Below are positions 1 to 55,019 of a stretch of DNA of 55,019 bases, in pieces; the stretch's first letter is position 1; each line of letters starts with the position of its first letter. The DNA is from a bacterium (GTDB taxonomy: Bacteria; Patescibacteriota; Gracilibacteria; Peribacterales; Peribacteraceae), in assembly GCA_027592135.1 (NCBI GenBank), contig JAQCIJ010000004.1, positions 1-55,019 on the forward strand, in the 5' to 3' direction. Made by a program: the position numbers and the translations under genes. Below the pieces are notes generated by a model. The model worked only from the letters and a program-made list of their open reading frames with translations, did no database searches and had not been told where the DNA came from.

Positions 1-2
1 GA

Positions 3-122
3 TCTATGCCGAGCTGGGATACATTAGAAGCATTGAAAGAAAAAAAGATGCCGCTGATTCGCAGTGATCAGTCGTTTGAGAAGGTAGATGAGGTGGCAGC
101 TACGCTGAGGGCTGCGCTTTAG
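3..122 (+). CDS. 3' end of an unidentified protein (partial)
   Basis: An open frame enters from the left edge and stops at TAG 120-122. The last 39 codons read with a plausible charged/hydrophobic pattern ending in VAATLRAAL. There is too little to assign a family. It converges on and overlaps by 2-3 nt the stop of the leftward GT2 gene, which is typical of the tight packing here. Nothing shows whether it belongs to the glycan operon. Confidence 0.55.
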   Translation, partial: SMPSWDTLEALKEKKMPLIRSDQSFEKVDEVAATLRAAL

Positions 123-820
123 CGAGAAAAATACGCCTTTTTCCTAAACCGTAACGTCACAAACACCCACACCCACTTAAACCAATCGGTCCAGTTAATC
201 TTCTTCCCTTCCTCCATACTTCTAGGATGATAACTAATGGGTTGCTCTTGTATATCTACACCGTTGCGAAGCACCATCACCGTAAGCTCTGGATCGAACC
301 GGAAGTCGTTTTCTTTAAGAGGCAGTGTCTGTAGAAGATCGTTTCGAACCATCTTGTAACATGTTGGCTGGTCTGTGAGATGTGAACCAAAGAGAATGTT
401 GCACACATACGTTAGTGACGTGCCGCCAATAAAATGACCAAAGTGCACAAACTGCTTTTGTTGTTTTAAACGACGAGAGCCCCAGAGCGCTTTTAAATCA
501 TGTTGTTCTGCATACTCTAAAAGCCCTGGGATTTCTTCTGGATCATATTCGAGGTCTGCATCTTGGACAATGACATACCGACCAGTAGCTGCTTGATATC
601 CTTTGCGTACCGCAGAACCTTTACCGCCGTTCTTTTTCGTCATCACGGTGTCTTGGTCTCGTGCAATTTCTTGCAGGATAGAAAGAGAGTCATCTTTGGA
701 TCCATCATCCACAAAAATTACTTCAGCAAACTCTCCACATGCATCAAAAATACGCTGCGCAATCTCGCGAAGAGTAGGCTCTTCGTTGTAGACAGGGACG
801 ACAATAGAAAGACGTAGCAT
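119..820 (-). CDS. Family 2 glycosyltransferase (DPM1/polyprenyl-phosphate type)
   Basis: 233-residue GT-A enzyme expected to transfer a sugar from a nucleotide donor, in this subfamily usually to a polyprenyl phosphate at the inner membrane face. Seen: N-terminal LSIVVPVYNEE, a DDGSKDDS donor-site motif, a lysine/glycine loop with GKGSAVRKGY, the DAD metal motif (VQDADLEYDP), and a later FDPELT segment, all in GT2 order. There is no C-terminal membrane domain. I chose the ATG at 820 because it begins the conserved domain; the in-frame upstream extension is not conserved in character. It is the last gene of the leftward operon, 19 nt behind a GT4 gene. The exact sugar and acceptor are unknown. 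Confidence 0.9.
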   Translation of the reverse strand: MLRLSIVVPVYNEEPTLREIAQRIFDACGEFAEVIFVDDGSKDDSLSILQEIARDQDTVMTKKNGGKGSAVRKGYQAATGRYVIVQDADLEYDPEEIPGLLEYAEQHDLKALWGSRRLKQQKQFVHFGHFIGGTSLTYVCNILFGSHLTDQPTCYKMVRNDLLQTLPLKENDFRFDPELTVMVLRNGVDIQEQPISYHPRSMEEGKKINWTDWFKWVWVFVTLRFRKKAYFSR

Positions 821-839
821 GGAAGTGGATAGTGGGTAA

Positions 840-1850
840 CTATTGCATTGCAAGAACAAGACGGTTAATACATGAGTCAAGACTGTGACTACTCTCTATC
901 GTAGCACGCAATGTATCACAAAGACGTTGTCGATCTTCATCGGAAAGCGTAAGAATGCTCTGAGTATGCTGCAATAATGATTCTGGAGTCGCTGTACATT
1001 CTTTAGGAAGTACTGAAGAAGCAGCTTCACTTACAGATACAACCGGGCAACCACACGCCATCGCCTGCAAAACAACCTTATCTAATCCTCCTTGAGATGC
1101 ATGCATAAACACATCCGCACGCTGCAAGAGTAGCGGCATAGTATCTGGAGAAACCCATCCCATTTCGGTGCGATCTGCAATATTCAAACGGTGCATTAAT
1201 TCTTTAAGGTCACGCTCTACTGCTTTATCTGCATCAGTAATCGTTCCTCCTGCAATAGTAAGGCGGCAGTGCTCTGGCAACTCCGCAAATTTCTTTACGA
1301 TAACTTCGTAGTGTTTAATTGCAGTAATTCTTCCTACTGCAACAATGTGCCCTGGTTCGCGCTTGGAACTATCAGGTTTAAACTGATCGATATCAATACC
1401 GTGCCCCGTAATCACCTGCTTCTTCGCAAGCTTCGGCAAACCGTGCGCAGATGCTGCAAAGACTTTTTTTACAAACAGTAGTGCAACAGAAAGCTTCCAG
1501 CTTCCACGCTTTATTTCGTACCACAGATACATCGGCTTTCGCAGGAGTATCCACACAGGAGCTCCGATGATTATCCAAATAGGAGTCATGTGTACAAATA
1601 CGCGATCATAATCGTTTCGGGCACCCCAAATGAGCTTCCAAAACACAAAAACTTGAGAGACGTTTCCGCGGCCCTGTTGTTTTTCTAAGCTCATCACCTG
1701 TACGTTTTTCGCTAATGTATTTGCTCCAACCTGTTGGCCAATAACCGTCACACTCTCACAATGTAATGCAAATTCATTAATCCATCGACAAAAGAACCCT
1801 AGAATTGGATCTGCCTTGTCTACCTTCTGTGTGATGATAAGGAGTTTCAT
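840..1850 (-). CDS. Family 4 glycosyltransferase with altered catalytic motif
   Basis: 336-residue GT-B enzyme, cytoplasmic or peripheral, probably adding a sugar to a surface glycan. The N-terminal Rossmann half begins MKLLIITQKVDKADP; the C-terminal donor-binding half holds GHIVAVGRITAIKHYE, RLTIAGG and the donor loop near DKVVLQAMACGCPVVS. In most GT4 enzymes this loop reads ...LEAMA; here the second glutamate of the EX7E pair is glutamine (codon CAG), and the first is also not glutamate. Activity is therefore uncertain. The start overlaps the stop of the preceding gene (ATGA), indicating translational coupling. Confidence 0.85.
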   Translation of the reverse strand: MKLLIITQKVDKADPILGFFCRWINEFALHCESVTVIGQQVGANTLAKNVQVMSLEKQQGRGNVSQVFVFWKLIWGARNDYDRVFVHMTPIWIIIGAPVWILLRKPMYLWYEIKRGSWKLSVALLFVKKVFAASAHGLPKLAKKQVITGHGIDIDQFKPDSSKREPGHIVAVGRITAIKHYEVIVKKFAELPEHCRLTIAGGTITDADKAVERDLKELMHRLNIADRTEMGWVSPDTMPLLLQRADVFMHASQGGLDKVVLQAMACGCPVVSVSEAASSVLPKECTATPESLLQHTQSILTLSDEDRQRLCDTLRATIESSHSLDSCINRLVLAMQ

Positions 1851-2980
1851 GCCTGCTTCTTAAGAAATTCTGCATACTGACGTATCAGCTTTGTGCGCTC
1901 ATACATATCGAGAACCTTTTTTGCTTCTTCCCCTAAAGACTCTTGCTGTTTCTCATTACCGAGCAACATCCCAATTTTCTTCGAAAGATCATCTGCAGTT
2001 CCTGTAGTAAAAATACCATTCTCCCCATCGGTAATAACCTCTGGCATCACACCAACACGCGTAACGATCACCGGCATACCACAAGCCATAGATTCAAGGG
2101 CGATACGTGGTCCACCTTCACTTTTGCTATTCATCACAAAAATACGTGCAGTCTGGATGGCACCACTTACAGCCTCCTGAGTTGGTAGCCACCCTAAAAA
2201 TGTCACCCTATTATCTATACCCATTCTCTTCACCTTAATTTCCATCTTTGCACGCTCTGGCCCATCACCAATAACAAGAAGACGCGCAGTTTGCAAAATG
2301 CCAATAGCATCGATCAGTTCGGATAACCCCTTGTTTGCGACAAGCCTTCCGCAAAACGATACATCGTATAATACTGGAGGCTTTATCGCAGTTGTTAAAA
2401 TGTCCTTATCAAGATACAGAGAAGAGATATTTTCAATCTTCTTCCATTCAACACCCCATGCGCACAATTGCTTTTCTACAGTATCATTCACTACGCGAAC
2501 AGCACGAGCATTCTTTGCATCAGTACTGATATATATCTTGGACATCCATCTTCCAATACGTTCAGAAAGAGAAGCCGCCTTCGGCCATCCAACAATATGG
2601 TGTATCTCAACGACATACGGCACCTTTGTTATTGTATGAAGTTTCCGTGCTCCAATACCATTATAAAATGGAGGGTAATCGTGCACAGTCATCACATCGT
2701 GACCATATTGCTGTATAAGGTGCTTGCCACGATTGACGATCCACGGAACCTGAAACAGAAGCGACTGAGGACATGGATGAAAAAATACCTCTCCACCCTC
2801 TTTTACATCTGATACTAATCTCTGGCCAGACTCTGATGCTTCGACAGATTTTTCTGGAATACGAGGACAGATCACATCGATACGATCGAAGTGTTTACGC
2901 AGCTCCTGAAGCGTGTACCAAAACGCGCCCATCTTGCCCTGCAAAATCGATCGGTCGCCAGAAATCATCAATAGCTTCAT
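1847..2980 (-). CDS. Family 4 glycosyltransferase
   Basis: 377-residue GT-B glycosyltransferase. The C-terminal Glycos_transf_1 domain shows VSFCGRLVANKGLSELIDA, LLVIGDGPER and the complete EX7E signature in KSEGGPRIALESMACGMPVIVT. Acceptor and sugar are not identifiable. A perfect -10 hexamer TATAAT (minus strand, 2989-2994) lies 8 nt before the ATG, so this gene starts its own, probably leaderless, transcript inside the longer leftward operon. The intergenic stretch behind it contains a heptamer repeat. Its stop overlaps the next gene's start. Confidence 0.9.
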   Translation of the reverse strand: MKLLMISGDRSILQGKMGAFWYTLQELRKHFDRIDVICPRIPEKSVEASESGQRLVSDVKEGGEVFFHPCPQSLLFQVPWIVNRGKHLIQQYGHDVMTVHDYPPFYNGIGARKLHTITKVPYVVEIHHIVGWPKAASLSERIGRWMSKIYISTDAKNARAVRVVNDTVEKQLCAWGVEWKKIENISSLYLDKDILTTAIKPPVLYDVSFCGRLVANKGLSELIDAIGILQTARLLVIGDGPERAKMEIKVKRMGIDNRVTFLGWLPTQEAVSGAIQTARIFVMNSKSEGGPRIALESMACGMPVIVTRVGVMPEVITDGENGIFTTGTADDLSKKIGMLLGNEKQQESLGEEAKKVLDMYERTKLIRQYAEFLKKQA

Positions 2981-2988
2981 ATACGCTA

Positions 2989-2994
2989 ATTATA
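2989..2994 (-). promoter_or_regulatory. -10 box TATAAT of leaderless GT4 promoter
   Basis: On the minus strand TATAAT is followed by 8 nt and then the ATG at 2980, so transcription would begin at or within a few nt of the start codon. No convincing -35 is visible. Confidence 0.6.
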
Positions 2995-3003
2995 CAGGAA
3001 CTC

Positions 3004-3030
3004 TCAACCCTCAACTCTCAACTCTCAACT
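3004..3030. repeat. Heptamer microsatellite (TCAACTC)4
   Basis: About four tandem copies of a 7-bp unit (27 bp) between two GT4 genes. It covers the stop codon of the upstream GT, so copy-number change would alter the C-terminus. Confidence 0.85.
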
Positions 3031-4161
3031 ATTTTTCTCTAAAATATCAAGAAATAACTGAGTATGATCTTCTGCTACCACCCCCCAACTCCGTCCATCA
3101 ATCTTCTTTGAAGCAGCTTCAGCAATAAACTCATATCCTTGCTTCACCCGATTGATCTCTTCGACAATTTTTTTCACAGAAGAAAGATCTGCAGCAACCA
3201 TACCTTGGCGCAATGATTCACTGAGTCCGTTTTGATCAGTAAGCAACACCGGAAGTCCTACAGACCGCGCTTCGAGTGCTGTGTTCGGGCTGATATCAGT
3301 AAGTGAAGGCAAGACGAGAAGATCATGCTTCCCAAAAATTTCATACTTCTCTTTTCCGGTAAGCGGAGCGACAAAACGAATACGGGTATCCAGACCCAAA
3401 CGTTCTACAATTTTACGAAGCATAATATCCTGTGGCCCGTCACCGACAATCGTCAGTAGTGCATCTGGAATTTGCGCAACTGCTTCTATAAGTGTTGGGA
3501 TCTGTTTAAAGTGTACAAATCGACCCAAAAAGAGAAGCCGAAACGGCTTTTGTTGTACGTGATGCTCCATAGGTACAACCATCTCCAGCTCCAGTGCATT
3601 TTCGATAACAGAATGTGAAGGTAGTTTCTTATAGGCATCTGTATAAATACATTTCTGAAAATCCGTCGAAAATACAACGTGATCAAATGATCGTATCAAT
3701 AAACTAACGAACCAACGAACCAACGAACCAACGAATCCTTGCGACACATACCACTCCCGCAACCCCTTTCCTCCTCCGAAGTCCGTGTACCGTTCCCAGA
3801 AAAAGTCTCCACCAAGTCGAAGTACCCTCTTAGGTTTTTTGAGTCCTGATAGCATCAGAGGAACTCCGCAGCTAATCGAAGAGAATGCATACACTACGTC
3901 CGCATCACTCCCAATCTCTCGTAGCTTCTTTGCATATTGAAACCAACGAAGTAGCGGGATAGATCTTGATACACTTTCCACTTTCCACTTCTTGTCGGCC
4001 ATAGCCTTGGCGTCGGCTGATCCACTTTCTGTCTTTGCGCCGTAGGTAACAACAACCACCTCATGCCCTTTCTTTGTAAGGCGGTCAGCAAGTTGGCGAC
4101 AATACGTCGCAGGTCCTCCTATTTGTGGAGGATAAATACCCGTTGCTAAAACAATGTTCAT
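3025..4161 (-). CDS. Family 4 glycosyltransferase with internal octamer tract and repeat insertion
   Basis: 378-residue GT-B glycosyltransferase. The N-terminus has the nucleotide-sugar GT pattern (ATGIYPPQIGGPATY); the donor half has LLFLGRFVHFKQIPTLIEA, LTIVGDGPQ and the loop DISPNTALEARSVGLPVLLT, where aspartate stands at the first EX7E position. Two oddities lie inside the gene: an octamer microsatellite at 3706-3735, and a 46-bp element at 3978-4023 that encodes SADAKAMADKK and recurs in another GT gene (14135-14180). Its ATG overlaps the stop of the recombinase gene (ATGA at 4158-4161), so its translation is coupled to the recombinase. Confidence 0.88.
   Translation of the reverse strand: MNIVLATGIYPPQIGGPATYCRQLADRLTKKGHEVVVVTYGAKTESGSADAKAMADKKWKVESVSRSIPLLRWFQYAKKLREIGSDADVVYAFSSISCGVPLMLSGLKKPKRVLRLGGDFFWERYTDFGGGKGLREWYVSQGFVGSLVRWFVSLLIRSFDHVVFSTDFQKCIYTDAYKKLPSHSVIENALELEMVVPMEHHVQQKPFRLLFLGRFVHFKQIPTLIEAVAQIPDALLTIVGDGPQDIMLRKIVERLGLDTRIRFVAPLTGKEKYEIFGKHDLLVLPSLTDISPNTALEARSVGLPVLLTDQNGLSESLRQGMVAADLSSVKKIVEEINRVKQGYEFIAEAASKKIDGRSWGVVAEDHTQLFLDILEKNS
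3706..3735. repeat. Octamer microsatellite (AACGAACC)3.75 inside a GT gene
   Basis: Three perfect AACGAACC units plus six more matching bases, inside the coding sequence of the GT at 3025-4161. The unit is not a multiple of three, so gain or loss of one copy shifts the frame. The same octamer occurs in the epimerase gene at 44258-44286. Confidence 0.9.
3978..4023. repeat. 46-bp interspersed element, copy 1 (encodes SADAKAMADKK)
   Basis: Matches 14135-14180 at 42 of 46 positions, with the shared core GGCCATAGCCTTGGCGTCGG. Both copies lie in frame within otherwise unrelated parts of GT4 genes and read on the minus strand as ADAKAMA followed by lysines. Confidence 0.85.
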
Positions 4162-4970
4162 AAGGGGCTCTTGATATTTTTTAAAGCGAGGTTCGTAACC
4201 TGAGTATAGCGTTGTGTCGTGCGAATGTTACTGTGTCCAAGAAGTGCCTGCACATAACGAATATCTGTTCCATTTTCTAACAGATGGGTGGCAAAACTAT
4301 GACGAAGTGAATGAAAAGTTGCTGGCTTGATAATATCTGCCCTGAGTAATGAACGCTTAAAAACTGCTTGCAAAGAACGTTCTGTCATTTTTCCACCAAA
4401 CTGACTAGGGAAAAAAAATTCCTGTGCTGTTTTTCCATGAGAGAATGCACGCAATTTATCGCAAAGAGATGCTGGAATAATGCTCACACGATCTTTATCA
4501 CCCTTTGCATGTTTAAGGTAAATTGTGAGCTGCTCACAATCAATATCAGCAACACGAAGAGAAACAACCTCACTAATCCGCAAGCCAGCACCGTAGGCAA
4601 GTGCAATCATAGTTCTGTGTTTTGTATTTTCTACAGAATCTATAATACGTGCTATGTCTGATCTAGATAATACAACCGGTAATCGCTGATGTGTTTTTGC
4701 AAGACGCAGATTCACTGCGCACGAAGTAGACATAATATGCCTGTAGAAATACTGAATGGAATGCAATGCAATATTCGCTGTTCGAGATGATTTTCCAGAA
4801 TCAAGCACATGAAGCAAATACGCCTTTATATTCTCAACATCCGGCTGCTCTAACCCTGTTTTTTTGTACTGAAAATACTGCCGAAGAGCACCTGTATATG
4901 CCAAAATTGTCTTTCGACTATAGTTTCTCAGCCGAAGCTCCTGTTCAAATTTGTTAAGTAGATTTTCCAA
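4158..4970 (-). CDS. Tyrosine recombinase, XerC/D-IntI-like integrase
   Basis: 270-residue site-specific recombinase. The N-terminal SAM-like DNA-binding domain (about 1-90) is followed by the catalytic domain with all active-site residues: R131 (AGLRISE), K156 (HAKGDKDR), H220 and R223 (HSLRHSFATHL), H246 (LLGHSN), nucleophile Y255 (TTQRY). QRLPVVLSRSD and the C-terminal KSPL resemble integron integrases, but the roughly 20-35 residue insertion between the K and HxxR boxes that defines IntI is absent (SLCDKLRAF runs almost directly into EFFFPSQ). The start is TTG at 4970, with -10 TATTAT on the minus strand 9 nt upstream inside the attI-like repeat. It is transcribed away from the cassettes, as intI genes are. 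A plain XerC/D role is the alternative. Confidence 0.92.
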   Translation of the reverse strand: MENLLNKFEQELRLRNYSRKTILAYTGALRQYFQYKKTGLEQPDVENIKAYLLHVLDSGKSSRTANIALHSIQYFYRHIMSTSCAVNLRLAKTHQRLPVVLSRSDIARIIDSVENTKHRTMIALAYGAGLRISEVVSLRVADIDCEQLTIYLKHAKGDKDRVSIIPASLCDKLRAFSHGKTAQEFFFPSQFGGKMTERSLQAVFKRSLLRADIIKPATFHSLRHSFATHLLENGTDIRYVQALLGHSNIRTTQRYTQVTNLALKNIKSPL

Positions 4971-5040
4971 TTTATTCGCATAATAGACACATTTTTACAT
5001 ATTTCAAGTATTTTATTCGCATAAAAACGAGTTGTGCGAA
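4971..5040 (+). other. attI-like recombination site
   Basis: Directly abutting the recombinase start codon there are two 13-bp direct repeats TTTATTCGCATAA (4971-4983 and 5012-5024) and a core site with inverted 9-bp arms TTCGCATAA (5016-5024) and TTGTGCGAA (5032-5040), one mismatch, 7-bp spacer. Two direct repeats plus a simple inverted core is the layout known for attI sites. The proposed crossover is G5031/T5032. TTCGCATAA also resembles the XerC arm of dif sites. The left direct repeat overlaps the recombinase -10 box, suggesting autoregulation by its own product. Confidence 0.68.
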
Positions 5041-5130
5041 ATATACTTTTCCTTTTGCGGGCAAAGTCCTTTGCCTATTCAATAATAGGCAAATTGGATT
5101 TTCTTTTTTAATAGAGGGGAAAATTATTCT
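5041..5130. repeat. Cassette 1 leader repeat (inverted relative to 6023-6124)
   Basis: AT-rich leader following the crossover, with ATATACTTTTCCTTTT, a hairpin TTTGCCTATT/AATAGGCAAA (5070-5093), AATTGGATTTTC and AGAGGGGAAAA. Reverse-complement versions of the same blocks occur in the same order before attC 1 (6023-6124), and a diverged direct copy starts cassette 2 (6250-6334). An overlapping alternative hairpin GGCAAAG/CTTTGCC (5060-5075) would be mutually exclusive with the first. On the minus strand the region lies just downstream of the nucleotidyltransferase gene and could end its transcript. Confidence 0.65.
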
Positions 5131-5134
5131 GCTC

Positions 5135-5920
5135 TTAAACGTCAGTAACAGAATCATCTGGTTCTTCATCATTACCTTCAAAACCGTTAATTCCTCTTAT
5201 CGTTTCCAAATCAAATCTATCCAAATTAACGGCATCTATTTTTTCACCATCAGACTCATAATCCCCAGACAAAATATAATCCTTAAACGCCTCTCGAATA
5301 AATTTGGGTAAGCGTGTTTTAACTCTTCTTCTTACTTGTTCCCTAAACTTTTCAAAAACATCCTCGTCAAATTCTGCTGAAATCCTACCATAATCAACAT
5401 TGGCGTCAGCCTCATATTCTCTCATATCTACAACCCATTCAGAGTCAGGAATGTATAAACCAGGTCTTAACTCAGAACCCTTATTGATTCCAAAAGACAA
5501 AACTACACCATTACCATTTTCATGCCATTGCTTTTGTACGCCTTCAATACTGCTCGCATCTGATCCTATAGTTATTTTACCACTTTTAGACATCCACCAA
5601 TCAATGCCACCTTCAAATTTTTCTTTTAACTCAAAGGTGTCATCAAGAACAGCAACATCAACATCCTTATGCTTTGCTAAGTCTTCGGGTTTTCTTCGTT
5701 GACTCCAAACAGCTTCTGCCAGTCCACCAATTAAAATTCCCACAGCCTCTCTAGTTCGTAGTATTTCATGAGCAATTTGCATACCCTCCAAACCTTTTGA
5801 GGCATTAGGAATATCTGGATGCCTTAATTTTTGCTCCAGTAAAAGCAAATGCTTTAGACCTAATTTTTGCTCTTGGCTAAGCTCAAGACGATGATCTAAA
5901 CTCAATGACATCCGCATCAT
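5135..5920 (-). CDS. Nucleotidyltransferase-fold protein (cassette 1 cargo)
   Basis: About 261 residues. An N-terminal helical stretch (MRMSLSLDHRLELSQEQKL) precedes a nucleotidyltransferase-like core with GGLAEAVW and KHKDVDVAVLDD, the usual G-G followed by a DxD metal pair. The C-terminus is highly acidic (GNDEEPDDSVTDV). Such folds occur in MNT/AbiE-type antitoxins and in enzymes that modify tRNA or antibiotics; no partner toxin gene is visible. The start is set at the ATG pair 5917/5920 because a consensus promoter lies inside any longer reading. The gene points opposite to its cassette, which is typical for cargo with its own promoter. Confidence 0.75.
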   Translation of the reverse strand: MMRMSLSLDHRLELSQEQKLGLKHLLLLEQKLRHPDIPNASKGLEGMQIAHEILRTREAVGILIGGLAEAVWSQRRKPEDLAKHKDVDVAVLDDTFELKEKFEGGIDWWMSKSGKITIGSDASSIEGVQKQWHENGNGVVLSFGINKGSELRPGLYIPDSEWVVDMREYEADANVDYGRISAEFDEDVFEKFREQVRRRVKTRLPKFIREAFKDYILSGDYESDGEKIDAVNLDRFDLETIRGINGFEGNDEEPDDSVTDV

Positions 5921-5947
5921 AAGCGATAAGATAATTAATGTATAAGT

Positions 5948-5976
5948 ATTAAAGTACAATATCATCATTCTGTCAA
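5948..5976 (-). promoter_or_regulatory. Promoter of the cassette 1 gene
   Basis: On the minus strand TTGACA (5971-5976), a 17-bp spacer and TTTAAT (5948-5953). The predicted start of transcription lies about 20 nt before the ATG at 5920. Confidence 0.6.
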
Positions 5977-6022
5977 GTCCTGTGCGCAGAAAAACAATAA
6001 CATAAGGAGTTTTGGCTCGCAA

Positions 6023-6124
6023 AATTCACCCATTTTTCCCCTCTTTTGCTCGCCAAAACAAATCCAATTTGCCTTTTATTATTGAAAAGCAGTTCTGCTA
6101 TCGCAGAAAAAAGAAAAAGTATAC
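6023..6124. repeat. Cassette 1 tail repeat (inverse of the leader)
   Basis: Contains AATTCACCC, TTTTCCCCTCTTTT, AAATCCAATTTGCC, TTATTATTGAAAAG and AAGAAAAAGTATAC, the reverse complements of the leader blocks at 5041-5130. Cassette 1 is therefore bounded by imperfect terminal inverted repeats of about 90 bp inside its att sites. Confidence 0.65.
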
Positions 6125-6127
6125 ATC

Positions 6128-6249
6128 GTACAACAATGACTATGCGGTTCATTCCTTCGCTTCGCTCAGTCATTCTCCCACATTTGCCAGTGGTACGCTT
6201 TCAGCGTATTTTACCACTGGCAAACGTCGCATAGTCATGGACGTTAGCT
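6128..6249 (+). other. attC-like site 1
   Basis: 122-bp imperfect palindrome: left box GTACAAC (6128-6134), arm TGACTATGCG (6137-6146), an unpaired about 36-nt stretch, inner arm TTTGCCAGTGGTA (6183-6195), loop with a small ACGC/GCGT hairpin, TACCACTGGCAAA (6212-6224), arm CGCATAGTCA (6228-6237), right box GTTAGCT (6243-6249). Both arm pairs are perfect complements. The asymmetry (long unpaired stretch on one side only) and overall size match attC sites. It joins cassette 1 to cassette 2. Confidence 0.7.
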
Positions 6250-6334
6250 GAAATATTCCTTTTCTTTTCTGGGCTATCGCCCAATTGTTTTAAAAATTTT
6301 CAAATTTCTTTTTCTTTATTTTTAGAGGGGAAGA
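6250..6334. repeat. Cassette 2 leader repeat
   Basis: Diverged direct copy of the cassette 1 leader: GAAATATTCCTTTTCTTTTC, a GGGC/GCCC mini-hairpin (6271-6282), AAATTTCTTTTTCTTTATT, then AGAGGGGAAGATTGG. Shared order and spacing of blocks suggest a conserved 5' module of cassettes in this system. Confidence 0.55.
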
Positions 6335-6339
6335 TTGGT

Positions 6340-6359
6340 GTCCCGCCTAGGGGCGGGAC
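6340..6359 (+). terminator. GC-rich hairpin, possible terminator at start of cassette 2
   Basis: Perfect 8-bp stem GTCCCGCC/GGCGGGAC with a 4-nt loop, followed only by a weak T/A-rich run. It would block read-through into the cassette genes. The rest of 6360-6547 holds no gene I can support. Confidence 0.4.
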
Positions 6360-6547
6360 GATTTATTTATAAGAGGAAATGAAACTTAATTACGTCAATT
6401 TTAAATTCACCATACCTTAAACCCAATCGCCACCTTTTAAGAAAGTAAAACGCGGTGCGATCCAATAATTGCTGTTTCGCTCCCTTCTGCCGGCGAGCAG
6501 ACAAAATCCTTTAAATTTTAAGTAAAAAATGAGATAATTAGCTCATT

Positions 6548-7402
6548 ATGACTACAAAAATATGCAAAACAATACCGCTCGCACTTCTTTTACTTTTTGT
6601 GCTTGTACCCGCCATCGCCTCCGCCCATCAACCTCGGATCGTAGAAAGTGATGCAACGCAAGTAGTAGACCCAGAAATATCCAAGGCCTATTACGCCACC
6701 CTCACTGGCTCGCCACACACCTACACCATCGATTCACCAGTTGATTTTGATCTATATGTCAGCATTTTGGTGCCAGATATAAAGTCGGCCGACAAAAGCA
6801 CGGTGGCGGAAATTTCTAAAGCAGGTGTGCTGGTAGCCACCGTTGGCGGAAGTGACGCCTCGTGGAAAAGTTTCTTTGAACCTTTTGGGCAAAGTAGCTA
6901 TCTCGACGGTGGCGAATACAAAGCCCGCGCCGAGGCCGGAGTCTACACCATCATAGTGAGAAGCGAGAACAACGACAGTAAGTATTCGCTCGCCGTAGGC
7001 GAGATAGAGGCGTTTGATGGGGCGGAAGGCATGAATGCGCTCTCTATTATTCCAGAATTAAAAAGAGACTTTTTTGAAGAATCCCCGATAAGCTTTATCA
7101 AATCTCCCTTTGGCTGGGGGCTCATCGTCGTGATGTATCTACATGCCGGCATTGTCGGCCTTATTTACCGAGCGATTTTGAAAAAGTTTGCCAAGAATTC
7201 CCCCCGAGGAGCCACTCGAAACATAGGTAAAGCCGACCGCTTGCTCCGGCTAGCAATAGGCGTAGGATTACTCCTATGGGCCATCACGACCACGTGGAGC
7301 CCGATCCTCATCTTCTTCTCCGGCTTCGCACTATTTGAAGCAATCTTTAGCTGGTGTGGCTTCTACGCCGCGCTAGGGAAGAATACCTGTCCAATAAATT
7401 AA
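6548..7402 (+). CDS. Secreted/membrane protein with C-terminal DUF2892 domain
   Basis: 284 residues. A signal peptide (IPLALLLLFVLVPAIASA) leads a beta-rich extracytoplasmic domain of unknown function (about 27-165). One membrane helix follows (GWGLIVVMYLHAGIVGLIY), then a DUF2892 module like the membrane part of YgaP: RNIGKADRLLRLAIGVGLLLW ... WCGFYAALGKNTCPIN, with its characteristic closing cysteine pattern. There is no rhodanese domain. GATAAT 9 nt before the ATG may be its -10. It is the first gene of cassette 2; the following genes are spaced by 1-5 nt or overlap, so the six genes look like one operon. Confidence 0.8.
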   Translation: MTTKICKTIPLALLLLFVLVPAIASAHQPRIVESDATQVVDPEISKAYYATLTGSPHTYTIDSPVDFDLYVSILVPDIKSADKSTVAEISKAGVLVATVGGSDASWKSFFEPFGQSSYLDGGEYKARAEAGVYTIIVRSENNDSKYSLAVGEIEAFDGAEGMNALSIIPELKRDFFEESPISFIKSPFGWGLIVVMYLHAGIVGLIYRAILKKFAKNSPRGATRNIGKADRLLRLAIGVGLLLWAITTTWSPILIFFSGFALFEAIFSWCGFYAALGKNTCPIN

Positions 7403-7407
7403 TTTAT

Positions 7408-7812
7408 ATGAATGAAAAAATATTATACGCAGAATTATTGAAACCATCATGGGCTCCGCCGAGCTGGGTTTTTGGGCCGGTGTGGACGGTAATCTATGCG
7501 ATTATTGCCGTATCTTTCGGCACGATTTTTTATAAAGCATTCACCAAGCAGATTCCGTGGATGGTAGCTTTGCCTTTTGCACTCAACCTTCTTTTCAACT
7601 TCGCTTTTACCCCAATACAATTTGGTTTGGTAAATAATTTTCTTGCATCAATCGACATCTTGCTCGTCGTCGGCACGCTCGTATGGGCGCTCTACGCGGT
7701 TTGGCACAATGTGCCTGAGCTCCGCTGGGTCGTTTACGCCAACATCCCGTATCTTTTATGGGGAACATTTGCTACGACTGTCCAATTAGCCATTACATAC
7801 TTAAATAAATAA
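7408..7812 (+). CDS. TspO/MBR-family membrane protein
   Basis: 134-residue five-helix protein of the TspO family, which binds porphyrins and related ligands and is linked to tetrapyrrole handling and oxidative stress. Family marks: PSWAPPSWVFGPVWTVIY near the N-terminus, NLLFNFAFTPIQFG in the middle, and a C-terminal YANIPYLLWGTFATTVQLAI. The ATG at 7408 begins just before the conserved core and 5 nt after the previous stop, so I prefer it to an upstream in-frame start inside the preceding gene. Cassette cargo. Confidence 0.85.
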   Translation: MNEKILYAELLKPSWAPPSWVFGPVWTVIYAIIAVSFGTIFYKAFTKQIPWMVALPFALNLLFNFAFTPIQFGLVNNFLASIDILLVVGTLVWALYAVWHNVPELRWVVYANIPYLLWGTFATTVQLAITYLNK

Positions 7813-7813
7813 T

Positions 7814-8212
7814 ATGTTTATAAAACTATACGCAATTGCATTACCGGTATTCTTTGCCATCGACATGTTCTGGCTTGGAGTCGTATCTAAGAATTTTTAT
7901 CGAGCCCAAATTGGTACACTAATGAAAAGTGATGTGAATTGGGCTGCGGCAATTATTTTTTATTTGATATTCATTGCTGGTCTAGTGGTATTTGTAATTT
8001 CTCCTGCCGTGGAAAAGGGATCATGGGTCCACGCACTTCTTTTTGGCGCGCTGTTTGGCCTCGTGTGCTACGCGACCTACGACCTAACGAATTTGGCGGT
8101 CGCCAAGGATTGGCCACTTTTGGTTACCATTGTTGACTTGGCATGGGGGGCGGTACTTGCGGCTTCTGTTTCCACGATAACCTATTTCATCGCAAGCAAA
8201 ATCGAACTATGA
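7814..8212 (+). CDS. DUF2177 family membrane protein
   Basis: 132 residues, four predicted helices. The pattern AIDMFWLGVVSKNFY near the N-terminus, FGLVCYATYDLTNLAVAKDWP, and DLAWGAVLAASVSTI is characteristic of DUF2177. The function is unknown; in other bacteria the family is often encoded near photolyase, cyclopropane fatty acid synthase or DUF1295 genes, suggesting membrane-lipid or photo-oxidative stress work. Its stop overlaps the next start (ATGA), so expression is coupled to the DUF1295 gene. Confidence 0.85.
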   Translation: MFIKLYAIALPVFFAIDMFWLGVVSKNFYRAQIGTLMKSDVNWAAAIIFYLIFIAGLVVFVISPAVEKGSWVHALLFGALFGLVCYATYDLTNLAVAKDWPLLVTIVDLAWGAVLAASVSTITYFIASKIEL

Positions 8213-8973
8213 GTTATTTCTTAACCCTCATTTTAATATTGTTCGCATACATGAGCCTGTGGTTCGTAGTTTCTTTGATCAAAAAAAGAAACGATGTGGC
8301 GGATGTGGCTTGGGGGCTTGGTTTTGTGCTTATGACATGGGCGTCTTTTTTCCTTTCGGGTGATTCCGGTGTTCGAGGATTGCTCGTGGGTGTTTTAGTA
8401 AGTATCTGGGGCTTGCGTTTGGCGTGGCATATTCATGCGCGCAACAGGGGCAAGGCAGAAGATTATCGGTATCTCGCATGGCGCAAAGAGTGGGGCAAGT
8501 GGTTTTATCCGCGCTCCTATCTGCAAGTGTATCTTTTGCAAGGAATGTTTTTGTTTCTGATTGTCATGCCGGTGCTGCTCATCAATAAACATGCGGGGGC
8601 GGAGCTTGGTTTGTTAGATTTTATCGGCGTAGCAGTTTGGTTTCTCGGTTTTTTCTTTGAGGCTGTTGGCGACGCGCAATTGGCTCGGTTTATAAAAGAT
8701 CCCACAAACAAAGGCAAGCTCATGCAAAGCGGGCTGTGGGCACATACTCGCCATCCAAATTATTTCGGCGAGGTTACCCAGTGGTGGGGTATCTGGCTTA
8801 TAGCGCTTTCTATTCCGAACGGCATGCTTGCAATAATTGGTCCGATTACGATTACCTTTTTAATACTAAAAGTTTCCGGCATTCCGATGCTTGAAAAAAA
8901 GATGGCAGGGCACCCGGACTTTGCGGAATACAAGCGTAAAGTGAGTGTATTTGTTCCATTACCTAGAAAATAA
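8209..8973 (+). CDS. DUF1295 / steroid 5-alpha-reductase-like membrane enzyme
   Basis: 254 residues, polytopic. The C-terminal half has the family signature GLWAHTRHPNYFGEVTQWWGI and ends with HPDFAEYKRKVSVFVPLPRK; the N-terminus has DVAWGLGFVLMTW. Relatives reduce or methylate lipid substrates at the membrane with NADPH or S-adenosylmethionine. ATG 8209 overlaps the DUF2177 stop. Placement beside DUF2177 and TspO suggests a small lipid/tetrapyrrole stress module carried as cassette cargo. The substrate is not identifiable. Confidence 0.87.
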   Translation: MSYFLTLILILFAYMSLWFVVSLIKKRNDVADVAWGLGFVLMTWASFFLSGDSGVRGLLVGVLVSIWGLRLAWHIHARNRGKAEDYRYLAWRKEWGKWFYPRSYLQVYLLQGMFLFLIVMPVLLINKHAGAELGLLDFIGVAVWFLGFFFEAVGDAQLARFIKDPTNKGKLMQSGLWAHTRHPNYFGEVTQWWGIWLIALSIPNGMLAIIGPITITFLILKVSGIPMLEKKMAGHPDFAEYKRKVSVFVPLPRK

Positions 8974-8975
8974 TT

Positions 8976-9428
8976 ATGATTAATTTAGATTTTATTGGTT
9001 TATTTGTTCTCATTGCCGGATTTATCATCGGCCTTGGCGCGGTAACAGTTATTGATATTCACGGATTTTTAGGGAGAAAATCACAGTATTGGACTGAGGC
9101 CACGACACGCACGCACAAGGTTACCAAGCCAATAATCTGGGCCGGCATTATGCTCGCGTTAATTGGCGGAGCGATATTTTTTAGAAACGAAGCTTTTGCA
9201 GGTATTCCATTTTACCTTTCTATCATTGCTGGAGTGCTTATTGTAAACGGCCTATTTTTATCATTCAGTGTCAGTCCATATCTTTTACAAAAAGAAAGAG
9301 ATGGGAAGGCTGGAGAACTTTTACCTCAGTCTTGGCAGAATAAAATAATAGTAAGTCTCATATTTTCCGACCTTGGCTGGTGGGGAGGGTTACTATTACT
9401 TGTCTTTTATCTGGTAAATCAGAACTGA
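8976..9428 (+). CDS. Four-helix membrane protein, unknown function
   Basis: 150 residues with four hydrophobic segments: FIGLFVLIAGFIIGLGAVTV, PIIWAGIMLALIGGAIFF, FYLSIIAGVLIVNGLFL and a final GWWGGLLLLVFYLV. The first loop contains DIHGFLGRKSQYWTEATTRTHK, which would carry a cytoplasmic or periplasmic face with conserved-looking polar residues. I do not recognise the family. It starts 2 nt after the DUF1295 gene and is almost certainly co-transcribed with it. Confidence 0.75.
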   Translation: MINLDFIGLFVLIAGFIIGLGAVTVIDIHGFLGRKSQYWTEATTRTHKVTKPIIWAGIMLALIGGAIFFRNEAFAGIPFYLSIIAGVLIVNGLFLSFSVSPYLLQKERDGKAGELLPQSWQNKIIVSLIFSDLGWWGGLLLLVFYLVNQN

Positions 9429-9429
9429 T

Positions 9430-9936
9430 ATGCGAAAAAAAACAGTCATTGTGAATGACAAGATGCAAAAAAATTATAAATATGTTTTAACCGAGCCTGT
9501 CGAAAAAAATTTTGACCCCGAATTCAAACCGGAACTCACACCAAAAGAAATGCTGGAATTGGGCGTTTTTGGAGGTAAATATATGACGGATTGCCGTAAT
9601 GAGTTTCCGGAATCTTGGTTTAAAAAAGCAAAGCTTTGCAGTCAGTTTCATAATCCAAAACTTAATTTTTTTGGAGTAAATGCCTCACAGCCATTATCTG
9701 AATGGCGGCGAAAGGACTGGATCTATCCGGAAGATCCGCGTGGATGGTTTCAGTGGTATTGCCGTTATTACATGGGACGACGTTCCGTTGATGATGCAAG
9801 GCAAATCAAAAGATGGAAAGCCTATCGCAGACATTTATCTCAGGTAGTTAAAAACTGCATACCCGGAGATTTTTCTTGTAGGCCCAAACAAAGACAGTCT
9901 TTACTTCATTGGGCATACAACTCGAGAAAGGTTTGA
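9430..9936 (+). CDS. Soluble conserved-looking hypothetical protein, tryptophan/arginine-rich
   Basis: 168 residues with no membrane segment or signal peptide. It has the texture of a conserved protein: FDPEFKPELTPKEMLELGVF, an IYPEDPRGWFQWYCRYYMGRR segment, and a basic C-terminus with CRPKQRQSLLHWAYNSRK. The aromatic/arginine density suggests nucleic-acid or metal binding, but no known motif is clear. It starts 1 nt after the preceding stop; a second ATG lies 11 codons in. Last gene of the cassette 2 operon. Confidence 0.7.
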   Translation: MRKKTVIVNDKMQKNYKYVLTEPVEKNFDPEFKPELTPKEMLELGVFGGKYMTDCRNEFPESWFKKAKLCSQFHNPKLNFFGVNASQPLSEWRRKDWIYPEDPRGWFQWYCRYYMGRRSVDDARQIKRWKAYRRHLSQVVKNCIPGDFSCRPKQRQSLLHWAYNSRKV

Positions 9937-9946
9937 GGTCGGGGAC

Positions 9947-9993
9947 AATTCACCCCTTTTGTTCCCCTCTTGCCCCTCCCTCAAACAGAAAAT
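9947..9993. repeat. 47-bp tail repeat, copy A
   Basis: Begins AATTCACCCCTTTTG, continues TTCCCCTCTT and ends AAACAGAAAAT. Same length as copy B at 10013-10059; a third, shorter relative of its first half precedes attC 1 (from 6023). Confidence 0.8.
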
Positions 9994-10012
9994 GGGAGTT
10001 TTGGGCTTTGGG

Positions 10013-10059
10013 AATTCACCCCTTTAATTCCCCTCTTCCCAAAACCCAAAACAGAAAAT
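10013..10059. repeat. 47-bp tail repeat, copy B
   Basis: Begins AATTCACCCCTTTAA, continues TTCCCCTCTT and ends AAACAGAAAAT. Direct repeat of 9947-9993, start-to-start distance 66 bp. Both lie between the last cassette gene and attC 2. Confidence 0.8.
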
Positions 10060-10130
10060 CTTATTTTGCCACAATTAGAAAAAAGAAGACCAGAAGGAAA
10101 CGAATAATAAGGATGAGAAAAAATTACATC

Positions 10131-10242
10131 GCCTAACACAGTATATCTGGCTCGCTCCTGCCGTCGCTCGACCCATATTTGCCAAAAACTAATTGATTGT
10201 AAAGGAATTTTGGCAAACATCAGATATACTGAAACGTTGTAC
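10131..10242 (+). other. attC-like site 2
   Basis: 112-bp imperfect palindrome: left box GCCTAAC (10131-10137, exact RYYYAAC), arm CAGTATATCTG (10139-10149), a 28-nt one-sided stretch, inner arm TTTGCCAAAA (10178-10187), loop, TTTTGGCAAA (10208-10217), arm CAGATATACTG (10221-10231), right box GTTGTAC (10236-10242). Both arm pairs are perfect. It shares the TTTGCC.../...GGCAAAC centre with site 1. The bases after the right box (GAAATAATTCGC) resemble those after the attI crossover. Confidence 0.72.
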
Positions 10243-10326
10243 GAAATAATTCGCTTTGGCGGATACTGAAGCAAGTGAATACTTTGACGACGGAGAAGTA
10301 CATGGTGCGCGAAAAAGTCTTGGAAA

Positions 10327-11277
10327 CTAAGCGTACTTCGCTTTATACCAAGCAATCGTCTCTTGTAGCCCCTGCTCAAACTCCATCTTCGGAGCCCATC
10401 CCAATGTGCGTGTTTCGGATGAATCGACTGCGTACCTCCAATCGTGTCCTTTGCGATCTTCGACAAACGTAATCAAGTCATGTGGCTTGTCTACGATATC
10501 TAAAATCATCTTCGCTACTTCGATGTTTTCAAATTCACGATCGATTCCAACATTAAAGATACGACGTTGATCGGACTTCCAATCTACCGTGAGAATCGTT
10601 TCGATAGCATCGCAATGGTCTCCGACGTAAATCCAATCACGCTTATTTTTACCAGTACCAAATATTGGCACAGGCTTATCTGTCAATGCATTGCGAATAA
10701 CCGTTGGAATAAATTTCTCATCTGCCTGATGCGGTCCGTAATTATTGGTACATCGTGTTATCACCGCCTGCACATCAAAGGTTCGAATAGCTGCGAGCAC
10801 AAGCATCTCTGCAGCTGCTTTAGAGGCGGAGTACGGGCTACTAGGATGTAATGCGTCATGTACTGTGCAAGAAGGATCATCGTCCCCTACATCGCCATAC
10901 ACTTCGTCTGTCGAAATATGAATAAGACGAACAGTTGGGTGTTCTTTGATCACTTCGAGTATCGCCTGCGTCCCAATAACATTGGTATGCAAGAAAGGCG
11001 TCGCATCAGAAATGGAATTATCGACGTGCGATTCTGCGGCAAAGTTGATGACCGTATCAATAGAGTGATGCGTAATAAGTGATGAGACAAGTTTCTGATC
11101 TGCGATGTCTCCTTCGACAAAAGTAATCTTGTCTGCAACAGGATCTAAGAAGCTTTTATCCGCTGCATACGTCAGCTTATCCAGCACAACGATAGTGTCC
11201 TCTGGATTTTTTTTCACATGCCGGAGTACGAAATGTGACCCAATAAAGCCAGCGCCTCCAGTAACGAGCAAATTCAT
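10327..11277 (-). CDS. rmlB: dTDP-glucose 4,6-dehydratase
   Basis: 316-residue extended short-chain dehydrogenase that converts dTDP-glucose to dTDP-4-keto-6-deoxyglucose for deoxysugar (for example rhamnose) synthesis. Seen: NAD-binding TGGAGFIGSH (6-15), DKLTYAAD, the family's ISTDEVYGDVG, active-site YSASKAA, and RCTNNYGPHQ plus RDWIYVGDH further on. Length is near the usual 320-350. It diverges from rmlA. AGGATA (minus TATCCT, 11284-11289) lies 6 nt before the ATG, so the mRNA is probably leaderless. rmlC and rmlD are not in the window. Confidence 0.95.
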   Translation of the reverse strand: MNLLVTGGAGFIGSHFVLRHVKKNPEDTIVVLDKLTYAADKSFLDPVADKITFVEGDIADQKLVSSLITHHSIDTVINFAAESHVDNSISDATPFLHTNVIGTQAILEVIKEHPTVRLIHISTDEVYGDVGDDDPSCTVHDALHPSSPYSASKAAAEMLVLAAIRTFDVQAVITRCTNNYGPHQADEKFIPTVIRNALTDKPVPIFGTGKNKRDWIYVGDHCDAIETILTVDWKSDQRRIFNVGIDREFENIEVAKMILDIVDKPHDLITFVEDRKGHDWRYAVDSSETRTLGWAPKMEFEQGLQETIAWYKAKYA

Positions 11278-11344
11278 GGCCTAAGGATACCGAAGAATCA
11301 GAGGAAACCGAAGAATCCGATCGAAATTTTGCTATAATAGGCCC
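11278..11344. promoter_or_regulatory. Divergent leaderless promoters of rmlB and rmlA
   Basis: 67 bp hold both promoters. Leftward: TATCCT (minus, 11284-11289) 6 nt before the rmlB ATG. Rightward: extended -10 TGCTATAAT (11330-11338) 6 nt before the rmlA ATG. Short GAAGAATC-type repeats lie between. Confidence 0.65.
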
Positions 11345-12055
11345 ATGAAAGGAATCCTTATCTGCGGCGGAACAGGCTCGAGATTGCGTCCTCTTACGGA
11401 TATCACGAATAAGAGCCTATTGCCGGTATATGACAAACCATTGATCCATTACCCTCTTTCGGTCCTTTTAGATGCTGGAATCACCGAAATCATTGTCGTT
11501 ACTGGAACAGAACATATAAACCAAATACAAGAGTACCTCATAAAGAATGATCTCTATCACTGCAATTTTACCTTTAAAGTACAAGAGAAACCTGGCGGCA
11601 TCGCACAAGCTCTTGGACTTGCAGTAGATGAATGTTCTGATGGCGAGTCTATCTGTGCCATTCTCGGAGATAATCTCTATTTTGATACGACTGCAGACAC
11701 GATAAAAGCATTCAAATCAGGAGGACATGTATTTCTGAAAGAGGTAGAAGATCCAGAACGGTTCGGCGTCGCAGAGCTTGAAGGAGCTACTGTTGTATCC
11801 GTAGAAGAAAAGCCTACAGACCCAAAAAGCAACTTAGCTCTTACGGGTCTCTATCTATTTGATAGTCGCTGCTTTGATGTTATTGCTAACCTCAAACCTT
11901 CTGCAAGAGGGGAACTCGAAATTACCGATATGGTAAACTGGTATCTTCAGCAAAAAGAACTAACAGCAACAGTGCTGCAAGATGAATGGATCGATGCTGG
12001 GACATTTGAAAGCTTGCATAAAGCTGCAGTACTTGTACGTGAGAAGAACATTTAA
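11345..12055 (+). CDS. rmlA: Glucose-1-phosphate thymidylyltransferase (short form)
   Basis: 236-residue nucleotidyltransferase making dTDP-glucose from dTTP and glucose-1-phosphate, the step before RmlB. Seen: GGTGSRLRPLT nucleotide loop, KSLLPVYDKPLIHYPLS, GDNLYFD metal site, VEEKPTDPKS, and TGLYLFD. Classical RmlA is about 290 residues; this one ends soon after the EWIDAGTFESL segment, so it lacks the C-terminal allosteric/dimer helices of that form, as in the shorter RmlA-like group. Its stop overlaps by 4 nt the convergent GT4 gene. Confidence 0.9.
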   Translation: MKGILICGGTGSRLRPLTDITNKSLLPVYDKPLIHYPLSVLLDAGITEIIVVTGTEHINQIQEYLIKNDLYHCNFTFKVQEKPGGIAQALGLAVDECSDGESICAILGDNLYFDTTADTIKAFKSGGHVFLKEVEDPERFGVAELEGATVVSVEEKPTDPKSNLALTGLYLFDSRCFDVIANLKPSARGELEITDMVNWYLQQKELTATVLQDEWIDAGTFESLHKAAVLVREKNI

Positions 12056-13092
12056 TATAGCTTCGCATACTCCCCTGCTATCACCTGCCAATCAACGTTC
12101 TGCGCACGTGCAGCACCTGCTGTGGTTATACGGTGTTTAAGATCCTGATCTTCCATCAGTCTGTTGATAGCATTCACTGCAGCCTGCACGTTATCTGGTG
12201 GAACAAGCAGTCCTGTTTTTTCATGATCGATACTATCGGGAATACCTCCAACAGTTGTTCCAATTACTGCACACCCTGCAGCTTGTGCTTCGAGGAATAC
12301 ATTTCCAAGCGCCTCGCTGCGCGATAATCCACAGAAGATCTCCGCCTCGGCATACTCACCTGCAATGCTCTCTGGTGATATGTATCCCAAGAACTCTACG
12401 TGATCAGAAATACCTAAATCCTTTGCCAATGACTCCAAATTCTTTCGCTGCGACCCATTACCAACAACCCGTAACTCGTAACCCGCAACTCGCAACTGAC
12501 TCACGGCAGTGAGCAATGTATCCACCCCCTTCCACTTCTCCAATCTCCCTACAAAAAGAATACGACCACGCACTTTTTCGACCCGATCTCTCGCATCAGC
12601 AAGCTGTGCGGTATTAATTCCATTGGATATCAATCGAACATCATTGCGTCCAAGATCCTGGATCGACCCTGCAAGCACACGACTAATACACGTAACGGTA
12701 TCTGGAGACCGAACGATAAATCCTTTTAAGAAACTACGATTAGTGGTCTGACATGTAAGAATCTTCTTCGGAGCTTTGCAAAAAACAAGAGCGAGCCCTG
12801 CAAACGTTTCGAGCACTGCATGAATAACATCTGGCTTGATCTTTCGTACAGCAAATGGAGCTAAAAATGGATAGAGCCACTTATCAAATGTGTATCCAAA
12901 CCCAACTCTAATAACACGAACTCTTCCCTGAAGAAGATCTCTCTTTGGTAAACTCCTACGCATCCTTGCAGTCACAATCGTAAAATTAAACTGATCTGCC
13001 AATACTAATGGAACCTCCTCTGCACACGCCTCAGCTCCAGAGCGGAGAGGCGAGAGGAAGGCCGAGAGGATAACTACCTTCTTAAGGGGCAT
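12052..13092 (-). CDS. Family 4 glycosyltransferase with heptamer tract
   Basis: 346-residue GT-B enzyme. N-terminal acceptor half begins MPLKKVVILSAFLSPLRSGAE; donor half has ILFVGRLEKWKGVDTLLTAV, LRVVGNGSQ, FLGYISPESIAGEYAEAEIF and a full EX7E in RSEALGNVFLEAQAAGCAVIG. A heptamer microsatellite (12470-12497) sits in the donor-domain strand LRVAGYELRVVG. A likely -10 (TAATAC, minus) lies 7 nt before the ATG. Last gene of the leftward glycan block, though with its own promoter. Confidence 0.9.
   Translation of the reverse strand: MPLKKVVILSAFLSPLRSGAEACAEEVPLVLADQFNFTIVTARMRRSLPKRDLLQGRVRVIRVGFGYTFDKWLYPFLAPFAVRKIKPDVIHAVLETFAGLALVFCKAPKKILTCQTTNRSFLKGFIVRSPDTVTCISRVLAGSIQDLGRNDVRLISNGINTAQLADARDRVEKVRGRILFVGRLEKWKGVDTLLTAVSQLRVAGYELRVVGNGSQRKNLESLAKDLGISDHVEFLGYISPESIAGEYAEAEIFCGLSRSEALGNVFLEAQAAGCAVIGTTVGGIPDSIDHEKTGLLVPPDNVQAAVNAINRLMEDQDLKHRITTAGAARAQNVDWQVIAGEYAKLY
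12470..12497. repeat. Heptamer microsatellite (CGTAACT/CGCAACT)4 in a GT gene
   Basis: Four 7-bp units, 28 bp, within the GT gene at 12052-13092. Closely related in sequence to the CTCGTAA tract in the next GT gene (13696-13723). Confidence 0.85.
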
Positions 13093-13145
13093 GGAAATAG
13101 TATTAATGGGTAAGGGAAAACTTACAATCCCTTATCCCATAATAC

Positions 13146-14315
13146 TTACCCCGTAATACTAAAAAGATCCTGATACTTCTTCCCCACAATCTTCCAATCA
13201 AACACCTCCTCTATCCTTTTCCTCGCTGCCTCTCCCATCATCCTGCGCTTAGCAGGGTCATCAAGAAGTCTTGCAACATGTGCACGCAAAGCCCCACGAT
13301 CTCCCGCAGGAAAACACAGTCCAGAGACACCATTTTGCACGAGATAGGTATTGCCACCAACGGCAGAGACAATGCACGCACAACCACTACTCATCGCTTC
13401 CATAACGGCATTACTCAACCCCTCACTGTGACTTGGCATTACAAAAATATCTGTAGCAGCGAGTACTTCTGGAATATCATGACATAGCCCAGTAAATTTC
13501 ACCTCTCTCTGATATTCTTCTACGAGAGGGTGATTATCTTTATACCATCCAACAACTTGCAGCTTAAGCATCGTATACTCCGCCTTCAGGGGAACAAGTG
13601 CAGCCAAGAAATCATCCACTCCTTTAATGGATTCAAGTCGACCAACATAGGAAACTGTGATTTGTGATTTGTGATTTTTGTTGGGTTGCTCATCACTCGT
13701 AACTCGTAACTCGTAACTCGTAACATCTATCCCCGTCGGTATCACCTCCGTCTTCTTATGAATCAAAAGTCGTCGAAGCAAACATGTTGGCTGTGGATGA
13801 AACGTCACAACGCGAGAAGCGCAGAGAAGAATCAACCACCCTCCAGTCCATGCATAAATCGCAGCGCACACTTTCGGAAGCCATCCTCTCGGCCACCAAT
13901 TCATTCCCACAAAGGCATCCGTCAGTACCAAAACTTTATAACCAGTTAGCCGCAAAGCAATCACACTAAACGACGTCCAAAATAATAATTTATTACACAC
14001 AATATGATCGGGCTTCTCCTTCTTAATAAGCTTGCGAACATACCCCGTAAACCCAAAAGCAATCCCGTAGTTCCATGGATCTGGTAAAAAAACATCCTGC
14101 ATCCGATGAATCTCGAGAGTCTGCGAAACTTTTTCCACTTTCCGTTTCTTGCCGGCCATAGCCTTGGCGTCGGCTGGTCCGTTTTCCACTGTACTCATAC
14201 AAATAACGATAACCTTAAAGCCTATTCGCTGCCAAAGTTCTGCAAGTTTTACTGAACTCACCATCCAGCGATGCTCCTCTTTCCAATACGGACTAATAAG
14301 TAAAATAGTTTTCAT
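13146..14315 (-). CDS. Family 4 glycosyltransferase with two heptamer tracts and repeat insertion
   Basis: 389-residue GT-B glycosyltransferase. N-terminal ILLISPYWKEEHRW; donor half has VSYVGRLESIKGVDDFLAALV, LQVVGWYKD, FTGLCHDIPEVLAATDIFV and EX7E in SEGLSNAVMEAMSSGCACIVS. Three insertions mark the gene: the 46-bp element (14135-14180, peptide PADAKAMAGKK), a (CTCGTAA)4 tract (13696-13723) and a (GTGATTT)3 tract (13657-13677), the last two forming a low-complexity linker between the two domains. They read in frame here. The upstream DUF2304 gene ends 5 nt away, so it is co-transcribed. Confidence 0.9.
   Translation of the reverse strand: MKTILLISPYWKEEHRWMVSSVKLAELWQRIGFKVIVICMSTVENGPADAKAMAGKKRKVEKVSQTLEIHRMQDVFLPDPWNYGIAFGFTGYVRKLIKKEKPDHIVCNKLLFWTSFSVIALRLTGYKVLVLTDAFVGMNWWPRGWLPKVCAAIYAWTGGWLILLCASRVVTFHPQPTCLLRRLLIHKKTEVIPTGIDVTSYELRVTSDEQPNKNHKSQITVSYVGRLESIKGVDDFLAALVPLKAEYTMLKLQVVGWYKDNHPLVEEYQREVKFTGLCHDIPEVLAATDIFVMPSHSEGLSNAVMEAMSSGCACIVSAVGGNTYLVQNGVSGLCFPAGDRGALRAHVARLLDDPAKRRMMGEAARKRIEEVFDWKIVGKKYQDLFSITG
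13657..13723. repeat. Two heptamer microsatellites (GTGATTT)3 and (CTCGTAA)4
   Basis: 13657-13677 has three perfect 7-bp units, 13696-13723 four perfect 7-bp units, both inside the inter-domain linker of one GT gene. Neither unit is a multiple of three. Confidence 0.9.
14135..14180. repeat. 46-bp interspersed element, copy 2 (encodes PADAKAMAGKK)
   Basis: 42 of 46 bases identical to 3978-4023; in frame within a second GT4 gene at a comparable N-terminal position. Confidence 0.85.
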
Positions 14316-14320
14316 AATTC

Positions 14321-14671
14321 TTAATTCTTCCCAGATTGGTTATCCAAATCTTTCAATGCTAATTTGCGAATAACACGTGTCTGACGTTGTTCCAATGCTT
14401 CGATACGCACGATCAGATAAAAGACAATAAAGAGTACGACAGCGAGAGTGGTAACCAGTACGGCATTCTCTCGATCTTTTATTCCTGTGAATTTTGAAAG
14501 ATAGTCGAGAGACTCAGGGTACACAGCGATAGCAATAATACTTCCCCAAAATACTGTCCACAAAATAGCCTCCCAGATTGTTTTCTTCTGACGAAATACA
14601 AGGTTCCACGCGTAAGCAATTGCAATAAAACCTGCGAGTGGCGTGATGATTTGATATGCAGTGAATTCCAT
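14321..14671 (-). CDS. DUF2304 family membrane protein
   Basis: 116 residues with three hydrophobic segments and a charged C-terminal coil (RIEALEQRQTRVIRKLALKDL). The order ITPLAGFIAIAYAW ... WTVFWGSIIAIAVYP ... NAVLVTTLAVVLFIVFYLIVRIE fits DUF2304, a small protein usually encoded next to a GT2 polyprenyl-phosphate sugar transferase, as here. It probably helps membrane anchoring or lipid-linked sugar handling. Three nt separate it from the GT2 gene and five from the downstream GT4 gene. Confidence 0.85.
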   Translation of the reverse strand: MEFTAYQIITPLAGFIAIAYAWNLVFRQKKTIWEAILWTVFWGSIIAIAVYPESLDYLSKFTGIKDRENAVLVTTLAVVLFIVFYLIVRIEALEQRQTRVIRKLALKDLDNQSGKN

Positions 14672-14674
14672 AAT

Positions 14675-15343
14675 CTAGCGGAGAAAGGAACGGAGAAGAA
14701 TTTTTAATGCAGTACGAATTCCATTGGCAAACGACTGCCCCTTTGCAAGAGTATATTCCGAATAGAGCACCTTGGCAGGTATCTCTGCAGTACGCCAACG
14801 ATGCTGAGCTGCTTCACGCACAATTTCTGTACAAAACTCATAGCCGCTCATACGCAAATCCACTTGCGCAACTGCCTTTGGTCCAAACACCTTAAATCCA
14901 CACTGACTATCTTTTACCCACTTCCCTGTTGCTGCAAATGTAATGAGGTTTCCAATACCATTGGCAAGGCGACGGATAAATGGAATGTTGTTACGTTGCC
15001 CAAATCGGTTGGCAAAGGCAATATCTGCAGTATCAGCTTTTATAGGCTCCAGAAGTGCAGGAATATCATCTGGGCTATGCTGCTCGTCTGCATCGAGTGT
15101 TACGATTGCATCCACTCCTAGCTCTCGCGCTGCATCAATTCCTGTCATCGTCGCAGCTCCCGCACCACAGTTTTCTATGTGACGTAAAACTATTGCTCCA
15201 GAGTGCTTTGCTATATCTGCAGTGTCGTCCGTAGAACCGTCATCGACAACAATAACGTAGTCCACAAACTTCTTTGCCTCTTCTACAACGTTACCAACGC
15301 GTTTACCTTCGTTGTATGCCGGTATGACTGCAGCAATGCGCAT
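14675..15343 (-). CDS. Family 2 glycosyltransferase (polyprenyl-phosphate sugar synthase type)
   Basis: 222-residue GT-A enzyme. MRIAAVIPAYNEGKRVGNVV, VDDGSTDDTADIAK, LRHIENCGAGAATMTGI, VTLDADEQHSPDDIP (DxD) and the KDSQCGFKVFGPKA segment are the usual landmarks of the DPM/DPG synthase group. Its likely product, a lipid-phosphate sugar, would be the donor for the polytopic protein encoded directly upstream (TAATG overlap at 15343), consistent with the DUF2304 neighbour. Confidence 0.9.
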   Translation of the reverse strand: MRIAAVIPAYNEGKRVGNVVEEAKKFVDYVIVVDDGSTDDTADIAKHSGAIVLRHIENCGAGAATMTGIDAARELGVDAIVTLDADEQHSPDDIPALLEPIKADTADIAFANRFGQRNNIPFIRRLANGIGNLITFAATGKWVKDSQCGFKVFGPKAVAQVDLRMSGYEFCTEIVREAAQHRWRTAEIPAKVLYSEYTLAKGQSFANGIRTALKILLRSFLR

Positions 15344-18129
15344 TATGGAATAAGAAGGAAGGCAATACCTGCGCCAGGATCAAATATGACAACATTCAAT
15401 CCAGCCTCTTCACTATTTAAGAAGTCGGTAAGCGCTTGTACTTTTTTATGCAACGAGCCGTTTACATCTTTTTCGATCGTAGCTGTATTCGTATCAAAGA
15501 CAATACTATTAAAGCCAAGTGCCTTGAGCCTCTTTAGTGTTAAGGCATTATCACGCTCTTGATACAAGCAGTTGAATGTATCAAGCTGATGATCTGTCAC
15601 GCCAATAATTTCTAAATTCTTTGGTACAAAGTATGGCAAGAATGTACCGATACGATACAGAAGTGGTCGATCGGGGAATCGCTGATTTCGCTCAAGGACA
15701 ATATCCGTGATGTCATCATAATAGGGAATTGTACGCTCGCGAATAGTCTCTGCAGAAATCTTTCCGATTGGATACTCAAATAAATTACGCTGAGAATCAA
15801 ACTGCCAAAATCGCATGCCTAAACAAACAAGAAGAGACAGTGAAATAAAAATACCAGCAACTGTACGACTTAAGACATCTGGTGCTTTCGCAACGAGTGC
15901 CTCAAGACACAGTACAAGTCCTAGAAATATTCCAATACCATACCACGGAACACCATTAGCAAAGAAGATCCATTGTAGTAATAAAAATACTGTACTTGAC
16001 CACATCCATCGAAGCCAACGACCTTGCTTCTTCCAAAAGAATGGCAAAAGGAGAAGGAGAGGAAACAGTAAAAGAGCAGGTGCAGTTGTAACGTAATACC
16101 CTGCATGGTCTAGATTCATTACTTGTCTCCAAGGAAGTCCTAGATAATGGCTCCAGCCAACGTGGTTATGCCCCCAGTAGCGATCGAGCTCTTCTGTTCC
16201 TGCTGTCGATTGACAATGCGGATTACTGGAATCTGTGGCAAGTTCTGGCGGTAAAGAATACGGTGTTTTATCAGCAGAAGTCCCCGATTGATCAATAAGA
16301 GGTGTAAGTGTATTCGGCGATTTTAGTGCAAACTTTGGGATAATATTTCCATGCTGGATATTGTTGTGCTCTATCCAAGGAAATATTGCCATACCAAAAC
16401 CAGCTACCAGTATTGCAGCATTTATAACAGCGCCTTTTACATTTTGAGGCTTTATCCGTGCGGCAATACCAAAGAAGATACATCCAACTATGGCAAACAG
16501 TGTAATGAGAACAGTTGGTGTAATAATTTCAGTATTGATATTTACCTTCTCCGCTATCCGAGAAATACTAATGAGGTCCTGCTTCGTAAACACCGCACCA
16601 GCAAACATAAGTGCTGCAGGATACGCTATCCAATGGAGAGATACTCCCAGTATCATTGTCCCCATTGCCATAAATACCATAATAGAAGTGATCTTCATGG
16701 AGAAGGCAAGCCCGACAAAGAGCCCTGACAGAAGAATCCATCTTCGCTGAACAGCACGATCTTCATCTATATGGAAAAGAGATTCAAATACACAAAACAT
16801 TGATAACGCTGACATCACAAACACGGCATTATCAATTTTCATATCCGCAAAAGAAAAGTGTCCTACAAGCGGCAAAGTGTAGTAGAGCGCAGCTGCAAGA
16901 ACTCCTCTTCCTGGCCCCATAAATGTGCGGCCAAAGAGATAGATCGTTAGTATGGCAAGCACACCTTGATACCAGTTAATAATCAGAGCGACTGTTGCAC
17001 CAAAAATACTTTCATACCCAAAGAGTAAGAATCCAAGAGATGTGAGATATTCCCATTGGAACGTTTGCATAGAGTGAACGAATTTTCCGTAACTCACCAG
17101 TAGTCTCGGTCGATTGAGATAACTTCCTAGATCATCCCATCCAATAGGAAACGGGCGGATAACATTTAAATAGTTAAACGCTAAGTAGCTCAGTAAAAAC
17201 CATGAGAGAAATACAAAAAAGCTACGCCAGCGCGAAGTAAACGACCACTTTGTATACAAAAACTTTTCTACCCAATATTGTGCATCCTTTAGCCCTATAG
17301 CGGGTATAGACAATAAGAGTATCCAACCGAAGAGTGTTGTATATATATGCGCTACTGCACCTATCCATAGCAAGACTATCCACGTACCTGCACCTACTCC
17401 TAAAGAAAGAACCATCTCCATAAATAGATCACGTGCTGGAATCTTCAAGATCTTTCGTAAGACGTACCGCCCAGCAATAAGAAGCTCGAGTGTTAACAGT
17501 AATAAGAAAATCAGCGGAGGTAATACTCGCGTAACAAACGACCCTTGAATACAAAGCATACTGATCTTGCTTGCTTCAGCTACGCCACCAAACACTCCAA
17601 TACGCGTAAGGCACCCTCGACTCTTGAGGTGAGAATAGTTTTTTTGCAACGCAGCCAGTGCCTCATCCCCTGCTCCTTGATATACCTCCGGTCGAGGTTC
17701 GACGAGTGTATTCATAGACACTGCTCCGTTTTGTGTAAGACTGATACAGGTAAAGATCAACCATATCATTGCGACAAAAAATAGAAGGAGTTTCCATGGA
17801 GTCATCTTCCACTGAAGATTCCAATCTCTGTGTCGTACATATCCCCACAACACCATAAGAGCATACACAGCAGCACTTATACCGGTATACCAAATAAAGT
17901 GCGGTACGCGTGTAAGTGTGTGATGAATAAATGGTGATAATGAATAGAACCCTCTACACAAAAATGCATTTGCATCACAGAGAACAGTGAGAGACTCCAA
18001 TGCCTCCTTAGGAAGCAATACCGCTCCATGCACTCCTACACCCAAGTAGATAAAGAAGGTCCACGATCCCCAGAGGAGCAGCCCGAGAAAAAGACCGATT
18101 GAAAGCAATTGAATTGTACGTTTGTGCAT
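15343..18129 (-). CDS. Large polytopic membrane protein, probable GT-C glycosyltransferase
   Basis: 928 residues with some 14-16 hydrophobic segments and a C-terminal soluble domain of about 170 residues. The segment FPIGWDDLGSYLNRPRLL lies in the first large loop after several helices; an acidic DD in such a loop is the usual catalytic site of PMT/ArnT/RgtA-like GT-C enzymes, which use lipid-phosphate sugars on the outer face. The adjacent GT2 and DUF2304 genes would supply that donor. The ATG at 18129 is preferred: minus TATAGG (18139-18144) lies 9 nt upstream, inside the longer TTG reading. Exact family unproven; O-antigen ligase-like is the alternative. Confidence 0.75.
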   Translation of the reverse strand: MHKRTIQLLSIGLFLGLLLWGSWTFFIYLGVGVHGAVLLPKEALESLTVLCDANAFLCRGFYSLSPFIHHTLTRVPHFIWYTGISAAVYALMVLWGYVRHRDWNLQWKMTPWKLLLFFVAMIWLIFTCISLTQNGAVSMNTLVEPRPEVYQGAGDEALAALQKNYSHLKSRGCLTRIGVFGGVAEASKISMLCIQGSFVTRVLPPLIFLLLLTLELLIAGRYVLRKILKIPARDLFMEMVLSLGVGAGTWIVLLWIGAVAHIYTTLFGWILLLSIPAIGLKDAQYWVEKFLYTKWSFTSRWRSFFVFLSWFLLSYLAFNYLNVIRPFPIGWDDLGSYLNRPRLLVSYGKFVHSMQTFQWEYLTSLGFLLFGYESIFGATVALIINWYQGVLAILTIYLFGRTFMGPGRGVLAAALYYTLPLVGHFSFADMKIDNAVFVMSALSMFCVFESLFHIDEDRAVQRRWILLSGLFVGLAFSMKITSIMVFMAMGTMILGVSLHWIAYPAALMFAGAVFTKQDLISISRIAEKVNINTEIITPTVLITLFAIVGCIFFGIAARIKPQNVKGAVINAAILVAGFGMAIFPWIEHNNIQHGNIIPKFALKSPNTLTPLIDQSGTSADKTPYSLPPELATDSSNPHCQSTAGTEELDRYWGHNHVGWSHYLGLPWRQVMNLDHAGYYVTTAPALLLFPLLLLLPFFWKKQGRWLRWMWSSTVFLLLQWIFFANGVPWYGIGIFLGLVLCLEALVAKAPDVLSRTVAGIFISLSLLVCLGMRFWQFDSQRNLFEYPIGKISAETIRERTIPYYDDITDIVLERNQRFPDRPLLYRIGTFLPYFVPKNLEIIGVTDHQLDTFNCLYQERDNALTLKRLKALGFNSIVFDTNTATIEKDVNGSLHKKVQALTDFLNSEEAGLNVVIFDPGAGIAFLLIP

Positions 18130-18204
18130 CAGGAGTAGCCTATACAAGAATCTAAGCCTTAGCGAGTGAAATAGTATATAGATCTGCTAATCTGCTATCT
18201 CAGA

Positions 18205-19389
18205 ATGCTGAGTATCAATGAAATTCGACGGCAATTCCCAATACTAGGGTCGAATGAGGTGATATACCTCGATTCTGCTGCATCTGCACAAAAACCACAG
18301 GCTGTACTGGATGCCGTACATCGCTTCTATACAGAAGATAACGCCAACGTACACCGTGGAATGCACGCACTTGCCGAAAAAGCGACCGTAGATTATGAGA
18401 ATGCTCGACGGGCGGTAGCTACATTTATTGGAGCTGCAAAGCACGAAATAGTCTTTACGAGCGGTTGTACAGGATCGATAAACCTCGTGGCCAAAACCTG
18501 GGGGAAAGCAAACCTCAAAAAGGGAGATACTATCGCCCTCTCTGTTTTGGAACACCACAGCAACATTGTTCCATGGCAACAACTTGCAGAAGAGATTGGC
18601 ATTATTCTCAAGTGGATAGATATTGATGAAGACGGAACACTACTACTTGATGACTTTGCAAACGTAAAACTCGTTTGTATCACAGGGTGTAGTAATGTCC
18701 TTGGTACAACACCTGATCTGAAATTGATCGTAGAAAAAGCACACGCAGCAGGTGCAAAAGTACTGGTCGATGCTGCGCAACTGGTTGTTCATGAAAGAAT
18801 CGACGTTGCAAATCTTGATTGTGACTTCCTCGCATTTTCAGGTCACAAACTCTACGGACCAACAGGAGTAGGTGTGTTGTATGGCAAACGCGAACTCCTC
18901 GAAAACATGCCTGCCTTTATGGGAGGAGGAATGATGATTGGACACGTAACCAAAGAAGGGTTCACCACTGCAGAAATCCCAAGCAAGTTCGAAGCAGGTA
19001 CTCCACCCATTGCACAGGCTATCGGATTACATGCCGCAATCGATTGGCTCAGTAAGTACAGCTGGGAAGATATTCAAAAACACGAACAACAATTAATAAA
19101 TACTGCCATCGAATCTCTCAAGTCTATCAAGGGGTTACGTATTCTAGGGCTTCCACAAACTGGCTGTGTCAGCTTTGTCATTGATGGCGTGCACCCACAT
19201 GACCTCACAGAAATAGTTGGTCGCAATGGAGTCAGCCTTCGTGCGGGACACCACTGTGCCGAGCCTCTGCACGAACGACTTGGTGTAAACGCCTCTACAC
19301 GTATGTCCTTTGGTATCTACAACACCAAAGAAGATATTCAAAAAGCTGTTCAAGAAATCAAAGCAGCAATGCAAATATTAAAAATATAA
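18205..19389 (+). CDS. sufS: Cysteine desulfurase, SufS type
   Basis: 394-residue PLP enzyme that removes sulfur from cysteine for Fe-S cluster assembly. PLP lysine K215 in SGHKLYGPTGVG, D189 (VLVDAAQ), H117/H118 (VLEHHSN), and the persulfide cysteine C351 in RAGHHCAEPLHERLG, whose context is that of group II (SufS/CsdA) enzymes. Full length. The next gene, 34 nt downstream, is the sulfur acceptor/scaffold SufU, giving a two-gene suf system; sufBCD are not in the window. TGCTAATCT upstream may be an extended -10. Confidence 0.95.
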   Translation: MLSINEIRRQFPILGSNEVIYLDSAASAQKPQAVLDAVHRFYTEDNANVHRGMHALAEKATVDYENARRAVATFIGAAKHEIVFTSGCTGSINLVAKTWGKANLKKGDTIALSVLEHHSNIVPWQQLAEEIGIILKWIDIDEDGTLLLDDFANVKLVCITGCSNVLGTTPDLKLIVEKAHAAGAKVLVDAAQLVVHERIDVANLDCDFLAFSGHKLYGPTGVGVLYGKRELLENMPAFMGGGMMIGHVTKEGFTTAEIPSKFEAGTPPIAQAIGLHAAIDWLSKYSWEDIQKHEQQLINTAIESLKSIKGLRILGLPQTGCVSFVIDGVHPHDLTEIVGRNGVSLRAGHHCAEPLHERLGVNASTRMSFGIYNTKEDIQKAVQEIKAAMQILKI

Positions 19390-19417
19390 TTTTCCGTTTT
19401 CCTCTTTCCGTTTTCCG
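19390..19417. repeat. Heptamer microsatellite (TTTTCCG)4 between sufS and sufU
   Basis: Four 7-bp units (TTTTCCG, TTTTCCT, CTTTCCG, TTTTCCG), 28 bp, filling most of the 34-bp gap. Length change would alter the spacing of the two cistrons. Confidence 0.8.
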
Positions 19418-19423
19418 TTTCTC

Positions 19424-19819
19424 ATGGATTTATACGCAGAAAACATTCTCGATCACTATCGAGATCCACGGCACAAAGGCACAGGAGACGGAGCCACTGT
19501 ATCCAAAGAAGAAGATAACCCAAGTTGTGGAGACCGCATCACAGCACACCTATGGATAGAAGATGATGTAATAACAAAGATCGAATGGGAAGGGGCAGGC
19601 TGTGCTATATCTCAGGCTGCTATGTCTATTTTTACAGAAGAACTCGAAGGCAAAACGACTACGGAAGTCTTAAAGATAAAGAAGGAAGATGTGTATGAGC
19701 TTCTTGGTGTGCCCATAGGACCTCGCAGGTTTAAATGTGCCCTCCTCTGTTTGCATACGGTAAAGAACGCGCTAGCTCCACAATCTTGGCTGGAAACGGT
19801 TGAGATAGCAGACAAATAA
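19424..19819 (+). CDS. sufU: Fe-S cluster scaffold / sulfur transfer protein SufU
   Basis: 131 residues. Cysteines C35 (NPSCGD), C60 (GAGCAIS) and C105 (RFKCALLC) occupy the three positions used by IscU/SufU to bind zinc or a nascent cluster; D37 follows the first cysteine. The spacer EGKTTTEVLKIKKEDVYELLGVPIGP resembles SufU. It accepts persulfide sulfur from SufS encoded just upstream. Length is slightly below the usual 140-150. Confidence 0.92.
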   Translation: MDLYAENILDHYRDPRHKGTGDGATVSKEEDNPSCGDRITAHLWIEDDVITKIEWEGAGCAISQAAMSIFTEELEGKTTTEVLKIKKEDVYELLGVPIGPRRFKCALLCLHTVKNALAPQSWLETVEIADK

Positions 19820-19843
19820 CTTGTAGACTCTGTCTGCAACATT

Positions 19844-19918
<75 letters not shown>

Positions 19919-19947
19919 TATAAATGCCAACATAATATCCAATTTTG

Positions 19948-20064
19948 ATGATAACTCTTATTACATACACTATTGTTACTCTCCTATTAGTACATCATCT
20001 GAAATTGACAAAGTTTCACGTGGAGATAAGAAAGCTCATAGCAGGATTATCAGAATTAAAATAA
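19948..20064 (+). CDS. Possible 38-residue membrane micropeptide
   Basis: ATG to TAA, 38 codons: a hydrophobic N-terminus (MITLITYTIVTLLLVHH) followed by a basic amphipathic tail (KFHVEIRKLIAGLSELK). TAATAT (19933-19938) lies 9 nt before the ATG, the same geometry as other promoters in this window. No homologue is recognised. The following 20065-20148 shows nothing else I can support. Confidence 0.4.
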   Translation: MITLITYTIVTLLLVHHLKLTKFHVEIRKLIAGLSELK

Positions 20065-20148
20065 GCATATCGAGCTTCCAACAACATGGATGCTTTCCTG
20101 AAAAATACAAAAACACAACAGCAAATATTGCTACTATCAACCAATGCT

Positions 20149-20177
20149 TTGACGTAAATCTCTATAAAATATAGAAT
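20149..20177 (+). promoter_or_regulatory. Consensus promoter of the GT4 gene
   Basis: TTGACG (20149-20154), 17-bp spacer, TAGAAT (20172-20177). The predicted leader is about 10 nt before the ATG at 20194. Confidence 0.65.
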
Positions 20178-20193
20178 TCCTTAACGTTTGCAC

Positions 20194-21171
20194 ATGCATA
20201 TTGCCCTTCTCGCATCTGGCACAAATCCGAGTGGAAACCATACACGTGCCATGCGCATAAAAAAGCATTTCGAAGCAGCTGGCCACGATGTCACTGTTAT
20301 TGATAGCAACAATGAAGCAATAGCACTACAGCTACTTGGTGATGGTCACTTCGATACCGCTATTGGTATACACCTACTTGGTGCAGGAAAAATACTAATA
20401 CAAACTACTACACCGTTCAGCATCGTCATCGGTGGTACCGACATAAATGTTGGAATTCACGATGCTGCATCACGTGAAATCATACGAACTGTCATACAAA
20501 AAGCACGGTACTGCATTTGCCCACATCAAGACGCTAAAAACATTGTTTCATCTCTATGCCCAGAAGAAGAACACACGATGATTATCGTTCCACATGGCAT
20601 CGAAGTATGTCCCTCAACATACAATGTACGCTCTGCACTTTTACTCAGTGATAATGATCGCATTCTTTTTTTACCGAGTGGTATTCGCGATGTAAAAGAT
20701 CCACTTTTTGCCATACCAGTCATACAAAAGTGGCATCAGATAGACCCTCATATTCATCTAGTAATTGCCGGAAACCCACTCGATAAGCGATTAACAGAGA
20801 AATTGGAACATCTCATAAGGCAAGAAGGTGGTATTCATTACCTTGGAGCACTCTCAAGAGAAGATACGCACGCTGCAATGGAGCAATCAAACATTGTCTT
20901 AAATACGTCTCTCAGTGAAGGGTTATCAAATGCGATACTTGAAGCAATGATGCTTGGTACGCCAGTACTAGCACGAAATGTATCTGGAAATAGCAGCCTC
21001 ATACACCACCAGAACAATGGTTTCCTATTTACCAATAAGGAAGACCTCCAAAAATGGGCACAGTGGATCCTCACTCATGACACTACGGCAATACAGACAA
21101 ATGCTCGAAATGAAATACTAACCACATATTCTTTAGAAACAGAGCGAAATGCGTACCAAAACATACTGTAA
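20194..21171 (+). CDS. Family 4 glycosyltransferase, isolated
   Basis: 325-residue GT-B protein, shorter than the other GT4s because the N-terminal acceptor half is compact (MHIALLASGTNPSGNHTRAMRI; FSIVIGGTDIN). The donor half has ILFLPSGIRDVKDPLFAI, LVIAGNPLD, IHYLGALSREDTHAAMEQS and full EX7E in SEGLSNAILEAMMLGTPVLAR. Compared with the GT1-domain group it lacks nothing essential. I take ATG 20194 rather than TTG 20188. It stands alone between a tRNA and the ribosomal genes, with its own consensus promoter. Confidence 0.88.
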   Translation: MHIALLASGTNPSGNHTRAMRIKKHFEAAGHDVTVIDSNNEAIALQLLGDGHFDTAIGIHLLGAGKILIQTTTPFSIVIGGTDINVGIHDAASREIIRTVIQKARYCICPHQDAKNIVSSLCPEEEHTMIIVPHGIEVCPSTYNVRSALLLSDNDRILFLPSGIRDVKDPLFAIPVIQKWHQIDPHIHLVIAGNPLDKRLTEKLEHLIRQEGGIHYLGALSREDTHAAMEQSNIVLNTSLSEGLSNAILEAMMLGTPVLARNVSGNSSLIHHQNNGFLFTNKEDLQKWAQWILTHDTTAIQTNARNEILTTYSLETERNAYQNIL

Positions 21172-21196
21172 TATCCACAAATTACGTCAAAAATCC

Positions 21197-21225
21197 TTGA
21201 CCAACCCACTCTTAGGCCGTAAATT
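21197..21225 (+). promoter_or_regulatory. Promoter of rpsF-rpsR
   Basis: TTGACC (21197-21202), 17-bp spacer, TAAATT (21220-21225); leaves a leader of about 50 nt, unusually long for this window. Confidence 0.6.
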
Positions 21226-21243
21226 CTGACCACAATTTGATTC

Positions 21244-21266
21244 TCCTGCCGCATTTGACTGCAGGA
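21244..21266 (+). promoter_or_regulatory. rpsF leader hairpin, possible S6:S18 autoregulatory site
   Basis: Stem TCCTGC/GCAGGA with a loop beginning CCGCATT, in the 5' leader of rpsF. In many bacteria the S6:S18 complex binds a CCG-containing hairpin in this position to repress its own operon. The match is only structural and positional. Confidence 0.4.
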
Positions 21267-21282
21267 TTTACCCACGAATCTC

Positions 21283-21855
21283 ATGCCAACACTTGATGAA
21301 ACCACGACCGATGAGGACCTACGAACATACGAATTCTGTGTCCTTTACCCTTGTAATCTCTCCCAAAAGGAGGAAGCAGAGCTTTTAAAGAATATCGAAG
21401 GCGCTTTCGAAGAGCAGGGTGGAAAGCAGATCAGTAAGGACTCTTGGGGAAAGCGCGGTCTTGCGTATAGAATTAAAGGAAACGACGAAGGAAACTTTGT
21501 TGTCTATCACTACGCTCTAGAAGGAGACAAGCTAAAGGAACTTGATGTTGCTCTGCGCATTATGCCTAACCTTCTTCGTCATATAATTGTGAAGCCACCA
21601 AAAGGCTACAAAATCGTAAAATACTCTGAGACTTACGAGAAGTGGCTGAAAGAACGCGAAGGAGAAGACGACCGCAAGAAAAAAGAGAAAGAAGATAAAC
21701 TTGCAAAGGTTGTAGCAGACAAAGCAAAGAGGCAGGTAAAACGTGCTGCAGCCAAGAAAGAAGAAGAGGTCGTAGCAGACAAGCCAAAAGCTGATAAGAA
21801 GAAGATCTCTGAGCAACTTGAAAAACTTATTTCTGATGACGATTTGGATATCTAG
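21283..21855 (+). CDS. rpsF: 30S ribosomal protein S6
   Basis: 190 residues. The S6 core (about 14-115) is clear: LRTYEFCVLYPCNLSQKEEAE, GKRGLAYRIKGNDEGNFVVYHY, ALRIMPNLLRHIIVKPPKGY. S6 pairs with S18 on the 30S platform. A C-terminal extension of about 70 residues is a lysine/glutamate-rich coil (RKKKEKEDKLAKVVADKAKRQ...) ending in acidic SDDDLDI; typical S6 is 95-130 residues. No Shine-Dalgarno precedes the ATG. rpsR follows 20 nt later. Confidence 0.95.
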   Translation: MPTLDETTTDEDLRTYEFCVLYPCNLSQKEEAELLKNIEGAFEEQGGKQISKDSWGKRGLAYRIKGNDEGNFVVYHYALEGDKLKELDVALRIMPNLLRHIIVKPPKGYKIVKYSETYEKWLKEREGEDDRKKKEKEDKLAKVVADKAKRQVKRAAAKKEEEVVADKPKADKKKISEQLEKLISDDDLDI

Positions 21856-21875
21856 CCCTCCTCCCCCCACCACTC

Positions 21876-22109
21876 ATGTCAAAAAAGCAAAACCGCAAGC
21901 CAGATCCACGTCACAAGAAATGTGAGTTCTGTGACAAAGAAATCGCCTACATCGACTACAAGGACTACCCAACCATGCGTCCATTTATTGATTACTTCGG
22001 TAACATCATGGCCCGCTACTACTCCGGAGTCTGCCTAAAGCACCAAAAGATGCTCAAGAACTCTGTAGAGCGCGCACGATTTATGGGAATGATGGCGTAC
22101 CGTAAGTAG
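21876..22109 (+). CDS. rpsR: 30S ribosomal protein S18
   Basis: 77 residues. The N-terminal CEFCDKEIAYIDYKD and CLKHQ give a zinc-binding (C+) type S18; the core TMRPFIDYFGNIMARYYSGVCLKHQKML and ERARFMGMMAYRK are diagnostic. It directly follows rpsF with no ssb gene between. Confidence 0.96.
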   Translation: MSKKQNRKPDPRHKKCEFCDKEIAYIDYKDYPTMRPFIDYFGNIMARYYSGVCLKHQKMLKNSVERARFMGMMAYRK

Positions 22110-22152
22110 TGGATAGTGGATAAATATTGCAGTTATTCGTTTTCCTCTTCCT

Positions 22153-22914
22153 ATGTCTGGACACAGTAAATGGTCATCCATCAAACATAAAAAAGGTGCT
22201 GCTGATGCAGCGCGTGGAAAAGTATTCACCAAACATGCAAAGTTAATAGAAATTGCCGCACGCGAAGGAGGCAGTGGGGATTTGATGATGAATGCATCAC
22301 TCAAAGCTGCAGTCGAAAATGCAAAAGCATCTAACGTACCAAATGCCAACATTGATCGATCGATTAAGAAGGGAACAGGAGAGCTCAAAGGAGATGTAAC
22401 GATAGGTGTTACCTACGAAGCATATGCCCCAGGCGGAACTGCACTAATTATTGAATGCCTCACGGATAACAAAAACCGCACACTCCCAAACGTACGGAGC
22501 ATTGTAGAAAAGCGTGGAGGAAAAATGGCAGAGTCTGGATCGGTGATGTTTATGTTTACGCAAAAAGGAGTGGTAATAGGGAGTAGGGGGTCGGGGGTAG
22601 GGGGTAGGGATGATGATGAAATCGAGTTGGCGTTAATAGATAGCGGTGCAGAGGATATTGAATGGTCAGAGGATATGGTTACCGTCACGACAGACATCAA
22701 CTCTTGGACTAGTGCGAGAGATACATTGAAAAAAGCAGGGTTAGAAGTAAAAGAAGCAGGAATGAAGCTTGTTCCTCTACAAGAGGTAACCATTGATGAT
22801 CTGGAAGCAGCTCAGAAACTCATGGATTTAATTAGTGCGATAGAAGAAGATGAAGACGTTGCAGATGTACATACCAATGCAGACATTAGTGATGCTGTGG
22901 CATCACAATTATAA
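22153..22914 (+). CDS. yebC: YebC/TACO1-family protein
   Basis: 253 residues. N-terminal MSGHSKWSSIKHKKGAADAARGKVF is the signature; NIDRSIKKGTGE and YEAYAPGGTALIIECLTDNKNRT follow. Family members bind ribosomes to ease translation of proline-rich stretches or act as regulators. A heptamer microsatellite (22583-22610) replaces the usual loop after FTQKGVV with a glycine/serine/arginine run (GSRGSGVGGRDDDE), in frame. Probably in the rpsF transcript; 43 nt separate it from rpsR. Confidence 0.93.
   Translation: MSGHSKWSSIKHKKGAADAARGKVFTKHAKLIEIAAREGGSGDLMMNASLKAAVENAKASNVPNANIDRSIKKGTGELKGDVTIGVTYEAYAPGGTALIIECLTDNKNRTLPNVRSIVEKRGGKMAESGSVMFMFTQKGVVIGSRGSGVGGRDDDEIELALIDSGAEDIEWSEDMVTVTTDINSWTSARDTLKKAGLEVKEAGMKLVPLQEVTIDDLEAAQKLMDLISAIEEDEDVADVHTNADISDAVASQL
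22583..22610. repeat. Heptamer microsatellite (GTAGGGG)4 inside yebC
   Basis: Units GTAGGGG, GTCGGGG, GTAGGGG, GTAGGGA. The tract encodes a flexible Gly-rich loop; a one-unit change would truncate YebC. Confidence 0.85.
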
Positions 22915-22926
22915 AATAAAGCAATT

Positions 22927-22960
22927 TTGAAATATTGAAAACTTTCTTTCAACATTTCAA
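22927..22960. repeat. AT-rich palindrome between convergent yebC and PBP genes
   Basis: TTGAAATATTGAAA pairs with TTTCAACATTTCAA (one mismatch, 6-nt loop). Related palindromes occur at 41618-41648 and 45019-45050. It may end transcription from both sides, although it is not GC-rich. Confidence 0.7.
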
Positions 22961-22970
22961 AATTTCAACA

Positions 22971-25900
22971 TTAATCAATGGTTAGTGCCCGAATATCCTC
23001 ACTACTATTGCCCGACGTATCAATCGCTTTTACTTTGAGCTGATAGACTCCTGGCTCTTCGGTGATTGTGTAATCCAGTACGTATGGCTCTTTGGGCTTT
23101 GTCGTAAGTAAAGTGTTGCCGAGATAGAACTGGACATACTTGATGCCTCCCTCTTGGTCCTGTGCATCGACTTCCATATGTAGCGTCCCCCGTTTAGGTA
23201 ATCGGATATCCCCCTCTGGGAGAATAATATTAATCTGTGGAGCACGTTCGTCTTTTTCAAAAGAAAAGCTTACTCGAGAAGTCGCTTTGTTGTAATACTC
23301 ATCAGTCAATTCGATAGACAATACATGCTGACCAGATTCTGTGATAGAACTTGGAACACGAATGAGTTGAGTAAATGGTTCGGTATCTACCTTTACAACT
23401 TTCTTGCCATCAATGGAGTACACAACAGAAAGTACTTTAGCCTTAGAATCGATCTTCAGCTTTGGCTTAAACGTCGGATACGTTGCAGTGCCATTCGGTG
23501 CTGGTACTACGATGTGTACAGAAGGCTTTTCCAGTCGTCCAGGAGTGAGTGCCAGTGTGCAGTTTTCTGTCGGAGCAATTGGCATTGGCAGAAGTGCACC
23601 TGAGTGATCTGGGGCGGCGTACCATAGCTCCATTTGCTCTCCCACCCACTTTTGCACCCCCTCTTCCCAAGTGGGCCAACGGTCTGGAAGCAAACTATGT
23701 GCAGCGATAAAGCTTCCTTCCTCCTGAGCATCAATAGGACATTCTTCTGATGCAAGAAGCCGCGTTACCTTATCAATAGTTAACTGTACACATGCAGGGT
23801 CTTGTAATTTTGGAGCACGTTCTTGCAAAAACACATCTGCACGTCGATATGCTACCGGTGTACATGTTGTCGGAAACTCACCAGACAATGTAGAAATCTG
23901 CGGAGTAATAAGCCCCTCTGGCTTCGTAAACTCCGTCTTAGGATTTTCGAATGTACGATGCACCGCAGCCATATAATCTCTCCAGATAGGACTTGCCGTA
24001 TTAAGGCCTCCAGCTCTGTCGTACATCGCCGCAGAGTTTGCATTTCCTACCCACACACCAGTAACAAGATTTGGTGTGTACCCAATAAGCCATGCATTAT
24101 CGGGCTTACGCAAAATGCATGCTTTGCGCTTTTTACCAGGGATAAGGTCCCCTGTTTGCGTGTCGTATACCTGAACATCTTTCCACTCGAGACACTTGTT
24201 ACTGGTTCCTGTTTTTGCAGCAGTTTTAAATCCTGGAATAGTAAGCTGTGTCTTCCAGTACTCTTCTGGTCTGACAGATTCATCACTCAACACCGAAGTA
24301 ATCTGATACGCGATACGTTCGTCGAGAACTTCTTTTCCATCACTATCATCTTCTGTAATAAACAAAATGTTTCCCTTCCTATCTGTTACCTTGCGAATAC
24401 TGATCACATCCTTAGCTCGCCCTCCACGTGCAATTGCACCATACGCATTTACCATTTCGAGAAGTGGTGTTTCTGCAGCCCCCAGTGCAAGAGGCCATCC
24501 ATATTCAAATTCACCACGCTCGAGTTGCAACTCTTCTTTTCGAGCAAGTGGTGTTGGCGCTCCGAGTGAAGCAACAAGTGTAAGAATTTCATTCTCTTCG
24601 CCTCCAAGAAAATATGCTTTAGCAGCAGGAACATTACGGGAGGCTCCAAGGGCACTCCGCATCGTCATCAGACCTAAAAATTTTGCATCAAAGTTCTGTG
24701 GTTCATCATCACCAATTTTTGTGGGAACATCATAGATAGGAGTTGCTGGGCTATACCCCTTTTGGAATGCTGATGCATACACAAATGGCTTAAACGAAGA
24801 CCCTGGCTGACGTGGAGAACGTGCCATATCAATCTTTCCTCCTTTCTCTGTATCGTTATAATCCATGTTTCCGACATACGACAAGATTTCATTTGTCTCT
24901 GGATCTATCGCAACAAGTGCCATATTCTCTCCACCATATCGCAGCACAAGATCTTCTCGGTGGCGTTCTATTGTACTTTCTGCGCGCTGCTGCATATCCC
25001 AATCTAGAGACGTCTCTATGCGCAAACCTCCTTGCTCTAGCAGGCCTTCTTCGGAGGTACCTGCAAACATCTCTTCGACTTGCTCGCGTACCCACAAGAC
25101 AAAGTGAGGAGCACGGATATCTTCACGTGAAGGCTCAAATGTCATCTCTTCTAACTCTTCTAAAGCCTCAAGGCGCTGCGCTTCTGTTATAAATTCCTGA
25201 TTCTGCATGTTACGCAATACCTGATCTGTTCGACCTCCTATATAGAGAAGTGCAGATCCTGTTCCTGCGTAGCCTCCCAGTAGTCCAATAGTAATATTTT
25301 CTGGTTGGATATCTGAAACCCTGGTAATAGAACCATCGATAATTCCCTGATGTATGTGATCATCAACTTCTGTGTGTACATGTACTCCATACGGACTAAA
25401 GTATGATGGCCGCTGTGGAAGCGATGCAAGAATCGCAGACTGAGCAAGGGTAAGCTTATCTGCTGTAGTATTAAAATAACGCTTTGCAGCTTGCTCGACA
25501 CCGTACGCATTGCGACCAAAAGGAATCCAGTTAAGATACAGCTCTAAAAGCTCTTCTTTTTCAAATTGCCCTTCGAGCTGACATCCAAGAATAAATTCTT
25601 TAATTTTTCGTTGGTAGCGATTTTCCTCCTGCAGGTTGAGCGCATTACGCGCTAACTGTCTGGTAATAGTAGAGCCTCCACCAGCACGTCCAAGTCTAAA
25701 TACCACACGGGCAATAGCACGCACATCCAAACACCCACGGGTATAAAATCGTTCATCTTCAATAGCAATTGCTGCACGCTTTGTATGAATTGGAATACTA
25801 CTTCCAGGAATAAATGTACGATCTTCTTCATTAAACAATCGATACAACTCTATACCGTTACGATCCGTGATAACTGTGCTCTGTGAAGCAAGTAAACTTG

Positions 25901-26132
25901 ATGGGTCTGATATATCCGGAAGTGTAAACCAGATAAGAGCGCTGTACGCAACGGTAGCTATAGTACATCCGATACCCGTCTTTATGATCAAGCTTTTGCG
26001 ACTACCTCCTCCTCTACGAGGAATACGTCTCCACATACTACGTAAAGATGCCAAATACGATACGCGTGGTGTTAATTCACGTTTGGCCCCCAGAGTTCTG
26101 GAGTGAAAATTGCGACGTCTAAATGGTATCAC
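22971..26132 (-). CDS. Class A penicillin-binding protein (GT51 + transpeptidase)
   Basis: About 1053 residues; polymerises and cross-links peptidoglycan. Residue numbers count from the upstream ATG reading (start at 26150). A basic cytoplasmic tail and one helix (about 55-76) lead the GT51 domain, with the catalytic acid in EDERFYTRGC (131-140) and GGSTITRQLARNAL (158-171). The transpeptidase has S451xxK454 (PGSSFKPF), S504xN (ASRN) and KTGTS (646-650). The C-terminal 300 residues hold a proline-rich link and Ig-like repeats, longer than usual for PBP1a. I prefer the GTG at 26132 because TATAAT (minus, 26139-26144) lies exactly 6 nt before it, inside the first codons of the ATG reading. Single-gene transcript. 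Confidence 0.93.
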   Translation of the reverse strand: MIPFRRRNFHSRTLGAKRELTPRVSYLASLRSMWRRIPRRGGGSRKSLIIKTGIGCTIATVAYSALIWFTLPDISDPSSLLASQSTVITDRNGIELYRLFNEEDRTFIPGSSIPIHTKRAAIAIEDERFYTRGCLDVRAIARVVFRLGRAGGGSTITRQLARNALNLQEENRYQRKIKEFILGCQLEGQFEKEELLELYLNWIPFGRNAYGVEQAAKRYFNTTADKLTLAQSAILASLPQRPSYFSPYGVHVHTEVDDHIHQGIIDGSITRVSDIQPENITIGLLGGYAGTGSALLYIGGRTDQVLRNMQNQEFITEAQRLEALEELEEMTFEPSREDIRAPHFVLWVREQVEEMFAGTSEEGLLEQGGLRIETSLDWDMQQRAESTIERHREDLVLRYGGENMALVAIDPETNEILSYVGNMDYNDTEKGGKIDMARSPRQPGSSFKPFVYASAFQKGYSPATPIYDVPTKIGDDEPQNFDAKFLGLMTMRSALGASRNVPAAKAYFLGGEENEILTLVASLGAPTPLARKEELQLERGEFEYGWPLALGAAETPLLEMVNAYGAIARGGRAKDVISIRKVTDRKGNILFITEDDSDGKEVLDERIAYQITSVLSDESVRPEEYWKTQLTIPGFKTAAKTGTSNKCLEWKDVQVYDTQTGDLIPGKKRKACILRKPDNAWLIGYTPNLVTGVWVGNANSAAMYDRAGGLNTASPIWRDYMAAVHRTFENPKTEFTKPEGLITPQISTLSGEFPTTCTPVAYRRADVFLQERAPKLQDPACVQLTIDKVTRLLASEECPIDAQEEGSFIAAHSLLPDRWPTWEEGVQKWVGEQMELWYAAPDHSGALLPMPIAPTENCTLALTPGRLEKPSVHIVVPAPNGTATYPTFKPKLKIDSKAKVLSVVYSIDGKKVVKVDTEPFTQLIRVPSSITESGQHVLSIELTDEYYNKATSRVSFSFEKDERAPQINIILPEGDIRLPKRGTLHMEVDAQDQEGGIKYVQFYLGNTLLTTKPKEPYVLDYTITEEPGVYQLKVKAIDTSGNSSEDIRALTID

Positions 26133-26138
26133 CACACT

Positions 26139-26144
26139 ATTATA
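26139..26144 (-). promoter_or_regulatory. -10 box TATAAT of leaderless PBP promoter
   Basis: Minus-strand TATAAT is followed by AGTGTG and then GTG (26130-26132), which begins the refined PBP reading frame. This fits the 6-nt spacing of other starts here. Confidence 0.6.
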
Positions 26145-26199
26145 TCGCATTCCGAAAAAAATGGTGAACTTAAGATGAAAATAAGTCTATACTAGAAAC

Positions 26200-26463
26200 A
26201 TGAGAGTAAGTGGACTCTTTGCAGGCGGTATTACATGGTCAGACATTGTGGCTAATATTATTGGCACACTTGGATCTACGATATTCGCCGTTTCTGCAGC
26301 AGCGTTTCTTATCGGATCACTCATGTATATATCGGGATTTATTAGTGAGGAAAACAAGAATAAAGGAAAGAATCTGATGATTGGAGCTCTGTTTGGGATG
26401 GGAATAGTCCTATCGGCTAAGGCAATATTTAACACGGCATACTTCTTTGTATACGGGAACTAA
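26200..26463 (+). CDS. VirB2/TrbC-like small two-helix membrane protein
   Basis: 87 residues with an N-terminal amphipathic part and two helices (TIFAVSAAAFLIGSLMYISGF; LMIGALFGMGIVLSAKAIFNTAYFF) joined by a lysine-rich loop (SEENKNKGKN). This hairpin layout is that of type IV secretion pilin-like (TrbC/VirB2) proteins, common as lone genes in Patescibacteria. TATACT (26188-26193) is 6 nt before the ATG: leaderless. No other secretion genes are nearby, so function is open. Confidence 0.7.
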   Translation: MRVSGLFAGGITWSDIVANIIGTLGSTIFAVSAAAFLIGSLMYISGFISEENKNKGKNLMIGALFGMGIVLSAKAIFNTAYFFVYGN

Positions 26464-26531
26464 AGTACAGAAAAATTTTCTTAGCGTAATACTTTGCGAA
26501 AGAGAAAGATCGACTAGAATACTTCCTAGCG

Positions 26532-27134
26532 ATGTACAACGATTCTTCTCCAATGAGCAAAACGCTTGAACGGCTTGAAGAAGCTGAGCAACTTAAGCTT
26601 ATAGGTCAAAACAGTGCAGCACTTCTTATCCTAGAAGAGCTTCTGATCGAGGATCCAGAGAATATTTCCGCATTAGAAGAAGTTGCAGATAACGAACTAA
26701 GCTTAGAGCACTTCAACCGGGCACAGGCTGCAGCTGCACGTGCAATTGCACTCGACGCAGAAAGTTATACAGGGCACTACATCCTTGGTTTTTTGCGCTC
26801 TGTAGAAAAGCAGTGGGAAGAAGGAATAGTGCACCTTAAAAAGGCAAACTCTATTCGTCCAAATAATGCAGAGATCCTCCGATGTCTCGGTTGGGCGCTG
26901 TTTAACTCTGGTCAACGTGCACAAGGTATTGTGACATTAGAACGTGCGCTAAATCTTGATAGTGAAAATCCACTTACACTGTGTGATCTTGGTGTTGCGT
27001 ATCTGCAAACACGCAATATTGTTAAAGCAAAATCACTATTCGACCGTGCATTAGAGTTAGAACCAGAAAGTCTGAAGGCATTGGAATGCATAAAGGCTGT
27101 GCAGAAACTCGAAGAAGTACTCAAAGAAAGCTAA
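26532..27134 (+). CDS. TPR-repeat protein
   Basis: 200 residues, almost entirely tetratricopeptide repeats (for example ALLILEELLIEDPENISALEEVADNEL, AAAARAIALDAESYTGHYILGFL, ILRCLGWALFNSGQRAQGIVTLERALNLD, LTLCDLGVAYLQTRNIVKAKSLFDRALELEPES). No signal peptide, so a cytoplasmic scaffold. It ends 20 nt before ftsX and probably shares its transcript, though ftsX has its own -10. TAGAAT (26515-26520) precedes its ATG by 11 nt. Confidence 0.85.
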   Translation: MYNDSSPMSKTLERLEEAEQLKLIGQNSAALLILEELLIEDPENISALEEVADNELSLEHFNRAQAAAARAIALDAESYTGHYILGFLRSVEKQWEEGIVHLKKANSIRPNNAEILRCLGWALFNSGQRAQGIVTLERALNLDSENPLTLCDLGVAYLQTRNIVKAKSLFDRALELEPESLKALECIKAVQKLEEVLKES

Positions 27135-27154
27135 ACCCTGTATACTGCATCGTG

Positions 27155-28111
27155 ATGATTTCACGAACAGTATTTATCAGAGGTGTTTCTCGTGGCGTAC
27201 GTACTCTTACGCGAGAAAAGCAATGGCTTACAGCCCTAGGGGCTCTCTTTGGTGTATTTCTTATGGTGCAATTATTAGTGCTGGTACTAATGGGGCTAGA
27301 GGGCATGCAAGCAATGCTAAGAAGCCGTACAAATATGCAATTAGAAATACATACATCAGCAACCGATGCGCAAGTGCAAACATTTTACAGTGTACTCACA
27401 CGACTTTCCTACGTGGAAGACGCTGTATTTATTACGAAAGAAAAAGCGTATGCGCAGACCCAAAGCAAAGACCCAAAGCTATTTGGATTTCTTGAAGAAT
27501 ATAATATACAAAATCCATTTACAGATTCTATGAGCATCTCTCTTGTATCCTTAGAAGATTATGCCGCATTTGCCGATTTCATTGAAAAGCCAGAATGGAA
27601 ATCTGTCGTCAATCCAACGTACCTCTCTAAAGTTACAGACCAAGAACAACACGTCTTTGCATTACTCTCTATTACACAAGCAGGACGCTCACTGACTATT
27701 ATCATACTACTGCTCACTATTGTTGCATTGATATTTATTACAACAGAACTCATTCGCAGGCGAGCGATCGCCAAGTCGGATGAAGTACTTGTAGAACGTC
27801 TCGCAGGTGCTCAGCCATTCTCGATTGTATTACCGTTTATTACAGAGGCAACTATACTGCTACTCCTCTCTATTCTCCTCAGTTTTGGCGCTACCCTTAT
27901 ACTCATCGTACTCCTCCCGGTAATGATTCCTTCGCTACAGCCAAATGGGATCCTTGGCCCACTGCAGCAAGAAGTAGCCCCTCTGTTAGGGGCAATGCTA
28001 CCAATAATCATAATACTGGAAATAGCAATCGCTCCACTGATTGCAACCTGCGGTGCATGGCTCGGTATTCGTCCACAGATACAGTCGCCACGCATTTCTT
28101 TCGCCATCTAA
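27155..28111 (+). CDS. ftsX: Cell division ABC transporter permease FtsX
   Basis: 318 residues, FtsX topology: N-terminal cytoplasmic basic region (RGVSRGVRTLTREKQW), first helix, a large extracytoplasmic loop with the QVQTFYSVLTRLSYVEDAVFITKEKA pattern, then three more helices and the ABC-permease segment SDEVLVERLAGAQPFSIVLPFITEA. With FtsE, FtsX controls septal peptidoglycan hydrolases. ftsE is not in the window, although the two are usually adjacent. TATACT (27141-27146) lies 8 nt before the ATG. recO starts 1 nt after its stop. Confidence 0.9.
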   Translation: MISRTVFIRGVSRGVRTLTREKQWLTALGALFGVFLMVQLLVLVLMGLEGMQAMLRSRTNMQLEIHTSATDAQVQTFYSVLTRLSYVEDAVFITKEKAYAQTQSKDPKLFGFLEEYNIQNPFTDSMSISLVSLEDYAAFADFIEKPEWKSVVNPTYLSKVTDQEQHVFALLSITQAGRSLTIIILLLTIVALIFITTELIRRRAIAKSDEVLVERLAGAQPFSIVLPFITEATILLLLSILLSFGATLILIVLLPVMIPSLQPNGILGPLQQEVAPLLGAMLPIIIILEIAIAPLIATCGAWLGIRPQIQSPRISFAI

Positions 28112-28112
28112 C

Positions 28113-28766
28113 ATGGGAAAAACCATTGCACTCGAAGCAATCATCCTCAATACATATGATGTTGGTGAAGCAGATCGCTTTTGTATTCTCTTTACACGGG
28201 AACGCGGAAAGATAGCAGCCAGAGCACGCAGCGTGCGAAAGCTTAGCAGTAGAATGGGGGGCTCTCTTCTGCCACTACAGCATGTAAAGCTTCAGGTGCG
28301 AGAAGGATCTGCAGGATTTATGATTTCTGATGTGCAGAAAGTATCAATAATGGACTTCGAAGGTGTCTCTGCATTTATGAAAGCACAACAGGGAATGGAA
28401 TTGCTGCTCAATACTCTTCATGACGAAGAGCCAATGGAAAACTTATTTGATACAACACTGCAATTTCTAAAACTCAGTGGAGACCATACTGGACAATATG
28501 TACTACCATTTACGATTCGACTACTGCATATACTTGGGTCACTCCCTGGAATAGATAATACCTATTTTCAATACTGCTCAATTGTTCAAAAAGAATTTTT
28601 AGGTCTGGCTAAAGATGGTATGTGGAAAGATTTACCAGAGCTCTCTATAGATGATCGTAAAGTATTTTCTGATTTGTGTGCAAAGCTTCTGTCAGAGATT
28701 TCTTCGAGACCACTACGCGTTGGGAATGTCCTCAATGATATGCAAGGTGCTTGCAAGCAATCCTGA
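28113..28766 (+). CDS. recO: DNA repair protein RecO
   Basis: 217 residues. N-terminal OB fold: IALEAIILNTYDVGEADRFCILFTRERGKIAARARSVRKLSSRMGGSL is the classic RecO opening; a helical C-terminus follows with FTIRLLHILGSLPGID. RecO loads RecA at SSB-coated gaps with RecR. The usual zinc-cysteine cluster of the C-terminal domain is absent, and the protein is 20-30 residues shorter than E. coli RecO. Translationally close-coupled to ftsX. Confidence 0.88.
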   Translation: MGKTIALEAIILNTYDVGEADRFCILFTRERGKIAARARSVRKLSSRMGGSLLPLQHVKLQVREGSAGFMISDVQKVSIMDFEGVSAFMKAQQGMELLLNTLHDEEPMENLFDTTLQFLKLSGDHTGQYVLPFTIRLLHILGSLPGIDNTYFQYCSIVQKEFLGLAKDGMWKDLPELSIDDRKVFSDLCAKLLSEISSRPLRVGNVLNDMQGACKQS

Positions 28767-28774
28767 GCTACGTT

Positions 28775-30121
28775 TTACTGACCAAGCCAACTAGGAGCTA
28801 CTGGACTACCTCCAATCTGCGTGAAGTTCGGTCTTGCTTCGTAGTAGGAATAAAACGGCTCAATATCCTCTGTACCATCTATGTCTCGCATCACACGGAA
28901 CCATGCAGACTGCATACCAGGGACAGCTTTTCCTGCAATACGTGTTTCTCCTGGAGGAATATCTGTTGTGTATTCTGTGCGATCTGGAGGAGGTTCTCGT
29001 CTATCCCAAACGTAGGGTCCTATGATCTCCACCTCTCGCTCATCGCGCATACCATAGTAAATAAAGAACGCACGATCTCCTTCTATGTGCGTCTGAATGA
29101 CAATCGCACTTGGTCCATCGTTAACGAACTTCATATCGGTGTACGGTGGATAAATTGTGGCGTCAGTTCCCTGTGGAGCATAATACTGCACTGCAAAACT
29201 ATGATTTCTTCTATCTGCTATAGGGTACCCATACTCCCAAATACCTCTATAGGCCGTAGTGCTCACCTGACACAATCCTCCTCCGTAGTCGGGCAATGTT
29301 TTATCTCCCAAAATCACCAACTCTTTTACATAACCAGTTTGTGCATTCACCGGACCCAATACTTCATTGAATGAAAATGTTTCTCCCCGAGCAATATAGT
29401 GCCCATTAAACTTTGAGAGACCTGCACTAATATTATGGCGTCGCGCATTTGCAGATCTCGAGAAATCTGATTCTCCAATGGCAATTACTTCTTGTATCCC
29501 GCTATCTTGAAGATCTGAATCCAGGACATGAATAATTGGTTGTCGCTCTGTCACGGACAAGTGAATATCCGTTACTCCTTTTTCTAATGCATCAATAATA
29601 AGTTGTGCGGTGCGATAGGTATCGACTTCTTTTCCTAAAAAGCCAACACCCTCAAAGGTAATCTCGTCACCTTCCTTTCGTATCGTCACCTCACCACGCG
29701 GCCTATCAATGATAGAAGAGATTTGCTCTGTAATTGTTGCTGCGATTGCAGCGCTATTCCATACGCTCTGAAGAGAGCGGGTAATACCTTCCGGCAGATC
29801 AGGAATACTATCCCCATCTACACGTAAAGTCTGCGGTGGTACTATCTCTGTATTATTATATGTCCACACCTCTTCTGTCTTACGCCACGATACATGTGCA
29901 TTTGGATTTAACGAAAACAAGTGATGATCGTAGCGGATCAATAATTCAGGATAATACGGCTTCGCCGTAACGGATAGAGGATAGAGGATAGTGGATAAAG
30001 CAAAGGCAAAAATAGAAATCATAAGAAAGAATGTTCCACTTTCCACTTTCCACTTTCCACTCCGCACATTTGCCATAAGACGAATTGCCTCATCAATCGA
30101 ATTATCTACCAGGAGCTTCAT
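28775..30121 (-). CDS. VanW-family cell-envelope protein
   Basis: 448 residues. After an N-terminal helix (FFLMISIFAFALSTILYPL) an extracytoplasmic region leads to the VanW domain: YIARGETFSFNEVLGPVNAQTGY, LPDYGGGLCQVSTTAYRG, RNHSFAVQYYAPQGTDATIYPP, with a C-terminal ETRIAGKAVPGMQSAWFRV part. VanW proteins are linked to peptidoglycan and vancomycin response, mechanism unknown. Two heptamer tracts flank the membrane helix (30034-30061, 29972-29999). The ATG at 30121 overlaps the RNase HI gene by 20 nt. Confidence 0.88.
   Translation of the reverse strand: MKLLVDNSIDEAIRLMANVRSGKWKVESGTFFLMISIFAFALSTILYPLSVTAKPYYPELLIRYDHHLFSLNPNAHVSWRKTEEVWTYNNTEIVPPQTLRVDGDSIPDLPEGITRSLQSVWNSAAIAATITEQISSIIDRPRGEVTIRKEGDEITFEGVGFLGKEVDTYRTAQLIIDALEKGVTDIHLSVTERQPIIHVLDSDLQDSGIQEVIAIGESDFSRSANARRHNISAGLSKFNGHYIARGETFSFNEVLGPVNAQTGYVKELVILGDKTLPDYGGGLCQVSTTAYRGIWEYGYPIADRRNHSFAVQYYAPQGTDATIYPPYTDMKFVNDGPSAIVIQTHIEGDRAFFIYYGMRDEREVEIIGPYVWDRREPPPDRTEYTTDIPPGETRIAGKAVPGMQSAWFRVMRDIDGTEDIEPFYSYYEARPNFTQIGGSPVAPSWLGQ
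29972..29999. repeat. Heptamer microsatellite (GGATAGA)4 in vanW
   Basis: Units GGATAGA, GGATAGA, GGATAGT, GGATAAA, just after the membrane helix of the VanW protein (STILYPLS). Confidence 0.85.
30034..30061. repeat. Heptamer microsatellite (TTCCACT)4 in vanW
   Basis: Four perfect 7-bp units, 28 bp, encoding SGKWKVESG just before the membrane helix. The same TTTCCAC unit borders the 46-bp element of the GT genes. Confidence 0.9.
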
Positions 30122-30683
30122 AGTGCGGAATGGGGTGTTCATCAAGAGCTTTGTTGACCAGTGCATCTGCACGATAGTTATCGCTACGCGGAATGTGTTT
30201 ATATGTAATATCATCAAAGCTCTGTGAGAGCTCGTTAATCTCATCAAAAAATGGCTTGAGTGTCGGCATTTTTACTTTGTACTCACCATTAAGCTGTTTC
30301 ACAATCAGTTCACTATCTAAGTGACATACAAGACGATTGGGGTGATAGCGTTTTGCAATTTTTAACCCTTCGACAAGCGCTTGATACTCAGCAACATTAT
30401 TGGTCTCTATGCCTATACGCTCACAGTGCTCACGAATAATCTCACCACGTACAGGGTCTTCTATAATAACCCCGATAGCAGATTGGCCGGGGTTACCGCG
30501 AGATCCTCCATCGGTAAAAAGGTGCAGCGTACCACCAATACTCGTTTGCTCTTCTCGCTCTTGTTGTAAGTCGTGTTGTTCCAAAGCGACAGTAAGTACT
30601 TCTGCGACAAATCGATTCCGATCATCTGCCCGAGAAAAAAGTTCCTTCAGTTTGCGCTCGAGAGAAGCAGGCAGCTGTATCAT
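30102..30683 (-). CDS. rnhA: Ribonuclease HI family protein
   Basis: 193 residues. The RNase H fold has all four acidic residues: TDGGSRGNPG (D), NNVAEYQAL (E), HLDSELIVKQ (D) and NYRADALVN (D). It cleaves RNA in RNA-DNA hybrids. An N-terminal 50-residue helical extension (SLERKLKELFSRADDRNRF...) is unlike short bacterial RNase HI and may bind substrate or a partner. Its 3' end overlaps the vanW start, so the two are coupled. Confidence 0.92.
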   Translation of the reverse strand: MIQLPASLERKLKELFSRADDRNRFVAEVLTVALEQHDLQQEREEQTSIGGTLHLFTDGGSRGNPGQSAIGVIIEDPVRGEIIREHCERIGIETNNVAEYQALVEGLKIAKRYHPNRLVCHLDSELIVKQLNGEYKVKMPTLKPFFDEINELSQSFDDITYKHIPRSDNYRADALVNKALDEHPIPHYEAPGR

Positions 30684-30690
30684 ATGAAAA

Positions 30691-30760
30691 GGATAGTGGA
30701 AAGAGGATAGCGGATAAAGGATACTCTCATATTATCCACTATCCGTTATCCGTTATCCAC
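30691..30760. repeat. Two heptamer microsatellites around the 3' end of the DUF1858 gene
   Basis: 30691-30725: five related units GGATAGT/GGAAAGA/GGATAGC/GGATAAA/GGATACT. 30733-30760: TATCCAC, TATCCGT, TATCCGT, TATCCAC. The two are mutually inverted in sequence and could pair; the second encodes the last residues and stop of the DUF1858 protein. Confidence 0.85.
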
Positions 30761-31285
30761 TCCTCCACACCCACACTCAGCATCCTCCCCCTTACAACAC
30801 TTACCCCCCTCTTCTTCAGGAACATCTAACTTAAACCTTCCATCACGTACATCGATTGTAGAACCTCCTATGCGACTGAGTGTTAAAACAGAAGCAAAGA
30901 TACGAACATCAGATACTTCTGCATTGGTAAATTCTATGTCACCGAGAAGTGGTTTTTCCTGAAACTCCAAACAAAAGCCTCCTTGTTCATCCAAAGTCAC
31001 TACAAGAATCTGATCATCTTTTTTCTCAACTGCAGCAATATCGCGAATTCCACGTGCAGCATCTGCCGTAATAACAAGTGTCTGCGGACGCTTTGGTGCA
31101 TCGCCAAGTGCGCTGTTGATATCTTCTACCAATGCCTCGACAGTATCCTCGTCAAACCCGTGCATTTGGCATCCCTCTGCAAGTGTTTCGACTCCACCAA
31201 CACTACAAGAGAAACAGTGCAGACCATATTCAATCATAATGTCAGCGCTTGATGGCACAAGTGTCATTATTTCTCGCACGGTCAT
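30746..31285 (-). CDS. DUF1858 - A-type Fe-S carrier fusion protein
   Basis: 179 residues. Residues 1-65 are a DUF1858 domain (MTVREIMTLVPSSADIMIEYGLHCFSCSVGGVETLAEGCQMHG), similar to the N-terminus of ScdA-like iron proteins and carrying C-x2-C. Residues about 75-155 resemble an IscA/HesB A-type carrier (ITADAARGIRDI, GFCLEFQ, TLSRIGGSTIDV). The tail is cysteine-rich (GKCCKGEDAECGCGG). It probably carries Fe-S clusters. I start at the conserved MTVREIM; upstream in-frame codons are made of microsatellite. Confidence 0.78.
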   Translation of the reverse strand: MTVREIMTLVPSSADIMIEYGLHCFSCSVGGVETLAEGCQMHGFDEDTVEALVEDINSALGDAPKRPQTLVITADAARGIRDIAAVEKKDDQILVVTLDEQGGFCLEFQEKPLLGDIEFTNAEVSDVRIFASVLTLSRIGGSTIDVRDGRFKLDVPEEEGGKCCKGEDAECGCGGVDNG

Positions 31286-31312
31286 ATGTTTATTGATAGT
31301 AGCCGAAGACAC

Positions 31313-31384
31313 GTTTGAAAGTTTGAAAGTAAAATGTTTGACCATACTAGCATTCAAACCTTCAAACCTTCAAACCTTCAAACA
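31313..31384. repeat. Octamer repeats (GTTTGAAA)2 and (TTCAAACC)4 upstream of the DUF1858 gene
   Basis: 31313-31328 has two GTTTGAAA units, 31353-31384 four TTCAAACC-type units. They are complementary to each other and could form a stem across the promoter region of the DUF1858 gene. Confidence 0.85.
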
Positions 31385-31437
31385 TTTTGTAGGGCAAGTT
31401 ACGACTTTTTCTTGAAGGCAGTGTAGTATGTGCTGGT

Positions 31438-32679
31438 ATGATTAAACTCCTCAAAAGCCTCACCCTCGTTGTCCTCCCTGTTTTGACACTCTTCCTAGGA
31501 ATGCAAATAGGAATGACACGCGAAAGCCAAAAACTTGAACAGAAATATGCCTCTATAGAAGAAAGCTTCGGCGGCGGTGTCGGCAGTGGAGTTATTGTAA
31601 ATAACCCAGAAGAGGAGGTAGATATTAGTTTGCTCTGGAGTGTGTGGGGCCTCATGACAAAGCACTACATTGAACCAGGAAAACTTGAAACAACATCGAT
31701 GCTGCACGGAGCAACTAAAGGGCTTGTTGATGCAGTCGGAGACCCCTACACAACGTTCATGCCGCCACAGGAAAATAAGGATTTCCGCCAGTCGCTCAAT
31801 GGAAAACTACAAGGTATTGGTGCAGAACTTACACTTCGTGATGATCAAATTGTGGTTGTAGCACCTCTGAAAGGCTCCCCAGCAGAAGCTGCAGGACTTA
31901 TACCAGAAGATGTAATTACAGGAGTTGATGAAAAAGATATCACAGGATTCAGCCTTGGTGATGCTGTTGAACTTATTCGTGGACCAAAGGGTACAAAAGT
32001 TACCCTTACCGTAGACAGGGAAGGAGAAGGTTCTCTCGACATCACCATTACCCGTGATGAAATAAATATTCCAAGCATAGAATCTGAGATCAAAGAATAC
32101 GACGGCAAGAAGATTGGATACATCTCGCTCAACCGCTTTGGCGATACGACAACCGAAGAATTTGAAAAAGGAGTAAAGAGTCACCTAGAAGCAGAAGTAG
32201 ATGGAATGATTATCGATGTGCGATTTAACGGAGGAGGCTACCTCGACAAAGCTATAGACCTCTCTTCTATGTTCCTTAAAAAAGGAAAAGTGGTGTCTGT
32301 AGAACGTCGAGAAGGAGAGCCAGTGCATCACTACGTCACAGGCCGTCCTATTGCTCCAGACGTAAAACTCGTAATGCTTGTGAATGAAGGGTCTGCATCA
32401 GCCTCAGAGATCCTTGCAGGTGCACTACAAGACCAAGGCAGAGCAACGATCATCGGGAAGCAAACCTTCGGTAAAGGCACCGTACAAGAAGTCTTCGACC
32501 TGCCAGGTGGTACCAGTATTCGTATAACCACTGCACGATGGCTAACTCCTAACGGAAAAGACCTCGGAAAAGAAGGGGTCTCTCCGGATATCGAAGTAGA
32601 ACGCACACGAGAACAGATAGAAGCGAAGGAAGATCCTCAACTTGATACTGCTCTCGAGCTCCTTTCAAAAGGAGAATAG
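31438..32679 (+). CDS. ctpA: S41 family C-terminal processing peptidase
   Basis: 413 residues. Signal-anchor helix (LTLVVLPVLTLFLGMQIGM, 8-26), PDZ domain (about 115-200: GIGAELTLRDDQIVVVAPLKGSPAEAAGL), and the protease domain with the GSASASE motif (318-324) and catalytic lysine in TFGKG (K346). It trims or degrades envelope proteins outside the membrane. TAGTAT (31424-31429) lies 8 nt before the ATG, so transcription is probably near-leaderless. Convergent with ndk, 2 nt between stops. Confidence 0.95.
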   Translation: MIKLLKSLTLVVLPVLTLFLGMQIGMTRESQKLEQKYASIEESFGGGVGSGVIVNNPEEEVDISLLWSVWGLMTKHYIEPGKLETTSMLHGATKGLVDAVGDPYTTFMPPQENKDFRQSLNGKLQGIGAELTLRDDQIVVVAPLKGSPAEAAGLIPEDVITGVDEKDITGFSLGDAVELIRGPKGTKVTLTVDREGEGSLDITITRDEINIPSIESEIKEYDGKKIGYISLNRFGDTTTEEFEKGVKSHLEAEVDGMIIDVRFNGGGYLDKAIDLSSMFLKKGKVVSVERREGEPVHHYVTGRPIAPDVKLVMLVNEGSASASEILAGALQDQGRATIIGKQTFGKGTVQEVFDLPGGTSIRITTARWLTPNGKDLGKEGVSPDIEVERTREQIEAKEDPQLDTALELLSKGE

Positions 32680-32681
32680 TT

Positions 32682-33116
32682 TTAGTACGCGAAGAGTTCG
32701 TCCTCTGAGAAGAATCTTTTGATCTCTCCTTCAGCTGCCTCTGCAGAATCTGAAGCGTGTGCGATGTTGCACATCTTGTTCTTGCCTTCTTCTTTGCTAC
32801 CCCAGTCTGCACGGATAGTTCCCGCAGCTGCCTCTAGACAGTCAGTAACTCCAAGCATTTCACGCATAGTATCGATAATGCCATCAGCCTCAAGGACCAA
32901 TGCAACCACTGGAGACTCTTTCATGAACTCTTCTACAGAAGGATAAAACGGAAACTGCGCAATGTGCGCGTAGTGTTCACGAAGAACGTCATCGGTAAGC
33001 TGAATCATCTTACAGCCACGAATGGTAAACCCTGCTTCTTCGAAGCGAGCTATAACTTTACCAACAAGGTGATTTTTTACGCAATCTGGCTTAAGGAGAA
33101 TAAGTGTTTTTTCCAT
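32682..33116 (-). CDS. ndk: Nucleoside diphosphate kinase
   Basis: 144 residues, usual length. LILLKPDCVKNHLVGKVIARFE at the N-terminus, active histidine H120 in MCNIAHASDS (the usual residue after His is Gly; Ala here), C-terminal AEGEIKRFFSEDEL. It transfers the gamma phosphate between NTPs and NDPs. It starts 11 nt after the M16 protease stop and is probably its second cistron. Confidence 0.95.
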   Translation of the reverse strand: MEKTLILLKPDCVKNHLVGKVIARFEEAGFTIRGCKMIQLTDDVLREHYAHIAQFPFYPSVEEFMKESPVVALVLEADGIIDTMREMLGVTDCLEAAAGTIRADWGSKEEGKNKMCNIAHASDSAEAAEGEIKRFFSEDELFAY

Positions 33117-33127
33117 AATAAAAGAAG

Positions 33128-34390
33128 TTATGTAAGTAAAGCTTCGAGACCTGCCTTGTCATCAGTATTTCCAATAACACTAAGACGAAGGTTTTCATGG
33201 GCAAGGAGATCTTTTGCAAGTTGATCGATTCCTTCTTTGCTGACACTCTCAATATCTTTGATGTAATCCTCGATATCACGAATAGTTGGATAGAGAAGTT
33301 TCTGCTTTCCATAGAAGTGCGCCAACTCTTCGCTGTCTTCGAGTGAGAGAATCATCGATCCTTTCATGTACGACTTTGCACGATCTACTTCTTCTTGTTC
33401 TACTCCTTTTTCCACTACCTTATCGTATTCATTAATGATGAGCTTGATTGCTTCATCCAATCGAGACTGATCAATACCAGCCCGAGTAGAAAGAGCTCCT
33501 GCATCGAGGTAGTAATCTGCATCAGTATCGATGTAATAACACATGCCCTTTGCTTCACGAATATTCAGAAACATTCGTGAACTCATGTTCCCTCCAAGAA
33601 TAATTCCAAGAAGCTTGTGTGTAAAATGACGTGGATCCTGTGAGCTAATACCAGGAACACCTATGACCAAGTGCGACTGCTCTGTCTTTTTCGAACGCAA
33701 GAATACCTTCTCTTTTCCGTATCCATCTATTGGAGCAAAATCTCCATCTTTCTTTCCACTGAGAGTACTAAAATACTTTTCTCCCAAGTCTAGTGATTGG
33801 CTATCATCAACCTTTCCGGCAAATGTAATGACTAAGTTATCTGGAGTGTAGAGACGGTCTTTGTGCTTCTGAAAATCTGCCTGCTGCACAGAGTTGATTA
33901 CCTTGTGGGTACCAATCGTATCCCATCCCAGTGGAACATCACCAAAGATCAGTTCTTCGAAGTCCCAACCTGCTCTGTACATTGGTGTGTCTTGATACAT
34001 ACGATCTTCTTCGATAATCACACCACGTTCTTTTTCGATCTCCTCCTGAGGAAACGATGCATTACAGAGCATGTCTCCAATAACATCACACCCAAGATCG
34101 ATATTCTCTGCAGCGACTTTGACGTAATACCCTGCGTATTCTTTACCGGTAAATGCATTAAACTCTCCTCCAACGCCATCAATAGCCATACTTACCTCTT
34201 TAGTATTCTTGTAGCGATCCCCTCCCTTAAAGAACATATGCTCTAAGAAGTGGGAAATTCCACGTTCGTGCTCTTGCTCGTAACGAGAACCTGCTCCTGC
34301 AAAGACCATTACAGTCACAGAGGCAGTTCCTTCTGTAGGAGCTGTTAAAACCGGTAATCCGGACGAGAGGGCTTGGGTCGAGTAAGGCAT
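33128..34390 (-). CDS. M16 family zinc peptidase
   Basis: 420 residues, one M16A/M16C pair. Inverted zinc motif HFLEH (47-51) and distal glutamate in EEIEKERGVIIEE; the C-terminal half has NMSSRMFLNIREAKGMCYYIDTDADY. Similar to PqqL/MPP-like processing enzymes; cytoplasmic since no signal peptide. The ATG at 34390 begins the conserved region; TACACT on the minus strand lies 9 nt before it. Confidence 0.92.
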   Translation of the reverse strand: MPYSTQALSSGLPVLTAPTEGTASVTVMVFAGAGSRYEQEHERGISHFLEHMFFKGGDRYKNTKEVSMAIDGVGGEFNAFTGKEYAGYYVKVAAENIDLGCDVIGDMLCNASFPQEEIEKERGVIIEEDRMYQDTPMYRAGWDFEELIFGDVPLGWDTIGTHKVINSVQQADFQKHKDRLYTPDNLVITFAGKVDDSQSLDLGEKYFSTLSGKKDGDFAPIDGYGKEKVFLRSKKTEQSHLVIGVPGISSQDPRHFTHKLLGIILGGNMSSRMFLNIREAKGMCYYIDTDADYYLDAGALSTRAGIDQSRLDEAIKLIINEYDKVVEKGVEQEEVDRAKSYMKGSMILSLEDSEELAHFYGKQKLLYPTIRDIEDYIKDIESVSKEGIDQLAKDLLAHENLRLSVIGNTDDKAGLEALLT

Positions 34391-34479
34391 AGTGGGGGGA
34401 GTGTAGCGATGTAAGTACAAAGTGCGAAGGGAGAAGGGCGAAAAAGTGGATTTCTACTACGAATTTAGGGGTTTTCTTA

Positions 34480-34508
34480 TTGACCAATAGCACCCTCATA
34501 CGTAATCT
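34480..34508 (+). promoter_or_regulatory. Promoter of rpmH
   Basis: TTGACC (34480-34485), exactly 17 bp, TAATCT (34503-34508), then 9 nt to the ATG. Confidence 0.65.
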
Positions 34509-34517
34509 GCTCCCACA

Positions 34518-34661
34518 ATGCTCGGTAAGCTCAAATGGCGTCGGCGATTAAGGAAACACGGTTTCTTGCAGAGAATGTCCTCTAAAAACGGACGTAAGCT
34601 GCTTTCACGCCGTCGTACAAAAGGACGCGTACGACTTACGGTGCAAAAGAAACTAAAGTAG
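34518..34661 (+). CDS. rpmH: 50S ribosomal protein L34
   Basis: 47 residues. The core [27 protein letters not shown] is unmistakable L34. The N-terminus [13 protein letters not shown] replaces the usual MKRTYQPSKRKR opening, with the TxQPS segment missing. rpmH is normally followed by rnpA; here the next gene is a small membrane protein with its own promoter, so the usual oriC-side cluster is broken up. Confidence 0.93.
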
Positions 34662-34663
34662 TC

Positions 34664-34669
34664 TAGAAT
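34664..34669 (+). promoter_or_regulatory. -10 box of leaderless small membrane gene
   Basis: TAGAAT, 6 nt before the GTG at 34676 and starting 2 nt after the rpmH stop. Confidence 0.55.
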
Positions 34670-34675
34670 CCCCTC

Positions 34676-34969
34676 GTGATTGAATATCTCAAACGCCTCT
34701 CGGGAATCCTCTTCTATATTTTAGGAGGATCATTTTTTGTAGCCTACATGCTGCAATATAACGAAATTACCCCGCTTGGAGCTTGGTGGTTACGCATTGC
34801 AGACCTGCCCTTAGCTCTCTGCGGAATGCTTTATGGAGGAACAAGCCTATACTTGAGTGTAAAACCACACGGAAAAGACAGTAAGGTACTCTATATTGTC
34901 ATCGGTATCCCGCTTGTCGTGATATTCTCTACGCTTCTGATGATGAATTTCTGGCCCCTATTCGGGTAG
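34676..34969 (+). CDS. Small three-helix membrane protein, unknown function
   Basis: 97 residues, GTG start. Three hydrophobic segments: LSGILFYILGGSFFVAYML, IADLPLALCGMLYGGTSLYLSV and LYIVIGIPLVVIFSTLLMMNFWPL. I do not recognise the family. It follows rpmH and is convergent with the cobalamin adenosyltransferase relic. Confidence 0.7.
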   Translation: MIEYLKRLSGILFYILGGSFFVAYMLQYNEITPLGAWWLRIADLPLALCGMLYGGTSLYLSVKPHGKDSKVLYIVIGIPLVVIFSTLLMMNFWPLFG

Positions 34970-34997
34970 CCACTCATCCTCCTCTATACGCTCTACA

Positions 34998-35216
34998 TCA
35001 GTCTGCGCAATGCGCACAATGCGTAGAGTCGAAGACTGCATTGAATTCGTCGACCGTGCCGTAGGCATGCAACCGGTGACTTGCTTTGGAGACATGCTCT
35101 CCACAAAAAAGCCCTATAGAACCATTGTCTCCGCCAGTTGTTGAGAGGGAGGGGCGCATGAGAATAACCCCCTCCCGCTGGGAGTGGGCGGTTTGTTGTA
35201 CAAAAAATAAGACCAT
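34998..35216 (-). pseudogene. Relic of PduO-type cob(I)alamin adenosyltransferase
   Basis: The frame contains LSTTGGDNGSIGLFCGEH, VSKASHRLHAYGTVDEFN, matching in order the N-terminal motif of PduO-type adenosyltransferases (T-GDxGxTGLxGG ... RVSK ... EAYGTVDELN). The intact enzyme has about 170-190 residues; here the frame stops about 15 residues after that motif and less than 30 bp remain before the next gene. Its ATG directly follows the pheT stop. It looks like a deletion remnant; a short functional peptide is less likely. A shifted frame downstream (RIAQTDVERIEEDEWLPE) may be a further fragment. Confidence 0.6.
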
Positions 35217-37571
35217 TTACAATAATATCTTCTCCACCTTTGCAAACTCCTGCTTCGCCTCCTGCTCTGTCAGTGTTTTATCCGGAGACCTATACGTACA
35301 GCGAAACGTAAGCTTGTAGTCTTTACCATCTTTTCCGTAGAGGTCTGCAACCTCTGCAGACTCCAAAAGTTTTGAGCTCTCTCTGATTTGCTTCAGTAGG
35401 TTTCGCGCACTCTTACTGTGACTCATCGACACTGTAGTGTCGTAGCGTACTGCAGGGAACTCTGGAATAGTTCCATAGAGTACTTCTGCAGGTGCAGCGG
35501 CAAAGAGTGTCGTAATGTTGATCGTAAGACCTGCAGCGCGTGCTGGGAGATCGAAGTTCTTACACACGTCTGCATGCACTTCGAAGAGTGTTCCAATCGT
35601 CTGTCCATCAGCAATAATATGTGCACACCGTCCTTCTTGGGCAAATGCAGGAACATCGTTTGAGACATCGATAGATACGCTGTAGCCTGCCACTTCGAGT
35701 GCAGAGAAGACTTCTTGTTTGAGTAATAAGAACGGATCAGACAAAAGATCTGCACTACTGCGCGTTGCAATAAGCGCACCGAGTTCTTTGTGGCTATCGC
35801 CTGTACCTGCAAACACGGTAGAGACATGAAATGTTCGCAGCATCTCTTGCACTTCTAACATATTCTTTCCTGCCTGTTCAAATAATGCGGGAAGAGTGGA
35901 TGGCACCATTAAACTTGTTTCATGTCCGATAGGGTTTTCAATTTTGGCACAGTTGTCTGCTGCAATGTGAGACTTCTTTAAAAGATCTGGCCCAACCAAA
36001 CTGAGCGGCAAGAGCTCAATAAATTTTTGATCCACGAGGCGATCGCGTATGTGATGTAAGCGCTGGTCACGATCAGGAGGAGAGATAGAGGCATGTGGTA
36101 ATACATTTTCGATGTTGTTGTATCCGTAGATACGACCAACTTCTTCTATTAAATCATGTGCACCACTAATGTCTCCTAAGCGATGCAGAGGAGGTGTGAC
36201 AAGCATATTTTCTCCTGTGCCTTCTACAGTAAACCCGAGATCCTCGAAGATCTTCTGCATCGTGTCTTCAGGAATATCCGCCCCGAGTACTGACTGAGCT
36301 TTGGTAGCAGAAAATTTGATCGGCTTTGGTTCTCCATTATCACCAAAACTTTCAGGTGCCGAGATAATCTTAGCCCCTGGAACAAGCTCGAGGAAGAGTT
36401 CCAATGCTCTGTAGAACCCAAGTTCTGTAGCAACGTGCGGAACCTTCTTTTCGTAGATTGTTGCGGCATCTGTACGATGTCCTGTTGCAATCACCGTGTT
36501 GCGAATACGCACAGGGTCCAGACTGAGTGCATGTAGGTAAATTTTGCGTGTGCTTTCTTTTGTAGAGCTGCGCATCCCTCCCATGATTCCTACAAGGTCA
36601 AAGTTTCCTTCGTCATCACTAAATACCAAAGCCCCTTCTGGGAGTTTCCACTCTTTTCCATCCAGAGTTTGCAGTGGTTCATCTTTTTTAGAAATACGAG
36701 CGATACAGTCTCCCTTGATATCATCTGCATCAAAACTATGCATCGGTACTCCCATCTCCATCATCACAAAGTTGGTGATATCAATCGGTAAACTAATAGA
36801 ACGAATACCAACGGAGGCAAGTCTGCTTCTCATCCAATCAGGTGTTTCTCCAATGGCATCAATAGAGAGTAAGCAGGAGCAATAACGAGGGATCAATCCT
36901 TCTGCGGTCACGCGAAAATTGAATGGTAATTTGTCTGTAGGAAACTCTGGCGGTTTGAACTCCGGCATTTTCTTCCACTTCGCAATACCGATTGCGGTGC
37001 ACTCAAACGCAAAACCAATATGCGAGAACAAGTCTGCTCTATGCGTAATCGCATGGTTATCGATGTGCAATATCGTGTCGTTTAAACTCAGCACTTCTCG
37101 TAGAGGCTTTCCCACATTGTCGTCACCATTGCCCATATCGACAATATCGTGACCGGTACATTCTGGAAACAGTGATTCAATCCCCAGTTCTTCTGCGGCA
37201 CAGATCATTCCTTCACTGTGCTCTCCACGAATCTTCACAGGCTCCAATGTCATCAACTCCTCACCGTGCCATTTCACTCTGGCACCTATGTGCGCAAATG
37301 CAATCCGCATACCCTTGCGCAAATTTGTGCCACCACAGACAACATGTTTTGATCCTTTGTCTGTTAAGACTTCACAGAGTTGCAGCGTATCTGCATTCGG
37401 ATGCTTTTCGAGAGTGATTACCTTTCCAACACAACAGTGCTCAAGCAATGCACCCTGTACCTCTACCTCATCTACCTCTGCAACGTGAGCAGTAATAGCG
37501 TCGGAGATCTTTTGAGGATCCTCTTCGGTAAATTCGATATAGTCGCCGAGCCATGCAAGGGAGATTTTCAT
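35217..37571 (-). CDS. pheT: Phenylalanine-tRNA ligase beta subunit
   Basis: 784 residues, usual length. N-terminal MKISLAWLGDYI, an OB-fold tRNA-binding domain (about 40-150: CCVGKVITLEKHPNADTLQLCEV), B3/B4 (about 200-380, with SIDITNFVMMEMGVPMHSFDAD), B5 (about 400-470), the catalytic-like core and a C-terminal ferredoxin-like anticodon-binding domain (FPAVRYDTTVSM to the end). With PheS it charges tRNA-Phe. pheS is not adjacent, which is unusual. Confidence 0.96.
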   Translation of the reverse strand: MKISLAWLGDYIEFTEEDPQKISDAITAHVAEVDEVEVQGALLEHCCVGKVITLEKHPNADTLQLCEVLTDKGSKHVVCGGTNLRKGMRIAFAHIGARVKWHGEELMTLEPVKIRGEHSEGMICAAEELGIESLFPECTGHDIVDMGNGDDNVGKPLREVLSLNDTILHIDNHAITHRADLFSHIGFAFECTAIGIAKWKKMPEFKPPEFPTDKLPFNFRVTAEGLIPRYCSCLLSIDAIGETPDWMRSRLASVGIRSISLPIDITNFVMMEMGVPMHSFDADDIKGDCIARISKKDEPLQTLDGKEWKLPEGALVFSDDEGNFDLVGIMGGMRSSTKESTRKIYLHALSLDPVRIRNTVIATGHRTDAATIYEKKVPHVATELGFYRALELFLELVPGAKIISAPESFGDNGEPKPIKFSATKAQSVLGADIPEDTMQKIFEDLGFTVEGTGENMLVTPPLHRLGDISGAHDLIEEVGRIYGYNNIENVLPHASISPPDRDQRLHHIRDRLVDQKFIELLPLSLVGPDLLKKSHIAADNCAKIENPIGHETSLMVPSTLPALFEQAGKNMLEVQEMLRTFHVSTVFAGTGDSHKELGALIATRSSADLLSDPFLLLKQEVFSALEVAGYSVSIDVSNDVPAFAQEGRCAHIIADGQTIGTLFEVHADVCKNFDLPARAAGLTINITTLFAAAPAEVLYGTIPEFPAVRYDTTVSMSHSKSARNLLKQIRESSKLLESAEVADLYGKDGKDYKLTFRCTYRSPDKTLTEQEAKQEFAKVEKILL

Positions 37572-37643
37572 GTGACCCTAGTGTGCTGTGCGAAGCTTCC
37601 CGGATCAAGTACAATAGAGGAGCTTCTCTTTCCCCTTCTATCT

Positions 37644-37883
37644 ATGAAATCTTGCTGTTCATCAAAGCCCTGCGCAATTGTAGGCAAAATCATCATGCTC
37701 GTTCTTACCCTTACAGAACTTGCAGCTATCATTGCAGTATACAAATCGCACTTTGGCACTGGAGGCGCTACGTTCGGCGCAACCACCAGTAGTCTGTCTA
37801 TTGTCGCCTTGGCAATAAACACTGCTGTATGGACAAAATATGGACAAATGCACTGCGAAGGCAGCTGTTCTTCTGTAAAATAA
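37644..37883 (+). CDS. Small cysteine-containing membrane protein, unknown function
   Basis: 79 residues. Cys-rich N-terminus (MKSCCSSKPCAIVGK), two hydrophobic segments (IIMLVLTLTELAAIIAVYK; ATTSSLSIVALAINTAVWTKYG) and a C-terminal HCEGSCSS. Cysteines at both ends on the same side of a helical hairpin suggest metal or disulfide chemistry. No family recognised. It starts divergently from pheT and ends 9 nt before tRNA-Ser. Confidence 0.55.
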   Translation: MKSCCSSKPCAIVGKIIMLVLTLTELAAIIAVYKSHFGTGGATFGATTSSLSIVALAINTAVWTKYGQMHCEGSCSSVK

Positions 37884-37891
37884 GCGCAGAA

Positions 37892-37981
37892 GGAGAGGTC
37901 GCATAGTGGCCTAGTGCGCACGCTTGGAAAGCGTGTAAACCTGTAAGGGTTTCGGGGGTTCGAATCCCCCCCTCTCCGCCA
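37892..37981 (+). tRNA. tRNA-Ser(GGA)
   Basis: 90 nt class II tRNA: acceptor GGAGAGG/CCTCTCC, anticodon stem CACGC/GCGTG with loop TTGGAAA (anticodon GGA), a long variable arm, T arm GGGGGTTCGAATCCCCC, discriminator G and encoded CCA. Confidence 0.96.
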
Positions 37982-38155
37982 TCCTTCGCACAGCGAAGGT
38001 TATCATCCGTAGACTTTTGCAATTATCATATGATTTAACAGCAAAAGCAAAGGATGGCTGATTTATCTAATCTCTATTGCAAGATACTGTGGGGTATACG
38101 CTACGCTCAGTATATGTTTGATATACACTCATGATAAAGCTCTAATACTTCTCCT

Positions 38156-38248
38156 ATGGATACATCAGAACTCGAAGCAGGGTATAAAGCACTTACGGAA
38201 ATCAGTATAACTGGACGGCCACTCTATGTTATAAAAAAGGAGAAGTAG
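38156..38248 (+). CDS. Possible 30-residue peptide upstream of small ORF
   Basis: MDTSELEAGYKALTEISITGRP... to TAG 38246-38248. Its stop shares one base with the GTG of the next frame. AATACT 7-8 nt before its ATG resembles the local -10. It could be a leader peptide or the front part of a once-longer gene. Confidence 0.35.
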   Translation: MDTSELEAGYKALTEISITGRPLYVIKKEK

Positions 38249-38445
38249 TGGGTATAGCTTGCACTATTGATACACGAGGACTGCGAACGCAATCATTTGC
38301 AGATGCAATGATACACAAAGCAAAAGAAGCCATGGAAGCTGTGTGTAACTTACCAGTAACAGTACAAGCCACTGGTCATGCATTTGGAAAAACTGCAACA
38401 ATAAGACAAACAGTAGAATACTTAGAAGAGAGATACGACTTCTAA
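38248..38445 (+). CDS. 65-residue hypothetical protein
   Basis: GTG start, preceded by AAAGGAG 6 nt upstream, one of few good Shine-Dalgarno sequences in the window. Sequence IACTIDTRGLRTQSFADAM, VTVQATGHAFGKTATIRQTV, ending YLEERYDF: compact alpha/beta character, cytoplasmic. I do not recognise it. The stop abuts the convergent polymerase X gene. Confidence 0.6.
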   Translation: MGIACTIDTRGLRTQSFADAMIHKAKEAMEAVCNLPVTVQATGHAFGKTATIRQTVEYLEERYDF

Positions 38446-39405
38446 CTACAAACTCCCTCCTCTCTCCTTCGGCTCATAAAACCGCAGATCCAGAGCATCA
38501 TAAATATCTTTCTCCTCTTTTGATGCTACCACTTTTTCTCCATCAAACAGCCCATACTCATTTAACTTCCATCCTTTTTTGATCGCTACTTTGCGCACAG
38601 CAATGTTGTGCTCTTTACTGCCGGTAAAGTACATCAGCGCTGCTCCCCATTGGTCAGCTTTTACCAAACGGACATCTACTCGTAATCCATTATGGAGATC
38701 GAAGCTGATCTTCTTATCTCCTTTTGCAGCGATATCCCGAACGATTGTTAGGGCAGCAATGGCATCAGATACCTCGTCTGGAGCAGTCGTAACGAGCAAT
38801 ATATCAATATCCCCCACCGTTTCTTTCTCACGACGAAAAGACCCAGCAACAGCACACCTCTGCACCTTCTGCACCTTCTGCAACGTCTTCAATAACAGAT
38901 CGACATCCCCTTTCACCTCCTCCCGCACAAACCTCTTCACCCGCTCATCTACCCGTTGAGCATTCTCGATCATCTTCTTCTCTAAAATCTCATCCCATAA
39001 TTCTAGATCTCGAAGCTTCCCCTGCTTCGCCGCATTTAAAAGCTGTGCAACAGATGTAATACCCAGTTCTGTTTGTAACTGACGTACTCGCTTAGGGCCT
39101 AAGCCTTCTATGTCCATAAGTTGCGCACTTATACCTCCCTGTTCTTTTTGGAGTAACACCAAAAACTCCATCTCTCCAGTCTCGAGGAATTCGATGATCT
39201 TCTTCGCAATGGCATCCCCTATTCCGGGAAGTTTTTTAAGCTCTTTCTCGTCACCATAGGTCGATACATCTTTGGGTAACTCTTCGATAACTGTCGCTGC
39301 TTTTCTATACGCTGCAGGCTTAAAAGCCACGTCTTGCTCTTGGAGCAGTGCTGCAATTTGATTCAGCTTAGAGGCAATGGCCGCGTTGTTGTCTGCATCT
39401 GGCAT
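38446..39405 (-). CDS. Family X DNA polymerase without PHP domain
   Basis: 319 residues. Helix-hairpin-helix N-terminal part (about 1-130: NQIAALLQEQDVAFKPAAYRKAATVI, LPGIGDAIAKKI, IEGLGPKRVRQL), then the nucleotidyltransferase palm with GSFRREKETVGDIDILLV and RVDVRLV supplying the three metal aspartates, and a thumb with GSKEHNIAVRKVAIKKGWKLNEYGLF. Gap-filling repair polymerase. Bacterial PolX is normally about 570 residues with a C-terminal PHP nuclease; this one ends right after the polymerase core. TATAAT (minus, 39412-39417) is 6 nt before the ATG. Confidence 0.92.
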   Translation of the reverse strand: MPDADNNAAIASKLNQIAALLQEQDVAFKPAAYRKAATVIEELPKDVSTYGDEKELKKLPGIGDAIAKKIIEFLETGEMEFLVLLQKEQGGISAQLMDIEGLGPKRVRQLQTELGITSVAQLLNAAKQGKLRDLELWDEILEKKMIENAQRVDERVKRFVREEVKGDVDLLLKTLQKVQKVQRCAVAGSFRREKETVGDIDILLVTTAPDEVSDAIAALTIVRDIAAKGDKKISFDLHNGLRVDVRLVKADQWGAALMYFTGSKEHNIAVRKVAIKKGWKLNEYGLFDGEKVVASKEEKDIYDALDLRFYEPKERGGSL

Positions 39406-39411
39406 ATAATT

Positions 39412-39417
39412 ATTATA
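39412..39417 (-). promoter_or_regulatory. Extended -10 box of leaderless polymerase X promoter
   Basis: Minus strand TGTTATAAT, then 6 nt, then ATG at 39405. Confidence 0.6.
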
Positions 39418-39429
39418 ACAGATAACCCA

Positions 39430-39693
39430 TTAGTTTCTGAGTGCAAACACATGGCTCATCTTGGTTGCACTTTGTTCACAAATACTATGCATCGATGTAT
39501 GAAACTCTCTCTCAAATTCCGATATTTCATCTTCACTCCATTCAATCTGCTTACCTTGTTCGTCCGTCATTAAAAAAACAAAGGCTTCATATTGTTGAAC
39601 AAGCTCTGGGGCACATTCAGGATGATGAGCCGTCAGTCTATCTTTACAAGAATGTAAACGCTCTATTGCACTGTATTCTGGTGCTATCTTCAT
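39430..39693 (-). CDS. 87-residue hypothetical protein
   Basis: Acidic helical protein (MKIAPEYSAIERLHSCKDRLTA; YEAFVFLMTDEQGKQIEWSEDEISEFEREFH). No motif recognised. It reads cleanly, is on the same strand as its neighbours, and lies between the polymerase X promoter and a terminator hairpin, which supports it as a real gene. Confidence 0.5.
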   Translation of the reverse strand: MKIAPEYSAIERLHSCKDRLTAHHPECAPELVQQYEAFVFLMTDEQGKQIEWSEDEISEFEREFHTSMHSICEQSATKMSHVFALRN

Positions 39694-39741
39694 AGGAAAG
39701 TGGAATTAAAGGAAACAAAACGAAATCTGCTCTCAAAAATT

Positions 39742-39782
39742 GTTCCGAACCCACGCACAAGCGGGGGAGGTGGGTTCGGAAC
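39742..39782 (-). terminator. Rho-independent terminator of the zinc-finger gene
   Basis: Perfect 13-bp stem GTTCCGAACCCAC/GTGGGTTCGGAAC with a 15-nt loop; on the minus strand it is followed by AATTTTTG. It lies 38 nt after the stop of the small gene at 39820-40020. Confidence 0.8.
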
Positions 39783-39819
39783 GGAAGGATGATGGGAGTC
39801 ATCCATGGGAGGGAGGTGG

Positions 39820-40020
39820 CTAGGAAACCGGAACGATTTGGTGGGACTTCTGCATCTGTTGCATGTGTGGTGAACTGGGGTCTTTGCAGCGTTCATGGAC
39901 GTGGTCATCCATGGATTTTGCTCTGACACCAACACCACAATGTGGGCAAGATTTAACAACCTCGCCCTGTCTTCGGAGAGAATTCCCCTTCTTCGTCCGT
40001 CTTCCAGTACGCGGAGCCAT
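39820..40020 (-). CDS. Small zinc-finger-like basic protein
   Basis: 66 residues: basic N-terminus (MAPRTGRRTKKGNSLRRQ), then CPHCGVGVRAKSMDDHVHERC, a C2HC zinc-finger pattern, and a His/Gln tail. Likely nucleic-acid binding. It is preceded by GGGAG 7 nt before the ATG and followed by a strong terminator. The roughly 130-nt region upstream (40030-40160) folds into hairpins (GTAG...CTAC, CCTC...GAGG), making an unusual structured leader. No homologue known to me. Confidence 0.6.
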   Translation of the reverse strand: MAPRTGRRTKKGNSLRRQGEVVKSCPHCGVGVRAKSMDDHVHERCKDPSSPHMQQMQKSHQIVPVS

Positions 40021-40223
40021 CACAGTTCTCCCTGTCCTGGTAACTTAGAATTCACACCTCAAAACCAGAGGTATGGGCTTTGGTAGCGCCGAATTCCATC
40101 CGGCCTATTTTCTACCTCCACACAGAAAACCAGGTTACGTTTTGCAATAGTCAATGATGCTAAGGACCAAATATTGGCACTATACTACTACTAATACTAA
40201 ATACGTCAAGTATACAGAAAAGC

Positions 40224-41585
40224 CTAATACCGATAATGATCTGGCTTATATGGGCCATCAACTGGAACACCCATGTACTCCGCTTGATCTTGCGTAAGCG
40301 TCGTCAATTTCACGCCAAGTTTATCAAGGTGTAAACGAGCGACCTCTTCGTCTAACCTCTTCGGCAGACGATAGACTCCTACTTTATAGTTATCGGTATG
40401 TTGCCACAGTTCTATTTGGGCAAGAACTTGATTCGTAAATGAGGTACTCATCACAAAGCTCGGATGTCCAGTTGCACAGCCAAGATTTACTAAACGTCCT
40501 TTGGCTAAAATCAAAATTGATCTACCACTATCCTTGAACGTGTAGCGATCTACTGCACCCTCTTTTTCTCCTTTGATTTCATCTTTTGTTACTCGACCAG
40601 CAGCAACTTCTGCGTCGAGCCAAGCTATGTCAATCTCGGTATCAAAGTGACCAATGTTACAGAGGATTGCATCCTCGGACATGTGCACCATATGCTCCCC
40701 CTTAATAATGTCTTTGTTCCCTGTGGTCGTTACAAACAAGTTTCCTTCCTTGCAAGCAGCTTCCATAGTGGTGACCTCGAAACCTTCCATTGCAGCTTGT
40801 AGTGCGTTGATAGGGTCGATCTCTGTGACAAGGACACGGCAACCATAACGCTGCAAGCTTTGCGCACACCCTTTTCCAACATCTCCGTATCCACACACCA
40901 CAGCAACTTTACCGGCAAGCATAATATCCGTTGCGCGCTTTACGCCATCTGCCAAAGATTCACGGCATCCATATAAGTTATCAAATTTACTTTTTGTTGC
41001 GCTGTCATTCACATTGATAGCAGGTACTTTTAATCCACTGCTTTTACTTAACACTTCTAGGCGGTGGATCCCCGCTGTCGTCTCTTCGCTTACGCCTTTA
41101 ATGTCACCTAACATCTCTGGGAATTTTTCGTGCACCATCGCGGTTAAATCTCCACCATCATCGAGAATCATATTGAGCGATTTGCCACCCTCAAAAGCAG
41201 TAAGCGTTTGCTCTATACACCAATCAAACTCTTCGTTATTTAGGCCTTTCCAAGCAAATACAGGAAACCCCGCTTTAGCAATTGCACAGGCAGCATGGTC
41301 TTGGGTGCTAAAAATATTACAACTACTCCAGCTTACTTCTGCGCCAAGTATCGCCAGTGTTTCGATAAGCACTGCTGTCTGAATAGTCATATGGAGACAA
41401 CCGGCAATACGAGCACCTGCAAGAGGTTGCAGTGGTCCATATTTTTCACGCAACGCCATAAGTCCTGGCATTTCATTCTCTGCCAAAGCAATTTCTTTGC
41501 GGCCAAATGCAGCCAATCGTTCAAACTCCTCAGCGGAGCAATCGAGAACTTTGTAGGGGAGGGTGGGGTGAGTGGTGTGTGACAC
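40224..41585 (-). CDS. ahcY: Adenosylhomocysteinase
   Basis: 453 residues, usual for the long bacterial form. Seen: [59 protein letters not shown] site [16 protein letters not shown], and C-terminal [11 protein letters not shown]. It splits S-adenosylhomocysteine into adenosine and homocysteine. The start is GTG at 41585; TACAAT (minus, 41592-41597) lies 6 nt before it. The kinase encoded directly upstream probably removes the adenosine. Confidence 0.97.
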
Positions 41586-41591
41586 GAGAGT

Positions 41592-41597
41592 ATTGTA
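41592..41597 (-). promoter_or_regulatory. -10 box of leaderless ahcY promoter
   Basis: Minus strand TACAAT, 6 nt before the GTG start. Confidence 0.55.
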
Positions 41598-41617
41598 ATG
41601 AAGAAATATTAAAATAT

Positions 41618-41648
41618 TGAAATATTGAAAAGAATTTTCAGAATTTCA
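41618..41648. repeat. AT-rich palindrome upstream of ahcY
   Basis: TGAAATATTGAAAA/TTTTCAGAATTTCA, two mismatches, 3-nt loop. Member of the family also at 22927-22960 and 45019-45050. Confidence 0.65.
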
Positions 41649-41656
41649 GCATTGCT

Positions 41657-42604
41657 TCATTTCATCATTGGTAAGTGCTCTCCATACACCTCCTCTGCCC
41701 TAGCCCAAACAGCATCCCGATCAACATGATCTATCAAGGTACCTTCAATTTCGACAGCGAGTGACCCCATAGCATTTCCGAGTCGCAAAGAATCTATCAA
41801 AGACCATTCAGATTGGAGTCCTGCCAAGAACCCTGCACGAAATGCATCTCCAGCTCCAGTAGGATTAACGACTTGATCTGGAGTACATGGTCCCACATTA
41901 AGCGCTCCCTCTTTTGAGAAGCACGTGACACCTGCGTCACCACGAGTAACAATCACCATAGAGGTTGTTTCAAGAGCACTTTGCTCATCAATACCTAATC
42001 GATCCGTAATCAGTCCCCATTCATACTCATTCGCAATTACTCCTTCACTATGCTCTACACCAAAGCGTAGTTCGTCATCAGAAAGCGCTAATACTTGCTG
42101 ACCAGGATCAAAGAAAAACGGCACTTTGTACTCTGTACACCACCTGATTCCTTCCATCATTAGTACGGCATTACGCGGGCTAATAATCGCATGAGAAATT
42201 TCTTCTCGCCTGTCTAAAAGGTCGGGAAATGAGCCATCGGCATCAGCCCCTGGATGAAAAAACGTAATCTGACGTGCCGAGCTATCCGTTCCAATAATTG
42301 CGGTAGCGGTAGCAGCGGTCTGTAGCTGCTCTACATACTCTATGGAAATACCACGATTCTCCAGAAGGTTTCTGTATTCAATACCATCTGATCCAACGGT
42401 TGTTACCAGCATTGGGTCTTTTCCGAGCAAGTTTAAGCTCCATGCAATGTTTGCCGCAGTCCCTCCATGATGCCTAGCAAAATGTGGAGCAAAAAAACTT
42501 ACCGCAAGAGTATCGAGTGCTGATGTATCAATAGCGTCCGCAAATGAGCCATTATAACCCAAAAGGAGGTCGTATGCTGTTGAACCGTTTACTAAGATCT
42601 TCAT
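41657..42604 (-). CDS. PfkB-family carbohydrate/nucleoside kinase, probable adenosine kinase
   Basis: 315 residues. Ribokinase-fold marks: HHGGTAANIAWSLNLLG near the N-terminus and the anion-hole/catalytic NPTGAGDAFRAGFLAGL near the C-terminus. In the archaeal/bacterial group that includes adenosine kinases the GGTAxNxA motif is typical. Placement directly upstream of ahcY on the same strand suggests it phosphorylates the adenosine released by AhcY; sugar kinase is the alternative. TATCAT (minus, 42611-42616) is 6 nt before the ATG. Confidence 0.85.
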   Translation of the reverse strand: MKILVNGSTAYDLLLGYNGSFADAIDTSALDTLAVSFFAPHFARHHGGTAANIAWSLNLLGKDPMLVTTVGSDGIEYRNLLENRGISIEYVEQLQTAATATAIIGTDSSARQITFFHPGADADGSFPDLLDRREEISHAIISPRNAVLMMEGIRWCTEYKVPFFFDPGQQVLALSDDELRFGVEHSEGVIANEYEWGLITDRLGIDEQSALETTSMVIVTRGDAGVTCFSKEGALNVGPCTPDQVVNPTGAGDAFRAGFLAGLQSEWSLIDSLRLGNAMGSLAVEIEGTLIDHVDRDAVWARAEEVYGEHLPMMK

Positions 42605-42698
42605 ACGCTAATGATAACACTAGAAGAAGGGCTAGTAGCTAGTAGTTAGGGGGTTTTTTGCTAACTACTCACTACAAACCCCTGCTAAACTGCCATAG
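42605..42698. promoter_or_regulatory. Bidirectional promoter repeat, copy 1
   Basis: 94 bp between divergent kinase and UGD genes. Leftward extended -10 TGTTATCAT ends 6 nt before the kinase ATG; rightward extended -10 TGCTAAACT (42683-42691) ends 7 nt before the UGD ATG. In between is a hairpin AGTAGTTAG/CTAACTACT. An inverted copy, about 85 of 94 positions identical, fills 47630-47722. Confidence 0.85.
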
Positions 42699-44036
42699 AT
42701 GAAGATCGCCGTCATCGGTACCGGCTACGTAGGACTCGTTTCCGCTGTGTGTTTCGCAGAATTGGGACACGAGGTCTTTGGAGTAGATATAGACGAAGAG
42801 AAAGTACGAAAACTCCAAGGTGGTATCAGTCCTATCTACGAACCAGAGCTCGAAGAACTTCTCAAGAAAAACCTCGAAGCAGGCACCGTAAAATTTACAA
42901 CAGATCTTGCAGAGGCACTCCCAGATACTCAGGTCGTATTTTCTGCAGTAGCCACACCACCCAACGAAGACTTTTCTGCTGATTTGAAGGCAGTATTTAT
43001 TGTTGCTGAGTCTGTCGCAAAACTTGCAGATCACAATATTGTATTCGTAAACAAATCGACAGTACCTGTAGGAACAGGAAAAAAGTGCGAAGAAGTAATC
43101 GCCAAGGCACTTGCAGGTCGCAAAGTCGACTACAAGATTCCTGTTATCTCTAATCCGGAGTTTTTACGAGAAGGACATGCAATAAGCGACACCATGCAGC
43201 CAGATCGTATCGTTGTTGGCATGAACGAGAATGGATGGGCGAAGCAAACAATGGAAGAACTATACGTTCCACTTACACGAACGTCGCAACCTATTGTATG
43301 GATGTCTCGCGAGAGCTCGGAAATCGTAAAGTATGCAAGCAATGGATTTTTGGCAAACAAAATTTCGTTTGCCAACATGCTCTCGGAACTCTGTGAAGCG
43401 ACAGGAGGAAACGTTCGCGATGTCACAAAGGGAATGGGATTAGATAATCGTATTGGTCCTCGGTTTTTACAATCCGGAATTGGATACGGTGGAAGCTGTT
43501 TCCCAAAAGATGTAAAAGCACTGATCGCACTATCCCGAGAAACAGGGGTGCCACTTCCATTAATCCAGGCAACACACGATATAAACCAGCACCAGCGCGA
43601 ACGCTACTTCAAAAAAATACTCGATGCACTTCCAGCCGAAGGTGCTACAGTCGGTATTTGGGGTTTATCATTTAAACCACGTACCGATGACATGCGTGAG
43701 GCACCAAGCTTGGATCTGATTCCACTTCTGACAAAAGCGGGTCACACTGTGCAGGCATATGACCCTGTGGCAATGGAGAATGCAAAAAACATCATCAAAC
43801 AACGGGGGGATCCCTCCCCGCATTCCGAAGAAATTCGATGGTGTCAAAGCCCAATGAAAGCTGCAGAAAATGCTGATGCCGTAATAGTACTTACCGAGTG
43901 GGAAGAGTTCTGCAACACAGACCTTACTACGTTAAAACTTACCATGAAAGGTAATGACCTCTTTGATGGACGAAATATTTACGAGCCTGCAGAGGTAAAA
44001 GAAGCAGGACTCCAGTACCATGGCATTGGACTATGA
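42699..44036 (+). CDS. ugd: UDP-glucose 6-dehydrogenase
   Basis: 445 residues. NAD site GTGYVGLVSAVCFAELGHEV (7-26), NKSTVPVGTG, PEFLREGHAI, the family's NGFLANKISFANMLSELCE, active-site C267 in GYGGSCFPKD, and C-terminal WGLSFKPRTDDMREAPS. It oxidises UDP-glucose to UDP-glucuronate. The 4-nt overlap with the following epimerase indicates a two-step path to UDP-galacturonate. Confidence 0.96.
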   Translation: MKIAVIGTGYVGLVSAVCFAELGHEVFGVDIDEEKVRKLQGGISPIYEPELEELLKKNLEAGTVKFTTDLAEALPDTQVVFSAVATPPNEDFSADLKAVFIVAESVAKLADHNIVFVNKSTVPVGTGKKCEEVIAKALAGRKVDYKIPVISNPEFLREGHAISDTMQPDRIVVGMNENGWAKQTMEELYVPLTRTSQPIVWMSRESSEIVKYASNGFLANKISFANMLSELCEATGGNVRDVTKGMGLDNRIGPRFLQSGIGYGGSCFPKDVKALIALSRETGVPLPLIQATHDINQHQRERYFKKILDALPAEGATVGIWGLSFKPRTDDMREAPSLDLIPLLTKAGHTVQAYDPVAMENAKNIIKQRGDPSPHSEEIRWCQSPMKAAENADAVIVLTEWEEFCNTDLTTLKLTMKGNDLFDGRNIYEPAEVKEAGLQYHGIGL

Positions 44037-45013
44037 AAATACTTTTGACAGGATCGGCTGGATTCATTGGATTCCACACGGCAAAGATGCTCCTCGAGCG
44101 TGGAGACACTGTCATAGGATTCGATAACTTTAACGAGTACTACGACCCAGAACTAAAGAGAGCACGAAATAAAATTTTAGAAGGATACGATAATTTCACA
44201 ATCATTCGCGGAGATTTGAAGAATGTTGATGATCTAAAAAAAGCCTTTAACCTACTCAACGAACCAACGAAGCAACGAACCAACGATGAAACCCGTGTCT
44301 GTCACCTCGCAGCCCAAGCTGGCGTGCGTCACTCTATAGAGAACCCAGATATTTTTATTCAGGATAATATCCAAGGAACAAACAACATCTTCGAGCTCTG
44401 CAAAGAATACAACGTCGGCGGAGTAACCTACGCAAGTAGTAGCTCTATTTACGGAGATAACGAACAGAGTCCATTTAAAGAAGAGCACAAAGCAGACAGC
44501 CCAATGTCTTTGTATGGAATGACAAAAAAATGTAACGAACTACAGGCCTACACATATCACAGTCTGCACGGAGTAAAGAGCACGGGACTCCGGTTCTTTA
44601 CAGTCTACGGCCCTTACGGTAGACCTGACATGGCACTGTTCCTATTTGCCAACTGGATAACGAAAGGAGAACCAATGCAGATCTTCGGTGAAGGAAAGAT
44701 GCAACGCGACTTTACGTTTGTAGAAGATATCGCAGCAGGCATTGTTGCCGCACTCGATAAAAACTACGACTATGAAATCTTTAACCTCGGAGGAGGAAAA
44801 ACAGAAGAACTCATGGATTACATCACCACACTCGAGAAAGCACTGGGTAAAGTTGGAGAGAAAGAAATGCTCCCGATGCAACCGGGTGACGTGGTATCAA
44901 CTTCAGCAGATATCTCTAAAGCACAAAAGATGCTCGGGTATAATCCACAAACACAAATTGCAGAAGGGATTCCAAAGTTTGTAGAGTGGTATAAACAATA
45001 TTATCAATGTTGA
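44033..45013 (+). CDS. NAD-dependent epimerase, probable UDP-glucuronate 4-epimerase
   Basis: 326 residues, extended SDR. TGSAGFIGFHTAKMLLERGD, NFNEYYDPELKRARN, YASSSSIYGDNEQSPF, YGMTKK (catalytic Y and K), GLRFFTVYGPYGRPDM, matching the glucuronate epimerase group (YGPxGRPDM). Immediately downstream of ugd (ATGA overlap), so UDP-glucuronate is the likely substrate. An octamer tract (44258-44286) lies between the first Rossmann strands, encoding NEPTKQRTND. Confidence 0.93.
   Translation: MKILLTGSAGFIGFHTAKMLLERGDTVIGFDNFNEYYDPELKRARNKILEGYDNFTIIRGDLKNVDDLKKAFNLLNEPTKQRTNDETRVCHLAAQAGVRHSIENPDIFIQDNIQGTNNIFELCKEYNVGGVTYASSSSIYGDNEQSPFKEEHKADSPMSLYGMTKKCNELQAYTYHSLHGVKSTGLRFFTVYGPYGRPDMALFLFANWITKGEPMQIFGEGKMQRDFTFVEDIAAGIVAALDKNYDYEIFNLGGGKTEELMDYITTLEKALGKVGEKEMLPMQPGDVVSTSADISKAQKMLGYNPQTQIAEGIPKFVEWYKQYYQC
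44258..44286. repeat. Octamer microsatellite (AACGAACC)3.5 in the epimerase gene
   Basis: AACGAACC, AACGAAGC, AACGAACC, then AACGA: same octamer as in the GT gene at 3706-3735, here on the coding strand. One-unit change would truncate the enzyme. Confidence 0.9.
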
Positions 45014-45018
45014 AATTC

Positions 45019-45050
45019 TGAAATATTGAAAACCCTCTTTCAACATTTCA
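45019..45050. repeat. AT-rich palindrome between convergent genes
   Basis: TGAAATATTGAAA/TTTCAACATTTCA, one mismatch, 6-nt loop, just after the epimerase stop and before the convergent membrane gene. Confidence 0.7.
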
Positions 45051-45063
45051 ACATTGCTGCATT

Positions 45064-46254
45064 TCAAAATTTCCTAATCCACACCTCCTGTCCAATATTC
45101 TCTATTTGATAAAACCCATACCCAGAAACTCCAGGACAAGCATCTAAACACACGACTGCTTTTGCCTTCGAAAGAAGCGAAGGACGATAACGCAATATCG
45201 GAGAAGTGCTCTCATACTGCCAGCTATGACTAAAGTTTCCAGAGATCAACACAACACCTTCACTGGATAATTGGTTCACCTGATGCATAACTATGCGTGC
45301 ACTAGAGTTATAAAATTCAAGTTGTGTGTGTGCAAAGATAAATACTGCTGTGACGATTTGCATCGCAAGAAGTGTTGCGGATTTCTTAAGGACACCAGGA
45401 CTTGCTATTACTCCACCTATAAGAAGTGGCAAAAAGAGCACCGGGTAATACACACGATACGACGTAACATGAAAAGCGCAGACAAGTACGAAGCTTAACA
45501 GTAATGGCCAATGCTTTGCTCTTATAATTCCCAAAAGACCAAGCACAGAAAGCACACCACTCCCCGCCCACAGCCAAGACGTTGCAGTGAGCTGCACAAG
45601 ATCTATCAAGGGCTGTCCGACATTTTGTCCTCCAGCATTCATAAAACTTGCAGCAGCCAGTGGGTTGGATGCGATATATAATGTAACAAGGAGAAGGGGT
45701 ATACCAATAGCAAGTGCACTGCGAATAGGATGGACTTTTGCCTTCCAGAAAATAGCGATAACAATCGGGAGATATAACACTGCTTGGTATGCAGTGAAAA
45801 GTGACACCAACCAAAACAATGCAACCCATCCGAGAATATACTGATTTCCCAATTTCCCAATTTCCCAATTTCTTAGTAATAACCACACCAACACCAATCC
45901 CTGCAACGCCGTAAGCACCGCCATCATTACTGTTCCCGATTGAAATAGTACCGATGCACAAAAGATCCACAGTCCACACAATGTAAGCCTGTTCTCTGGT
46001 GACATACCTTTTGCCATACGTGCAATCAGCCATACGGCCTGGACAAGAAGTGTGGCGAATACAACGCGCATCAACATTTCTTGATACGGCAATGCTTCTG
46101 TTAGATTAATAATGCCACGCGCGAGTGGCGGATGTGGATACGGAATATTCAGAAGATACTTTGCCTCATCCGTATGCACAGCACCAAGCCCACGATACAG
46201 CGCCAGCAAGACTGCATACCCTTCTATGCCGATGAGTATTAGAAGTCTTCGCAT
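45064..46254 (-). CDS. Polytopic membrane protein, probable GT-C glycosyltransferase
   Basis: 396 residues, about ten hydrophobic segments. After the first helix the loop VHTDEAKYLLNIPYPHPPLARGI contains an acidic D-E pair followed by PHPPL, the arrangement of PMT/ArnT-like enzymes that use lipid-linked sugars. The ATG at 46254 is inside the overlap with the preceding gene (16 nt). An octamer tract (45845-45872) lies in a cytoplasmic loop (NWEIGKLGNQ). The GT2-GtrA protein encoded two genes upstream would supply and flip the donor. Confidence 0.8.
   Translation of the reverse strand: MRRLLILIGIEGYAVLLALYRGLGAVHTDEAKYLLNIPYPHPPLARGIINLTEALPYQEMLMRVVFATLLVQAVWLIARMAKGMSPENRLTLCGLWIFCASVLFQSGTVMMAVLTALQGLVLVWLLLRNWEIGKLGNQYILGWVALFWLVSLFTAYQAVLYLPIVIAIFWKAKVHPIRSALAIGIPLLLVTLYIASNPLAAASFMNAGGQNVGQPLIDLVQLTATSWLWAGSGVLSVLGLLGIIRAKHWPLLLSFVLVCAFHVTSYRVYYPVLFLPLLIGGVIASPGVLKKSATLLAMQIVTAVFIFAHTQLEFYNSSARIVMHQVNQLSSEGVVLISGNFSHSWQYESTSPILRYRPSLLSKAKAVVCLDACPGVSGYGFYQIENIGQEVWIRKF
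45845..45872. repeat. Octamer microsatellite (TTTCCCAA)3.5 in the polytopic protein gene
   Basis: Three perfect units plus TTTC, 28 bp, inside the coding sequence. Confidence 0.9.
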
Positions 46255-46550
46255 GTAGATAAGAGACCAGTAGAAAAATAGACGTTGTAACACGAGATGG
46301 GATCTTCTCCACGAACATACGACCGGTAGTGAAGTTGAATTTTCTCGGCATCGATAGCGCCAATAGAAACACCAGATAATAACCAACCTTCGCGCTTTGC
46401 TGTCGCCTGAATAAGCGTCTGCGTACGACTACGCAAAGCAGGGTCTGTGTACAGAGGGAGCAATGTCCACAAGCGACAGGCAAGTGCAAATGTAATCACC
46501 GCAACAGTGATCCAAAAGATAGGCCACTGATGAGAGTTTAGTTTTTCCAT
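46239..46550 (-). CDS. Small single-helix membrane protein, unknown function
   Basis: 103 residues: one N-terminal helix (WPIFWITVAVITFALACRLWTLL) and an extracytoplasmic domain of about 70 residues with KIQLHYRSYVRGEDPISCYNVYF and a second cysteine near the C-terminus (STGLLSTCEDF), perhaps a disulfide. It overlaps the GT2 gene by 13 nt and the polytopic gene by 16 nt, so the three are translated as a unit. No family recognised; it may be a partner of the polytopic enzyme. Confidence 0.75.
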   Translation of the reverse strand: MEKLNSHQWPIFWITVAVITFALACRLWTLLPLYTDPALRSRTQTLIQATAKREGWLLSGVSIGAIDAEKIQLHYRSYVRGEDPISCYNVYFSTGLLSTCEDF

Positions 46551-47629
46551 GCTACAAATCTACTCATTGTATAATTCCATACTACACCCGTAAACGCACC
46601 AATGATCACTGCAGCAAGATCCACCCATCCAAGAGAAAATAAGTACGAACTTACTGCATAGTTTGCTACAGCACCAAATGCGCACGCAAAATTATATTTT
46701 CCAAACCCTATAAGCATCGCCATTCCTCTTAATCTGGACACTGCAAAGGTCCATACATTATTAACGTAAAAGTTAAAGATGATCGCTACTTCGATAGCGG
46801 CTAACACTGCAATACGAAAGCCAAATAACGAGAGCTCCTCTCCAGACTGCAAAACAGATGATGCAGCTACGTACGTACCAAGATGCACGAGCACTCCGAA
46901 GGCACCCACGATGCAATACTTCAGAAATGTCAGTGGGATATACCGACCAACTGTTACATCGTATAAGTACTCCACAAATTCGATCTGCACACGACGCGAT
47001 AACTTACTCTCTCCATGAAGCCGTGTAGAAAACGTAAACGGAACTTCTTGTACCGTTGTATCTTTCGGCACACACACCAATAAATCGAGTAAAATTTTAA
47101 ATCCCTTTGGGTTTAGATGTCGCGCGGCGTTCTGAAACAGATCGTTGCGCAAGGCGAAAAAACCACTCATCGGGTCACTCGCTTTTACGTTACACACAGC
47201 TAGTGCCATTTTTGTAGCAACGCGACTCATGAGGTGACGTCGCTCATCCCACTCTCCAACACTTCCTCCGGGTACGTATCGCGAACCAATAGCGATACCA
47301 CTTCCTTCTTGAATTGCACTGTAGAGCTTCGGCAAGATATCCATATCGTGTTGTCCGTCTGCATCCATCACAGCAAGTACATCACCTTTTGCAGAAAGAA
47401 AGCCTTCGATAACTGCAGAAGAAAGCCCTCTGCGTCCTACACGACGTATGACATGTACATCATCTAATTTCTGCCCTAGCTCTTGAGCAATTCTCCATGT
47501 CTCATCTGGGCTGTCATCATCTACAATGATGATTTCATGAGGAATGCCTTTAAGAGTCTCTTCTAGCTTTGGTAATAGCTCGGGCAGATTCTCCGATTCG
47601 TTATAGGTGGGGAGTATTAAAGAAAGCAT
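46538..47629 (-). CDS. GT2 polyprenyl-phosphate sugar synthase fused to GtrA domain
   Basis: 363 residues. Residues 1-225 are a DPM1-like GT2 (LSLILPTYNESENLPELL, VDDDSPDETW, VMDADGQHDMDILPKLY, DPMSGFFALRND, KGFKILLDLLV). Residues about 235-360 are a four-helix GtrA module (FLKYCIVGAFGVLVHLGTYVA ... FNFYVNNVWTF ... WNYTMSRFVAWKN), thought to flip lipid-phosphate sugars. So it makes and may translocate the donor for the polytopic protein in the same operon. TACGCT (minus) lies 7 nt before the ATG within the promoter repeat. Confidence 0.93.
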   Translation of the reverse strand: MLSLILPTYNESENLPELLPKLEETLKGIPHEIIIVDDDSPDETWRIAQELGQKLDDVHVIRRVGRRGLSSAVIEGFLSAKGDVLAVMDADGQHDMDILPKLYSAIQEGSGIAIGSRYVPGGSVGEWDERRHLMSRVATKMALAVCNVKASDPMSGFFALRNDLFQNAARHLNPKGFKILLDLLVCVPKDTTVQEVPFTFSTRLHGESKLSRRVQIEFVEYLYDVTVGRYIPLTFLKYCIVGAFGVLVHLGTYVAASSVLQSGEELSLFGFRIAVLAAIEVAIIFNFYVNNVWTFAVSRLRGMAMLIGFGKYNFACAFGAVANYAVSSYLFSLGWVDLAAVIIGAFTGVVWNYTMSRFVAWKN

Positions 47630-47722
47630 TGCTACTAGCGTAGCAGGGGTTTGGAGTAAGTAGTTAGCAAAAACCCCCTAACTACTAGCTACTAGCCCCT
47701 TGTTCAGTGTTATCATTAGCCT
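47630..47722. promoter_or_regulatory. Bidirectional promoter repeat, copy 2 (inverted)
   Basis: 93 bp between divergent GT2-GtrA and epimerase genes; the reverse complement of 42605-42698 with few differences and one indel. Rightward extended -10 TGTTATCAT (47708-47716) ends 6 nt before the epimerase ATG; leftward TGCTACGCT ends 7 nt before the GT2 ATG. Confidence 0.85.
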
Positions 47723-48649
47723 ATGAAAATCTTAGTTACAGGCTCCTCCGGCACAATCGGTACTAGACTTTGCGAAAAGCTCTTATCAGCAGGTCACGAG
47801 GTAATAGGAGCTGATTGGGAACCTTGTAAGTGGAATAAAGAAGTAGAAAATCTGAGGATTGATATCGACCTACGTCATAAAGATGAATGTGATACATTGC
47901 CTACAGACAGCGATCTGATTATTCACCTAGCGGCAAATGCTCGTGTCTATGAACTTGTCGAGCACCCAGAAAGAGCAATGGATAACTTTATTGATACCTT
48001 TAATATCCTTGAGCATGCACGCAAGAATGGCATCAAAAAAATGATGTTCGCTTCTTCTCGTGAGACCTACGGAAACATTCACCTTCCAGAAGGAGAGAAG
48101 TACACAGAAGACAAAGCACACTTTATGACCTGCGAGAGCCCATACACTGCAAGTAAGATCGGTGGAGAGGCATTATTTGAGGCCTACAAGAGGTGTTACC
48201 AGATTGATACGATTATCTTCCGGTTCTCCAATGTCTACGGCATGTACGACGATTCTATTCGTGTCGTTCCCCTCTTCTACAGGCAGGCAAAAGCAAACGA
48301 GCCTATGAAAGTATTTGGAAAAGACAAGTGCCTCGACTTTACGTACATCGATGACTGCGTCGATGGAATAGTGCTTGCGGTAGAAAACTTTGAGTCTGCC
48401 AAAAACGACACCTACAACTTAGCCTTCGGAGAAGGAACAACCATCATGCATCTCGCGGAGAAAGTTGTAGAGCTGCTCGGAAGTAGCTCCACAATAGAGG
48501 CTACAAACAGTCGCACGGGAGAAGTAACGCACTATATTGCTGATATCTCTAAAGCCAAAAAAGCCTTCGGATATAATCCTAAAACCAACTTCGAAGACGG
48601 AATTCGCAAGAGTATGGAGTGGTATGAGGCAAATGCTGATACAAAGTAA
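47723..48649 (+). CDS. NAD-dependent sugar epimerase/dehydratase
   Basis: 308 residues, extended SDR. TGSSGTIGTRLCEKLLSAGHEV, LIIHLAANARVYELVEHPERAMDN, MFASSRETYGNI, catalytic YTASK, RFSNVYGMYDDS, CLDFTYIDDCVDGI. The glycine motif has GTIG instead of GFIG. It acts on a nucleotide sugar, probably for the same surface glycan as its neighbours; GDP- or UDP-hexose cannot be told apart. Confidence 0.9.
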   Translation: MKILVTGSSGTIGTRLCEKLLSAGHEVIGADWEPCKWNKEVENLRIDIDLRHKDECDTLPTDSDLIIHLAANARVYELVEHPERAMDNFIDTFNILEHARKNGIKKMMFASSRETYGNIHLPEGEKYTEDKAHFMTCESPYTASKIGGEALFEAYKRCYQIDTIIFRFSNVYGMYDDSIRVVPLFYRQAKANEPMKVFGKDKCLDFTYIDDCVDGIVLAVENFESAKNDTYNLAFGEGTTIMHLAEKVVELLGSSSTIEATNSRTGEVTHYIADISKAKKAFGYNPKTNFEDGIRKSMEWYEANADTK

Positions 48650-48682
48650 TTCACCTCTTTGATCTTTTTTTCTTGATACCAA

Positions 48683-48878
48683 CCTCACCCCCGACCCCTC
48701 TCCTGCCATCCTGATCTCCTTTCCAGGAGAGGGGAGCTTTGTTTTATTTGAAATAGTAGGTCGAGGAGGTTATTAAGCATTTACTTATTCACCTCTATGA
48801 CCGAGTTCCCCCTCTCCTAGCAGCCTCATTTATGAGGCGTGGTAAGTGGCGTGGTAGGAGAGGGGGTTAGGGGGTGAG
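48683..48878. repeat. Nested GC-rich palindromic repeat, transcription terminator region
   Basis: Contains three nested stems: CCCCTCTCCTG (48695-48705) with CAGGAGAGGGG (48724-48734) followed by a T-rich run; CCCCCTCTCCTA (48808-48819) with TAGGAGAGGGGG (48855-48866) enclosing GCCTCA/TGAGGC (48823-48838); and outer arms around 48683-48705 and 48855-48878. The first stem can end the epimerase transcript. The sequence type (CACCCCC...CCCTCTCC) occurs as dispersed repeats in many bacteria. Confidence 0.75.
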
Positions 48879-48916
48879 GTCAGGAAAAAGTGTATGAAAA
48901 GGCAAATTCGTAGGTA

Positions 48917-48944
48917 TTGACATATACATAAATAGTTGTAGAAT
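48917..48944 (+). promoter_or_regulatory. Consensus promoter of the 558-residue HExxH protein
   Basis: TTGACA (48917-48922), 16-bp spacer, TAGAAT (48939-48944), 9 nt to the ATG at 48954. Best -35 match in the window. Confidence 0.7.
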
Positions 48945-48953
48945 ATTGCAACT

Positions 48954-50630
48954 ATGCGAAAACCATCCATCCCCGTTAAACTCCATGCAAATGAAATTCG
49001 TCATGACGAAGGGGCTTTTGAATCTACATGGACGCCTGGAGATACCATTGGAAAGTTCCAAGAATGGACACGATTTTGGGTAAGGCAAAATGCAGAGACT
49101 ACACCGATAGATGAGGCTTTATCTCTAGCTGTACATGTGCGTCCTTGTGTTAAAGATACTCAATCAAAATTCAATCCTTTTAAACAAAGATTTGGTGGAG
49201 AAACATATGATGAAATGTTCGCTCCAATTGGAAAAAATCAGAAAGAAGTCGACGTGCTGACAACTACTCCTTCAAATCTAGATGCTGTACTTGTATGGAC
49301 AAAAGAGGATGGATTTGAGTTGGACCAAGCGTCAGTAGAGCAGCTCTTTCCTGAAAACGTCAAAGTAGAACGACAGGGAACTGCATGGGTTGTGTATCAA
49401 AAAATGCTAACCACAGAAGAGAAACGAAAAAGAACTATACGAAGTGAGCGTGAAGCAGAAATTGCCGCTGAACAACATAGAGAACGTTTCAGTGTTCCCG
49501 ATCTACGTACTGGAGAACGAGTAATAAATATCTCACCAAGTGGGGAAATTGATGAAACAATACTTCATCGTGGTGGAATCCCTCTTCTTATGGCATCTGA
49601 GACATCCAAAACCCATCCCAACAAAAGACACGATATCGCTAGAGCTGTTAATGCAGTAGACACAAATGGGCCATTTATTGGATTTAAAAAACTCTTTACA
49701 GCAGAACAACTTAAGAGATTAAGATCTGCAGATGCAGAGCTAGTAGCGGATTGTTTTTCTCAATTCCAAAGGCTCTATTCTGGTCATCAAGTAGAGCAAC
49801 TAATTCCAATAATTAGCGAAGGTATTAACACCCACATTGTACCGCTTATTCCAAAGCTTACCGAAGGTCCTATAAAAAATAGGATAGTACATGCGGTAGC
49901 TATGTGGAAAGAAAACCTAGAAAACCCATATCGAAACTTTGCATATAGACAAAGAAACTCCGAGGAACTCCATAAAACAACGGGGTATTTGCTACAAAAG
50001 AACCCTCAATACTTCTCTGTTGCCTCAATGAAAAACACTAATAATACTCGCAGCTTTGCCTCATGGAGCCATGAAGGATTGTTACTTCACGCTTCACCTG
50101 GGAATAATAATTCCTATACGTTCATGGATGCTGTTGGCATAATACACGAACTAACACACGCTCAGCAAATACAAGAAGAAATCGACGATACAAACACGCT
50201 ATCCCCATCCGAAATTCAAGAAATTATTAAGAGATTTTATAATGAACGTCCGAACAGTGATGAAGCGTTAGACTCGTATGATGTGAATAGAGGTATAGCT
50301 GATATCGATAATGAGTGTGAGACGTTTGCCGTAATGTCAGAACTTTTTGATGCTCGACTAGATAATGGTACCTATGATCATGAAGATGTAATGAAAGAGC
50401 TGCAATTACCAGCAACAGAAGATGCTCACATGCAAGTAACACAATTGTCACACTGTGCGACTCTCTATTTTCAAGGGGGCGAAAGAGTAGGGAGTAGGTA
50501 CCCTAAAGCATTTGTAGATTACATTGTAAGCACTTACGATGGTTTTGCGCGCTACACGAAAGACCAGAACAAAAATCCCATCCTTCTTGAAAAAGCAGGT
50601 GAAAATGGATTGCAACATTTATATAAGTAA
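48954..50630 (+). CDS. 558-residue protein with HExxH zinc-protease motif, function unknown
   Basis: No signal peptide or helix; cytoplasmic. HELTH (398-402, context VGIIHELTHAQQ) with a following glutamate in NECETFAVMSELFDA about 50 residues on is the layout of gluzincin-type metallopeptidases. The N-terminal 380 residues are not recognised: charged region, ANKR-free helical stretch around LVADCFSQFQRLYSGHQVEQLIP. It interrupts the glycan gene block, has its own strong promoter and is flanked by a palindromic repeat. Possibly an effector, toxin or housekeeping protease specific to this lineage. Confidence 0.75.
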   Translation: MRKPSIPVKLHANEIRHDEGAFESTWTPGDTIGKFQEWTRFWVRQNAETTPIDEALSLAVHVRPCVKDTQSKFNPFKQRFGGETYDEMFAPIGKNQKEVDVLTTTPSNLDAVLVWTKEDGFELDQASVEQLFPENVKVERQGTAWVVYQKMLTTEEKRKRTIRSEREAEIAAEQHRERFSVPDLRTGERVINISPSGEIDETILHRGGIPLLMASETSKTHPNKRHDIARAVNAVDTNGPFIGFKKLFTAEQLKRLRSADAELVADCFSQFQRLYSGHQVEQLIPIISEGINTHIVPLIPKLTEGPIKNRIVHAVAMWKENLENPYRNFAYRQRNSEELHKTTGYLLQKNPQYFSVASMKNTNNTRSFASWSHEGLLLHASPGNNNSYTFMDAVGIIHELTHAQQIQEEIDDTNTLSPSEIQEIIKRFYNERPNSDEALDSYDVNRGIADIDNECETFAVMSELFDARLDNGTYDHEDVMKELQLPATEDAHMQVTQLSHCATLYFQGGERVGSRYPKAFVDYIVSTYDGFARYTKDQNKNPILLEKAGENGLQHLYK

Positions 50631-50668
50631 AACCTATAAAACATAATATTCCCCAAACTGCGTAAGAA

Positions 50669-52312
50669 CTAAGCCTTCTTCTCTTCGTGATACGTTCGCT
50701 CTGCATTGACCTCCCAAATATTCATGTTGTTTGTTTCCCCTGCAACGATATTATCAACTGCAGTCATTGCGGTTAACATACTGTGATCTTGATTGTTATA
50801 CCGGTGCATTCCGTTGCGTCCTATCAAAAACAAGTTTGGGATAGTGAGTGACCAATCACGAATAGTATCGAGCTTATCGTACGTCCCAAAATACGCAGGA
50901 TATGCCTTTTGCATCCGCAAGACGCACGCATCTTTAACCGATGATTTTTCTATGAATCCAATCTTCTCCATCTCAGCAATTCCATGAGCAATCATCTCTT
51001 TATCAGGCTTGGTCCAGAGTCTGTCTCCTTCATCGACAAAGTACTCGAGTCCTATCCAAATAGTATCAGACTGCGCAACCATATATGGGCTCCAGTTATT
51101 AAAGATCTGAATACGACCAACATCTACCCCTCTATCCTGAACATAAATCCAGTTATCTGGAACTTCACTTGCAGGCGTCTTCCCTTTTTCTTGCACATGC
51201 AGCGTATCAAGAAGTAATCCCACTGTAAGGAAGTCCCGATAGATAAGTCCTTTTGCCACTTCTTGTACTTCTTCTGGTGGAGCCGGGTTCATCCCTGCAA
51301 TCAAGTGCTTCACCGGCATTGTCGAGAAAAAGTAATCACAGTCCATCTCTTGCTTCTCACCAGACTCAACATGTTCGACAGTTACTGAAGTTGCTTTCCC
51401 ATCTACATGTTTTACCGAAGTTACTTTATGCTTCATCCGAACCTCGCCACCACAAACATCGATCTGCATCGCAACCGTTTCCCACATTTGTCCAGGACCA
51501 AACTTCGGATAGAAAAACCGCGTAATCAAACTCGTCTCTCGCTCTGCTTGTGCCTTAGAAAACTCCGAACTCAATAAGTCTTTTACAGCGTGCGAAACTG
51601 CACGACGAAGAGAGAGTCCTTTGATACGTTGCGCACCCCAGTCGGCTTTGATCTGCCCACACGGAACTCCCCACACCTTCTCGGTATAGTCTTCGAAGAA
51701 CGTTTTATAGAGCCTCATACCAAATCGATTGATCATAAACGCATCAAGATACGTCTCGTCTTTGCGCTTAAACAGTTGTGCTTTTATGTAACTTATTCCA
51801 ATAAGAGTGGTATTGAGTAACCCCATCCTCCATGCAATTTTTAGCGTGATCCCAATCGGGTATGGGAAAAAGTTTCGCTTAAAGTAGATACGAGAAATAC
51901 GTGGACGATGCAGCATCACATCATGATCCACCTCTGGGTCTGGAGCAGCAACAGTAAACTTCGTGGTCGTTCCATCTGCCTTGTCTTCTGGTGCACACCG
52001 TGGGCAGAGGTATTCAACGACAGACTCTGCAACGTAGTCGATCTCGTGCTTTAACTTCTCTGTATCCGCTGCAGGAGCTCCTTGTACCGGAAGAATATTA
52101 AACCACCAATCCATGACGCGTTTACTCTTAGAGAAAAACCGGTGACCGCCAATGTCGATACGGTTTCCTTTGTAATTATAGGTCTGAGCGATTCCTCCGA
52201 TAGCATTAGAAGCTTCGAACACAATAGGTGTGATATCTGTACGCTTCAAAAGTTCGTATGCAGCAGTAAGTCCTGCAGGTCCTGCGCCGGCAATGATGGC
52301 AATTTTTTTCAT
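50669..52312 (-). CDS. FAD-dependent oxidoreductase of the UDP-galactopyranose mutase / amine oxidase superfamily
   Basis: 547 residues. N-terminal FAD-binding [16 protein letters not shown] and [26 protein letters not shown]; later [16 protein letters not shown] and the C-terminal FAD loop [30 protein letters not shown]. The GGHRFFSK segment is found in a UDP-galactopyranose mutase-like group common in glycan clusters. It probably remodels a sugar or polyprenyl-linked intermediate. It directly follows a GtrA gene with no gap. Confidence 0.88.
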
Positions 52313-52717
52313 CTAATGAAAAACGTAGAATTTCCGCATAGTAAAATTCCAAAATAACACCAAGATCTGGGAGACCATTTTAGAAATTACCGGATCAATA
52401 TTTGCGATTTCAATCAGAAAATACAAAATCAACCACGTCCATAATAAGCCCCCTACCGCTATAGCAAACACCATAAAGAGCTCTTTTGCTCTGTCATGCC
52501 TACTCTCAAATACCCAGATAATGCAGAGAAAATGATTCCACGAGAGCCCCAACATGTAACCAATAAATGCAGCGAGTGCATAGTGCATATCTGCGTACGT
52601 AATCAGCACCGAAAATGCTAATAGATCTACAACTGCAGCAGTCCCTCCAACAAAGAAGTAGCGAATAAACTGCAGATGAGCAGCACCGGTCTTATCGAGG
52701 AGTAGTTTGCGAATCAT
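52313..52717 (-). CDS. GtrA-family membrane protein
   Basis: 134 residues, four helices: FIRYFFVGGTAAVVDLLAFSVL, ALAAFIGYMLGLSWNHFLCIIWVF, ELFMVFAIAVGGLLWTWLILYFL, SKMVSQILVLFWNFTMRKFYVF, the standard GtrA pattern. Thought to flip polyprenyl-phosphate sugars across the membrane. TATAGT (minus, 52725-52730) is 7 nt before the ATG; the FAD gene follows at once. Confidence 0.9.
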   Translation of the reverse strand: MIRKLLLDKTGAAHLQFIRYFFVGGTAAVVDLLAFSVLITYADMHYALAAFIGYMLGLSWNHFLCIIWVFESRHDRAKELFMVFAIAVGGLLWTWLILYFLIEIANIDPVISKMVSQILVLFWNFTMRKFYVFH

Positions 52718-52724
52718 TACGGCA

Positions 52725-52730
52725 ACTATA
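52725..52730 (-). promoter_or_regulatory. -10 box of leaderless gtrA promoter
   Basis: Minus strand TATAGT, 7 nt before the ATG at 52717. Confidence 0.5.
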
Positions 52731-52789
52731 GGGAATCAAGGGAATCAAGGGAATCAAGGATCTTCGATTTCTTCGATTTCTTCGATTCC
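52731..52789. repeat. Two nonamer microsatellites (GGGAATCAA)3 and (TTCGATTTC)3
   Basis: 52731-52757 and 52763-52789, 27 bp each, between divergent gtrA and the UDP-sugar dehydrogenase. Copy change would alter promoter spacing rather than frame. Confidence 0.9.
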
Positions 52790-52823
52790 CTCACTCTCCT
52801 TCCATAGGTAGACTTCCTACACA

Positions 52824-54059
52824 ATGGATTCTCCTAAAATAGCCATCGTCGGCCTCGGTTATGTCGGGCTGCCTCTGGCACATGCCTTTGCAAAGAAGGG
52901 GTACACCGTTTATGGATACGATAAAAACAGTGAACGTATTGCAACTCTACAAACAGGAGAAGACTGGACTGGAGAATTGAGCAAAAAAGATCTTGAGAGC
53001 GTGACGATAGAACTCAGTGATAACCCAGAGATCATTGCCCATGCCGATATTATTATCGTGGCATTGCCCACTCCCGTAGATGAAAACAAGAAACCTGATC
53101 TCTCTATTGTAAAAGGGGCATCGGAAGATATTGGAAAGCACATGAAAGACGGAGCAATTGTGGTGTACGAATCGACTGTAGCTCCAGGAACAACAGAGGA
53201 GATTTGCGGCCCTATTGTGCAAAAAGCATCAGGAGGAAAATCATTCAAGCTTGGCTACAGTCCAGAACGCATAAACCCCGGAGACAAAGAACACACCGTA
53301 TCCAAAATTATCAAAGTTGTCGCAGGACAAGACGAAGCCACAACAGACGTGCTCTGTGATTTGTACAACTCTATCATCACAGCAGGTATTCACCGAGCAC
53401 CCAATATTAAAACTGCAGAAATGAGTAAGGCAATCGAGAATGCACAACGCGATCTTAATATTGCGTACATCAATGAAGTCGCAATGCTCTGCCACAAAAT
53501 TGGTATCAACACAGAAGAGGTCTTAGAAGCTGCAGGAACAAAATGGAATTTTTTGCAATTTAAACCAGGACTTGTAGGAGGACACTGTATCGGCGTAGAC
53601 CCGTACTACCTTGTAGAAAAAGCCGAGCAACTCGGTATGACTACACAAGTAATTTCTGCTGGTCGTGCAGTAAACGACGGCATGGCACAACTGGTTGTTG
53701 ATGAAGTTGTAGAAGCGCTTGGAAAGTCTATGAATGAGAAAAAGGTTTTGGTAATGGGTATGACATTCAAGGAAGATGTTCCAGATACAAGAAATAGTCA
53801 GTCGTCATTGATCATTAGTGCATTAAAGCATGCAGGATGCACTGTCGTTACCCATGATCCGTTTATGCAGAATACCGATACATTTGATGGAGCCCCTTTT
53901 GATGCCATCGTACTTCTGGTAAAACATCAGCAATATCTCAGCCTCGGAACAAAAGCGTTTATCGATGCGACGACAAAAGATGGCGTGATTTATGATGTAA
54001 AAGGCGTGCTGGATAAAAAGGTAATTGTTGCAGCTGGTCGAACATACCTCACACTCTAA
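52824..54059 (+). CDS. Nucleotide-sugar dehydrogenase, TviB/WbpO-like (UDP-HexNAc 6-dehydrogenase)
   Basis: 411 residues. VGLGYVGLPLAHAFAKKGY, VALPTPVDENKKPD, YESTVAPGTTEE, GYSPERINPGDKEHTV, and active-site cysteine in GLVGGHCIGVDPYYLVEKAE place it with enzymes that oxidise UDP-GlcNAc or UDP-GalNAc to uronic acids (TviB, WbpO, WecC group), distinct from the UGD at 42699. GMTFKEDVPDTRNSQS closes the C-terminal domain. TAGACT 9 nt before the ATG may be its -10. Its stop overlaps the methyltransferase start (TAATG). Confidence 0.93.
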   Translation: MDSPKIAIVGLGYVGLPLAHAFAKKGYTVYGYDKNSERIATLQTGEDWTGELSKKDLESVTIELSDNPEIIAHADIIIVALPTPVDENKKPDLSIVKGASEDIGKHMKDGAIVVYESTVAPGTTEEICGPIVQKASGGKSFKLGYSPERINPGDKEHTVSKIIKVVAGQDEATTDVLCDLYNSIITAGIHRAPNIKTAEMSKAIENAQRDLNIAYINEVAMLCHKIGINTEEVLEAAGTKWNFLQFKPGLVGGHCIGVDPYYLVEKAEQLGMTTQVISAGRAVNDGMAQLVVDEVVEALGKSMNEKKVLVMGMTFKEDVPDTRNSQSSLIISALKHAGCTVVTHDPFMQNTDTFDGAPFDAIVLLVKHQQYLSLGTKAFIDATTKDGVIYDVKGVLDKKVIVAAGRTYLTL

Positions 54060-54970
54060 TGCATAGTTCACATTCTACAGATCGCGTATCTTGCCCTATG
54101 TGCAAAAGCACACAAACACATGAGCTCTGTGCTTTGAAATATACAGATACGCACGTTCGATCGTTCCTTCAAACGTATTATAAAAATGCCATTAAGCAAT
54201 CGTACATACAAGATATGCACTATGTCATACATCAATGCAATGCGTGTGGCAGTTGCTATCAAAAAGAAATACTCAATAGCGCAAGCATGGAGCTTCTGTA
54301 TGGAGAATGGATCTCTCCTAAAAATAGTAAAAAAAAGGTCGTAAATACTCAGCGACAGATAGATCTAGCAAGGCATATAGGACGCATCCTCCTCCTCTTC
54401 CCTCAGCCAAATACTGCACACCTGCTTGATTACGGAATGGGATGGGGCGACTGGTGTCACATGGCGCAATCATTTGGCTTTAGCGCATGTGGAATCGAGT
54501 TGGATCAAGAGAGAATAGATTTTGCACGAAGTCGTGGAATCAAAGCGTACTTACCAGATGATTTACCAGAGGGTCCTTACGATTTTATCTATCTAGAACA
54601 AGTACTCGAGCACTTACCAGAGCCCTACGAAGTTATCCAAAAATTGGTAGGCTTGCTTAGTAACAATGGCTACATACATATCGGCGTACCCAATGGGGCA
54701 TCTGTAGAAAAAGCTGCACGAAGAAATCCACTATCACTCTTAAAGAAAGGTCCCGCTCAGCCGCTAGAGCATATTAATTGCTTCTCTCATAAATCTCTCA
54801 TTACATTTATGAAGCAATTTGACTGTCATCCAGCTTCGCAAAAAGAACTATTCCTCCGCTCGAAAAGCCCGCGTCTACTACTAAGAGATTCTCTACTGAT
54901 GTGTGCACGACTTCTTCCTCCGTCGATATTCCCTCACAAAACTAGTCTTTTGTTTCAAAAAAGAACCTAA
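54059..54970 (+). CDS. Class I SAM-dependent methyltransferase with zinc ribbon
   Basis: 303 residues. N-terminal ribbon C12-x2-C15 and C60-x2-C63 (CNACG), then a methyltransferase core: HLLDYGMGWGDWCHMAQSFG (motif I), GIELDQERIDFARS, YDFIYLEQVLEHLPEPYEVIQ, GYIHIGVPNGAS. This type is common in polysaccharide clusters and modifies sugars or lipid-linked glycans. Acceptor unknown. Coupled to the upstream dehydrogenase. Confidence 0.88.
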   Translation: MHSSHSTDRVSCPMCKSTQTHELCALKYTDTHVRSFLQTYYKNAIKQSYIQDMHYVIHQCNACGSCYQKEILNSASMELLYGEWISPKNSKKKVVNTQRQIDLARHIGRILLLFPQPNTAHLLDYGMGWGDWCHMAQSFGFSACGIELDQERIDFARSRGIKAYLPDDLPEGPYDFIYLEQVLEHLPEPYEVIQKLVGLLSNNGYIHIGVPNGASVEKAARRNPLSLLKKGPAQPLEHINCFSHKSLITFMKQFDCHPASQKELFLRSKSPRLLLRDSLLMCARLLPPSIFPHKTSLLFQKRT

Positions 54971-54989
54971 GAAAAGGTACGCTCTACAC

Positions 54990-55019
54990 ATGCTATTTAC
55001 GACCTCTTGGGACGACGGC
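54990..55019 (+). CDS. Start of a probable polysaccharide deacetylase (truncated by window end)
   Basis: Only ten codons are present: MLFTTSWDDG. TTSWDDG is the typical opening of NodB-type deacetylases, with the first metal aspartates. TACGCT 6 nt before the ATG matches the leaderless promoter pattern. Identity rests on this short motif and on the glycan context. Confidence 0.45.
   Translation, partial: MLFTTSWDDG

Follow-up and report, generated by a model that had tools for sequence, protein, structure and literature searches.

An inverted duplication of a divergent promoter region within a sugar-nucleotide gene cluster of a Peribacteraceae bacterium

Introduction

Why do two intergenic spacers that lie 5 kb apart in one genome carry nearly the same sequence in opposite orientations? 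The question is raised by a window of 55,019 nucleotides (the whole stretch of DNA that was analysed) from a tiny, uncultured bacterium of the family Peribacteraceae, in which a sugar-nucleotide gene cluster contains two copies of a short element. An earlier note on this DNA had proposed that both copies are divergent promoters and that recombination between them would invert the segment that they enclose. Here we describe the extent and uniqueness of the duplication, the state of the two spacers in related genomes, and the origin that these observations favor.

Results

The PfkB-family kinase gene (41657–42604, minus strand; Pfam PF00294), which adjoins a gene for S-adenosylhomocysteine hydrolase (40224–41585) lying left of copy 1, is separated by that copy from ugd, which encodes a nucleotide-sugar (UDP-glucose 6-) dehydrogenase (42699–44036, plus strand; Pfam and NCBIfam TIGR03026). 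Then follow SDR1, an NAD-dependent sugar epimerase/dehydratase (44033–45013, plus strand; PF01370), two proteins without a Pfam match, and a family 2 glycosyltransferase with a C-terminal GtrA/DPMS membrane domain (GT2-GtrA, here GT2; 46538–47629, minus strand; PF00535 and PF04138). The first of the two Pfam-less proteins (45064–46254, minus strand) is conserved in the cluster and is a putative membrane protein, judging from its hydrophobic sequence; the second (46239–46550, minus strand) is small and also conserved. Copy 2 separates GT2 from SDR2, another NAD-dependent sugar epimerase/dehydratase (47723–48649, plus strand; PF01370).

Copy 1 (42591–42687, plus strand) comprises the kinase–ugd spacer and the first kinase codons, and copy 2 (47641–47736, minus strand) comprises, in inverted orientation, the SDR2–GT2 spacer and the first SDR2 codons. 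In a local alignment of 98 columns, copy 1 and the reverse complement of copy 2 are ~92% identical, with eight differences (three of them one-base indels) and a longest exact run of 30 bp; the earlier count of about 85 matching positions in 94 was right. Divergent start codons enclose each copy, at gaps of 94 bp (copy 1) and 93 bp (copy 2). On the kinase/SDR2 side the homology passes the start codons and reaches 42591 and 47736, at about codon 5, and part of this extension may be owed to the MKILV-GS start that the two proteins have in common. On the ugd/GT2 side it ends at TGCTA, within the −10 box.

When the element was searched against its own genome, the partner copy was found with E = 1.7e-28 (119 bits), and the next match was a 24-bp fragment (E = 0.002, 36 bits). 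The 1.12-Mb genome holds two full copies only, each the sole full partner of the other, and short fragments of the element's word family at other loci (L003–L008) are all that a search for further copies of the 94-bp unit, a possibility raised in the earlier note, returned. Among 11,781 pairs formed by 154 spacers from sampled stretches of the genome, with genes taken from a simple home-made gene caller, the two copies, at 128, are outscored only by a tRNA-gene pair; once tRNA genes and a paralogous ORF are set aside they rank first, and the next pair scores 69. A general rule that nearby spacers are alike was not found in this genome (4 of 529 near pairs and 65 of 11,252 far pairs at the lowest threshold). 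In our judgment, the duplication of this divergent promoter region in inverted orientation is real, unique, and recent.

Each of the four genes is preceded by a −10-like TANNNT hexamer: TATCAT before the kinase (42611–42616, minus strand) and before SDR2 (47711–47716, plus strand), both 6 nt from the ATG, and TAAACT before ugd (42686–42691, plus strand) and TACGCT before GT2 (47637–47642, minus strand), both preceded by TGC and 7 nt from the ATG. In the sampled stretches of the genome TANNNT is enriched 6–8 nt before divergent starts (at gap 6, in 14 of 82 divergent-start genes, with ~3 expected), so that all four hexamers lie at the genome-wide peak. Shine-Dalgarno-like motifs in the same sample are not above control (2/82, and 4/82 in the control stretch), and the congener G003 likewise shows a TANNNT peak and no excess of such motifs over control. 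A scan with the sigma-70 consensus was not above shuffles. The view that each copy is a divergent promoter is thus supported at the level of sequence, and the positions of the hexamers fit leaderless transcription, which would begin at the start codons themselves.

The center of each copy is an imperfect inverted repeat, recognized from folding and sequence (42629–42682 in copy 1 and 47646–47699 in copy 2). In both copies it consists of inner arms AGTAGTTAG and CTAACTACT and outer arms GGG(G) and CCC(C), and it is built on the word set CTAGTAG/TAGTTAG, fragments of which occur elsewhere in this genome and in the congener G002. If the starts are leaderless, the repeat lies upstream of all four transcripts and outside the mRNAs, so that a role as an attenuator or leader hairpin would be ruled out for the four genes, and any function of the repeat would be exerted at the level of DNA. 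An Rfam search of the element returned no family near its threshold.

Word hairpins of the kind seen in the central repeat are present in numerous spacers of the lineage. Spacers of the family are enriched in inverted repeats whose arms are tandem words, mostly of 7 nt (33 of 70 significant cases), and each genome uses its own words. In hairpin and tandem tests based on 19 shuffles per spacer and on small numbers, the proportions of spacers that passed were 24% and 31% in the present genome, 56% and 70% in G035, 64% and 55% in G051, and 14% and 5% in G003; coding stretches of the same genomes passed at ~2–8%, and little of either signal was seen in the small sample of spacers from other families. 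Spacer hairpins with arms of tandem 7–9 nt words (for example, CTTCAAACCTTCAAACC and GGGAATCAAGGGAATCAAGG) also occur in the window at 22907–22975, 45003–45071, 31286–31437, and 52718–52823. A tandem word, AACGAACCAACGAAGCAACGAACC, lies within the SDR1 coding sequence (44250–44294) and recurs at 3690–3742, and a 62-nt direct repeat (3968–4029 and 14125–14186, 85% identical; core TTGTCGGCCATAGCCTTGGCGTCGGCTG) has related sequence at loci L087 and L088. We considered whether the word hairpins form a regulon in G035, G051, and G027, and rejected this, as the neighbors of the other copies appear to be heterogeneous in both function and orientation. Within the literature open to search, the class appears to be undescribed for this group.

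The kinase–ugd and SDR2–GT2 spacers also match each other in relatives. We compared the two spacers of each of 23 genomes with each other and with those of the other genomes, and found that they match in at least five genomes, with unrelated sequences: the element described here, word hairpins in G035 and G051, and a 34-bp palindrome in the congeners G003 and G004. Within-genome similarity reached 128 in the present genome, 106 in G051 (where the match is likewise inverted and includes the −10 region), and 79 in G035, and the cross-genome null did not exceed 67; G003 and G004 (score 38) and G027 (31) fall in the top few per cent of the comparison. The match in G027 is weak and is surpassed by those at other loci of the same genome. 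As the similarity was not above the null in 17 of the 23 genomes, such matching is frequent but not obligatory.

The palindrome has the form ACSGTAGCG-N16-CGCTACSGT. G003 and G004 contain exactly two copies each, at the kinase–ugd and SDR2–GT2 spacers, and six further genomes carry it at one of the two. All copies are exactly 34 bp long, although 23–48 bp was permitted in the search. The inner part covaries (20 double-changed cells, against a mean of 7.5 after shuffling, with 0 of 500 shuffles as high), in a control that retains sequence relatedness. The idea that the palindrome is specific to these two spacers is mostly true (10 of 14 copies over 74 genomes), but it also occurs at a gyrA–rsmI spacer and behind other genes. 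The former instance (locus L153; G054, contig C105, 22426–22459) lies between divergent gyrA-like and rsmI-like genes and is near-identical to the palindrome at the SDR2–GT2 spacer of the same genome.

A search with the kinase retrieved named relatives and places the window in the Candidatus Peribacter group. The congeners bear on the direction of copying. Their orthologous genes are mostly ~72–84% identical to those of the present genome at the DNA level, against ~92% for the two copies, which indicates either that the copies arose after the species diverged or that they have been homogenized. At the kinase–ugd spacer, G002, G003, and G004 carry the unrelated 34-bp palindrome and G001 carries a different spacer. 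At the SDR2–GT2 spacer, G003 and G004 carry the palindrome and G002 carries a homolog of the present element, which scores 71 against copy 2 and 65 against copy 1 (the two copies score 150 together); at the GT2 start, a 23-nt block of this homolog, CCCCTGCTACGCTAGTAGCAATG, agrees exactly with copy 2. In the present genome, codons 1 and 4 of both the kinase and SDR2 are ATG and TTA, and the congener kinases have a GTG start in three of four cases and CTC or CTT at codon 4 in all four, so that the copied tract apparently enters the first kinase codons. Gene trees of the genus are unresolved, and the GT2 tree places G003 nearer than G002, so the G002 homolog may have arisen in parallel or have been transferred. 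The kinase of G004 (L156) is 59% identical to that of the present genome and the adjoining genes are 82–90% identical, a difference that suggests replacement of the kinase gene.

Discussion

The simplest account of these observations, and most likely the correct one, is that copying ran from the SDR2–GT2 spacer to the kinase–ugd spacer in the lineage of the present genome. We think it probable, with real room for doubt, that both stretches go back to a single divergent promoter region of the leaderless type and that the kinase–ugd copy was derived from the SDR2–GT2 spacer by non-reciprocal inverted copying. The SDR2–GT2 spacer would have been copied, in inverted orientation, to a site 5 kb away, by ectopic gene conversion or by a template switch during replication, and the older kinase–ugd spacer would have been replaced by the new copy. 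If the sequence replaced was the 34-bp palindrome, the two spacers would have had in common, before the event, only the start-codon region at one end and ~4 bp (GCTA) at the other; homology this short would favor a template switch rather than RecA-type conversion. Template switching is a process that writes and repairs inverted repeats (Monttinen and Löytynoja, 2022; PMC8794818). The copy was perhaps kept because both gene pairs then have the same promoter strength or the same regulator.

Two other histories would give both spacers a common sequence without copying from one to the other, and we regard both as improbable. A dispersed hairpin element of the REP or MITE kind could have inserted independently into each spacer. 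Fragments of the same words do occur elsewhere (L003, L008, L010, and L011), word hairpins are dispersed in the family, and the genome has two Y1-type transposase genes; yet the homology exceeds the hairpin, taking in on one side the promoter and the opening codons, the other loci of the genome hold fragments at most, and the sequence read around the two Y1 genes contains no copy of the element. Slightly less probable still is an old regulon, in which both spacers always had the same operator and selection on a shared regulator, rather than copying, preserved the similarity. The nearly invariant outer 9-mers of the palindrome, its presence at one or both spacers in G003, G004, and the six further genomes, and the covariation of its inner part all speak for an operator. 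However, the operator of one regulator should stay recognizable, and the sequences at these spacers differ wholly between lineages; moreover, the identity in the present genome spans nearly the whole spacer rather than a motif alone, and the same palindrome stands beside gyrA, rsmI, and other genes.

The inversion proposed in the earlier note, in which recombination between the copies flips the 5-kb ugd–GT2 segment in part of the population, did not find support and is by far the least probable of these readings. Homologous recombination could be sustained by inverted copies that share 30 bp without a mismatch, and none of the genes would lose its own −10 or start; but a flip that leaves all promoters intact would not alter expression. 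We examined the 44 family genomes in which the kinase and GT2 lie on one contig within 20 kb, which are MAG consensus sequences in which a minor inverted fraction is possible. The standard order and strand were found in 43, and the predicted inverted order in none, including genomes with matched spacers (the present one, G003, G035, and G051); in the exception, G050, the kinase and GT2 are convergent, an arrangement other than the predicted flip. No site-specific recombinase was found among the genes flanking the segment. Elsewhere, the genome encodes a resolvase on contig C49 and tyrosine recombinases on contig C22 and in the window at 4194–4670 (a tyrosine recombinase domain, minus strand).

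Copying from the SDR2–GT2 spacer remains our preferred reading for the present genome, and among the relatives the same two loci provide recurrent cases that are in part independent. Matching that recurs in this way suggests that copying has happened repeatedly, that shared regulation is selected for, or both. A broader rule, which we offer as a tentative and rather unlikely generalization, is that the two divergent promoter regions of the cluster evolve in concert across the Peribacteraceae: the central palindrome would have been repeatedly replaced by lineage-specific word hairpins and the spacers then equalized, so that the match is conserved and the sequence is not. Co-regulation of the two gene pairs, which the earlier note had attributed to a shared hairpin, is plausible, and the matched but unrelated elements in relatives lend indirect support to a shared input. 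A whole divergent promoter appears to have been copied, inverted, between neighboring loci of a small bacterial genome. Should selection act on the match, this pair of spacers offers a natural test of how regulation persists through sequence turnover.

In invertible phase-variation segments, the segment is flanked by inverted copies, as it is here; the present locus differs in that no recombinase lies beside the segment, no inverted state was seen, and the promoters would stay unchanged. REP/BIME elements with RAYT transposases are dispersed intergenic hairpins, and the present genome resembles such systems in its dispersed intergenic hairpins and its Y1-type transposase genes, a likeness drawn from these two features; in contrast, the 94-bp unit has only two copies, and none was seen beside the Y1 genes. 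The nearest report that we found to the word hairpins concerns the TAACTGA heptamer repeats of Beggiatoaceae, Cyanobacteria, and Bacteroidetes (MacGregor, 2015; PMC4679880). Those repeats are also mostly intergenic tandem 7-nt words, often near start codons, but one word, in direct repeats, was studied there, whereas here many words per genome form the two complementary arms of hairpins. Like the published cases of ectopic gene conversion and template switching (PMC8794818), the present locus shows a short stretch copied non-reciprocally in inverted orientation, and homogenized inverted repeats; it differs from them in that the mechanism is read from its product rather than observed, and in that the copying would have spanned 5 kb and taken in a whole divergent promoter.
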